Assembly: GCA_025965715.1 (NCBI GenBank)
Contig: JAOPWJ010000193.1
Span: 1 to 49,198, forward strand
Length of the DNA: 49,198 nt
DNA from: Blastococcus sp.
Lineage (GTDB): Bacteria > Actinomycetota > Actinomycetes > Mycobacteriales > Geodermatophilaceae
Direction: 5' to 3'
Part shown: piece by piece, positions 1-49,198 of the stretch
Position numbering within the stretch: the first letter of the stretch is position 1
Layout of the letters: every line of letters starts with the position of its first letter
Notes under the pieces: model-generated
Database searches by the model: none
The model's input: only the letters and a program-made list of their open reading frames with translations
Told to the model about the DNA's origin: nothing
Translations under genes and position numbers: made by a program

Positions 1-727
1 CGACGGTGCGGTGAACCCGCACGGCTGGGCGCTGCAGGTGCCCACCCTCCCGAAGGACGTCGTGGGCAGCCCCGACCTCTCGCTGATCGGCAACTTCTCG
101 CTGTTCGGCGGGTTCGACCGGATCGGCGTCATCGCCGCGCTGCTCATCGTCTTCGCGATCATGATCGCCGACTTCTTCGACACCGTGGGCACCGTGACCG
201 CCGTCGGCGCCGAGGGGGGACTCCTCGACGAGGACCGCAACCTGCCGAAGTCCCAGTCGGTGCTCCTCGTCGACTCCCTCGCCGCCGCCGCGGGAGGCGC
301 CGCGAGCGTCTCGTCCAACACGACCTACATCGAGAGCACCTCCGGCGTGGCCGACGGGGCCCGCACCGGTCTGGCCAGCGTCGCGACCGGCGTGCTGTTC
401 CTCGTCGCGACGTTCTTCAGCCCGCTGGTGCAGGTCGTGCCCTCGGAGGCCGCGGCCCCCGCGCTCGTCATCGTCGGTGCCCTGATGATCACCCAGATCC
501 GGTACCTGGTCTGGGACGACATGGTCCTGGTCATCCCGGCATTCCTCACGATCGCGCTGATGCCGTTCACCTACTCGATCACCAACGGCATCGGCGCCGG
601 CGTCGTCAGCTACGTGCTGCTGCGGGCGGTCACCGGTGGCCGGCGCCAGGTGCACCCGCTGATGTGGCTGATCGCTGTGCTGTTCGTCATCTACTTCGCT
701 CTGGAGCCCCTGCAGCAGCTGTTCTGA
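1..727 (+). CDS. NCS2-family nucleobase (xanthine/guanine/uracil-type) permease, C-terminal part; 5' end lies outside the window
   Basis: ORF 11..727; multi-TM protein with IADFFDTVGTVTAVG and SSNTTYIESTSGVADGARTGLASV motifs typical of AzgA-like NCS2 permeases; frame is open to the window edge. Confidence 0.85.
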   Translation, partial: DGAVNPHGWALQVPTLPKDVVGSPDLSLIGNFSLFGGFDRIGVIAALLIVFAIMIADFFDTVGTVTAVGAEGGLLDEDRNLPKSQSVLLVDSLAAAAGGAASVSSNTTYIESTSGVADGARTGLASVATGVLFLVATFFSPLVQVVPSEAAAPALVIVGALMITQIRYLVWDDMVLVIPAFLTIALMPFTYSITNGIGAGVVSYVLLRAVTGGRRQVHPLMWLIAVLFVIYFALEPLQQLF

Positions 728-884
728 ATGAGGGCGCCACTCGCCCCAGTCCCTCGCAGGCTCGCGGCGGGGCCCGGGAAGGAGCCGCCCTGGCGCTCCG
801 GTAGGAGTACGCGATGCTCCCTGCCAGCGTCCGGTCCAGCCGTGTGGTGAGCCGAGCTAACCATCACGGGCTAGTGTGAGAGGT

Positions 885-1319
885 GTGAACCGGACGACGC
901 TGGACACCGCGGCGCTGGCCCACGACCTCCGGCTGGCCGTCATGCGGTTCTCCCGCCGGCTGCGCAACCAGCGGGTGGACACGTCGGTCACGCTCACCCA
1001 TCTGGCGGCCCTGTCGACGCTGAAGCGGTACGGGCCCATGAGCCCGGGGGAGCTGGCCGGCCACGAGCGGGTTCAGCCACCGTCGATGACCCGCGTGGTC
1101 GTCGCACTCGAAGGCATGGGGATGGTCACGCGCACTGCACACCCCACCGACGGCCGGCAGGTGGTCATCGGGCTGACCCCGGCCGCCGACGAGCTGCTCG
1201 ACGCCGAGGCCCGCGCCCGCGAGGCCTGGTTGAGCGGCCGGCTGCAGCAGCTCAGCGCCGAGGACCGCACGGTGCTCCGCGAGGCCGCGGTGATCATGGA
1301 CAAGCTGGCCAGTGGGTGA
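885..1319 (+). CDS. MarR family transcriptional regulator
   Basis: wHTH protein with LAALSTLKRYGPMSPGELAGHERVQPPSMTRVVVALEGMGMVTRTAHPTDGRQVVIGLT; start GTG 885 chosen 7 nt after a TAGTGT box (872-877); ORF track starts at 876. Confidence 0.85.
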   Translation: MNRTTLDTAALAHDLRLAVMRFSRRLRNQRVDTSVTLTHLAALSTLKRYGPMSPGELAGHERVQPPSMTRVVVALEGMGMVTRTAHPTDGRQVVIGLTPAADELLDAEARAREAWLSGRLQQLSAEDRTVLREAAVIMDKLASG

Positions 1320-1366
1320 CCTGAACGAGCGCTGACCGTGAGCCGCCGAAGGACCCGGGCACCGGA

Positions 1367-2707
1367 ATGTTCCGGGCGCTACGGGTGCGCAACTACCGCA
1401 TCTTCGCCTCGACCAACCTGATCAGCCTCACCGGCACCTGGATGCAACGCATCGGGCAGGACTGGCTGGCGCTGCAGCTCTCGGGCGACAGCGGTGTCGC
1501 CCTCGGTCTGCTCACCGCGCTCCAGTTCGGGCCGACGCTGGTGCTGAGCATGTACGGGGGCGTGCTGGCCGACCGGTACGACAAGCGCCGCACCTTGGTG
1601 ATCACCCAGGCGCTCATGGGTGTGCTCGCCCTGGTTCTCGGGCTGCTCGTCGCCACCGGCGGCGTGGCGCTCTGGCATGTGTTCGCGCTGGCCGGCGGGC
1701 TGGGCGCCGTCTCGGCCATCGACGCCCCGGTGCGGCAGGCGTTCGTGTCCGAGATGGTCGGGCCCGGCCTGTTGGCCAACGCGGTGAGCCTGAACTCCAC
1801 GACCTTCAACGGTGCCCGGCTGGTCGGCCCGGCGGTCGCGGGGCTGGTCATCGGGGCGTCATCGGGCAACACCGCGCCGGCGTTCTTCATCAACGCCGCG
1901 AGCTTCGCCTTCACGATCGCGGGCCTGCTGGGCATGCGCCAGTCCGAGCTGCAACCCAGCCCGCCCGTCGCGCGGGCCGGCGGGCAACTGCGCGCGGGAG
2001 TGGCCTACACCTGGGCCCACCCCGACCTGGTGCTCGCGATGGTGCTCGCCTTCGTCATCGGCACATTCGGGTTCAACTATCAGGTGACCATCGCGCTGAT
2101 GTCCCGCGAGGTCTTCAATCTCGGGGCGGAGGCGTTCGGGCTGCTGTCCACCTTCTTCGCCCTGGGTTCCCTGAGCGGGGCGCTGCTGTCCACCAGGCGC
2201 AGCGTCCGGCCGCGGCAACGATTCCTGGTCGGCTCGGCCGTGGTCTTCGGCGCCCTCACGGTCATCTCCGGGCTGATGCCGACGTACCTGTCCTTCGCCC
2301 TGCTGCTGATCCCCACGGGGGCGGCGGCGCTGGTCTTCAGCGTGGCCAACAACAGCTTCGTGCAGCTGGGCGTCGACCCGCAGATGCGCGGTCGCGTGAT
2401 GGCGCTCTACTTCATGTGCTTCCTGGGCGGCACCCCGGTGGGCGCACCGCTGATCGGCTGGATCTCGGAGAACCTGGGCGCGCCGTGGGGATTGATCCTG
2501 GGTGGCGCCGTCGTCGTCGTGGCCGGGGTCGGCGCCGCGCTCTTCTTGGGGCGGGGGCGACGGGTGCGGATCGAAGCGGGCCTGGCCCCGCTTCGACTGC
2601 GCCTGCGCGTCGGGCCGGCGGTCGGCGCCGTGCCGTCCGCGCGCCTGCGGGCGGCGGAGGAGGCCGTCGCGGACCGTGCACCGGGACAACCGGTTGCCGG
2701 CGGCTGA
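1367..2707 (+). CDS. MFS transporter
   Basis: 12-TM type protein starting FRALRVRNYRIFASTNLISLTGTWMQRIGQDWLAL; GGVLADRYDKRR MFS loop motif. Confidence 0.85.
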   Translation: MFRALRVRNYRIFASTNLISLTGTWMQRIGQDWLALQLSGDSGVALGLLTALQFGPTLVLSMYGGVLADRYDKRRTLVITQALMGVLALVLGLLVATGGVALWHVFALAGGLGAVSAIDAPVRQAFVSEMVGPGLLANAVSLNSTTFNGARLVGPAVAGLVIGASSGNTAPAFFINAASFAFTIAGLLGMRQSELQPSPPVARAGGQLRAGVAYTWAHPDLVLAMVLAFVIGTFGFNYQVTIALMSREVFNLGAEAFGLLSTFFALGSLSGALLSTRRSVRPRQRFLVGSAVVFGALTVISGLMPTYLSFALLLIPTGAAALVFSVANNSFVQLGVDPQMRGRVMALYFMCFLGGTPVGAPLIGWISENLGAPWGLILGGAVVVVAGVGAALFLGRGRRVRIEAGLAPLRLRLRVGPAVGAVPSARLRAAEEAVADRAPGQPVAGG

Positions 2708-2753
2708 CGCGGGTACCGTCGAATCGTTCGTCCGATCGGGTCCGGGAGGCGCC

Positions 2754-3161
2754 ATGGCCGCGCTCGCGCTCGCGCCGATACTCGCCCTGCTCGTCGCCGT
2801 GGCTGTCGGGCTGGACCTCGTCGGCCGCTGGCTCTCCGGTGGCACCGTCGCGCGCCAACGGCAGCGCCAGCGTGGGCACTCGCCGCGCGCGGCCCTTCCC
2901 GAGCCCGCGCGGCGGCCGCTCCAGGTCGTCGCCGCCGACGTGCGCCGGCTGGCACGGCAGCTCGCGCTGGTGCCCGCGGGCGCGCCGCTCGTGCGCTGGC
3001 AGGCCCTCTGGACCGCCTACGATGCGGTGCTCATGGAGGCGGCCGAGCAACTCGAGGTCGCTCACGAGCTCACGGCCACCTGCGTGGGTATGCCCCGCGA
3101 CATCGAGCGGCTGCGGGTGCTCGCGGCTCTCGAGAGCGCGGGCCTGGTGGTGCGCGCCTGA
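2754..3161 (+). CDS. hypothetical protein with N-terminal hydrophobic helix
   Basis: In-frame ATG at 2754 within ORF 2502..3161; MAALALAPILALLVAVAVGLDLVGRWLSGG; high-GC coding bias in this frame. Confidence 0.6.
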   Translation: MAALALAPILALLVAVAVGLDLVGRWLSGGTVARQRQRQRGHSPRAALPEPARRPLQVVAADVRRLARQLALVPAGAPLVRWQALWTAYDAVLMEAAEQLEVAHELTATCVGMPRDIERLRVLAALESAGLVVRA

Positions 3162-3721
3162 TCCGCGCGGGCGCCCGGCTCTTCTTCGCCGCCGATCCAT
3201 CCGACGAGGCGCGCGCCCACCTCGACCGCGCGCTGACACCGTTGCGGGATGTTCCCGGTGCGCCCCGCTGGGGCGCACCCGAGCGCTGGCACCTGACCCT
3301 GCTGTTTCTCGGGGAGGTCCCGGCCGATCGGGCCGAGCTCTTGATCGAGGCTGCGGCGCGTGCGGTCGAGGCCGCGCCGCCCATGACGTTGCGCCTGGCC
3401 GGCGGCGGGCGGTTCGGTTCGACACGCCGTCCTCAGGTGGCCTGGGCCGGCCTCGAGGGGGACGTCGGACCGCTCGTCGAGCTCGCCCGGCGGCTCGCCG
3501 CGGGAGCCCGGTCACTACGCCTGGTGGTCGAGGACCGGCCCTTCCGTCCGCACCTGACCCTCGGCCGGTGGCGCCCCGGCCGCCCGGCCGACGGCACCGT
3601 CATGGACCGGCTGGCCGACTACCGAGGACCGGCCTGGCCGGTGACCGACGTGCGGCTGCTCGACAGCCACCTCGGCCCGGACCCCCGGTACGACACGGTG
3701 GCGGCCTGGGCGGTCAGCTGA
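3158..3721 (+). CDS. thpR: RNA 2',3'-cyclic phosphodiesterase (2H family, ThpR-like)
   Basis: Two HxTx motifs (HLTLLFLGEVP, HLTLGRW) and N-terminal ARLFFAADPSDEARAHL; the conserved first strand lies upstream of the TTG at 3242 and only a CTG (3158) overlapping the preceding TGA is available. Confidence 0.75.
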   Translation: MIRAGARLFFAADPSDEARAHLDRALTPLRDVPGAPRWGAPERWHLTLLFLGEVPADRAELLIEAAARAVEAAPPMTLRLAGGGRFGSTRRPQVAWAGLEGDVGPLVELARRLAAGARSLRLVVEDRPFRPHLTLGRWRPGRPADGTVMDRLADYRGPAWPVTDVRLLDSHLGPDPRYDTVAAWAVS

Positions 3722-3776
3722 CCGGCCGTGACGAATTCCGCCCCCGGCCGTGGGCGGTGGGGCGTGCGGTCTCCGC

Positions 3777-4745
3777 TTACCAGGCGTACTCCATGGGGGC
3801 GGGCTTGTAGCCCGGGAAGATGTCGTCGAGGCGGGCGAGCACGTCGTCGTCGAGGTGCACGTCGAGGGCGCGGAGCCCGCCCTCGAGTTGTTCCATCGTG
3901 CGGGGGCCGACGATCGGCGCGGTGACCGCCGGCTGGTGCAGCAGCCAGGCCACCCCGACGTCGGCCGGATGCTGGCCGATCTCTTGGCACAGGGCCTCGT
4001 ACCGCTCCAGCGCCGGACGGTGCTTCTCCACCCGCTCCTGGTTGCGCGGCTCCTTGCGGCGGGAGCCCTCGGCCTTCTCGAGGACGCCGGCGAGCAGTCC
4101 GCCGGCGAGCGGGCTCCACGGGATGATGCCGACGCCGTAGTGCCGGGCCGCGGGGAGCACCTCGAGCTCGACGTGCCGGGTGAGCAGGTTGTAGTGCGAC
4201 TGCTCGCTGACCAGACCCTGGAAGTTCCGGCGTGCGGCCGCCTCGTTGGCCGCGGCGATCTGCCAGGCGGCGTGGTTGGACGAGCCGACGTAGAGCACCT
4301 TGCCCTGGGCGACCAGCGTCTCGCAGGCCTGCCAGATCTCCTCCCACGGCGTCTTCAGGTCGACGTGGTGGAACTGGTAGAGGTCGATCCACTCGGTCCG
4401 CATCCGGCGCAGCGAGCCCTCGCAGGCACGGACGATGTTGCGGGCGGACAGGAACGTGTCGTTGGGCCAGTCCGACATCCCGCCGTAGACCTTGGTGGCC
4501 AGGACGGTCCTCTCGCGCCGCTCGCCGCCCTGGGCGAACCAGCTGCCGAGCACCTCCTCGGTGCGGCCCTTGCCGGCCTCGAAGCCGTAGACGTTGGCGG
4601 TGTCGAAGAAGTTGATCCCCTCGGCCAGCGCCCGGTCCATGATCGCGTGGCTGTCTGCCTCCTCGGTCTGCCAGCCGAAGTTCATGGTGCCGAGGCACAG
4701 GCGGGAGACCGACAGTCCGCTGCGTCCCAGATGCGTGTACTCCAT
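3777..4745 (-). CDS. aldo/keto reductase
   Basis: MEYTHLGRSGLSVSRLCLGTMNFGW...FFDTANVYGFEAGKGRTEEVLGSW...WIDLYQFHHVD. Confidence 0.9.
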   Translation of the reverse strand: MEYTHLGRSGLSVSRLCLGTMNFGWQTEEADSHAIMDRALAEGINFFDTANVYGFEAGKGRTEEVLGSWFAQGGERRERTVLATKVYGGMSDWPNDTFLSARNIVRACEGSLRRMRTEWIDLYQFHHVDLKTPWEEIWQACETLVAQGKVLYVGSSNHAAWQIAAANEAAARRNFQGLVSEQSHYNLLTRHVELEVLPAARHYGVGIIPWSPLAGGLLAGVLEKAEGSRRKEPRNQERVEKHRPALERYEALCQEIGQHPADVGVAWLLHQPAVTAPIVGPRTMEQLEGGLRALDVHLDDDVLARLDDIFPGYKPAPMEYAW

Positions 4746-4773
4746 GGGAAACCACCCTGGCACTCTGACCGTC

Positions 4774-5595
4774 GTGCCGCAGAACGATGGACTTCCCTCC
4801 TTCGACGCCGCCACCGCCGTCGAGCGGACGGAGGGCGGGGGGCTGGTCGCCGGCCTGGACCCTGGTTGGGACGTCGGCGGCGGCATCCTCAACGGCGGCT
4901 ACCTGCTGTCGGTGGCGGCACGGGCCGCGGTCATGGCCAGCCCGCATGCGCACCCGGTGGCGCTCTCGGCGAGCTATCTGCGCGCCCCGGCGGCCGGACC
5001 GGCCACGCTGACCGTTGTCCCCGGGACGGCGGGACGGACCCTGGCGCACTCCTACGTCACGCTGTCCGACCCGAGCGGTCCGGCGCTCACCGTGCAGGCG
5101 ACGACGGCGACTCTCACCGACTATGCGTCGGTCTACTCGCAGCCGATGCCCGACGTGTCGCCGGTCGAGGAGTGCTTCTCCCTCGCGGAGCACGCCCACC
5201 TCGCGCCGCCCGGCGTCCAGGTGCCGGGGTTGTCGCTGCGGGTGGACACCCGGCTGGACATCGCCACCGCCGGATGGGCGTTCGGACAGCCGTCGGGGGA
5301 GCCGGTGCTGCGGGCGTGGATGCGGTTCGCCGACGGCCGCGAGCCCGATCCGCTGGCACTGCTCACCTTCGCCGACGCCCTGCCGCCGACGAGCTTCGCG
5401 ATGGGCAACTTCGGGTGGGCGCCGACGGTGCAGTTGCAGGTGTTCGTGCGGGCGCTGCCCGCGCCGGGCTGGTGCCTGGTGGAGGCGCGCTCCAGCGAGC
5501 TCGCCGGCGGCTGGGTCGACGAGGACTACCGCATCTGGGACTCCACCGGCAGGCTGGTCGCGCAGAGCCGTCAGCTCGCCCGCGCCCCCCGATGA
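4774..5595 (+). CDS. thioesterase family (double-hotdog acyl-CoA thioesterase-like) protein
   Basis: VPQNDGLPSFDAATAVERTEGG...GWDVGGGILNGGYLLSVAARAA...WMRFADGREPDPLALLTFADALPP; GTG start 4774 or ATG 4744 possible. Confidence 0.8.
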   Translation: MPQNDGLPSFDAATAVERTEGGGLVAGLDPGWDVGGGILNGGYLLSVAARAAVMASPHAHPVALSASYLRAPAAGPATLTVVPGTAGRTLAHSYVTLSDPSGPALTVQATTATLTDYASVYSQPMPDVSPVEECFSLAEHAHLAPPGVQVPGLSLRVDTRLDIATAGWAFGQPSGEPVLRAWMRFADGREPDPLALLTFADALPPTSFAMGNFGWAPTVQLQVFVRALPAPGWCLVEARSSELAGGWVDEDYRIWDSTGRLVAQSRQLARAPR

Positions 5596-5662
5596 TCAGG
5601 TGACCTGATCGACAGGGGTCCTGGCTCACTGTCGATGGTGAGCCAGGACCCCGAACGGTGAG

Positions 5663-6307
5663 CTAGGACGGCGGGTGCGGCCGAGGACGGGCCGGTGCCG
5701 GCGGCTCGAGCTCGCCGGTGAGGTAGCGCTGCACGTTCGGCCCGATCGCCGCGATCAACGACTCGTGCGACGCCGACGCGATCGGCTCGGCGCACAGCAC
5801 GTACCGGATCATGACCAGGCCGATCAGCTGCGAGGCGACGAGGGCACCGCGAGCGTCGCGTTCCTCGTCGGAGTAGCCGAGGGTGCCCACGACCCGGCCG
5901 ACCACCTTGGCGACCAGGAACTCGCGCAGCAGTTTCGCCGTCCACTCGTTGCTCACGGCTGAGCGGATCAGTGCCAGGCCGGCGGGGCGGGCGGGGCCGT
6001 CCCACAGGCTGAGCAGCATGCGCACGGCGCTGGCTCCCAGTTCGTCGCGACCGGCCGCCAGCACCGCGGGCAGCACCTCGTCGGGGTCGGCGGGCGCCTC
6101 CACGGCGGCGAGGAAGAGCTTGTCCTTGCTTCCGAAGTAGTGGTGCACCAGCGCCGGGTCGACCCCGGCTGCGGTCGCGATCCCGCGAATGGTCGCGCCG
6201 TCGAAGCCGCGTTCGGCGAAGGCCGTGCGCGCCGCGGCGAGCACCGCCTCCCGGGTGTCGGGATTGCCCGGGCGCCGGCCCGGGCGCCGGCTCTCCGCGG
6301 CGCTCAG
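5663..6307 (-). CDS. TetR/AcrR family transcriptional regulator
   Basis: TREAVLAAARTAFAERGFDGATIRGIATAAGVDPALVHHYFGSKDKLFLAAV; the only N-terminal start near the permease stop is CTG (6307-6305) overlapping TGA. Confidence 0.85.
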   Translation of the reverse strand: MSAAESRRPGRRPGNPDTREAVLAAARTAFAERGFDGATIRGIATAAGVDPALVHHYFGSKDKLFLAAVEAPADPDEVLPAVLAAGRDELGASAVRMLLSLWDGPARPAGLALIRSAVSNEWTAKLLREFLVAKVVGRVVGTLGYSDEERDARGALVASQLIGLVMIRYVLCAEPIASASHESLIAAIGPNVQRYLTGELEPPAPARPRPHPPS

Positions 6308-7095
6308 CTGGTCCGCCTCCGCAGGGTCGCCGCCGCGAGCGCGAGGGCGAGCACGGCCGCTCCGGCCACGACGGCGACGTCGGTCCACATCGTGGCCGTT
6401 GCGGTCGCGGACCACCCGACCTCCTGCAGGGCCTCGACCGCGTAGGTGAGCGGAAGGACGTTGCTGATCGCCTGCAGCCAGCCGTCCATCCGGTCGACCG
6501 GCACGAGCAGCCCGCAGAGGAAGAACTGCGGCAGCACGATCACCGGCATGAACTGCACGGCCTGGAACTCGGTGCGGGCGAACGCACTGGCCAGCAGGCC
6601 GAGAGCGACCCCGAGGACGGCGTCGGCGACGGCGATGAGCACGACGAGCGCGATCGAGCCGGTGACGTCGAGGCCGTACACCGTGGTCGCGATCCCGACC
6701 GTGACCAGCGCCTGCGATGCGGCCGCCAGCCCGAAGGCAAGGCCGTAGCCGAGCAGGAGGTCGAGCCGGGCCAAGGGAGTGGTGAGCAGCCGCTCCAATG
6801 TGCCGGAGGTGCGCTCCCGCAGCATCGCGATGCTGGTCACCAGGAACATCACCACGAACGGGAAGATGCCGAGCATCGTCAGGCCCACGCGGTCGAAGAC
6901 GCTCGCCTGGCCGGGAAGGGTCGGCACGTCCTTCCACAGCAGGTAGAGCAGTCCGAGGAGCAGGCTCGGGAGCACCAGCAGCATCGCGATGGTGCGGTGG
7001 TCGTGCCGCAGCTGGCGGAGCACCCGCCCGGCGGTGGCCGCGGTGAGCCGCGGGCTGACGTGAATGGTGCTCCGCCGCTCCCGGGCCGCGGTCAT
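6304..7095 (-). CDS. ABC-2 type transporter permease
   Basis: LRQLRHDHRTIAMLLVLPSLLLGLLYLLW...TSGTLERLLTTPLARLDLLLGYGLAFG; ATGA overlap with upstream ATPase. Confidence 0.9.
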   Translation of the reverse strand: MTAARERRSTIHVSPRLTAATAGRVLRQLRHDHRTIAMLLVLPSLLLGLLYLLWKDVPTLPGQASVFDRVGLTMLGIFPFVVMFLVTSIAMLRERTSGTLERLLTTPLARLDLLLGYGLAFGLAAASQALVTVGIATTVYGLDVTGSIALVVLIAVADAVLGVALGLLASAFARTEFQAVQFMPVIVLPQFFLCGLLVPVDRMDGWLQAISNVLPLTYAVEALQEVGWSATATATMWTDVAVVAGAAVLALALAAATLRRRTS

Positions 7096-7814
7096 GCCGC
7101 CACCTCCTCGCGGGCGCGGACGAGGGTGAGGAACGCCTCTTCGAGGTCCGGGGACCGGCCGTCGGCGCGTAGTTGCGCCGGCGTGGAGTGGGCGAGCAGG
7201 TCGCCGTCGCGGAGCAGCAGCAGCCGGTCGCAGCGGGCGGCCTCGTCCATGACGTGGCTGGAGACGACGAGCGTCGTCCCGGCCCGGGCGAGAGCGTGGA
7301 AGAGCTCCCAGAGCTCGACGCGAAGCACCGGGTCCAAGCCGACCGTGGGCTCGTCGAGCACCAGGACCTCCGGGCCGCCGACCAGCGCGCAGGCCAGCGA
7401 GACGCGGCCGCGCTGGCCGCCGGAGAGGTCGTTCACCAGTTGCCCGGCGGCGCCGGTGAGGCCGACGTCGGCGACGGCGGCGTCCGCCTCGCGGGAGGTC
7501 AGGCCGTAGAGGGATGCGAAGTAGCGGGCGTTCTCCCGCACGGTGAGGTCGGCGTAGACGCTCGGCGCCTGGGTCACGTAGCCGACTCGGGCGCGCAGAC
7601 CGGGCGAGCCGGCCGGCTCGCCGAGGACGGTCACCTCACCCGAGCGCACCTGCTGCACGCCGACGAGGGTGCGCATCAGGGTGGTCTTCCCGCTGCCGCT
7701 GGGTCCCAGCAGACCGGTGACCTGACCCGGCGGGACGGCGAAGCCCAGGCCGTGCAGAACCCGACGCCGACCGCGGTCGACGACGAGCCCGGAGACGGTG
7801 ATTGCGGCGTCCAT
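7092..7814 (-). CDS. ABC transporter ATP-binding protein
   Basis: Walker A GPSGSGKTTL, signature NDLSGGQRGRVSLACAL, Walker B VLVLDEPT; start MDAAITVSGLVVDRG. Confidence 0.92.
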   Translation of the reverse strand: MDAAITVSGLVVDRGRRRVLHGLGFAVPPGQVTGLLGPSGSGKTTLMRTLVGVQQVRSGEVTVLGEPAGSPGLRARVGYVTQAPSVYADLTVRENARYFASLYGLTSREADAAVADVGLTGAAGQLVNDLSGGQRGRVSLACALVGGPEVLVLDEPTVGLDPVLRVELWELFHALARAGTTLVVSSHVMDEAARCDRLLLLRDGDLLAHSTPAQLRADGRSPDLEEAFLTLVRAREEVAA

Positions 7815-7854
7815 GGCGCGCCTCTCGAATTCGTCAACCGATGAAATCAACGCT

Positions 7855-7877
7855 AGATGAGTTCTCTCGGATGTCAA
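7855..7877 (-). promoter_or_regulatory. putative promoter of the ABC-TetR operon
   Basis: Minus strand TTGACA (rc of 7872-7877) then a TAGCGT-like hexamer about 16 nt later, upstream of ATG 7814; embedded in TCAAC direct repeats. Confidence 0.35.
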
Positions 7878-8016
7878 CGGAGTCCTTGGTCCCGGTCCTT
7901 GCGCGCCCACATCGCCGATGTCGGCGGTATGCGGGGCGGGTGGCGACGAGATCGCCGATCTCGTCTCGCCGGGACGGCGGAACGTCGCGGACGGGCGACC
8001 GGGGAGACTGGCACCC

Positions 8017-8823
8017 GTGCCCCCTCCCGAACTGATCACCGACCCGGACGATCCGCGGGTGGCCGACTTCCGCAACCTCAAGGCGGGCGACCGGCCGGAG
8101 GGAGCGCCTCGCTGGTCGGGGCCGGTGATCGTCGAGGGCGTTCCGGCTGTGCAGCGACTGCTCGCCTCGACCTACCGGGTGCGGGCGGTGTTCGGTGTCC
8201 CAGGCCGGGTCGCCGCCCTCGGCCTGCCCGATGACGTCGCGGCGTTCGAGGCCGACAAATGGGTGCTGTCGGAGGTGATCGGCTTCCGGCTCACCCGCGG
8301 TGTCATCGCATCGGCCGACCGGCGCCCGCCCGCCGACCTCGACGCGTTGCTCGCCGGTCCGGATCCAGCCGCCCCTCGTCGGCTGGCCGTCCTGGAAGGG
8401 CTCAACGACGCGGAGAACCTGGGGTCGATCGCCCGCTCGGCACTGGCCCTGGGAATCGAGGGACTGCTCCTGGATCCGCGCTGCGCCGACCCGTTCTACC
8501 GCCGGTCGGTGCGCGTCTCGATGGGGCACATCCTGAACCTGCCGTTCGCCGTCCTGCCGGACTGGCCGCGCGACCTGGACACGGTGCACGAGGCCGGCTA
8601 CCTGACGGTCGCCCTGACCCCGGCCGACGACGCCGTCGACCTCACGTCGATCGACCCGGCGGCGCACCCGCGGACGGCGGTGCTCCTCGGCGCGGAGGGG
8701 CCCGGTCTCACGCCGGAGGCTCAGCAGGCGGCACGGGTGCGGGCCCGGATCCCGATGCGACCGGACGTGGACTCGCTCGGGGTGGCCGCCGCGGCGGCGA
8801 TCGCCTTCGCCACCCTCCGCTGA
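8017..8823 (+). CDS. TrmH/SpoU family RNA 2'-O-methyltransferase
   Basis: VLEGLNDAENLGSIARSALALGIEGLLLDPRCADPFYRRSVRVSMGHILNLPF...LLGAEGPGLTPEA...IPMRPDVDSLGVAAAAAIA. Confidence 0.9.
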   Translation: MPPPELITDPDDPRVADFRNLKAGDRPEGAPRWSGPVIVEGVPAVQRLLASTYRVRAVFGVPGRVAALGLPDDVAAFEADKWVLSEVIGFRLTRGVIASADRRPPADLDALLAGPDPAAPRRLAVLEGLNDAENLGSIARSALALGIEGLLLDPRCADPFYRRSVRVSMGHILNLPFAVLPDWPRDLDTVHEAGYLTVALTPADDAVDLTSIDPAAHPRTAVLLGAEGPGLTPEAQQAARVRARIPMRPDVDSLGVAAAAAIAFATLR

Positions 8824-8866
8824 CCGGGGGAGGCCGGCGAGCCGCCGCACTGCGTACGGTCGCGGC

Positions 8867-9475
8867 GTGGGCCATGCCGGCGTCGACACACGTCCCGTGG
8901 GACCGGCCGGCCTGTCGGCTCTCGCCGCGTTGTTCGACGATCATCGAAATACCCGCCGCTGCTGGTGCATGGCCTTCTGCGCGACCCGCGGACAGTTCGC
9001 TGCGGGCTGGGTGGCCGGCGGCAACCGGCGTCGCTTCGAGAGCGCGGCCACTTCCGGCGGCCTCCCCATGGGCGTCCTCGCCTCCGTGGCGGGTGAGCCG
9101 ATCGGCTGGTGCGCATGCGGACCCAGATCTCGATACGCCGGCAGCGAGGGCCGACGAAGGAAGCTGCTGGGTGGTCGGGACCCCGGCGAGGACGAAGCGG
9201 TGTGGTTGGTGGCATGCCTGTTCGTCCGAGCCGACCATCGAGCCCGGGGGGTCCCCTACGCACTGGTGCGAGCGGCCGTCGAGCTGGCCCGACAGCACGG
9301 TGCCCTGGCCATCGAGGGGTGGCCGATCGCTGGGTCGGATCGGCACTCCGCGGGCGCGTTCGTCGGACGGCAGTCGATGTTCGAGGACCTGGGCTTTCGG
9401 CGCGTCGCAAGCCCCGATCCGCAACGCGCTCTCATGCGCCGCGAACTCACCGATGCACCGGGACAGCAGCCGTAG
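8867..9475 (+). CDS. GNAT family N-acetyltransferase
   Basis: ARPRS...WLVACLFVRADHRARGVPYALVRAAVELARQHGALAIEGWP...MFEDLGFRRVASPDPQRALMRREL; TACGGT-N6-GTG start context. Confidence 0.75.
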   Translation: MGHAGVDTRPVGPAGLSALAALFDDHRNTRRCWCMAFCATRGQFAAGWVAGGNRRRFESAATSGGLPMGVLASVAGEPIGWCACGPRSRYAGSEGRRRKLLGGRDPGEDEAVWLVACLFVRADHRARGVPYALVRAAVELARQHGALAIEGWPIAGSDRHSAGAFVGRQSMFEDLGFRRVASPDPQRALMRRELTDAPGQQP

Positions 9476-9520
9476 CAGCCGGGCGGTCGGTGCGGGGCCG
9501 AACCCGCCACGGCCCGGAAC

Positions 9521-9994
9521 TCAGCCGCGCAGCGAGAAGCGGGCGAGCAGCGCGCGGGCGTTCTCGGCGTGCGCGGGGTTGCACATCACGTCGTACCGGC
9601 CCGCCGAGATCTTGCTGGTGCTGGTGAAGTCACGGCGGCCGCGCGTCGCCGCGTAACCCATCCAGCCGAACAGCGCGCCGAACACCAGGCCGATGAGCAG
9701 GCCCGAGAGCACCATGCCGATCCAGGCGCCGCCGTCGGCCGAGAAGATGCCCAGCAGCAGGCCGACGAACAAGCCCCACCAGGCGCCTCCGGCGGCCCCG
9801 GCGGCGATCGCCCGGCCCGTGGTGAGCCGGCCGGTCACCGTCTCGACCATGCGCAGGTCGGTGCCGATGATCGTCACGTTCTCGACGGGGAACTTCTCGT
9901 CCGAGAGGTAGTCGACCGCGGCCTGTGCCTGCTCGTAACTGTCGTAGGAACCCACCTGGACGCCGCCCAGCGGCATCGACACAGAAGCACTCAT
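9521..9994 (-). CDS. general stress protein 17M-like membrane protein
   Basis: GSYDSYEQAQAAVDYLSDEKFPVENVTIIGTDLRMVETVTGRLTTGRAI...GAWWGLFVGLLLG...YDVMCNPAHAENARALL. Confidence 0.8.
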   Translation of the reverse strand: MSASVSMPLGGVQVGSYDSYEQAQAAVDYLSDEKFPVENVTIIGTDLRMVETVTGRLTTGRAIAAGAAGGAWWGLFVGLLLGIFSADGGAWIGMVLSGLLIGLVFGALFGWMGYAATRGRRDFTSTSKISAGRYDVMCNPAHAENARALLARFSLRG

Positions 9995-10028
9995 GCCCGG
10001 TCGACTACCCGCTGCGGCGGCGTTGCAC

Positions 10029-11885
10029 TCAGACCAGGCTGTCGGCCCACGCGCGGTGCAGATCGGCGAACCGGCCGGTGCCCGCGACCAGCTCGGCGGG
10101 GGAGCCGTCCTCGACGATCAGGCCGTCGGCCATGACCAGCGCCCGGTCGGCGATCTCCACCGTCGAGAGCCGGTGGGCGATGATCAGCGCCGTCCGGTCG
10201 GCGAGCAGGGTCTGCAGCGCATGCTGCACGAGGCGCTCGCTGGGGACGTCGAGCGAGCTCGTGGCCTCGTCGAGGATCAGCACCGCGGGGTCGGCGAGGA
10301 ACGCACGGGCGAAGCTGACCAGCTGCCGCTGCCCCGCCGACAGTCGCCCACCCCGCTTGCTGACGTCGGTGTCGTAGCCCGCCGGCAGGGCGGCGATGAA
10401 CTCGTGCGCGCCGATCGCCCGGGCAGCCGCCTCGATCTCGGCCCGGCCGGCACCCGGCCGGCCGAAGGCGATGTTGTCGGCGACCGTGCCGGAGAACAGG
10501 AAGCTCTCCTGGGTGACCATGACCACCGCCCGGCGCAGGTCGGCGTCGGACAGCAGGGTCAGCGGCACCCCGTCGAGTCGCACGGCACCCGTCGTCGGAT
10601 CGTAGAAGCGGGCTGCCAGGCGGGCCAGCGTCGACTTGCCGGCGCCGGTGGCCCCCACGAGCGCCACCGTCTGCCCGGCGGGAACGTGCAGGTCGAGCAG
10701 GGGGAGCACGACGCGGTCGGTGTAGCCGAACCGCATGCCGTCGAAGACCAGCTCTCCACGCGCCTCGGGCAGGGGCACCGGATCGGTCGGCTCGGGCACC
10801 GTCGGCACCTCCTCGAGCACTCCCGACAGCTTCTCCAGCGCCGCAGTCGCCGACTGGTAGGAGTTGTAGAACATCGCGACGTCCTGCAGCGGGTCGAAGA
10901 ACCGGCGCAGGTAGAGCAGGAAGGACACCAGGGTGCCGACGGCCAGGGCTCCGTCCATCACCCGGAGCGCGCCGTAGCCGAGCACGGCGACGGTGACCAG
11001 GTTGCCGATCAGCGTCACCGCCGGGATGAAGACCGCGATCAGCCAGAAGGCGCGGTCGTGCGCCTGTCGGTTGTCCTCGTTCAGGACGGCGTACAGCTCG
11101 TCGTTGCGGGGCTCCCGCCGGAACGCCTGCACCGCGCGGATGCCCCCGAACGTCTCGGTGAACTGCACGATGAGCGCGGCGATCGTCTGCCGGGTTCGCC
11201 GGTAGGCCGCCGTCGAGTTCCGCTGGAACCAGCGCGCCACCCAGAACAGCGCCGGGAAACCCAGCAGAGCGACCACACCCAGTGGCGGGTCCAGGACGAC
11301 GAGGACGACGCCGATCGTGAGCACGCTGAACACGGCCGTGACCAGGTTGTCCAGGCCCTCGTCGAACAGCTCCTCGATGGCCTCGACGTCGCTGGTCAGG
11401 CGGCTGATCGTCTTGCCGGAGGTGTAGCGCTCGTGGAAGGACAGGGGCAGCCGTTGGACGTGGGTGAACACCCGTCGGCGCAGCCGGAGCAGCACCGCCT
11501 GGCCGATCCGCCCGGACCAGCTCAGGAAGACGAACCGCAGCACCGTGTCCACCGCCGCGGCGGCGAGCATCGCGCCGGTGACCCACGCCAGCGGCCCAGC
11601 GTCGCCGTCGATCAGCGCGGGGACGGCGACGTCGATGCCGACGCCGATGAGGAAGGGCCCCGCCAGCCAGGCGATGTTCTGGCCGGTGATGACGCTCAGC
11701 AGCCCCCACAGCGCGCGACGGTGCGGGGAGAGCAGCTCGCCGAGGAGCCGCCGGGAGCGGTCGCGGAGGAAGACCCCGGCGCCGACCGACAGCTCCTCGG
11801 TGTCCTCGGTCGCGACGCCGCGCCAGTTGTGCGCGGTGTCCGGGGACGGCGCGGGCGGCGCACCGCGGTCGGCGGGCTGGCTCAC
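10029..11885 (-). CDS. ABC transporter ATP-binding protein/permease (type I exporter half-transporter)
   Basis: ABC_membrane TM region plus Walker A VGATGAGKSTLARLAARFYDPTTG, LSAGQRQLVSFARAFL, LILDEATSSLD; GTG start overlaps the upstream gene's stop. Confidence 0.92.
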   Translation of the reverse strand: MSQPADRGAPPAPSPDTAHNWRGVATEDTEELSVGAGVFLRDRSRRLLGELLSPHRRALWGLLSVITGQNIAWLAGPFLIGVGIDVAVPALIDGDAGPLAWVTGAMLAAAAVDTVLRFVFLSWSGRIGQAVLLRLRRRVFTHVQRLPLSFHERYTSGKTISRLTSDVEAIEELFDEGLDNLVTAVFSVLTIGVVLVVLDPPLGVVALLGFPALFWVARWFQRNSTAAYRRTRQTIAALIVQFTETFGGIRAVQAFRREPRNDELYAVLNEDNRQAHDRAFWLIAVFIPAVTLIGNLVTVAVLGYGALRVMDGALAVGTLVSFLLYLRRFFDPLQDVAMFYNSYQSATAALEKLSGVLEEVPTVPEPTDPVPLPEARGELVFDGMRFGYTDRVVLPLLDLHVPAGQTVALVGATGAGKSTLARLAARFYDPTTGAVRLDGVPLTLLSDADLRRAVVMVTQESFLFSGTVADNIAFGRPGAGRAEIEAAARAIGAHEFIAALPAGYDTDVSKRGGRLSAGQRQLVSFARAFLADPAVLILDEATSSLDVPSERLVQHALQTLLADRTALIIAHRLSTVEIADRALVMADGLIVEDGSPAELVAGTGRFADLHRAWADSLV

Positions 11886-13702
11886 GACGCGACCTCGGCG
11901 AAGCCGGCGTCGGCCAGTTCGCTGTCCTGAGCGAGCAGGTCGCGGTACTCGGGGACCTCGGCCAGCAGGTCGCTGTGCCTGCCGATCGCGGTGATGCGTC
12001 CGCCGGAGAGCAGTGCGACGCGGTCGGCCAGCAGCACGGTCGAGGGCCGATGCGCGACGACCAGGGCGGTCGTCTCCGCGAGCACCTTCCGCAGCGCCTG
12101 TTCCACGAGCGCTTCGGTGTGCACGTCCAGCGCCGACAGCGGGTCGTCGAGGATCAGCACCGATGGCCGGCCGAGGACGGCACGGGCCAGCGCGAGGCGT
12201 TGCCGCTGGCCGCCCGACAGGGACAGCCCCTGCTCGCCGATGCGGGTCGCGAGTCCCCAGGGCAGGTCGTGGACGAACTCGGCCTGGGCCACGCGCAGCG
12301 CCTCGTCGACCTCGGCGTCCGTGGCGTCGGTGCGGCCCAGCGTGACGTTCTCCCTGACGCTCATCGAGAATAGCGTCGCGTCCTCGAACGCGGTGGAGAC
12401 GACGCTGCGCAGCTGCGCCAGTGGAAGGTCGCGCACGTCGACGCCGTCCAGGGTCACCCGCCCGGCCGTCACGTCGTAGAGCCGGCCGACCAGTGCGGTG
12501 AGCGTCGTCTTGCCCGACCCGGTTGCGCCGACCAGCGCGACGGTCTCGCCGGGCGCGACGTCGAGGTCGATGCCGCTGAGCACCGGGTCCGCTGAGCCCG
12601 GATAGGCGAAGCCGACCCCCTCGAGACGGAGACGGGCGGGCGTACCGATGGCCGCGGAGCGGACGCCGGGCCGGTCGGTGACCGTGACCGGCTCGTCGAG
12701 GAGCTCGCCGATGCGGTCGCAGGCGCTGGCGGTCTCCTGGGCGAAGGCGAACAGGAAGCCGAGGGAGAGGATCGGCCACAGCAGCACGGTGAACAGTGCG
12801 ACGAAGCCGACGAGGCCGCCGACGGTCAACGCGCCCGTGTTCACCGCCACCGCGCCGCCGACGAGGATGACCGCGAGCGTCACCTGGGGATGCAGCTCGA
12901 AGATGCACCACAGCAGGGCCAGGGTGCGGACCCGCTCCAGCTGCATCCGGCGCAGCACGGTGGCCTTGGCGTCGTATCGGTCGAAGACCAGCCCGCTGCG
13001 GCCCAGCGCCTTCACGACGCGGATGCCCTGGACGGCTTCCTCGACGTCGGTGGTCAGCTCGCCCTGCTGGTCCTGCACCTGCCGCGACTGGATGTTGTAC
13101 CGGCGCTCCCAGCGCAGCCCGAGGAACGTCAGTGGCACCGTGGTGACGAGGACGGCCAGCCCCAGCGGCCAGTAGGTGACCAGCAGGAGGACCAGGACGA
13201 CGACGCAGGTGATCAGGTTGACCGCGAGGAAGACCGCGGCGAATCCGACGAAGCGCCGGACGGTGGAGATGTCGGTGGTGGCGCGGGAGAGCAGCTGCCC
13301 GGAGCCCCACCGGTCGTGGAAGGCGACCGGCAGCCGCTGCAGCCGCTGGTAGAGGGCGTCGCGCAGGTCGCGCTCGATCCGCAGGGAGCTGCGGTTCATC
13401 GCCCAGCGGCGCAGGAAGAACAGTGCGGCCTCGGCGACGCCGAACAGCAGGGCCAGGGCGAGCAGGGGGAGGAGCCCGGACCGGTCGCCGGCGGCGATGG
13501 GGCCGTCGACGACGGCGGCGGTGAGCAGCGGGACGGCGAGCTGCGTGAGGGTGGCGAGCAGCGCAGCGGTGAAGGTGAGGGCGACCAGCCCGCGGTAGGG
13601 GCGGGTGAAGGGCCACAGGCGCAGAAGTGCGGCCAACCGGCCCCGGTCGTCGGGTGGCGCGGGGTGCGGGGTGGTGTCCATGTCGCCGTCGAGGCTAGGC
13701 AC
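11882..13702 (-). CDS. ABC transporter ATP-binding protein/permease (partner half-transporter)
   Basis: VALVGATGSGKTTLTALVGRLYDVTAGRVTLDGVDVRDLPL, LSLSGGQRQRLALARAVL, LILDDPLSALD; start may be ATG 13681 (MDTTPHP). Confidence 0.92.
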   Translation of the reverse strand: MPSLDGDMDTTPHPAPPDDRGRLAALLRLWPFTRPYRGLVALTFTAALLATLTQLAVPLLTAAVVDGPIAAGDRSGLLPLLALALLFGVAEAALFFLRRWAMNRSSLRIERDLRDALYQRLQRLPVAFHDRWGSGQLLSRATTDISTVRRFVGFAAVFLAVNLITCVVVLVLLLVTYWPLGLAVLVTTVPLTFLGLRWERRYNIQSRQVQDQQGELTTDVEEAVQGIRVVKALGRSGLVFDRYDAKATVLRRMQLERVRTLALLWCIFELHPQVTLAVILVGGAVAVNTGALTVGGLVGFVALFTVLLWPILSLGFLFAFAQETASACDRIGELLDEPVTVTDRPGVRSAAIGTPARLRLEGVGFAYPGSADPVLSGIDLDVAPGETVALVGATGSGKTTLTALVGRLYDVTAGRVTLDGVDVRDLPLAQLRSVVSTAFEDATLFSMSVRENVTLGRTDATDAEVDEALRVAQAEFVHDLPWGLATRIGEQGLSLSGGQRQRLALARAVLGRPSVLILDDPLSALDVHTEALVEQALRKVLAETTALVVAHRPSTVLLADRVALLSGGRITAIGRHSDLLAEVPEYRDLLAQDSELADAGFAEVAS

Positions 13703-13813
13703 AGGTAGTGACCGAGGCGAACCAGTTTCGCGCCCCGGCCTCGCTGCAGGGGCCCGCCGCGGGCCTGCGAGTGCAGCGGCCGAGGGCTTCTGCTGCTGCG
13801 GAGCGGCCCCTTC

Positions 13814-14872
13814 TCAGCGGTGCCGTCGAACCCCGAAGACGATGTCCTCCCAGGCGGGGACGCGCGCCCGTGGGTCGTCGGTGTCGCCGTCGGCCTCGGT
13901 CCGGGCCAGCACCACCGTGTCGTGGTCGGCCACTTCGTCCAGCAGTGCGTCGACCGAGCGCTGGCGATCGGCGAAACCGGTCGGCGGATGGACGTCCCGG
14001 ACGTCGTCCTCGGCACGGACGGGTGCGGTGAGGTGGTCTGCCGGTACGTCGGTGGCCAGCAGGTCGGTGTTGACCACGTCGGTCACGTAGCCGTCGGCCA
14101 CGTAGCGGTCGTCCGTGTAGCCGTCGTGCGCGGTGCCGCCGTCCTCGAGCTGGTCGTCCGTCGCGGCGGGTGCCGGGCCGGTCACCTCGTCCTCGCGGGG
14201 GCTGTCCCGCAGCACGGAGACCGGACGCGCGCGGAGCGGAGGGCCGCCGGGCAGTCCGGTCGGCACATCGGGTACGACGCGGACCAGGCGGGTGCCCTCG
14301 GCGAAGTCGGTCGTCGCGGCGTCGTCGGGCGTGACGAGCCGCGCGGGCAAGTCGAAGATCCAGCGCGTCGTTCCGGACTTGTCACCGGCCCGCCACGCGC
14401 CGGTGACCAGCCAGGCGCCGTCGTCGTTGCGGTAGGCGTCCCACTGCACCACGTCGACGTCCGTGTCGAGCAGTCGGAGCCGGTCGGCCATGAAGCGCTG
14501 CAGGGTGGTGCCCGGGGTGCCCTCGGAGAGGCGGACGCGCGCCTCGAGGGCCTGTTCGGCCACCCGGGCCCGCTCCTGCAGTACCGGATGGGCGAAGCGC
14601 ATGATCCGTTCGACGCGGGTGCCGGAGGCGACCGCCACCTGCTCGGGCGTCTCACCCGCGCGGATGCGGGACTGGATGACCCGAGGGGGCAGTTCGGTAC
14701 CGAGGTCCACGTCGATCTGGGTGAGGCGACGGGAATCGCCGCGGGCGGCGGCGCGCACGCGGTCGTCGATCGGCAGCTCGAACGTGTCGCCGTCCGGGGC
14801 GTCTGCGCCCTCGGTCGTGAGGATCAGGCTCTTCCCGTCGCCGGAGAGCGCCACGAGGCGCAACGAGCGCAT
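13814..14872 (-). CDS. sepH: septation protein SepH (DUF3071 domain)
   Basis: MRSLRLVALSGDGKSLILTTEG...FELPIDDRVRAAARGD...LPPRVIQSRIRAGETPEQVAVASGTRVERIMRFAHPVLQERARVAEQA; AGGAGG upstream. Confidence 0.9.
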   Translation of the reverse strand: MRSLRLVALSGDGKSLILTTEGADAPDGDTFELPIDDRVRAAARGDSRRLTQIDVDLGTELPPRVIQSRIRAGETPEQVAVASGTRVERIMRFAHPVLQERARVAEQALEARVRLSEGTPGTTLQRFMADRLRLLDTDVDVVQWDAYRNDDGAWLVTGAWRAGDKSGTTRWIFDLPARLVTPDDAATTDFAEGTRLVRVVPDVPTGLPGGPPLRARPVSVLRDSPREDEVTGPAPAATDDQLEDGGTAHDGYTDDRYVADGYVTDVVNTDLLATDVPADHLTAPVRAEDDVRDVHPPTGFADRQRSVDALLDEVADHDTVVLARTEADGDTDDPRARVPAWEDIVFGVRRHR

Positions 14873-15139
14873 GGACGGCCTCCTGTAACGTGCGCGGGTC
14901 CCACCTGGACAGAGACCCGGGACACGAGGCTATCGGCGTGCGGGGGGCCGGGCCGGCAGGCCGCCCGGCGTGGCGCGCCCCGGGCTGGACCCGGTCCCTC
15001 TCCCGGGGGGTGCAGAACCTCCGCTCGAGCGCCGATGAGGAGCAATGTCACGTCTGTGAAACGCGCGCTCGGCACAGTGGGTCGCGCGGGCTCCGCCGAG
15101 ACCGAACGCCGACAGCCGAGTTCCACCTGAGGAGGTGCG

Positions 15140-17053
15140 ATGGCCAGCCCACTGACCGACCGGCCCCTCGCGCCCTACGCGCCCGCGGCCGACGTCGCCG
15201 GCCTGCTGACCGGCCCGTCTCCCGCCCAGCTGCTACCCGACTCCGTCGCGCTGGCCGTCGCCCAGATCGCCGGCGCGGCCGGCACCTGGTGCCCGGCGCT
15301 CTCACCCGACGGCGACCGGGTCGCCTACGTCACCGACCGGTCGGGCAGCCCGCGCCTGGAGGTGGCGGCCGTCGACGGGCGGACGCCGCCAGCGGTGCTC
15401 TCCGGCCCCGACGAGGAGGTCGTCTCCGTCGCCTGGTCGCCCGACGGCGGCTGGCTGGCGTACCTGGTCAGCCCGGGCGGCTCGATCTGCGCCGAACTGC
15501 ACGTGGTGCGCCCGGACGGCTCGGGCCGACGGCTGCTCGCGGGCCAGGACCCGCGCGCCACCGTCTTCGCCGGCGCCTGGACCGGCCCCGGCCACTACGC
15601 GTGCTCGATCGCCCCCGGCGACGGTCCCGACGCCGACGTCGTGCTGGTGGACGTGCTGACCGGCGAGCAGCGAACCCTCGCCAGCGGCGGCTTCCTGTCG
15701 GTCACCTGGGTGTCGGCCGACGAGCGCTTCGTCCTGGCCCGCCGGGGCCCGCGGGCCTACCGGCACATCGTGCTCTGCGACGTCGCCACCGGTCTCCAGC
15801 GACGGGTCCTCGCGCTCGACGCGCCCGGCGGCATTGCCTCGGAGGACGGCCGCTTCGGCCCGGACGGCGCATCGATCTACCTCCGCGCCTCACTGCCCGG
15901 CGAACCGGGTACCGACCGGTCCGGCCTGGTGGCCGTCGCCCTGTCGCCCGACGGGGAGCCGGGCCGGGGCCGGACGGTCCTGTACCGCCCGGACGCCGAT
16001 CTGGACGGCTACGCCCTGCGTACCGACGGCACCGTCCTCGCCGTCTGGACCGCCGAGGAGGAGACCGAGTTCTGTGTGCACGCCCTCTCCGACGGGGCGC
16101 TGATCCGCACGATCGCCCTGCCCGAGCCGGTCATGCCCGGCTGGTCCCTGGCCGGCGACGGGGCCACGATGGTGGCCGAGCTGACCGGGCCCCAGGCGCC
16201 GCGTGGCCTCTGGCTGATCCCGCTCGAGGGGCAGGGCGCCCCCACGCCGCTGCCCTCGACACCCGTCCGTCCGGATCTCCGCGCGCTCGTGCCGCCGGTG
16301 CGCTACGAGTACTCGGCGCCCGACGGCATGCCGCTCTCTGGCTGGCTCTACGTGCCGGCCGGCGTGCACGGCCCGAACCGCACGGTGATCACCTTCCACG
16401 GCGGTCCCGAGGGCCAGGAGCGGCCCGACTACTCACCACTGGCCCAGACCCTGGTCGCTGCAGGCTTCACCGTCTTCGCGCCGAACGTGCGCGGCTCGGG
16501 CGGATTCGGCCGGGCATTCCTGACCGCCGACGACGGCGAGGCCCGGGAGGCCTCCTTCGACGACGTCCGCACGACGGTCGAGGAGCTCGTCGCCGCCGGG
16601 ATCGCGCAGCGGGGTCGGGTGGGGGCGCACGGCTGGTCGTACGGCGGATACCTCACCTTGGTCGCGCTGACGCGATGGCCCGACCTGTTCGCCGCGGGGG
16701 TGACCGGTGCCGGGATGAGTGATCTGCGGACCTTCTTCGCCGGCACCGAGCCGTGGATGGCAGCGGCCTCGGTCACCGAGTACGGACACCCGGTGGCCGA
16801 CCGCGATCTGCTTGCGGCGCTGTCCCCGATGACCGCGCTGGAGCGGCTGACCGCACCGGTCCTCTTCGCGCACGGAGACCGCGACACGAACGTCCCGGTC
16901 GCGGAGTCGGTGCAGGCGCACCAGGCCCTGCAGGCCCTGGGTGCTTCCAGCGACCTGCTGCTGCTCCCCGGCGAGGGGCACACGATCGTCGGGCACGATC
17001 ACCTGGTCGAGCTGAGCACCTCGGTCGTCACCTGGTTCGACCGCTGGCTGTGA
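15140..17053 (+). CDS. S9 family (prolyl oligopeptidase/acylaminoacyl peptidase-like) serine peptidase
   Basis: beta-propeller-like N-terminus; VGAHGWSYGGYLTLVAL (GxSxGG), HGDRDTNVPVAESVQ, GEGHTIVG; GAGGAGGTG upstream of ATG. Confidence 0.9.
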   Translation: MASPLTDRPLAPYAPAADVAGLLTGPSPAQLLPDSVALAVAQIAGAAGTWCPALSPDGDRVAYVTDRSGSPRLEVAAVDGRTPPAVLSGPDEEVVSVAWSPDGGWLAYLVSPGGSICAELHVVRPDGSGRRLLAGQDPRATVFAGAWTGPGHYACSIAPGDGPDADVVLVDVLTGEQRTLASGGFLSVTWVSADERFVLARRGPRAYRHIVLCDVATGLQRRVLALDAPGGIASEDGRFGPDGASIYLRASLPGEPGTDRSGLVAVALSPDGEPGRGRTVLYRPDADLDGYALRTDGTVLAVWTAEEETEFCVHALSDGALIRTIALPEPVMPGWSLAGDGATMVAELTGPQAPRGLWLIPLEGQGAPTPLPSTPVRPDLRALVPPVRYEYSAPDGMPLSGWLYVPAGVHGPNRTVITFHGGPEGQERPDYSPLAQTLVAAGFTVFAPNVRGSGGFGRAFLTADDGEAREASFDDVRTTVEELVAAGIAQRGRVGAHGWSYGGYLTLVALTRWPDLFAAGVTGAGMSDLRTFFAGTEPWMAAASVTEYGHPVADRDLLAALSPMTALERLTAPVLFAHGDRDTNVPVAESVQAHQALQALGASSDLLLLPGEGHTIVGHDHLVELSTSVVTWFDRWL

Positions 17054-18543
17054 GCAGCGGGCGTGGGGACGGAGAACTGTTCACCGGCTATTCCACACCC
17101 CGCGGCGACGAGGGGATCGACAGGGCCGGCCGGCTGACCGACGGCTACGCCGTCCTCGGGCCGTGGCTGGAGCGGCTCGGCGTCGCGGGCCTGACCGCCG
17201 CCGCGACCGCGCTGGCCGCGGAGCGGCGCAGCCGTGGGATCGCGGTCGCCGGCTGGGCGGACGGCCGGCAGCGGGCGCATCCCTTTCCGCTGGACCCGCT
17301 GCCCCGGATCGTCCCGCTCGCCGAGTGGGCCGGTCTGGCCGCCGGCGTCGAGCAGCGCCACCGGGCGCTCAACGCGTTCCTCGCCGACGCCTACCGGCCC
17401 GCTGGGCGGCGTCGGGGCGACGCCGACCGGGCACCGGAGATCGTGCGGGCCGGCGTGGTCCCCGAGTGGGCGGTCGCGCACAGCCCCGGCCGCGATCCGG
17501 AGGCCGTCGCCCTGGCCTGGCCAGGGCAGGCGCGCGCCGTCCTGGCGGGTACCGACCTGCTCCGCACCGCCACGGGGAGCTGGATCGTGCTGGGGGACAA
17601 CCTGCAGGTGCCGTCGGGACTGGGCTTCGCGCTGGCCAACCGGGACAGCGCCCGCGCCGCCATGCCGGAGCTCTTCGGCTCCGGCGGCGCGGCGCCGGTC
17701 GACCCCTGGGACGCCGTGCCGATGCTCCGTGCGGCGTTGGAGTCCGCCGCCCCACCGGCCTGCAGCGGTCCGCCACGCCTCGCCGTCCTCACCGCGGGCG
17801 AGGGTGACGGCGCCTGGTTCGAGCATCGGCTGCTGGCCGATGCGCTGGGCGTCCCGCTGGTGCGGGCCTCGGAGATCTGGCCGCGCATCGACGGCGGCGT
17901 GGAAGTGCTGGCCGACGGCCTGCGCACGCCCGTCGACGTGCTGTACCGCCGGTTCGACGACGGAGCGCTGGGCGCCTATCCCACGCCCATCGGCCAGCCG
18001 GTCGACGTACTGCTCACCGAGGCGGTGCGCGCCGGCCGGCTCGGACTGGTCAACGTGCCGGGCAACGGGGTCGCCGACGACGCCGCGGCCTACGCCTGGG
18101 TGCCGGCGATGATCTCCTTCTATCTCGACGAGAAGCCGTTGCTGGATTCGGTGCCCACCTGGGTCCTGGCCGACCCCGACCAGTGGGCGCAGGTGCGCGA
18201 CCGCCTGCACGAGCTCGTGCTCACGCCGGTCGCCGGGTACGGCGGTGGGGGCGCGGTCGTGGGCCCGTCCTGCTCCGCCGCCGAGCTGGCCCGGCTGCAG
18301 GCGGAGGTGGCGGCGGCGCCGCACCGATTCGTCGCCCAGGAACCGGTGGACATCTCGACCGCGCCGACGCTGGTGGAGGGCGGCCTGCAGCCCCGGCACG
18401 TGGACCTGCGCGTCTTCTCCGTCGCCGGCCCGGCCACGCGGGTGCTGCCGGCCCCGCTGACGCGGGTGGCCCCGGCGGCGGGCTCCCGCGTGACCAGCGC
18501 CGACCGCGGCGGTGCGGGGAAGGACACCTGGCTGCTGGCCTGA
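17050..18543 (+). CDS. circularly permuted ATP-grasp family protein
   Basis: GTG overlaps preceding stop; HRALNAFLADAYRP...SWIVLGDNLQVPSGLGFALANRDSARAAMPELFG...GLVNVPGNGVADDAAAYAWVPAMISFYLDEKPLLDSVPTW...VTSADRGGAGKDTWLL. Confidence 0.8.
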   Translation: MSSGRGDGELFTGYSTPRGDEGIDRAGRLTDGYAVLGPWLERLGVAGLTAAATALAAERRSRGIAVAGWADGRQRAHPFPLDPLPRIVPLAEWAGLAAGVEQRHRALNAFLADAYRPAGRRRGDADRAPEIVRAGVVPEWAVAHSPGRDPEAVALAWPGQARAVLAGTDLLRTATGSWIVLGDNLQVPSGLGFALANRDSARAAMPELFGSGGAAPVDPWDAVPMLRAALESAAPPACSGPPRLAVLTAGEGDGAWFEHRLLADALGVPLVRASEIWPRIDGGVEVLADGLRTPVDVLYRRFDDGALGAYPTPIGQPVDVLLTEAVRAGRLGLVNVPGNGVADDAAAYAWVPAMISFYLDEKPLLDSVPTWVLADPDQWAQVRDRLHELVLTPVAGYGGGGAVVGPSCSAAELARLQAEVAAAPHRFVAQEPVDISTAPTLVEGGLQPRHVDLRVFSVAGPATRVLPAPLTRVAPAAGSRVTSADRGGAGKDTWLLA

Positions 18544-18613
18544 GCAGCCAGGTGTCAGGCAGGTGTCAGCCCGCGGCGCTGCCGGGGTGCTCGGCGGCGA
18601 GTGGGCTCGTGCT

Positions 18614-18639
18614 CGGCCCCGTCCCGGGGGACGGGGCCG
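18614..18639. terminator. bidirectional intrinsic terminator-like hairpin between the ATP-grasp gene and serC
   Basis: Perfect 11-bp inverted repeat CGGCCCCGTCC-CGGG-GGACGGGGCCG; lies 3 bp beyond the serC stop (18643) on the minus strand. Confidence 0.65.
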
Positions 18640-18642
18640 TTC

Positions 18643-20930
<2,288 letters not shown>

Positions 20931-21096
20931 CTCGCAAGCTCCTCTGCGCGCGGACCAGGTGCGGTAGGGAATACGCGCACTTCTGCCGGTCGACCCTAGG
21001 CGGTGCCAACACCCCCGATCCACGCGGGGCAGCCGGACGGGCGCCGCGCAGGGAGCCTCCCGCGCCGCGAACCGACCGCGGTGTCAGCATGACCGC

Positions 21097-21744
21097 GTGC
21101 CCCACCTCTTCCGCATGCGCAGGGACTACGCCGCCGGACAGCTCCGCGAGGACGACCTCGCCCCCACGTGGGTGGAGCAGTTCGACCGCTGGTTCGTCGA
21201 CGCCGTCGCCGCCGAACTCCCCGAAGCGAACGCCGTCGTGGTCGCCACAGCAGATGCCGACGGCGCCCCCGACGCTCGGATCGTGCTCATGAAGGGCTAC
21301 GACGCGGAGGGGATCCTCTTCGGCACCAGCTATGCCTCGGCGAAGGGCGCCCAGCTGGCCGTGAACCCGCGGGCGGCGCTGGTGTTCCCCTGGCACCCGA
21401 TGCAGCGGCAGGTGCGGGTGACCGGTCGGGTGGAACGGGCCGGCGACGCCGCCTCGGACGCGTTGTGGGATCCCCGCCCGCGGGCCGCGCAGCTGGCGGC
21501 CTCGGCCTCGGTCCAGTCGACCGTCGTGGACTCGCGGGATGAGCTCGCCGAGCGGGTGCGGCTGCTCGACGAGCAGGTGCCACCCGGGCCGGTGCCGCGC
21601 CCGGCTGCCTGGGGCGGCTACCGGGTGGTGCCCGAGCGGGTGGAGTTCTGGCAGGGCGGGGCCGATCGGCTGCACGACCGGATCCGGTTCCTCCGTGATG
21701 AGTCGGAAGGGGGCGGCTGGATCGTGCAGCGGCTGGCCCCGTGA
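21097..21744 (+). CDS. pdxH: pyridoxine/pyridoxamine 5'-phosphate oxidase
   Basis: RRDYAAGQLREDDLAPTWVEQFDRWF...ARIVLMKGYDAEGILFGTSYASAKGAQLAVNPRAALVFPWHPMQRQVRVTGRVER...VPPGPVPRPAAWGGYRVVPERVEFWQGGADRLHDR. Confidence 0.95.
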   Translation: MPHLFRMRRDYAAGQLREDDLAPTWVEQFDRWFVDAVAAELPEANAVVVATADADGAPDARIVLMKGYDAEGILFGTSYASAKGAQLAVNPRAALVFPWHPMQRQVRVTGRVERAGDAASDALWDPRPRAAQLAASASVQSTVVDSRDELAERVRLLDEQVPPGPVPRPAAWGGYRVVPERVEFWQGGADRLHDRIRFLRDESEGGGWIVQRLAP

Positions 21745-23081
21745 GCGACCCGCTCGATCCCGTCGATCCGGTCGAGGGCGGGCGGTCGGTCGAGGAGCCG
21801 GTCGCCGTCCGCGGCCGGCGCGGGTGGGCGATCGACACGACGCCGCTGCGCAACCCGGCCTACCGGCGGCTGTTCGGCGGGGTGGCGGCCACGATGCTCG
21901 GCCAGCAGATGACGCTGGTCGCCGTCCCGTTCCAGGTCTATGCGCTCACCGGGTCGTCGCTGATGGTCGGCGTGACCTCGGTCGTGGCGCTCGTGCCGCT
22001 CATCGTCTTCGGCCTGCTCGGCGGCGCGATCGCCGACGCGATGGACCGACGACGACTGATGCTGATCACCTCCGGCGGGGCCGCGGTGACCAGCTCGCTG
22101 CTCGCCGTCCAGGCGCTGCTTCCGGGGGACGGCCATCTGGCGGTGCTGTGGGTGCTGACCGCCTGCGTCTCCGGCTTCGCCGCGGTGAACCAGCCCACGC
22201 GCAGCGCGGTCATCCCGGCGTTGGTCGGCCCGGAGGGCGTCCCGGCGGCCAACGCGCTGGCGATGACGGTGCGGCAGGCCGGCGTCATCGTCGGTCCGCT
22301 GCTGGCCGGGGTCCTGATCGGGGTGGGGGACATCTTCCTGGCCTACACCGTCGACGCCGCCGGCTTCCTCCTCGCCGCCCTGCTGCTGCGCGGGCTGCCG
22401 CCGCTGCCCCCCGGAGGGCACGCCGGGCCCCTTCGGCTGCGGTCGGCGGTGCGCGGGGTGGGGGAGGGCTTCAGGTTCCTGCGCACCCAGCCGGTGCTGC
22501 TGATGACCTTCGTCGTCGACATCATCGCGATGCTCTTCGCCTGGCCGCAGGCGGTGTTCCCGGAGTTGTCCGGGACCCGCTTCGCCGATTCCCCCAACAG
22601 CCTGGGCTGGCTGTTCGCCGGCGTCTCGATCGGGTCCCTGGCCATGGGGCTGACGTCGGGATGGGTGACGAGGGTCGACCGACAGGGTGCGGTGGTTCTC
22701 GGCGCGATCTCCGTGTGGGGCGTCGCGATCATCGGCTTCGGCTTGGCCCCGACCCTGTGGTTCGCCGTCCTCTGCCTGGCGGTCGCCGGTGCCGGGGACA
22801 TGGTCAGCGCCGTCCTGCGGACGTCGATGCTGCAGCTGGCCGCCCCCGACGGGATGCGCGGCCGCATGCAGGGGGTGTTCATCGTCGTCGTCGCGGGCGG
22901 GCCGCGCCTGGGCGATCTGCGCGCCGGGGCGATCGCCACCACGGCGGGCGTCACCGTGGCGATGGTGTCGGGGGGCGTGCTGATCGTCGTGGCGATGGCC
23001 CTCGTCGCGCTGCTCGTGCCCTCGTTCTGGCTGTTCCGCGCCTCCCGCTCGGCGGCAGAGGTCTCACCCCGCCCGTCGTAG
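21741..23081 (+). CDS. MFS transporter
   Basis: DTTPLRNPAYRRLFGGVAATMLGQQMTLVAVPFQVYALTGSSLMVG...LGGAIADAMDRRRLML; GTGA overlap with pdxH stop. Confidence 0.9.
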   Translation: MSDPLDPVDPVEGGRSVEEPVAVRGRRGWAIDTTPLRNPAYRRLFGGVAATMLGQQMTLVAVPFQVYALTGSSLMVGVTSVVALVPLIVFGLLGGAIADAMDRRRLMLITSGGAAVTSSLLAVQALLPGDGHLAVLWVLTACVSGFAAVNQPTRSAVIPALVGPEGVPAANALAMTVRQAGVIVGPLLAGVLIGVGDIFLAYTVDAAGFLLAALLLRGLPPLPPGGHAGPLRLRSAVRGVGEGFRFLRTQPVLLMTFVVDIIAMLFAWPQAVFPELSGTRFADSPNSLGWLFAGVSIGSLAMGLTSGWVTRVDRQGAVVLGAISVWGVAIIGFGLAPTLWFAVLCLAVAGAGDMVSAVLRTSMLQLAAPDGMRGRMQGVFIVVVAGGPRLGDLRAGAIATTAGVTVAMVSGGVLIVVAMALVALLVPSFWLFRASRSAAEVSPRPS

Positions 23082-23334
23082 GCGCGGGTGCGCGACCACC
23101 TTCAGCGGCCGCCACGGGCGTCGTGGACCCGCTCCTTGGACCTGGCGGGAACGGACATGAAGGGGATCTGCAGTTGTGGGCAGAATTGCCCGGTCGCGAA
23201 GCCGCGTGACCGGAAGGCGACGCCCGTCCGGCGAGAGGGCAGGGCTCAGGGAAGCGTCTTCGACGCGCTGAGAGCAGCGGCCACGAAGGTGCGATGACGC
23301 AGCTGCAGCGGCTTCGCCCCGGCCGGGGTGCCCC

Positions 23335-24030
23335 CTATCCCGCCAGCGTGGTCGCGACGACGTGCAGATCCCCCACGAGCGCGTCGTAGGCGGCCGCTCG
23401 GCTCTCGTCGGGGGTTCGCAGGATTGCTGAGGGATGCGTCGTGGCGAGGACCCAGGTCTGAGCTGGCGCTCCTTCGTCCGGCTCGTCGTCGTCGGCTTCG
23501 GCACCGACGTTCTCGACGGCGGCCTGACCGGGGGGCGTCCAAGGGATGAGCTTTCCGCGGTCGTGCGTGATCCGGAAGGACGGCGCGATGAGTGCCTTGG
23601 CTGCCGTCGCCCCGAGGCACACCACGATCTCCGGCTTCAACACCTGGAACTCCGCCTCGAGCCATGGCCGGCAGGCGCGCAGGTGCTCGGGCCGCGGTGT
23701 CTGATGGATGCGGCGCTTGCCACGCACACCGAAGAAGAAGTGCTTCACCGCATTCGTGATGTAGGCGTCGCGTCGGTCGATGCCGGCATCGGCCAGCGCC
23801 TTGTCCAGCAGCCGCCCGGCCGGGCCGACGAACGGCTCGCCCGTGCGGTCCTCCTGGTCGCCGGGCTGCTCGCCGACGAAGACGACCCGCGCCGTCTCCG
23901 GCCCCTCCCCGAAGACCGTCTGGGTCGCCGGCTCCCACAACTCGCATGCCCGGCAGCTCGCGGCCGCCGTCCGCAACCCGTCGAGGCCCGCGTCCGATGG
24001 CGGCTGCGCCGGATGGTTCTCCTGGCTCAT
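23335..24030 (-). CDS. udgX: UdgX family uracil-DNA-binding protein
   Basis: GEQPGDQEDRTGEPFVGPAGRLLDKAL, YITNAVKHFFFGVRGKRRIHQTPRPEHLRACRPWLEAE, LGATAAKALI, ATTHPSAILRTPDESR; KRRIH loop is diagnostic of UdgX among family 4-like UDGs. Confidence 0.92.
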   Translation of the reverse strand: MSQENHPAQPPSDAGLDGLRTAAASCRACELWEPATQTVFGEGPETARVVFVGEQPGDQEDRTGEPFVGPAGRLLDKALADAGIDRRDAYITNAVKHFFFGVRGKRRIHQTPRPEHLRACRPWLEAEFQVLKPEIVVCLGATAAKALIAPSFRITHDRGKLIPWTPPGQAAVENVGAEADDDEPDEGAPAQTWVLATTHPSAILRTPDESRAAAYDALVGDLHVVATTLAG

Positions 24031-24118
24031 GCCGTCGATGACACCTCAGCAACGCGCACGGCGCGAGGGGGAGCAGCCGATACGGTGCCGAGCAGGAATG
24101 CCGACGGCAGGAGGACCG

Positions 24119-25030
24119 GTGCTGGAGTTCGACGGGCTGCGCAAGAGCTTCGGGGACAACCGTGTGCTCGACGGCGTCGGATTCACGGTCGCGCCCGGCT
24201 CGATGTTCGGGTTCTGCGGGTCCAACGGCGCCGGCAAGACCACCACGATGCGCATCGCCATGGGACTGGTCCGGCCCGACGCCGGGGAGGTCCGCTGGCA
24301 GGGCCACCTGCTCGACGCGGGAGCGCGCCGGCGAATCGGCTACATGCCGGAGGAACGCGGCCTCTATCCGAAGATGAAGGTGGGCGAGCAGGTCGCCTAC
24401 TTCGCCCGCCTGCACGGTCTGCGCGCCGCCGCGGCTGCCCGTGCGGCCGAGGAGTGGGTCGGGCGGCTCGGCCTCGGTGAACGGCGTGGGGACGCGGTGG
24501 AGAAGCTGTCGCTGGGCAACCAGCAGCGGGTTCAGCTCGCCGCGGCACTGGTGAGCCGGCCCGAGGTGCTGATCCTGGACGAGCCGTTCTCCGGCCTGGA
24601 CCCGATCGGCGTCGACTCGCTGGCCGAGGCGCTGCTGAGCCAGGCGCGGGAGGGGGTGCCGGTCGTGTTCTCCAGCCACCAGCTCGACCTCGTGGAGCGG
24701 CTCTGCGACTCCGTCGGCATCCTGGCCCGCGGCCGGATGGTCGCCGCCGGCACGGTCGACGAGCTGCGCCGGCGGGAGGCGGGGCGGCTGCTGCGGGTCG
24801 TCGTCCCCGATGCTCAGCCCTCCTGGGCCGCGCAGCTCGCCGGCGTCCGCGTCGTGTCCGAGCAGGCCGGGGACACCCTGGTCGAACTGGCCGCCGGCAC
24901 CGACGACCAGACGGTGCTCGCCGCAGCCCTGCGCACCGGCCGCGTCACCCACTTCGCCTGGCGGCAGCCGACGCTGGTCGAGCTGTTCCGCGAGGCCGTC
25001 GCCGCGCCCCCCCGGGAGGTGGCCGCATGA
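24119..25030 (+). CDS. ABC transporter ATP-binding protein (NatA-like)
   Basis: VLEFDGLRKSFGDNRVLDGVGFTV, Walker A GSNGAGKTTTMR, SLGNQQRVQLAAALVSRPEVLILDEPFSGLDP; GGAGG upstream of GTG 24119 (alternative ATG 24098). Confidence 0.9.
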   Translation: MLEFDGLRKSFGDNRVLDGVGFTVAPGSMFGFCGSNGAGKTTTMRIAMGLVRPDAGEVRWQGHLLDAGARRRIGYMPEERGLYPKMKVGEQVAYFARLHGLRAAAAARAAEEWVGRLGLGERRGDAVEKLSLGNQQRVQLAAALVSRPEVLILDEPFSGLDPIGVDSLAEALLSQAREGVPVVFSSHQLDLVERLCDSVGILARGRMVAAGTVDELRRREAGRLLRVVVPDAQPSWAAQLAGVRVVSEQAGDTLVELAAGTDDQTVLAAALRTGRVTHFAWRQPTLVELFREAVAAPPREVAA

Positions 25031-26211
25031 GCGAGCCCCGGGACCTCGGCAGCGCAGGGATCGTCCGGCTGGTCGCCGGCCGCGAGATCTCGACGCGCAT
25101 CCGGGACAAGAGCTTCATCATCAGCTCGCTGGTGATCATCCTGCTGATCGTCGGGAGCATCGGCTTCCAGGTCGCGGTCAGCTCCGGCGGTGCGCAGCTG
25201 CGGATCGGCATCGTCGACGACAGCGGCGCGCTGGGGCCGGCTCTCCAGGCGCAGGGTGAGGCGGTCGCCGTCGACGTCACCGTCGTCGGTCTGGACGACG
25301 AGGCCGGCGCCCGGTCGGCGGTCGAGGACGGCGACGTCGACGGTGCCGTACTCGACGCCGCCGACCCGCAGCTGATCGTCGAGGAGTCGGCCGACGGCTC
25401 GTTGCTGGCCGTGGTCCAGGGCGCGGTCTCCCAGCTCGCCGTCAGCGAGCAGCTGGCGCGGGCCGGCATCACGCACCTCGACGTACCGGAGGTGGCGGTC
25501 ACGCCGATGGAGCCGGACGCCGAGCAGAACGGTCAGCGGATCGGCGCCGCCATCATCGGTGTCTCGCTGTTGTACGGACTGCTCATCCTGTTCGGGCAGT
25601 TCATCGCCCAGGGGGTGGTGGAGGAGAAGTCCAGTCGGGTGGTCGAGCTCCTGCTCGCGACGTTGCGCCCGTGGCAGCTGCTGGCCGGCAAGGTGATCGG
25701 GCTGGGGGTCCTCGGCCTCGGCCAGATCGTCGTCGTGATGGTGATCGGGGTCGGGGGCGCGCTGGCGTTCGACGTCATCGACGTGCCCGGCGACGTCGTC
25801 GGCACGGCGGTGTCGGTCGTCGCCTGGTTCGTGCTCGGGTACGCCTTCTACGCCGCGATCTTCGCCGTGGCCGCCTCGCTGGTCAGCCGGCAGGAGGACC
25901 TCGGCACCGTGCTCATGCCCACGACCCTGCTGCTCGTCGGCTCGCTGGTGATCGGCATCCGGGCCGCCGGCGACCCGGGCGGCACCCTCGCCAGGGTCAC
26001 GTCCTACATACCCGGCCTCTCGCCGATGGTGATGCCGGTCCGGCAGGCCGCGGGTCAGGTGGCGGCCTGGGAGATCGCGCTGGCCGTCGTCCTCATGCTC
26101 GCGGCCATCGCGCTCGTCGTCCGGCTCGGCGGGCGGGTGTACTCCGCCGCCCTCCTGCGCACCAGCGGCAAGACCAAGCTCAAGGACGCCTTCCGCGCCG
26201 AGCGCATCTGA
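25027..26211 (+). CDS. ABC transporter permease (NatB-like, ABC-2 type)
   Basis: ATGA overlap with ATPase; VAGREISTRIRDKSFIISSLVIILLI...VVEEKSSRVVELLLATLRPWQLLAGKVIGLG. Confidence 0.9.
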   Translation: MSEPRDLGSAGIVRLVAGREISTRIRDKSFIISSLVIILLIVGSIGFQVAVSSGGAQLRIGIVDDSGALGPALQAQGEAVAVDVTVVGLDDEAGARSAVEDGDVDGAVLDAADPQLIVEESADGSLLAVVQGAVSQLAVSEQLARAGITHLDVPEVAVTPMEPDAEQNGQRIGAAIIGVSLLYGLLILFGQFIAQGVVEEKSSRVVELLLATLRPWQLLAGKVIGLGVLGLGQIVVVMVIGVGGALAFDVIDVPGDVVGTAVSVVAWFVLGYAFYAAIFAVAASLVSRQEDLGTVLMPTTLLLVGSLVIGIRAAGDPGGTLARVTSYIPGLSPMVMPVRQAAGQVAAWEIALAVVLMLAAIALVVRLGGRVYSAALLRTSGKTKLKDAFRAERI

Positions 26212-26314
26212 CGGAGGACCGCCTCATCTCGCACGCGGGGCGCGCGACCGTGGAAGGTGGGCGTTCGAGCACGTTCCCGGATTGCGTCCGGGCGGCCCCG
26301 GGTAGCCGCGCCGC

Positions 26315-27295
26315 ATGGGCATGCAGCTGGGCTACACGATGATGACCGAGCAGGCCGGTCCCAAGGACCTGGTGAGGCATGTGGTGGGCGCCGAGGACGC
26401 CGGATTCGACTTCGCGGTCTGCAGCGACCACTACTTCCCGTGGCTGGACGAGATGGGGCACGCGCCGCACGCGTGGACCGTGCTCGGTGCGGCGGCGCAG
26501 GCCACCAGCCGCATCCCCCTGATGACCTACGTGACCTGCCCGAGCTTCCGGTACCACCCGGCGATCGTCGCGCAGAAGGCTGCAACGCTGCAGCTCCTCT
26601 CCGACGGCCGGTTCACCCTGGGTCTGGGCTCCGGGGAGAACCTCAACGAGCACGTCGTCGGGGCGGGCTGGCCACCCGCAGACGTCCGGCAGGAGATGCT
26701 CGTCGAGGCTCTCCACATCATCCGCGACCTGTTCGACGGGGAGGGCTACACCAACGTCCGCGGCCAGCACTTCGACGTCGAGTCGGCCAGGCTCTGGGAC
26801 CTGCCCGAGACGCGCGTGCCCATCGGGGTGGCCGTCGGCGGCAAGCAGGCCTGCGAGATCGCGGGGGAACTGGCCGACGCCATGATCGCCACCGAGCCGA
26901 AGGCCGAGCTGGGCGAGTACTTCGACGCCGCCGGCGGTACCGGTAAGCCGCGCATCGGGCAGCTGCCCATCAGCTTCGGCACCGACAAGGCCGCGGCCCT
27001 CACCCGCGCGCACACGCTGTTCCGCTGGTTCGGCCTGGGCTGGAAGGTCAACGCCGAGCTGCCCGGCACGGCAGCCTTCGAGGCGGCCAGCCAGTTCGTG
27101 CGCGAGGAGGACGTCGAATCCGCCATCCCGTGCGGGGACGACGTCGGGGCGGTGATCGAGGCGGCCCAGGCCTACGCCGACGCCGGTTTCACGCAGCTGG
27201 CGCTGGTGCAGATCGGTGGCGACCAGCAGGTGCCCTACCTCGAGTGGAGCCGGACGGCGCTGATGCCGGCCTGGCGGGAGGCCTTCGGCAGCTGA
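26315..27295 (+). CDS. LLM-class F420-dependent oxidoreductase
   Basis: QLGYTMMTEQAGPKDLVRHVVGAEDAGFDFAVCSDHYFPWLDEMGHAPHAWTVLGAAAQATSRIPLMTYVTCPSFRYHPAIVAQKAATLQLLSDGRFTLGLGSGENLNEHVVG. Confidence 0.92.
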   Translation: MGMQLGYTMMTEQAGPKDLVRHVVGAEDAGFDFAVCSDHYFPWLDEMGHAPHAWTVLGAAAQATSRIPLMTYVTCPSFRYHPAIVAQKAATLQLLSDGRFTLGLGSGENLNEHVVGAGWPPADVRQEMLVEALHIIRDLFDGEGYTNVRGQHFDVESARLWDLPETRVPIGVAVGGKQACEIAGELADAMIATEPKAELGEYFDAAGGTGKPRIGQLPISFGTDKAAALTRAHTLFRWFGLGWKVNAELPGTAAFEAASQFVREEDVESAIPCGDDVGAVIEAAQAYADAGFTQLALVQIGGDQQVPYLEWSRTALMPAWREAFGS

Positions 27296-27383
27296 CCGGC
27301 AACCGCAGGGCAGACGCCACGATGGGGTGAGATCACCCCCACGGTGGACGTGCGAAACCCCAGGTGGCGGTGATCATCGATGC

Positions 27384-28244
27384 ATGACCGAGGACCTGGA
27401 CGGACGCCTCCGGCGCCTGCGGGCCTCGAGCGACGTCGATGAGCTGATCGACCTGGGCTGCGACCTGGCCGACTCCGGCCGGCAGAGCGCCGCCGAGTGG
27501 TGCTTCCGACGCGCCGCCGACCTCGGCGACCCGGTGGCGTCGTTCAACCTCGGCAACTGCCTCGCCGGACAGCGCCGGTGGACCGAGGCGGTGGCGGCCT
27601 ACGAGCAGTCCATCGCCGCCGGCGAGCCCGACGCGTGGCGCAACCTGGGCCGCGTGCTCGAACAGCTCGGCGACCTCGCCGGTGCCATGCGGGCCTACCG
27701 CGGAGCGGCCGAGGCCGGCGACCTGCACGGCGGGCTGGAGCTGGCCTTCCTGCTGCAGGAGCAGGGCGAGCCGGAGCAGGCGCTGGCGGTCGCCGAGGAG
27801 CTGGCCGCCGCCGGCGACGACGAGGCCGCGGCCGTCGTCGCCTCCTGGCGGTGGGGAAGCACCTCCGACCCCTCGCTCGAGCCGGCCCTGCGGGCCGGGG
27901 CGGACCACTTCCCGTCGGCGCGCAGCGATCTCGCCCAGCTGCTCCGCGACACCGGTCGCCTCGTCGAGGCGCGTTTCGTGCTCGAGCGCGGGGCGAAGCT
28001 CGGTGAGGTGGAGGCGTGGCTGCCGCTGGGCAACCTCTACACCGACGAGCTCCTGGACGTCGAGGCCGCCGAGGAGGCATACCGCAGCGGTATCGCCGCC
28101 GGCGACATCTACTGCCACCACAACCTCGGGGTGCTGCTGGCCGACCGCGGCGACCTCGAGGGCGCGACCGAGCAGTTCGGGCTCGGTGCGGCGGCCGGCG
28201 ACCAGCTCGCCGCCGTGGCGCTGCGCCAGCTCCAGCGGGACTAG
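27384..28244 (+). CDS. tetratricopeptide/Sel1-like repeat protein
   Basis: Repeated units such as LADSGRQSAAEWCFRRAADLGDPVASFNLGNCLAGQRRWTEAVAAYEQSIAAGEPDAWRNLGRVLEQLGDLAGAMRAYRGAAEAGD. Confidence 0.85.
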   Translation: MTEDLDGRLRRLRASSDVDELIDLGCDLADSGRQSAAEWCFRRAADLGDPVASFNLGNCLAGQRRWTEAVAAYEQSIAAGEPDAWRNLGRVLEQLGDLAGAMRAYRGAAEAGDLHGGLELAFLLQEQGEPEQALAVAEELAAAGDDEAAAVVASWRWGSTSDPSLEPALRAGADHFPSARSDLAQLLRDTGRLVEARFVLERGAKLGEVEAWLPLGNLYTDELLDVEAAEEAYRSGIAAGDIYCHHNLGVLLADRGDLEGATEQFGLGAAAGDQLAAVALRQLQRD

Positions 28245-28346
28245 GGCCCGTTCCTAGGCTCATCGCGAGCGTGCGAGCGGTGCGGGGGACGGGGTCGTTT
28301 CTGGGGCCGACACGAGCGCGTCACATGAGTCCCGGATACTCGGGAT

Positions 28347-31175
28347 GTGTCCGAAGCCACTGTTGACGTCGCGGACCTCCGTCGTAACGGCGGGCCAGCC
28401 GGTGCCGATCCTGACGGCCGTGCCGACGACGCGCCCCTGCGCGAGGACATCCGGGTCCTCGGCCGGGTGCTCGGCGAGGTCATCGGCGAGCAGGCCGGGA
28501 TCGACGTCCTCGACCTGGTCGAGTCCACCCGCGTGGAGTCCTTCGCGGTCCGCCGCTCCGAGGTAGCCCGTCCCGCACTGGCCGACCGGCTCTCCGGCCT
28601 CGACGTCCGCGCGGCCAACCACGTCATCCGGGCGTTCAGCCACTTCTCCGTGCTGGCCAACCTCGCTGAGGACATCCACCACGAGCGGCGGCGGCGCTTC
28701 CACCGCCGCGAGGGCTCACCGCCGCAGCAGGGCAGCCTGGCCGCGACCTTCGCGCTGCTCGACCAGCACGACATCCCCGACGAGGTGGTCTCCCGCGAGC
28801 TGGCCGGAGCCCTCGTGTGCCCGGTCGTCACGGCGCACCCCACGGAGGTGCGGCGCAAGACGATCTTCCAGGTGCAGCGACAGATCACCGACCTGTTCCG
28901 CCAGCGCGACCGGGCGGCGCCGGGCGAGCTGGACGAGCAGGAGTGGTCGGCGCACCTGTGGCGCTCGGTGCTCACCCTGTGGCAGACGGCCCTGCTCCGG
29001 CTGTCCCGGCTGCGGCTGCAGGACGAGATCGACGAGGCGCTGCGCTACTACGAGCTGTCGTTGTTCGACGTCGTCCCGGCCATCAACGCCGAGGTGCGCC
29101 GGGCCCTGGCCCAGCGCTGGCCGGAGGCATCGCTGCCGTCCCGGCCGATGCTGCTGCCCGGTTCGTGGATCGGCGGGGACCGCGACGGCAACCCCTTCGT
29201 CACGGCCGACGCCCTGCGCCGCGCCACCACCCGGCAGGCCGAGACGGCGCTGGCCCACCACCTCGCCGAGCTGGAGGCCCTGCGCGACGAGCTGTCCATG
29301 TCCGACCGTCTGGTCACGCCGACGCCGGAGCTCTACGCCATGGCGGAGGCGTCCCGCGACGACTCGCCCTTCCGTGGTGACGAGCCCTACCGGCGGGCGA
29401 TGAACGGCATGCACGCCCGCCTGGCCGCCACCGCGCGGGCCGTCCTGGGCCGGGTGCCGGGGTCGGCGCCGCACGCCGAGCTGACCCCCTACGACTCACC
29501 CGACGAGCTCCGCGCCGACCTCGACGTCGTGGACGCCTCGCTGCGCAGCCACGGGGCGGGGCCGCTGGCCGACCACCGGCTGCTGCGCCTTCGGGAGGCC
29601 GTCGAGGTCTTCGGCTTCCACCTCTGCGGGCTGGACCTGCGGCAGAACTCCGCCGTCCACGAGGAGGTCGTGGGAGAGCTGCTGGCCTGGGCCGGCGTCT
29701 GCGACGACTACGCGGCGCTCGACGAGGCAGCCCGGGTGGAGCTGCTGGCCGGCGAGCTGACGATGCGCCGTCCGCTGGTCCGTCCCGGCGCGGAGCTGTC
29801 CGAGCTGGCCCGCGGCGAGCTCGACGTGGTGGTCGCCGCGGCCGAGCAGATGGCCCTGCTGGGGCCGCGGGCCATCCCCAACTACGTGATCAGCATGTGC
29901 GAGTCCGTCAGCGACGTGCTCGAGGTCGCCGTCCTGCTCAAGGAGGTCGGGCTCCTCGACCCGGGCGCCGAAGGAGGGCCCTCCTGCCCGGTCGGCATCT
30001 CCCCGCTGTTCGAGACCATCGACGACCTCAAGGGCGCCGGGACGACGCTCGCCGCCATGCTCGACCAGCCGCTGTACCGCGCCCTGGTGACTTCCCGGGG
30101 CGACGCGCAGGAGGTCATGCTGGGCTACTCGGACAGCAACAAGGACGGCGGCTACCTCGCCGCCAACTGGGCCCTCTACCGCGCCGAGCTGGAGCTGGTG
30201 GAGGTGGCCCGGGCCAACGGCATCCGGCTGCGGCTCTTCCACGGCCGCGGCGGCACGGTCGGCCGGGGTGGTGGCCCGAGCTACGAGGCGATCCGGGCTC
30301 AACCCCCCGGCGCCGTCGCCGGTGCCCTCCGGATCACCGAGCAGGGCGAGGTCATCGCGGCCAAGTACGCCGATCCCGACCTCGCCCGGCGCAACCTGGA
30401 GGCGCTCGTCGCCGCCACCCTGGAGTCGAGCCTGCTCGACATCGAGGGTCTCGGGGACGACGCCGAGCCGGCGTACGCGCTGCTCGACGACCTCGCCGCG
30501 CGCGCCCAGCAGGCCTACCGCGCGCTGGTGCACGACACGCCGGGCTTCGTCGAGTGGTTCCGCGCGGCCACCCCCATCGGCGAGCTTGCCGAGCTGAACA
30601 TCGGCAGCCGCCCACCGTCGCGCAAGGCCGGCGACTCGATCGCCGATCTGCGCGCCATTCCCTGGGTGTTCAGCTGGTCACAGACGCGGATCATGCTGCC
30701 GGGCTGGTTCGGCACCGGCACGGCGCTGGAGAGCTATGTCGGCAGCGATGGCGGCGACAGCTCCGAGGACAAGCTGGCCCGCCTCCGCGAGCTGCATCGC
30801 CGCTGGCCGTTCTTCCGCACGGTGCTGTCCAACATGGGCATGGTGCTGGCCAAGACCGACCTGGGACTGGAGGCCCGCTATGCCGAGCTCGTGCCGGACG
30901 AAGAGCTGCGGTCCAGGGTCTTCGACCAGATCACCGCCGAGCACGAGCGCACCTGCCGGATGCTGCTGGCCGTCACCGGCGACGAGGACCTGCTGGCCGA
31001 CAATCCGTCGCTGGCCCGCTCGATCCGCAACCGGTTCCCCTACCTCGAGCCGCTGCACCACCTGCAGGTCGAGATGCTCCGGCGGCGGCGGGCGGGCGAC
31101 GACGACGAGCTGACCCGCCGCAACATCCAGCTGACCATCAACGGCGTCGCGACGGCCCTTCGGAACAGTGGCTGA
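28347..31175 (+). CDS. ppc: phosphoenolpyruvate carboxylase
   Basis: [75 protein letters not shown]-terminal [13 protein letters not shown]. Confidence 0.97.
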
Positions 31176-32274
31176 ACCGCATCCGGCCTGGAAAGCCGCA
31201 GCCGCCGGCGCAGAGCTGCGTGTGGCCACGACCTCGGCGCAGATCGCGGCCGCGGCGGAGCGGCTCTGCATGGCGCCCGCCGCGCTGGCCGCCGCGGTCG
31301 TCGAACCGGGCGGCCGGTTGCTGCTGGACGACGCCGGCAGCGCGGTGCTCCTCCGCCGGGGATGGGCCGACGACGGCGCCGCCGAGGCGGTGATCGTCTC
31401 CCGCGCCGGGGTGCCGCAGGACCACCCTGCCGTGCTGGCCACCGCCGCAGGCTGGGGGTGCGACCGGGTGCGGCACCAACTCACGGGGCGGACCGTGGCG
31501 GTGCCCGAGCCACCCGCCGACGCCCCACTGGTCGACCGCTTCCGCCACCTGGCCTCCCGTGCCGCCACGCAGGTGGAGACCGCCCTCGCCCTCGCCCGTG
31601 ACGTCGGCCAGGTGCACACCACGGACGACGGCGGCGCGGTGATGGCCGCCGACGAGGCCGCGCACGAGGCCGCGGTCGACGTCCTCGGTGGGCTGGGCGT
31701 GACCGTCCTCAGCGAGGAGCGGCCTGAGCAGCCCGTGCCACCCGGCCGGCCCTGGATCGTGCTGGACCCGCTCGACGGCACGGGCAACGTCGCCGCGGGG
31801 CTGCCGCCCTGGGCGTTCTCCGCGGCGCTCGTGTCCGCCGGGCGGCCGATCGCCGGGCTGGTCGCGGACCTCTCCTCCGGCCGGCGATGGGTGGGGGCCG
31901 AGGGTCGGGGCGCGCGGCGGGACGACGTTCCGGTGTCGCCCCGGACGGGCGGCACCGCGGTGCTGCCCGGCGCGCCCCCCCGCGACCCCGTCGTCCCCTC
32001 CACCGCCCGCCGGGTGCGCGTCACCGGCTGCACCGCCGTCGACCTCTGCCTCGTCGCCGACGGGTCGGCCGCCGCCTGGCTCGACGTCGACCGCAGCGGT
32101 AGCCATGTCTACGACGTCGCCGGGGGCCTCGCGGTCCTGCTGGCGGCCGGCGGGGTTGCCCTGAGGGCGGACGGCGAGCCGCTGCTGCTGGAGCCGCACG
32201 CGCACGACCTGATCCGGCTCGTCGCCGCCCCCGACGCGGCGTCCGCGCGGGAGCTGCTGCGCGCCATCGGCTGA
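31168..32274 (+). CDS. inositol monophosphatase-like phosphatase with ~130-aa uncharacterised N-terminal region
   Basis: IMPase motifs [37 protein letters not shown]; start overlaps ppc stop. Confidence 0.75.
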
Positions 32275-32276
32275 GC

Positions 32277-33689
32277 TCAGGCGCGTGCGGCGGCCGCCCG
32301 GATGGCGGCCATCAGCGACTCCCGCTCGTGCAGCGTCGTCCGGGCCCGGCCGCGGGTCGCGCCGAGGGCCTTCTCCGCCGCGTCGATGGCCCGCCAGTCG
32401 TCGAGCAGCACCGGGTCGGCGCCGCGGCGGATCAGCTCCTGCACCAGGTCACCCACGGGACCGCGGACCGCGAGCCGGCCCTCGGCGGCGTCGGCCAGCA
32501 GCGATGCGACCGACTCCCGCGCGTCGTGCTTGTTGTGCCCGACGACCCCGCTGGGCCCGCGCTTGATCCAGCCCGCCACGTACTCGCCAGGGGAGGGCTG
32601 CCCGCCGCGCAGCACCCGTCCGGCGTGGTGGGGAACCGTGCCCGATCGCTCGTCCACGGGCAGTCCGGGCAGGGGCAGGCCCCGGTAGCCGACCGAACGG
32701 ACGACGAGGTCGGCGGGCAGCTCCTCGAGCTCCCCGGTGCCCATCGCACGCCCGTCCCCGTCCACGGCGGTCCGCTCCACCTCCACGCCGGTGACGCGGT
32801 CCACGCCCAGCAGCCGCACGGGGCGCCGGTAGAACCGCAGGGTGAGCCGCGTCCGGCCGGGTTCGCGGGTGTGGGTCACCCAGTTCCGCAGCACGGCGAG
32901 GTTCCGGCTGACCACCCGGTCGGCGGCGGCGCGTTCCTCGCTGTCGGGATCGAGCACGAGGTCGGCGGGGTCGACCAGCACCGTGGCGCCGGCGAGCTCG
33001 CCCAGCTCGCGCAGCTCCTGGGTGGTGAAGGTGGCCTGCGCTGGACCGCGTCGGCCGATCACGGTGATCTGCTCCACCGGTGTCGCGGCCAGGGCGTCGA
33101 GGACGTGCTGCGGCATCTCCGTCGGCTCCAGCTCGTCGGCGGTGCGGGCGAGCACACGCGCGACGTCGAGCGCCACGTTCCCCACTCCGACCACGACCAC
33201 ATTCCGGACGCCGGCCAGCGCCGCCTCGACCCGCTCCCGGTCGGCGTCGGGATGGCCGCAGTACCAGGCGACGAACTCGGTGGCCGCCAGGCTGCCGGGC
33301 AGCTCCTCGCCGTCGATGCCGAGATGTCGGTCGAGGGCGGCGCCATAGGTGTAGACGACGGCGTCGACGTGGGCGCGCAGCTTCTCCAGCGGGATGTCCA
33401 CACCCACCTCGACGTTGCCGACGAACCGCACCCGCGGATGCTCGAGCGTGTGGTGGAGGGTGTCGCGGATGGCCCGCATCTTCGGGTGGTCGGGCGCGAT
33501 GCCGTGCCGGACCAGGCCGTAGGGAGTCGGCAGCCGGTCGATGAGGTCGACGGCCACCGGGACGGCGTCCTGGCGGGTCAGCGCGTCGGCCGCGTAGATG
33601 CCGGCCGGCCCCGCACCGACGACTGCGACGCGCAGTGGATGGTCCCCCGAGGGGGATGAGGGGGCACCGTCGTCCGACACGACTCGCAT
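32277..33689 (-). CDS. ferredoxin-NADP+ reductase, adrenodoxin reductase type (FprA-like)
   Basis: LRVAVVGAGPAGIYAADALTRQ...VDLIDRLPTPYGLVRHGIAPDHPKMRAIRDTLHHTLEHPRVRFVGNVEVG...GWIKRGPSGVVGHNKHDARESV. Confidence 0.93.
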   Translation of the reverse strand: MRVVSDDGAPSSPSGDHPLRVAVVGAGPAGIYAADALTRQDAVPVAVDLIDRLPTPYGLVRHGIAPDHPKMRAIRDTLHHTLEHPRVRFVGNVEVGVDIPLEKLRAHVDAVVYTYGAALDRHLGIDGEELPGSLAATEFVAWYCGHPDADRERVEAALAGVRNVVVVGVGNVALDVARVLARTADELEPTEMPQHVLDALAATPVEQITVIGRRGPAQATFTTQELRELGELAGATVLVDPADLVLDPDSEERAAADRVVSRNLAVLRNWVTHTREPGRTRLTLRFYRRPVRLLGVDRVTGVEVERTAVDGDGRAMGTGELEELPADLVVRSVGYRGLPLPGLPVDERSGTVPHHAGRVLRGGQPSPGEYVAGWIKRGPSGVVGHNKHDARESVASLLADAAEGRLAVRGPVGDLVQELIRRGADPVLLDDWRAIDAAEKALGATRGRARTTLHERESLMAAIRAAAARA

Positions 33690-33858
33690 CCTGACCCCGC
33701 GAGGCACCCGGGCACCAGCGCAGCGCGCCGGATTCTGCCGGCGTCAGCGGCAGGAGTAGTCCTGGTCCAGGACGTTCAGACGTCCAGGACGAGGCCAGCT
33801 GATCGGTCAGGCACGGGCTGGTCTTCGCGTCGGATGGCTCCCGAACAGCCCGGAACGG

Positions 33859-34668
33859 TCATTCCGCCTGGCAGGCGGGACACCAGTAGAGGTTGCGGCC
33901 GGCCATCACCTGGGTGCGGATCTCGATGCCGCAGATCCGGCAGGGCAGACCGGTGCGCCGGTACACGTACCGCGCGTCCTCCAGCTCCACGGCTCCACGC
34001 CGGCGGGCCCGGTGCTCGGGCCGGGTGGTCACGATCCGGCCCATCCGCACGCCGGCGCGCATCAGCGTGACCAGGTCGGCCCACATCCGCGACCAGAGAT
34101 CGGCATCGATGCCCCGGCCTGGCCGGAAGGGCGAGACGCCGTGCCGGAAGAGCAGTTCGGCCCGGTACACGTTGCCGACCCCGGCGAGCACCGACTGGTC
34201 CATCAACAGCGCGCCGACCGGGGTGCGGCTGGCGGCGATGCGCCGCCACGCGCGGGCGCCGTCGGGGCGCGGCCGCAGTGGATCGGGGCCGAGGCGACCG
34301 AGGATCGCGTCGGCCTCCGGCTCGGTCAGCACCTCGCAGGCCGTGGGTCCGCGGAGGTCGGTCCACACGCCGTCCCCGTGCGGTCCGTCGGCGACCCAGC
34401 GCATCCGCAGCGCACCGCGCGGGGGCGGGGGAGTGCCCGTGCCGCCGGTGTAGGTGCCGTAGAGCCCCAGGTGCACGTGCAGGACGTCGGTACCGAAGCG
34501 GGCGAACAGGTGCTTGCCGTAGGCGGAAACGGTGTCGAGGACGCGGCCGTCCAGCAGCGCCGCGCCCGCCTCGAACCGGCCCTGCGGGCTGGTGACGTGC
34601 ACCGGTCGGCCGGCGAACAAGGCGGACTGGTCGCGGGCGAGGCGGAAGAGAGTGTGTCCTTCAGGCAC
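33859..34668 (-). CDS. Fpg/Nei family DNA glycosylase (Nei-type, MPEGH N-terminus)
   Basis: MPEGHTLFRLARDQ...LLMDQSVLAGVGNVYRAELLFRHGVSPFRPG...C-terminal zinc finger CRICGIEIRTQVMAGRNLYWCPACQ. Confidence 0.93.
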   Translation of the reverse strand: MPEGHTLFRLARDQSALFAGRPVHVTSPQGRFEAGAALLDGRVLDTVSAYGKHLFARFGTDVLHVHLGLYGTYTGGTGTPPPPRGALRMRWVADGPHGDGVWTDLRGPTACEVLTEPEADAILGRLGPDPLRPRPDGARAWRRIAASRTPVGALLMDQSVLAGVGNVYRAELLFRHGVSPFRPGRGIDADLWSRMWADLVTLMRAGVRMGRIVTTRPEHRARRRGAVELEDARYVYRRTGLPCRICGIEIRTQVMAGRNLYWCPACQAE

Positions 34669-34704
34669 CGGCGGAGCGTAGGCACCCGACGGCCGGGCGG
34701 CACC

Positions 34705-35025
34705 TCAGTGGTCGGCGGTCGCCAGGCCGAAGTGTGGCCGGTCCTCGGCGGCGACCAGGTCGACCATCTCCGGATGCTGCTGGATGTAGTGGCGGATGAA
34801 GGAGCAGTAGGGGAGGACGTGCAGCCCGCGTTCCCGCGCCGCATCCAGCACCCCGGCGACCAGCGCCGTCCCGATGCCACGCCCACCCATGCTCGGGTCG
34901 ACCTCGGTGTGCGGGAGCGTCATTGCGGTGCCGTCGATGTGGTAGCTGGCCAGCCCGACGACGCGGTCGTCGAGCCGGACCTCGAAACGTCCCTTCTCGG
35001 GGACGTCCACCACCTTGGCGTCCAT
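34705..35025 (-). CDS. GNAT family N-acetyltransferase (short YjdJ-like type)
   Basis: GRFEVRLDDRVVGLASYHIDGTAMTLPHTEVDPSMGGRGIGTALVAGVLDAARERGLHVLPYCSFIRHYIQQHPEMVDLV. Confidence 0.9.
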   Translation of the reverse strand: MDAKVVDVPEKGRFEVRLDDRVVGLASYHIDGTAMTLPHTEVDPSMGGRGIGTALVAGVLDAARERGLHVLPYCSFIRHYIQQHPEMVDLVAAEDRPHFGLATADH

Positions 35026-35287
35026 CTGTTGCCCACCTTCCGTCCCTCCGGCGCCGTTGCTGGAGCCCGACGTGCGCTTGAACGGTAACCCCGGGGCGTG
35101 CCGACGCGCGCTATCCGGTACTGACGAGTCGCCTGTGGCTGAGGTTCCCTCTGCCGGTGCCGCCCTCGCCGCGTCGAGGGCGGTGGGGGAGGTCCCGGAC
35201 CTACGGTGTGCCGACCACGCCGGCCGCTCCTGACGAGCCGGCGGCGTACCCCGCCGTCCGGCGGGACCGGTGGGCTGAGGAGGACAC

Positions 35288-35485
35288 GTGGAGCTGCTGA
35301 TCGCCCTGCTCGGGGCCGCGCTGCTGCTGTCGGCGCTGGTGCTGCTCGCCGGTTACCGACGCCGGGGTTCCTCGCCCGCGGAGTTCTCGCCGGCCGACGC
35401 GGCTCGGAGCGAGCGCGCCCGACCGGCCGAGGCGTCGCCCTCGGGGAGCACCTGGATGTTCGGCGGGGGCGGCGGTCTCGGCTAG
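35288..35485 (+). CDS. small single-pass membrane protein
   Basis: GAGGAG SD 6-7 nt upstream of GTG; ELLIALLGAALLLSALVLLAGYRRR followed by polar region and glycine-rich C-terminus. Confidence 0.5.
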   Translation: MELLIALLGAALLLSALVLLAGYRRRGSSPAEFSPADAARSERARPAEASPSGSTWMFGGGGGLG

Positions 35486-35543
35486 AGCTGGACGGGGACG
35501 ACGGCACTTCCGCGGAGGTCGTTGCCCTGACTAAGTTCTTCGC

Positions 35544-36269
35544 ATGGCGGCTACCGGGAGCGACCGCAACGGGACGCAACCCCTCGGTGACGTGATGAGC
35601 CGGGTGGCCAGGCACCTGCAGGAGGAGCACGGCGACGTCGAGGGCACCCTGAAGGCGATCACGTCCGCCGCCGTGCACACCGTGCCGAATGCCGAGCAGT
35701 GCGGCATCAGCTACGTCATCCGCCGGTCCAAGATCCAGCCGCGGGCGTGGACCGGCGATCTCCCCAAGGAGGTCGACGCCCTGCAGGAGAGGCTCGGGCA
35801 GGGGCCCTGCATGGACGCCGTGTGGGAGCGGGAGATCGTCCGCGTCGACGACGTCGGCGCCGAGGAGCGGTGGCCCGAGTTCGCTCGTCAGGCGTCGGAG
35901 CTGGGGGTCGGCAGCATGATGTGCTTCCGGCTCTTCGTCGTGGGGGACAACCTCGGCGCCATGAACCTGTACGCCTCCACGCCCGGCGCGTTCGACGACG
36001 AGTGCCAGGAGATCGGGCAGATCCTCGCCGCGCACGCCGCCGTGGCGTTGGCCGGCGCTGAGCACGAGGCGGACCTGCGCGCCGGGATGAACAACCGGGA
36101 CCTGATCGGGCAGGCGAAGGGCATCCTGATGGAGCGGCACAAGCTGACCGCTGCGCAGTCGTTCGACGTGCTCGCCCGCGTCTCGCAGGAGATGAACCGG
36201 AAGCTGGTCGAGGTGGCGCGGGAGCTGACAGAGACCGGGGCGGTCCTCGGGAACAGTGGCCGCGAGTGA
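35544..36269 (+). CDS. GAF and ANTAR domain-containing protein
   Basis: GAF-like N-terminal half; ANTAR C-terminus NNRDLIGQAKGILMERHKLTAAQSFDVLARVSQEMNRKLVEVARELTETG; TAAGTT-N6-ATG start. Confidence 0.9.
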   Translation: MAATGSDRNGTQPLGDVMSRVARHLQEEHGDVEGTLKAITSAAVHTVPNAEQCGISYVIRRSKIQPRAWTGDLPKEVDALQERLGQGPCMDAVWEREIVRVDDVGAEERWPEFARQASELGVGSMMCFRLFVVGDNLGAMNLYASTPGAFDDECQEIGQILAAHAAVALAGAEHEADLRAGMNNRDLIGQAKGILMERHKLTAAQSFDVLARVSQEMNRKLVEVARELTETGAVLGNSGRE

Positions 36270-36422
36270 GATGGCGGCGGCTGTCCGGCCCGATCAGGTG
36301 ACCGCCACCCTGGCCACCCCGGCATCGGAGGACGTCGTCAGCGCCGTCCTCGGCACCTCCGCTGCGGGCCGTGCCGGATCGACTTCGCCCGCGCGGAGGG
36401 CGCTCGAGGCCTCTCCGGTGCT

Positions 36423-36563
36423 CACGACATCCGGGCAGGGATCACCTGGGGCGAGCAGCACGTCGGTGCCCGCCAGGTGTTCGGTGCCCGCCAGGTGTTC
36501 GCGGACGCCGGCTTCGAGGTCGGCCGCCCCACTCGCCGGCGGGTGGTCACGCGGATCGACCTC
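36423..36563 (+). pseudogene. remnant of a GNAT acetyltransferase C-terminus with tandem duplication
   Basis: In-frame HDIRAGITWGEQHVGARQVFGARQVFADAGFEVGRPTRRRVVTRIDL resembles a GNAT C-terminus; no start or N-terminal domain, and an 18-bp perfect tandem duplication. Confidence 0.4.
36463..36498. repeat. 18-bp perfect tandem duplication
   Basis: TCGGTGCCCGCCAGGTGT x2, contiguous. Confidence 0.95.
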
Positions 36564-36589
36564 CCGGACAGCGCTCCGGCCGGATCCGG

Positions 36590-36898
36590 TCAGGGACGGG
36601 GATTGGTGCGCGTCCAGCCGCGCTCGTCCCGCCGGGGGCCCTGGGCTGCCCGGCACCGCCGGCACACGGACTGCACCTCCTCCGCGTGCCGCCCGGACTC
36701 CGGCTGGACGTCGGCCCAGCTGACGTGGGGGAAGCGGGCCAGTCGGGATCTGCTCAGAGCCAGCCGGCAGACGGTCTCGTTGCGGCCTCGTTCCCATGCG
36801 TGGACCTCGCCGGCGGGGTACCGGATCCCGTCGTCGGGGTCGACCCACGTGCCCGAGGCCGCCACCGCGGCGGTGCCCACTGCCATGAACGCGGCCAT
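36590..36898 (-). CDS. hypothetical protein with CxxC
   Basis: VHAWERGRNETVCRLALSRSRLARFPHVSWADVQPESGRHAEEVQSVCRRCRAA; looks like a recurrent actinobacterial hypothetical family. Confidence 0.55.
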   Translation of the reverse strand: MAAFMAVGTAAVAASGTWVDPDDGIRYPAGEVHAWERGRNETVCRLALSRSRLARFPHVSWADVQPESGRHAEEVQSVCRRCRAAQGPRRDERGWTRTNPRP

Positions 36899-36998
36899 AC
36901 CCGCACTGAGCCAACCCGACCGGGCGGAATACCGGATCCGGCGGACTACCCGACCGGCGGGGGGCCGACGACAGGAACCGGCCTGGCGATGGACGGCG

Positions 36999-37643
36999 TC
37001 AGGCGTCTTGCCCGACCTCTCGGTCGGACGCGGTCACGTCGCCCGTTCCGGGGGTGCCATCGGCGAGGGCGTAGCGCAGGTACACGGTGCCGTTCGGAGT
37101 GGCCGCGGGTGGCTCGAGGAGGGTGAGGTTCGTGGGCACCGCGCCACCGTCGAACACCTTCTTCCCGACGCCGAGCACGAGCGGGTGCACCCAGAGGTCG
37201 AGACGGTCGAAGAGCTTCTCGCGCAGGAGGGTCTGCACGAGGTTCAGGCTCCCGACGACCTTCACGTGCTCGTGCCGGCGCCGGATCTCGCGCACGGCGC
37301 CGGCCAGGTCCGGGCCGAGCTGCGTGGCCCCGGCCCACGAGAGGTCGGGTCTGCCGCGGGAGGCCACGTATTTCGGAATGCTGTTGAACAGCGTGGCGAT
37401 CTCGTTGTCCTCGCCGCTCTCCTGGTGCGGCCAGTAGGAGGCGAAGATGTCGAACGTCCGCCGGCCGAGCAGCAGGGCGTCGGTGCCCTCGTATGCGGCA
37501 CTGACCTGCGCCCCCGAGACCTCGTCCATCATGGGCGCCTGCCAGCCGCCGAAGGGAAACCCCGCCGAATCCTCCTCGGGGCCGCCGGGCGCCTGCCCGA
37601 CGAGGTCGAGGGTGGCGAACAGCTCGATGTGGATGAGGCCCAT
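36999..37643 (-). CDS. dihydrofolate reductase family (RibD C-terminal-like) protein
   Basis: DALLLGRRTFDIFASYWPHQ...YVASRGRPDLSWAGATQL...VVGSLNLVQTLLREKLFDRLDLWVHPLVLGVGKKVFDGG. Confidence 0.9.
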   Translation of the reverse strand: MGLIHIELFATLDLVGQAPGGPEEDSAGFPFGGWQAPMMDEVSGAQVSAAYEGTDALLLGRRTFDIFASYWPHQESGEDNEIATLFNSIPKYVASRGRPDLSWAGATQLGPDLAGAVREIRRRHEHVKVVGSLNLVQTLLREKLFDRLDLWVHPLVLGVGKKVFDGGAVPTNLTLLEPPAATPNGTVYLRYALADGTPGTGDVTASDREVGQDA

Positions 37644-37768
37644 GCGCTTCTCCCGATGAGTCGGTTGTCTCGGTCGGGGGGTAGACCTGCGGGCGCCGGC
37701 GAACTCATCGCTGCGGCGGCAGCCGGCTTCCTACTGGCCGACCCTGACCTGCGCAGTGCTGCGTCCGC

Positions 37769-37807
37769 GGCGGGAATCGAACCTGCGGCGTGCGGTGGAG
37801 GAAGGCG
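37769..37807 (-). repeat. degenerate 3'-half copy of tRNA-Arg(CCT); candidate old attachment-site repeat
   Basis: Ungapped 30/39 match to 44127-44165 within the intact tRNA-Arg, same orientation; T-arm GCAGG-TTCGATT-CCCGC. Confidence 0.5.
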
Positions 37808-38231
37808 TCCAGAGAGGTTCCGATCGTCGATGGTCATCGACGGGCCTGCCGTCTGAGCGGGCGATGCGCCACGCCGGACCTCGTGCGGACTGGATGCGGA
37901 CGCGACTGCGGGGCCGAACCCCCTTGCTGATGCCGGGTAGACCGCTGGGTGGCAGAACGGCAGCAGTCGCGGATCCGGCGCCGGTAGCTCTGGTTCGGCC
38001 TCCCTTTCCCGGCCCGTGTGGCATGGAGCTCCGCCGAGCGTGTCGGCTCGATACCGGGACGGTTCCGAGGACCTGCGCCAGCGGACGAGCGGCGGCGCAG
38101 TCGGCGGCCGCCGCTGATCGCGCGGTTCGGCAGCCGGACGGCAGGCGCTCGCAGTGGAACCGCAGGGTGGCGGCGGTGGGCTGGGTGCGTCGCCGGGACC
38201 GGTCCGGCGCCACTCGAGGAGGCAGCTGGTC

Positions 38232-38954
38232 ATGTCCGCTCGCACGCTGTGCGTCCTGCGCACCGCCGGTTCCGCAGTCATGATGACCGCCGCGCTGGTG
38301 GCTTGCACGACGGGGCAGCCTGAATCGACGGCTGCCCCGTCGGGCTCCTCGACCGCCAACCCGGGCGACGCCGTGCCGCCCGCGCAGCTGCCGGCGGACT
38401 CGCCGCTGGACCCGGGCCGTTACGTGGTCTCCGTCGCGGACGCACCTGTCGCGCCGTTGTTGCCTGTGCTGTCCGTTCCCGAGGGGTATGCGGCCATCGG
38501 CAACGGAGTCGGCGTCGGCGCCGACGACCTCGCGCGCTACTTGTGGGTCTGGGACGTCAACAGCGTGTTCGCCCACCCGTGCGACGCGACTCCCGAGCCG
38601 GTCGGGCCCTCCGTGGCCGACCTCGCCGAGGCCCTCGCCGCCCAGGCGTTGCGCACCAGCACCGATCCCGTGACGGTCACCGTCGGCGGGTACGACGGGC
38701 TGTACGTGGAGTTGTCCGTTCCAGGCGAGGTTGACGCCAGCGCTTGCCCCAGTGGCGTTCTGGGCCTCTGGCCGGGGCGTGCGCAGAGTTGGGGGGAGAT
38801 CCTGGGGCAGGTCGACATGGTGTGGATCGTCGACGTGGACGGTCAGCGCCTCGTCTTCGATGCAGCCTATGAACCGGCCACCAGCCCGGACGAGGTGGCC
38901 GAGCTCGAGGAGATGGTCGCCACTGCGACGTTCGTGCCGGCCGAAGGCTCGTGA
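38232..38954 (+). CDS. putative lipoprotein of unknown function
   Basis: Signal peptide with lipobox (MSARTLCVLRTAGSAVMMTAALVAC-TTGQPESTAAPSG), Thr/Ser/Pro linker; GAGGAGG upstream of ATG. Confidence 0.75.
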   Translation: MSARTLCVLRTAGSAVMMTAALVACTTGQPESTAAPSGSSTANPGDAVPPAQLPADSPLDPGRYVVSVADAPVAPLLPVLSVPEGYAAIGNGVGVGADDLARYLWVWDVNSVFAHPCDATPEPVGPSVADLAEALAAQALRTSTDPVTVTVGGYDGLYVELSVPGEVDASACPSGVLGLWPGRAQSWGEILGQVDMVWIVDVDGQRLVFDAAYEPATSPDEVAELEEMVATATFVPAEGS

Positions 38955-38977
38955 GGGTCCGCGGGGGAACTCGCAGG

Positions 38978-41900
38978 TCAGGGCACATCGCTACATGTGG
39001 GCTGGTCGTCGCGCCCGGGCAGATAGCGGTCCCACTCCGCCGGCGTGAGGTCCCGCCCCGCGACGATGGCGCAGGCCTCGTCCAGCCACACCGATGGGTC
39101 CAGCGGGTAGCGCCGGCCGGAGCGGTCGCCGCTGAGCACGACGAGTTCGTCCCCGGCTCCGGGCACGAGGTGGGTGTAGCCGGTTCCGGGGTCGCCGGAC
39201 GCCGGCAGCGCCTGGGCGCGGACGAGCCCTCGCTCGACGTCGAAGAGGGCGACCGTGCCATCGCTGCCGGCCGTCGCGAGTGTCCGTCCGTCGTCCAGCC
39301 ACTCCGTCTGCAGCGCCCAGCCGTCGTGCACCCGCGCGGGTGCCCAGGCCAGTTGCCAGGTCGTGGTGTCGAAGACGTACAGGAAGTTGCTGCCGCCGGC
39401 GGCGAGGAACCGGCCGTCGGGTGAGAAGGAGAGGTCGAGAGCCCAGTCCACCCGGGTCAGTGGCAGCCGCCGTTCCACGTAGAGGCCGGCCGCATCCAGG
39501 ATCACGAGCTCGGAGTCGGCCGTGTTCGCCACGGCCAGCACGCTCCGATCGGGGCTCGTCTCGATCGTTTGGACGCCGCCACCGATCTCGATCCGTGTGC
39601 CGACGTGCCAGGTCGTGGTGTTCACCGGCACCAGGTAGCCCCCTCGGCGGCTATCGGCAGCCGCCCCGGCAGGCGTCGACCAGGTGCTTTCCTCGATCTT
39701 CCCCTCGGCGGCGAGGAGCAGCGTCGAGCCGTCCGGCGTCCACCCCGACGACCGCACGACCGTGGCCGGGAGCGGCCGGTCGCCGACGCCGGCATCGGCA
39801 TCGGGTGGCAGCACGATCTCCTTGATCACCTCGTGTGTCCTGGTGTCGAGGACCGTCGTGCCCAGGCCCCAGGTGACCGCCACCATGGAGCGGTCCGGGC
39901 TGACCGTCACGGAGGACCCGAAGGGCGAGTCCTCGGTGGTGTCGCCGAGCACCACCTGGTCGACGACCTCGCCGGTGTCAGGGTCGAGGAAGGTGGCCGC
40001 GACGCTGAGCGTTTCCGGTCCCGGCGACTCCCTGCGGATGTCACTCGGGCTCGCCCCTGGCCGCGTGGGGGCCACGATCAGGCCGCCGGGCACCGCCTGG
40101 GGGCGGTTGGCGATCCAGCGTCCGTCCAGCCCGGGGTTCGACGTCCCGAGGCCCGCTTCGGCGGTCATGTTCCACGTGAGGATCGTCCGGTCCAGGCCGA
40201 TGGTGATCAGTCGATCGCCGGAGGGATCCACCTCCGCGTGGATGATGTCGCCGGCGTGGCCGGTGAGCTGTCCCCGCTCGGTCCACCGACCGGTGCTCGG
40301 ATCGATGTCCCAGACGACAATCAGCGGGCCGTGGCCGACGGTCGCCCCCCACCCGCCGTCGGGTGCCACGACGACGTCCCGCACTGGCGAGCGGTGAGCG
40401 TCCAGATGCTGCGCGGTGCCCTCGCGGTCGAAGAGGGTGACCCCGCCGTCGAGCCACAGCTGTGCGGCTCCGCTGCCCGTGGCCCGGTACTCCAGGACCC
40501 TGCCCGGGCCGTCCTGCACGGGTGTCGGAGTCTGCTTCCCGTCGGCCAGGTCGATCATGATCGCCGGGTCGGTTGCCCTGTCGCTCCACAGGACGGCGGA
40601 GCTCCCGTCGTCGGTGAAGTCGACCTGCAGCTCCCCGAACGGCGCCGGGTACGTTCCGCCGATCCCCGTCTTCCGCGTCGTTCCGTCCTCAGCATCGACG
40701 TCGGTCAACGTCCACCGCGAGGAATCTTCCGGATCGTCGCGACCGGGTGTGGACAGCAGCCAGGTGACCCGATGGCCGTCGGGGCTGAACACCCCGCCCA
40801 CGGGCAGTCCACCGAGCTCGTCCCCCCGCGTGAGCACCCGGCCCGTTCCATCCGCGTGGACGATCCGGAGCCAGTAGCCGCGGGAGTCCTGCCCCCCACC
40901 TATGACTGCGTCCTCGATCGGGGAGGGCGCGGAGTTCGACCAGGTGCCCCAGTTCGGGATGTCGAATGCCACCTCGGGCCGAGCCGACGAGTCGACCGCC
41001 CACGTGATGACCTGTGATTCGGTGCGCAGGAACAAGGTGCGACCGCCGTTGGCCAGGTAGGCCGCCCCCAGGGGATCCTCGTCGAAGGCCACCGCCCGCT
41101 CTGCCCGCCCATGCTCGGTGAGCGCACCGAGCAGCGCGTCCTGCGTCTCCGGCGTCTCCGCGAGCCGCACCGCCTGGACGGCGAGCAGCAGGGAGACGTC
41201 CACGCTGCTGGCAGTTGCGGAGAGAGCCGCCAGCCGCTTGGCGTCGGCCACCAGCGACGCCTGCTGCGCCTCCCGCTGGGCCCGCACGGCGTCTCGCTGG
41301 GCACGCACGGCGAGGAATGTGGCGACCAGGGCGACGACGAGCACGACGGCCAGGCCTCCTGCCAGCCGCCGCGTTCGATGCCGGGCCGCTGCCTCACGAT
41401 CGGCACGACGCTGGGCGGCGTTCAGATCGGCGTCCGCCGCGGCCCGGGAAGCGTCGAGGAACTGCTGCTCGACCGGCGTGACCACGGCATCGGAGTCCTC
41501 CGACCAGTCGAGGGCCGCGGTCAACCGGGCCCCCCGGTACAGCTCGTCGTCCGGACGCCCGGACGCATCCCACTCCCGGGCGGCCGGGTCCAGGTGCCGG
41601 CGGACGGCGCGGCCCGCGGCGTCGTCCTCGAGCCAGCGGACCAGTCGTGGCCAGGCGGTGAGCAGCGCCTCGTGTGCGACCTCGAGCCTGTTCTCGTCCA
41701 CCGAGAGCAGCCGGCGGCCCACGAAGGATTCGACGACCTGGCGGCGGGGCGTAGCCGGGTCCTCCGCCAGGCCGAGCTCGGCCAAGGGAACCCGGCGGCG
41801 GACCAGCGCGCCGCCGTTGTCGGTGTCCGCGAGCCGGACGAACAGTCGGCGGGCGAGCCCTCGGCCGGCGTCGTCGAGCGCTCCGTACACGGCTTCGGCC

Positions 41901-43459
41901 GACCGGTTCAGCGCGCCGGCGACGCCTCCCGCCTCGAGGTAGCCCGCGAGGGTCAGGAGGTCGCCGCGCCGCCGTTCCCAGGTGCCCACCAGGGCGGTCG
42001 ACAACAGGGGCAGCGCGCCGAGCTGTCCGAGGACGTCGGCGACGACGGAGTCTGCGAGTTCGGGGTCCACCCGTAGCCCGACGGACCGGGCCGGTTCCGT
42101 CACGATTTCACGAAGCTCGGCGTCCGTGAGCGGTGGGACCAGGGCGAAGGCCGAGGCCAGTCGCTCGGTGAAGACCCGGTGCTCGGCGAGCCGACCGACG
42201 TGGTCGCCGCGGATCACCACGACGCACCGGACCACGATGCCGTCGTCCACGAGGCCGGCGACGGCGTCGAGGAACTCCGTCCGTTCGGCCGGGTCGATGC
42301 CTGGCGCCCAAAGCTCCTCGAACTGGTCGCAGACCAGCAGGACGGGTTCGGCCGGCGATGGATCGCCGGTCAGCTGGGCGAGGGCGTCGACCGGCGCCCG
42401 GCCGGGGGTGAGGATCACTGGCCGCCACGACTGACTGCCCGGAAGCCCACCGGCCGCCAGCGCCGGGACCAGCCCGGCGCGGACCGCGGAGGACTTTCCG
42501 GCCCCGCTCGGGCCGCTGACCACCAGGACCGGCGCGTCGACCAGGCGGGCCACCAGGCTCGCGATCAGCCGCTCGCGCCCGTGGAACAACGGCGCGTCGG
42601 CCGCCTCGTAGACGGCCAGCCCCTTGTAGGGGCACGCTCCCGGAGTCGGGGAAGCGTCGTCGCGCCTCGGATGCTGCGCGGTCCGCGGGGGAGCGTCGAG
42701 TGCCGGGTCCTGGGTGAGGATCGCGGCCTCCATGGCCCGCAGCCCGGGCCCGGGTCCGGCGCCGATCTCCTCGGCGAGCACGGCACGCGCGCGGCGTCCG
42801 GCCGCGAGGGCGTCAGCCTGCCGGCCGGCACGGTAGAGCGCCCACATGAGCAGGCGCCACCAGTCCTCGCGCAGCGGATCCGCGGCGACGAGGCCGTCGA
42901 GCTGCGGAAGCACCTCGGCGTGCGCCCCCAGCTGCAGGCGCGCCTCGAGCAACCCGGCGACGGCGCCGGCGTGCACCTGGCTCAACCGGCGCCGCTCGAC
43001 CCCGGCGAACGGAGCGCCCGGCCAGTCGGCGTAGGGCTCGCCCCGCCACAGGTCGACGGCGGCCGCGAGCTTCCGGGCCGCCTCCTCGAGGCGCCCGGAG
43101 GTGAGCAGGGCCCGCCCCTGGGCCGCGAGGCTGTCGATCCGCAGCGCGTCGATGGCGTCCCGCGGAACGGTCAGGGCATATCCGGGCCCGCGCCGAGCGA
43201 CGAACCGCCCGGTCGAGCCCCGCGGCCGGTCTGGCTCGAGGGAGCTACGCAGCTTCACGACGTGGATCTGCAGGGATTTCCGCGCGGTGGCTGGCGGGTC
43301 GCCGTCCCAGAGCGCCTCGGCCAGCGCGTCCAAGCTCACCGCACCGGAAGCCCCAGCCGTGAGGATCGCGAGCAGCAGGCGCTCCTTGGCGCCCGGCACG
43401 GTCAGCGGGACGCCGTCGTCAGTTCGGACCTCCAGCGGTCCAAGGACCGCGATGCGCAT
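38978..43459 (-). CDS. BTAD-type wHTH regulator / nSTAND NTPase / TM helix / WD40-like repeat protein (1493 aa)
   Basis: N-terminal MRIAVLGPLEVRTDDGVPLTVPGAKERLLLAIL (winged HTH + BTAD); VVSGPSGAGKSSAVRAGLVPAL Walker A; CDQFEELWAPGIDPAERTEFLDAVAGLV; LAGGLAVVLVVALVATFLAV TM; C-terminal repeats SPDGHRVTWLLS, DPSGDRLITIGLDRTILTWNM, SPDGRFLAAGGSNFLYVFDTTTWQ. Confidence 0.88.
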   Translation of the reverse strand: MRIAVLGPLEVRTDDGVPLTVPGAKERLLLAILTAGASGAVSLDALAEALWDGDPPATARKSLQIHVVKLRSSLEPDRPRGSTGRFVARRGPGYALTVPRDAIDALRIDSLAAQGRALLTSGRLEEAARKLAAAVDLWRGEPYADWPGAPFAGVERRRLSQVHAGAVAGLLEARLQLGAHAEVLPQLDGLVAADPLREDWWRLLMWALYRAGRQADALAAGRRARAVLAEEIGAGPGPGLRAMEAAILTQDPALDAPPRTAQHPRRDDASPTPGACPYKGLAVYEAADAPLFHGRERLIASLVARLVDAPVLVVSGPSGAGKSSAVRAGLVPALAAGGLPGSQSWRPVILTPGRAPVDALAQLTGDPSPAEPVLLVCDQFEELWAPGIDPAERTEFLDAVAGLVDDGIVVRCVVVIRGDHVGRLAEHRVFTERLASAFALVPPLTDAELREIVTEPARSVGLRVDPELADSVVADVLGQLGALPLLSTALVGTWERRRGDLLTLAGYLEAGGVAGALNRSAEAVYGALDDAGRGLARRLFVRLADTDNGGALVRRRVPLAELGLAEDPATPRRQVVESFVGRRLLSVDENRLEVAHEALLTAWPRLVRWLEDDAAGRAVRRHLDPAAREWDASGRPDDELYRGARLTAALDWSEDSDAVVTPVEQQFLDASRAAADADLNAAQRRADREAAARHRTRRLAGGLAVVLVVALVATFLAVRAQRDAVRAQREAQQASLVADAKRLAALSATASSVDVSLLLAVQAVRLAETPETQDALLGALTEHGRAERAVAFDEDPLGAAYLANGGRTLFLRTESQVITWAVDSSARPEVAFDIPNWGTWSNSAPSPIEDAVIGGGQDSRGYWLRIVHADGTGRVLTRGDELGGLPVGGVFSPDGHRVTWLLSTPGRDDPEDSSRWTLTDVDAEDGTTRKTGIGGTYPAPFGELQVDFTDDGSSAVLWSDRATDPAIMIDLADGKQTPTPVQDGPGRVLEYRATGSGAAQLWLDGGVTLFDREGTAQHLDAHRSPVRDVVVAPDGGWGATVGHGPLIVVWDIDPSTGRWTERGQLTGHAGDIIHAEVDPSGDRLITIGLDRTILTWNMTAEAGLGTSNPGLDGRWIANRPQAVPGGLIVAPTRPGASPSDIRRESPGPETLSVAATFLDPDTGEVVDQVVLGDTTEDSPFGSSVTVSPDRSMVAVTWGLGTTVLDTRTHEVIKEIVLPPDADAGVGDRPLPATVVRSSGWTPDGSTLLLAAEGKIEESTWSTPAGAAADSRRGGYLVPVNTTTWHVGTRIEIGGGVQTIETSPDRSVLAVANTADSELVILDAAGLYVERRLPLTRVDWALDLSFSPDGRFLAAGGSNFLYVFDTTTWQLAWAPARVHDGWALQTEWLDDGRTLATAGSDGTVALFDVERGLVRAQALPASGDPGTGYTHLVPGAGDELVVLSGDRSGRRYPLDPSVWLDEACAIVAGRDLTPAEWDRYLPGRDDQPTCSDVP

Positions 43460-44119
43460 GGACGGACGGTAGGCCCCTCCGGCCCTGCTCGGGGCCCCAT
43501 CGCGCCCGGGTAGGCCGACCGCAGAGCCTGTGACCGCACGATCGATGCGCACCGCTGGTTCGGCGATCAAGCCGCGGCTCTAGTGCGCGGCAACTCCGTC
43601 CACCCGTCGACGGCCGGGCCGCGGCTGCGGCCGGTCCGGAGGGCCTCGTCGCGCGGACGTGCCCGCGCCCCGCGCTCTCAACGTCGTCTCTTCCTCGTTA
43701 CCCGACGACACTGTCGGTGCCTTGTCCGTTCTGCTGCACCGTTGGGAGTCCACTCTCGAAGCACGGAGGCTCCGTGCCGTTGCAGCGAGCGTCACCCAGT
43801 CCGTCCTGCGCGTGCGGTGGCTGCAGACGAAGACATCTGCGTCCCGGTCCCCGCAGCGCGGAAGGCGCGCTCCGTGGCTCCCCGTGCCCGGCCTCCTCCT
43901 CCCGTCCCAGGGCCTCTGCAGGCGCTCGCGGCAGTCGTCGGGGCGGTGACCGCCACCGGGCTTCTTCCTGTCGTTGACCCTCGCAGCGTCCGAGGTACGC
44001 AACATCGACCCCAACCGGCCCGAGAGGGACCTCGCCTCACTGACCGCCCCTTCCGGAGGCCGGTTCAGCAGGGTCCGGCTGACCAGAACAGTTGGGGAGC
44101 AACGGTTAGCGCCTGCTGG

Positions 44120-44192
44120 TGCCCCCGGCAGGATTCGAACCTGCGGCACACGGTTTAGGAAACCGATGCTCTATCCCCTGAGCTACGGGGGC
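44120..44192 (-). tRNA. tRNA-Arg(CCT)
   Basis: GCCCCCGTAGCTCAGGGGATAGAGCATCGGTTTCCTAAACCGTGTGCCGCAGGTTCGAATCCTGCCGGGGGCA folds as a cloverleaf; anticodon CCT. Confidence 0.95.
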
Positions 44193-44318
44193 TCGTCGGC
44201 GCGGAACCGACCGGGGTACACGCCGAGATTAGCGGGCGGCCTCGGCCACCCGGCGCGCACCGCCGGGACGCGGCTGCTCCGGATCCCGATGAAGAGCCGG
44301 GACAACTAGCGTCTGGGC

Positions 44319-44702
44319 ATGGTGTTCGCGCTGGCCGAGCTCGCGCTCGTCGCGCTGGTCCTCGGGCTGCTGGCCCTCGGCGGCTGGGTGGCGTGGACGG
44401 CGCTGCGATCGGACACGACCGGATCGTCGGTCCGGCTCCGCCTGCCACCGCGCCCCCGAGCCGAGCTGGCGGCGGCCATCTCGCAGGCCCGCTGGCAGCC
44501 GGCGCACGACGAGGTGGACGGCGTCACGCGGGTGCTGGTGCGACGTACCTACACGGGGCTGGACGGCCGACCGGCGGTGCTCGAGGAGCGGGTTCTCGAG
44601 ACGTTCCCGGCCGCGGACCCGGCGTGGGAGGCGCAGTTCACCGAGGCGATGGCGAAGGCCCGGTACCGCTGCGCCTACCTGAACGCCGAAGAGGCGCAGT
44701 AG
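44319..44702 (+). CDS. hypothetical protein with N-terminal TM helix
   Basis: MVFALAELALVALVLGLLALGGWVAWTALRS...; TAGCGT-N6-ATG start context. Confidence 0.65.
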   Translation: MVFALAELALVALVLGLLALGGWVAWTALRSDTTGSSVRLRLPPRPRAELAAAISQARWQPAHDEVDGVTRVLVRRTYTGLDGRPAVLEERVLETFPAADPAWEAQFTEAMAKARYRCAYLNAEEAQ

Positions 44703-45555
44703 CTGCACGGGGCTCCGTCGCCCCTGGCTGGTCCGCCTCGTCGGGCGCCGTACCGGCGTCGTCGGTCTGCGCCGCCCGGCGGGCGGTCTGCTCGACCAGC
44801 CGCACGATGGTCTGCGGCCGGTCCGACATCGGGGAGTGCCCGGCCGCGAGCAACGGCCGGAAGCGTGAGCGAGGAACCAGCGGGAGATAGCGGACGGTCT
44901 GCCCCGAGGCGATCCAGTCGGCGGTGCCCTGCACGAGCAGGACGGGGCAGTCGATCCGGTCCATGCCGCGCGGCACGTCCACCAGCAGCGCCCAGAACAG
45001 GCTGCGCCAGTAGTCGCGCGAGTCGGCGAAGCCCTCCCGCGCGCCGATCGCCTCCTCGCGGCTCGTGGACCACGGGCGGGCCTTGAGCGGAAGCAGCAGC
45101 GCCGTCCTTCCCCACCGGGAGCGTGACAGCGGCTCGATCAGCGGTGCGGCCACCCGCCCGACGACGCGAGCGATTGCCATTCCCGCGCCCTGCAGGACCC
45201 GCTCCGGCCAGATGTTGAGCCCGGACGGGGCGATCGCGACCACCGAGCGGGCGCGGCCTCGGCGAGCCAGCTCCAGGGCGACGCGCGCGCCCAGCGAGTT
45301 GCCGAGTACGTGCACCCGGCCGACATCCTCGGCGGCGAGGGTGCGCTCGACCGCATCGGTGATCGCCGCGACCGTCGGCCGGACCTCCAGGTGCGGCGAC
45401 CGCCCGGCTCCGGGCAGCTCGACGTTGAGGACGTCGAAGCGCTCGGCCAGCGCGGGGAGGACGGCGGTGAAGTCGCGCCGTGAACTGCCCCAGCCGTGCA
45501 GGAGCAGCAGCGGCTCGCCTTGACCGGAACGGACGACGGACAGCGGTGCGGTCAC
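44638..45555 (-). CDS. alpha/beta hydrolase
   Basis: PLLLLHGWGSSRRDFTAVLPALAERFDVLNVELPGAGRS, VHVLGNSLGARVALELARRG, LLVQGTADWIASG, GHSPMSDRP. Confidence 0.9.
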   Translation of the reverse strand: MTAPLSVVRSGQGEPLLLLHGWGSSRRDFTAVLPALAERFDVLNVELPGAGRSPHLEVRPTVAAITDAVERTLAAEDVGRVHVLGNSLGARVALELARRGRARSVVAIAPSGLNIWPERVLQGAGMAIARVVGRVAAPLIEPLSRSRWGRTALLLPLKARPWSTSREEAIGAREGFADSRDYWRSLFWALLVDVPRGMDRIDCPVLLVQGTADWIASGQTVRYLPLVPRSRFRPLLAAGHSPMSDRPQTIVRLVEQTARRAAQTDDAGTAPDEADQPGATEPRAATAPLRRSGRRSGTGPSPSPR

Positions 45556-45561
45556 GCCCGC

Positions 45562-45567
45562 GGTCTA
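45562..45567 (-). promoter_or_regulatory. putative -10 box (TAGACC) for the alpha/beta hydrolase
   Basis: TAGACC-N6-GTG(45555) on the minus strand. Confidence 0.4.
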
Positions 45568-45579
45568 CCCGCCCTGGCG

Positions 45580-45585
45580 TAAGCC
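45580..45585 (+). promoter_or_regulatory. putative -10 box (TAAGCC) for the Sir2 gene
   Basis: TAAGCC-N6-GTG(45592). Confidence 0.4.
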
Positions 45586-45591
45586 GACCCC

Positions 45592-46524
<933 letters not shown>

Positions 46525-46572
46525 GCGCGACTGACCCGGCGGGCCGGCCGCGCCTGGCCGAGGATGGCTGCG

Positions 46573-47493
46573 ATGCAGACCTTCCTGCCGGTGCCCGACT
46601 TCGAGGACGGTGCGCGGCTGCTGGACTCCCCGCGGCTGGGCAAGCAGCGGGTGGAGACGTTGCAGATCCTGCGCGCGCTCGAGCTGCCGGACTACGGCTG
46701 GGCCAGCCATCCCGCCGTCCGGATGTGGCGCGGCCGGACACCGGCCCTGGTCGCCTACGGCCTGGCCATGGTCCGGGTATGGCGGGAGCGCGGCTTCGCC
46801 GACACCACGGAGATCCAGATCGGCGAGTTCGCCCCCGATGTCGTCGGCGCGGCACAGAAGGATCTGGCCGCCGAGGGGCTGCTGCCGTCGTGGGTGGGCG
46901 ACGAGGCGCTGCACCGGTCCCACCGGTCGAACCTGATCGCCAAGGACCCCGACTTCTACCGTCCCCGCTTCACCGAACTGTTCGGGCCCGAACCCGACGA
47001 TCTGCCCTACGTCTGGCCCGAGCCCGACCAAGTCGCGCCGCCGGTCGTCCCCGACGGCGTGCGGGTCTGGGTGGTGCGGCCTCGGTCGCACAACGAACTC
47101 GGGGCCTGCCTCGCTGCCGGGATCGTCGGCCTGGGCACCCAGTCGGGTATCGACGTCGACGCCACGGGACTGTCGGCCGGCGAGCTGCGGGCGCTGTCGA
47201 AAGAGCTCTCGGGACGGCGCCCGGCGAAGGACCTGCGCCAGCTGTCGGCGTTCCTCGACGAGATGCGTCCGGGGAACCCGGTCGGCATGCCGATCGAGCA
47301 CGGCGCCGGGCTGCTGCTCGGTGAGGTCATGGGGGAGTACCTGTTCCAGGGCCGCGAGCTGTTGCCGCACCGGCGACCGGCCCGCTGGGACCGCGTGGTG
47401 CCCCGCTCGGCCGCGCGGCCGCCGGCCACGCTGCAGGACCCCCGCGCGCTCTTCCAGGTCACGCTGGACCCGGCTGTCGTCTACCCGCGCTGA
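46573..47493 (+). CDS. MSMEG_6728-type (T4 endonuclease V/Pyr_excise-like) N-terminal domain fused to a C-terminal Mrr-N/PUA-like domain
   Basis: MQTFLPVPDFEDGARLLDSPRLGKQRVETLQILRAL...HPAVRMWRG then C-terminal WVVRPRSHNELGACLAAGIVGLGTQSGIDVDATGLSAGELRAL...PGNPVGMPIEHGAGLLLGEVMGEYLFQGRELLPHRRPARWDRVVPRSA. Confidence 0.65.
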   Translation: MQTFLPVPDFEDGARLLDSPRLGKQRVETLQILRALELPDYGWASHPAVRMWRGRTPALVAYGLAMVRVWRERGFADTTEIQIGEFAPDVVGAAQKDLAAEGLLPSWVGDEALHRSHRSNLIAKDPDFYRPRFTELFGPEPDDLPYVWPEPDQVAPPVVPDGVRVWVVRPRSHNELGACLAAGIVGLGTQSGIDVDATGLSAGELRALSKELSGRRPAKDLRQLSAFLDEMRPGNPVGMPIEHGAGLLLGEVMGEYLFQGRELLPHRRPARWDRVVPRSAARPPATLQDPRALFQVTLDPAVVYPR

Positions 47494-47945
47494 GCGGCCC
47501 CGCCGGGCACGACCACGTTCTGCAGCCGCACCTGGCCGCGGGCCACCAGCTTGCCGTCCTCGGCGCGGGTGAGGAGCACCTGCCAGAGCTGCTGCGTGCG
47601 CCCCTGCTGGATGGGCTCGGCGACCACGTCGATCCGGCCGGCGGTCATGGCGCGGATGAAGTCGGTGTTGTTGTTCACCCCGACGGAGAACTTGCCGTGC
47701 GGCGCCACGGACGCGCTCGCCCCGATGCTGGCCGCGGACTCGATGATGCTGCAGTAGACGCCGCCGTGGACGACACCCCACGGGGTGTGCTGGTCGGGGC
47801 CGAGCTCGGCCCAGCCGGTGACGCGGGTGCCGCTGACGTCCGTCAGCTCGAAGCCCGTGGCAGCGGTGAACCGGCTGCTCGAGGCGAGGTCGACCGCGGG
47901 CATGCCGACGGGGGGCCGGTCGGTGCGGGGCTGCTCGGCGCTCAT
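47481..47945 (-). CDS. PaaI family hotdog-fold thioesterase
   Basis: TGWAELGPDQHTPWGVVHGGVYCSIIESAASIGASASVAPHGKFSVGVNNNTDFIRAMTAGRIDVVAEPIQQGRTQQLWQV. Confidence 0.9.
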   Translation of the reverse strand: MSAEQPRTDRPPVGMPAVDLASSSRFTAATGFELTDVSGTRVTGWAELGPDQHTPWGVVHGGVYCSIIESAASIGASASVAPHGKFSVGVNNNTDFIRAMTAGRIDVVAEPIQQGRTQQLWQVLLTRAEDGKLVARGQVRLQNVVVPGGAAQRG

Positions 47946-48307
47946 GCGTCCCACACCAGGCAGAAGGGGTGGCCGACCGGGTCGGCGTAGACGCGGAAGT
48001 CGCCTCCACCACCGGGGAGCCGCCGGGCCCCGAGCGCCAGCACCGCCGGCTCGGCCTCGTCGACGTCGGCCACCCGGATGTCGAGGTGTAACTGCTGGGG
48101 ACGGTCAGGATCGGGCCAGTCGGGTGGCTGCAGGTCCGGCGCCTCCTGGAACGCCAGCCGGTAGCCGGCGCCGCTGGCGACGACCCAGTCGTCGCCGGGG
48201 GAGCCCGTGATCTCCATCCCCAGCACGCCCGCGTAGAAGGTCGCGAGCGCGTGCGGGTCGGGGGTGTCGATCACGACGGAGTGGAGCTGGCCAATGCCGC
48301 TGGTCAT
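47942..48307 (-). CDS. VOC family (glyoxalase/bleomycin resistance-like) protein
   Basis: LHSVVIDTPDPHALATFYAGVLGMEI...QQLHLDIRVADVDEAEPAVLALGARRLPGGGGDFRVYADPVGHPFCLVW; ATGA overlap with thioesterase. Confidence 0.9.
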   Translation of the reverse strand: MTSGIGQLHSVVIDTPDPHALATFYAGVLGMEITGSPGDDWVVASGAGYRLAFQEAPDLQPPDWPDPDRPQQLHLDIRVADVDEAEPAVLALGARRLPGGGGDFRVYADPVGHPFCLVWDA

Positions 48308-48449
48308 GCCCCCATCCTGACCCGCGGCCGCGGTGGCCGACCAGTCGGTCCTCGGCGGCCCCGCGCAGGCATCCGGCCGACCCGGGCTGCGCGCGGGCCG
48401 AACGCATGTCGCAGGATCGGTACGTGCCGCTGCGACCCGCCCCTGCCCG

Positions 48450-49139
48450 ATGACCGCTCCGCGGCTCGGTTCACTCAACTGGATTCCGGCCGCCGACCGG
48501 CCCGATCTCCTCGGCGCGCCGGTCGCCGCGGCGCTCCCGTCGCTGAGCGGACCCGCCTGGGTCGCAGAGATCGACGACGACCTGGCCGACACCGCCGCCT
48601 TCACCGACGCCTATGCCGTGCCCCTGGCGGCGTCGGCCAACTGCGTGGTGGTCGCCGCCCGCCGCGCCGGGCAGACCAGCCTCGCCGCCTGCCTGGTACT
48701 GGCCACGACCCGCGCCGACGTGAACGGCCTGGTGCGGCGCCACCTGGGCGCCCGGAAGGCATCCTTCGCGCCCCAGGACGTCGCGGTCGCCGAGACCGGC
48801 ATGGCCTACGGCGGCATCACGCCGATCGGGCTGCCGCCTGGGCTGCCGGTGCTGGTCGACGCCGCCGTCGCGGCCGCCGAGCTCGTCGTGATCGGCTCGG
48901 GCACTCGTGGCAGCAAGATCGCCGTGTCAGGGGCCGTGCTGGCCGCGCTGCCGGGCGCCGAGATCCTCGACGGGTTGGGCCTGCCGCAGACGCCGGCAGC
49001 GGACCCCGTACCCGCCGCGGCGCGGCCGTCGCGGGCGGCGGACGACAGCGACGTGGGCTGGGGGGAGCGACCGGCCGAGCCGGAGGACAGCGATCGGCGC
49101 TACCTCGAGGACCGGCCGCCGCACTGGGGCAGCGACTGA
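48450..49139 (+). CDS. YbaK/EbsC family (aminoacyl-tRNA deacylase-like) protein with acidic C-terminal RPPHW tail
   Basis: ANCVVVAARRAGQTSLAACLVLATTRADVNGLVRRHLGARKASFAPQDVAVAETGMAYGGITPIGLPPGLPVLVDAAV...; tail DDSDVGWGERPAEPEDSDRRYLEDRPPHWGSD. Confidence 0.85.
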   Translation: MTAPRLGSLNWIPAADRPDLLGAPVAAALPSLSGPAWVAEIDDDLADTAAFTDAYAVPLAASANCVVVAARRAGQTSLAACLVLATTRADVNGLVRRHLGARKASFAPQDVAVAETGMAYGGITPIGLPPGLPVLVDAAVAAAELVVIGSGTRGSKIAVSGAVLAALPGAEILDGLGLPQTPAADPVPAAARPSRAADDSDVGWGERPAEPEDSDRRYLEDRPPHWGSD

Positions 49140-49198
49140 CCTCAGGGCGCGCCGGGGCCGCGTGCGGCGGGACTGTGCCGGCCGGCGGTCGGTGCCGC

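Follow-up and report, generated by a model that had tools for sequence, protein, structure and literature searches.

A very probable remnant of an integrative element at tRNA-Arg(CCT) in Blastococcus sp., with an eroded attachment site and an integrase stump

The window, i.e., the whole stretch of DNA analysed here, is a 49-kb contig of the draft genome G000 (3.5 Mb in 263 contigs, 80% complete, 73% G+C). Between a tRNA-Arg(CCT) gene and a displaced copy of its 3' half, it holds a segment of about 6.3 kb that is very probably an old integrative element (genomic island), which lacks a complete integrase and carries an intact cargo (Table 1). A genomic island bracketed in this way had been proposed in the initial annotation of the window, and the proposal is supported by the displaced tRNA copy, by the gene arrangement in two genomes of the same genus (G010 and G002), and by a stump of a tyrosine integrase. 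The segment has an intact tRNA at one end and a 3' fragment in the same orientation, and it is absent at the site in relatives. A complete tyrosine integrase gene is lacking within it; the presence of a mere fragment identifies the segment as a remnant rather than an active island.

Table 1. Features of the tRNA-Arg(CCT) region in the window
Feature	Position	Strand	Evidence
DHFR/RibD-like gene beyond the island, presumably once next to the tRNA	36999-37643	-	Pfam RibD_C; adjoins intact tRNA in G010 and G002
Far attachment site, the displaced and eroded second 3' half of the tRNA	37762-37803	-	32/42 identical
Island between the two tRNA copies, about 6.3 kb (very probable)	37804-44119		Empty-site arrangement in G010/G002; absent at collinear G006 locus
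Two-gene unit common to the window and G006 (other place there), sharp ends	38130-43509		84-86% nucleotide identity
Lipoprotein-like gene, cargo	38232-38954	+	No Pfam, NCBIfam, or PADLOC match; lipobox read by eye
BTAD-nSTAND1-WD40 gene (1493 aa), cargo	38978-43459	-	Pfam
Integrase stump, 28 codons, residues 70-97 of the G003 tyrosine integrase	43523-43606	+	68% identity, E = 1.8e-6
Possible second integrase fragment, weak (active-site region, residues about 326-347)	43615-43680	+	59% over 22 residues
Repeated block, 3' 42 nt of tRNA-Arg(CCT)	44120-44161	-	Block edge from att copies of relatives
Intact tRNA-Arg(CCT), attachment-site gene	44120-44192	-	ARAGORN and Rfam (tRNA, 66.9 bits)

The intact tRNA-Arg(CCT) is recognized by both ARAGORN and Rfam at the place first assigned to it. 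The 39-base match described initially at 37769-37807 is indeed exactly 30/39, but its last four bases (37804-37807) lie outside the repeated block; the natural block comprises 42 nt, with one edge at the 3' end of the tRNA and the other in the anticodon loop. The displaced copy keeps the orientation of the tRNA and is located on its 3' side, in agreement with the geometry initially described. Its inner edge (position 42, anticodon loop) coincides with that of most fresh att copies in relatives. Nothing of the tRNA 5' half is left at the copy, and an Rfam tRNA search at the remnant gave no match even at E <= 10, a result of little weight for half a tRNA whose T stem is broken.

The empty site that the initial annotation had suggested looking for, joining the DHFR-like gene to tRNA-Arg, is found in G010 and G002. 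In these genomes the gene has the same relative orientation and is separated by 107 and 88 bp, respectively, from the 3' end of an intact tRNA-Arg(CCT); the distance to the degenerate copy in the window is 118 bp. An aligned stretch upstream of the gene was dropped as additional evidence; it is similar in a Streptomyces locus as well as in G010 and G002, and only adjacency and spacing are therefore counted. Some properties of this comparison count against the island: both genomes belong to species different from that of the window, both have the tRNA and a variable DNA block inverted relative to the outer flanks, and the DHFR-like gene is sporadic (4/16 genus genomes). The protein relatives of this gene are actinobacterial. 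Among the named actinobacterial loci with the gene, none has tRNA-Arg(CCT) beside it; in two of 80 (L162 and L181) tRNA-Trp or tRNA-Pro is found at a distance of 170-204 bp, and L162 and the window (36999-37720 region) look alike immediately upstream of the gene. Beyond the DHFR-like gene, no extra tRNA copy was found in the window, G010, or G002 (best 22/42), so a reading of the gene as an older tandem island is not supported.

The nearest relative, G006, shares about 80-87% nucleotide identity with the window on both sides of the island, across most of 30001-36887 and across 44117-47018, and its locus has no counterpart of 36888-44116. The 7.3 kb of G006 at the island position is unrelated and encodes an HD-domain response regulator, a histidine kinase, two LysR regulators, and a GGDEF-EAL protein; directly after the break in collinearity, G006 has its own eroded tRNA copy (31/46). 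The initial annotation had held that a syntenic core at 37.8-44.1 kb in relatives would speak against an island; 0/15 same-genus genomes show it as such a core. G006 also lacks a counterpart of window 44694-45613 (0.9 kb). A 314-aa ORF at 44675-45619, flanked by the 44319 gene and the Sir2 gene and without a Pfam or NCBIfam match, is missing there in G006 and has relatives in part of the family only. As to orientation, tRNA-Arg(CCT) and its 3' variable DNA are inverted relative to the flanks in most genus members (e.g., G002, G003, G005, G007-G013, and G015), the non-inverted arrangement being that of the window, G004, and G006 (region 34705-44702; L059-L078 compared); both orientations are also present in other genera of the family.

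The initial annotation was mistaken in seeing no integrase: the stump is part of a tyrosine integrase whose clade is found beside tRNA-Arg(CCT), several members sitting within complete elements of 5.9-24.4 kb. The region before the tRNA (43510-44119), most of which had been described as having no convincing coding sequence, holds integrase remains, namely, the stump and possibly a weak second fragment. The stump aligns as RACDRTIDAHRWFGDQAAALVRGNSVHP (window) with RAFDRKIDAQRWLDEQTVALVRGNYVHP (G003 integrase), the E value in Table 1 being computed over the window and 20 loci of relatives. Integrase profiles run against six frames of the window also have their best place at the stump, with a modest E of about 7e-4. 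Its best single matches (L096, L097, L106, L112, and L098) form one subgroup; four of them adjoin an intact tRNA-Arg(CCT) and one (G075) adjoins a 41/46 copy of the tRNA 3' half. In a DNA alignment, the stump region scores 148 with the G003 integrase gene (shuffle mean 75, s.d. 12), and its alignments to other integrase genes exceed shuffles by no more than about 3 s.d. The reading direction of the stump, towards the tRNA, is that of the intact integrase gene. The second fragment is a single match with E = 0.004 in a 0.8-kb target. Other low-scoring integrase matches in the region were discarded as compositional (long, of low identity, in the wrong frame). Because most of the integrase protein is missing, the stump cannot function. 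Counting against the island are the lack of an excisionase or intact integrase in the window, the stump's mere 28 convincing codons, and the lack of any G+C contrast between the island and its surroundings.

Intact counterparts of the stump occur elsewhere in the family. In G003, a 411-aa tyrosine integrase ends 37 bp from tRNA-Arg(CCT), and another contig carries a second tRNA 3' half at 43/46. If this integrase is counted as one of its own best 14 family matches, 13 of them are neighbours of tRNA-Arg(CCT) and one is at a contig end without a tRNA; more distant relatives lie beside tRNA-Met, tRNA-Ala, or tRNA-Arg(CCG). Second tRNA copies at 43/46 occur at distances of 24.4 kb (G106), 5.9 kb (G122), 19.7 kb (G134), 7.9 kb (G119), and 21.9 kb (G117), in every case on the same strand and on the 3' side of the tRNA; G012 has a second copy 7.8 kb away and G031 a 38/46 copy at 0.9 kb. 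Identity stops at position 42-43 in most att copies of relatives and at 48-49 in G012 and G119. In this family, tRNA-Arg(CCT) is a repeatedly used landing site with an integrase clade of its own, specificity being read from gene position. Literature searches turned up no account of this tRNA serving as an island site in the group.

Two further observations concern this site. G001 (L059:16278-16559) carries a truncated integrase 72 bp from tRNA-Arg(CCT), 47% identical over 94 residues to L099; unlike the window stump, it is encoded on the same strand as the tRNA. The elements of G119 (L212) and G122 (L208-L209) each contain a 69-aa excisionase-like helix-turn-helix ORF (domain read by eye), which adjoins the integrase in G119 and lies at the far end of the element in G122.

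A tyrosine integrase would have inserted the element by recombining its attP, which carried the 3' 42 nt of tRNA-Arg(CCT), with the chromosomal tRNA gene. The element's copy would have restored the tRNA 3' end, displacing the original end by 6.4 kb to its present place next to the DHFR-like gene, the presumed earlier neighbour of the tRNA. The displaced end would then have decayed without selection to 76% identity. The integrase gene would have been reduced to a short fragment; its counterpart in an intact relative points at the tRNA and stops tens of bases short of it. With the integrase and a good second att site both missing, self-excision would not be expected, and the island is probably immobilised. 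The cargo was perhaps added later and perhaps itself cut the integrase.

The att copy and the integrase match the initial description of the element as old and eroded, but the cargo does not: both of its genes are intact, under purifying selection (dN/dS relative to the G006 copies of 0.31 for the BTAD-nSTAND1-WD40 gene and 0.49 for the other), and probably still in use. In G006 the two genes occur together on another contig; the DNA to the left of the unit there was not found in other genus genomes. At L086:949-9086, the unit in G006 adjoins two giant ORFs (1085 and 1621 aa) without Pfam, NCBIfam, or PADLOC matches. The lipoprotein has a 77% amino acid relative in G006, no other close relative in 100 genomes, and none in the plasmid collection. 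For the nSTAND protein, searched with its C-terminal half, the matches elsewhere reach only 50% and 43% (among 61 genomes). Synonymous divergence between the window and G006 is 0.30 and 0.29 for the cargo genes and 0.48-0.64 for seven core genes; on this basis, the cargo was probably exchanged after the split of the two lineages and moves separately, and codon-usage constraint may also account for the lower values.

It is almost an even question whether the region is layered, an earlier element having left the att copy and the stump, and the lipoprotein-nSTAND unit having come later by recombination or transposition into the old island. The unit's position elsewhere in G006, with homology confined to the unit and stopping exactly at both ends, and its lower synonymous divergence are as expected from such an origin, and so is the start of the stump 13 bp past the end of the unit. 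This last proximity suggests that the arrival of the cargo, or a deletion beside it, cut the integrase. However, neither transposase nor repeats are seen at the unit ends, and a single element could have brought the cargo and then lost its integrase through a deletion ending near the unit. A layered origin would change the carrier of the cargo, not the reading of the region as an island. It is conceivable, albeit rather improbable, that the two genes constitute a self-contained, horizontally moving module, possibly with a conflict or sensing role, which passes from island to island without depending on the island integrases, given their two places in two related genomes, the sharp ends, the intact genes, and the synonymous divergence below that of the core.

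If the tRNA gene had been duplicated locally and one copy had decayed, with no integration, this would likewise leave a partial copy on the same strand, but it is very unlikely: a unit of 42-49 nt recurs at the far end of integrase-bearing elements in relatives, the integrase stump next to the tRNA is oriented as expected, and the 5' half is absent at the copy. Chance is excluded as the source of the displaced copy, even though tRNA T arms resemble each other and 30/39 is modest, since the score is never reached by shuffles, a gap in scores exists in real DNA, the top genome-wide match is this very tRNA, and the adjacent DHFR-like gene adjoins an intact tRNA in G010 and G002. The runner-up place for the 39-base match in the whole window, on both strands, is 23/39, and 200 dinucleotide-model shuffles of the window gave a top score of 29, typically 24-25, versus 32/42. 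In 734,144 real positions of the relatives' loci there are no scores of 26-29, and the 23 places scoring at least 30 are 19 tRNAs and four att copies. Across the own genome, the top non-self match of 37740-37840 is the same tRNA-Arg(CCT) (E = 0.007). Shuffles, relatives' DNA, and the genome-wide search thus count against the chance T-arm similarity that the initial annotation had named as a possible objection.

The mechanism of integration at a tRNA is textbook knowledge, and the island itself is a newly recognised example of a well-known kind. Anticodon-centred crossovers are one of the two commonest kinds among the islands found by Islander (PMC4383910). Like the islands of that collection, the window island has an intact tRNA, a displaced 3' fragment in the same orientation, a crossover in the anticodon loop, and a tyrosine integrase by the tRNA; unlike theirs, its integrase is a stump and its fragment is eroded to 76%, so the integrase filter of Islander would reject it (PMC4383910). 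It agrees with the family elements of G003, G106, G122, G134, G119, and G117 in tRNA, block, strand, side, and integrase clade, whereas their integrases are intact and their far copies nearly identical (43/46). Tyrosine-integrase elements of actinomycetes usually insert at tRNA 3' ends (PMC3218068). The window island resembles actinomycete integrative and conjugative elements (AICEs; PMC3218068) in its actinobacterial host, its tyrosine integrase, and the tRNA 3' end, but contains no rep or tra genes: Pfam reveals on it only the BTAD-nSTAND1-WD40 gene and the family-less lipoprotein-like ORF.

Work on bacterial STAND proteins has dealt with them chiefly as transcriptional regulators; some are assigned to conflict systems (PMC7159879). 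As no PADLOC model for anti-phage defence matches the island, a defence role is not claimed. The larger cargo protein shares with AfsR/SARP-type regulators an N-terminal SARP/BTAD region followed by a STAND NTPase, but it differs in its nSTAND1 domain and WD40-type propellers and scores 138 against the AfsR equivalog cut-off of 1430 bits. Judging from its domains, it might act as an AfsR/SARP-like NTP-gated switch with a propeller sensor.

An eroded tRNA island that a standard finder would miss is supportable by three independent lines, namely, the displaced copy, the empty-site arrangement, and the stump. The tRNA-Arg(CCT) hotspot predicts where variable cargo is to be located in other genomes of the family, and the probable separate mobility of the cargo provides a lead on a rare STAND-type protein.
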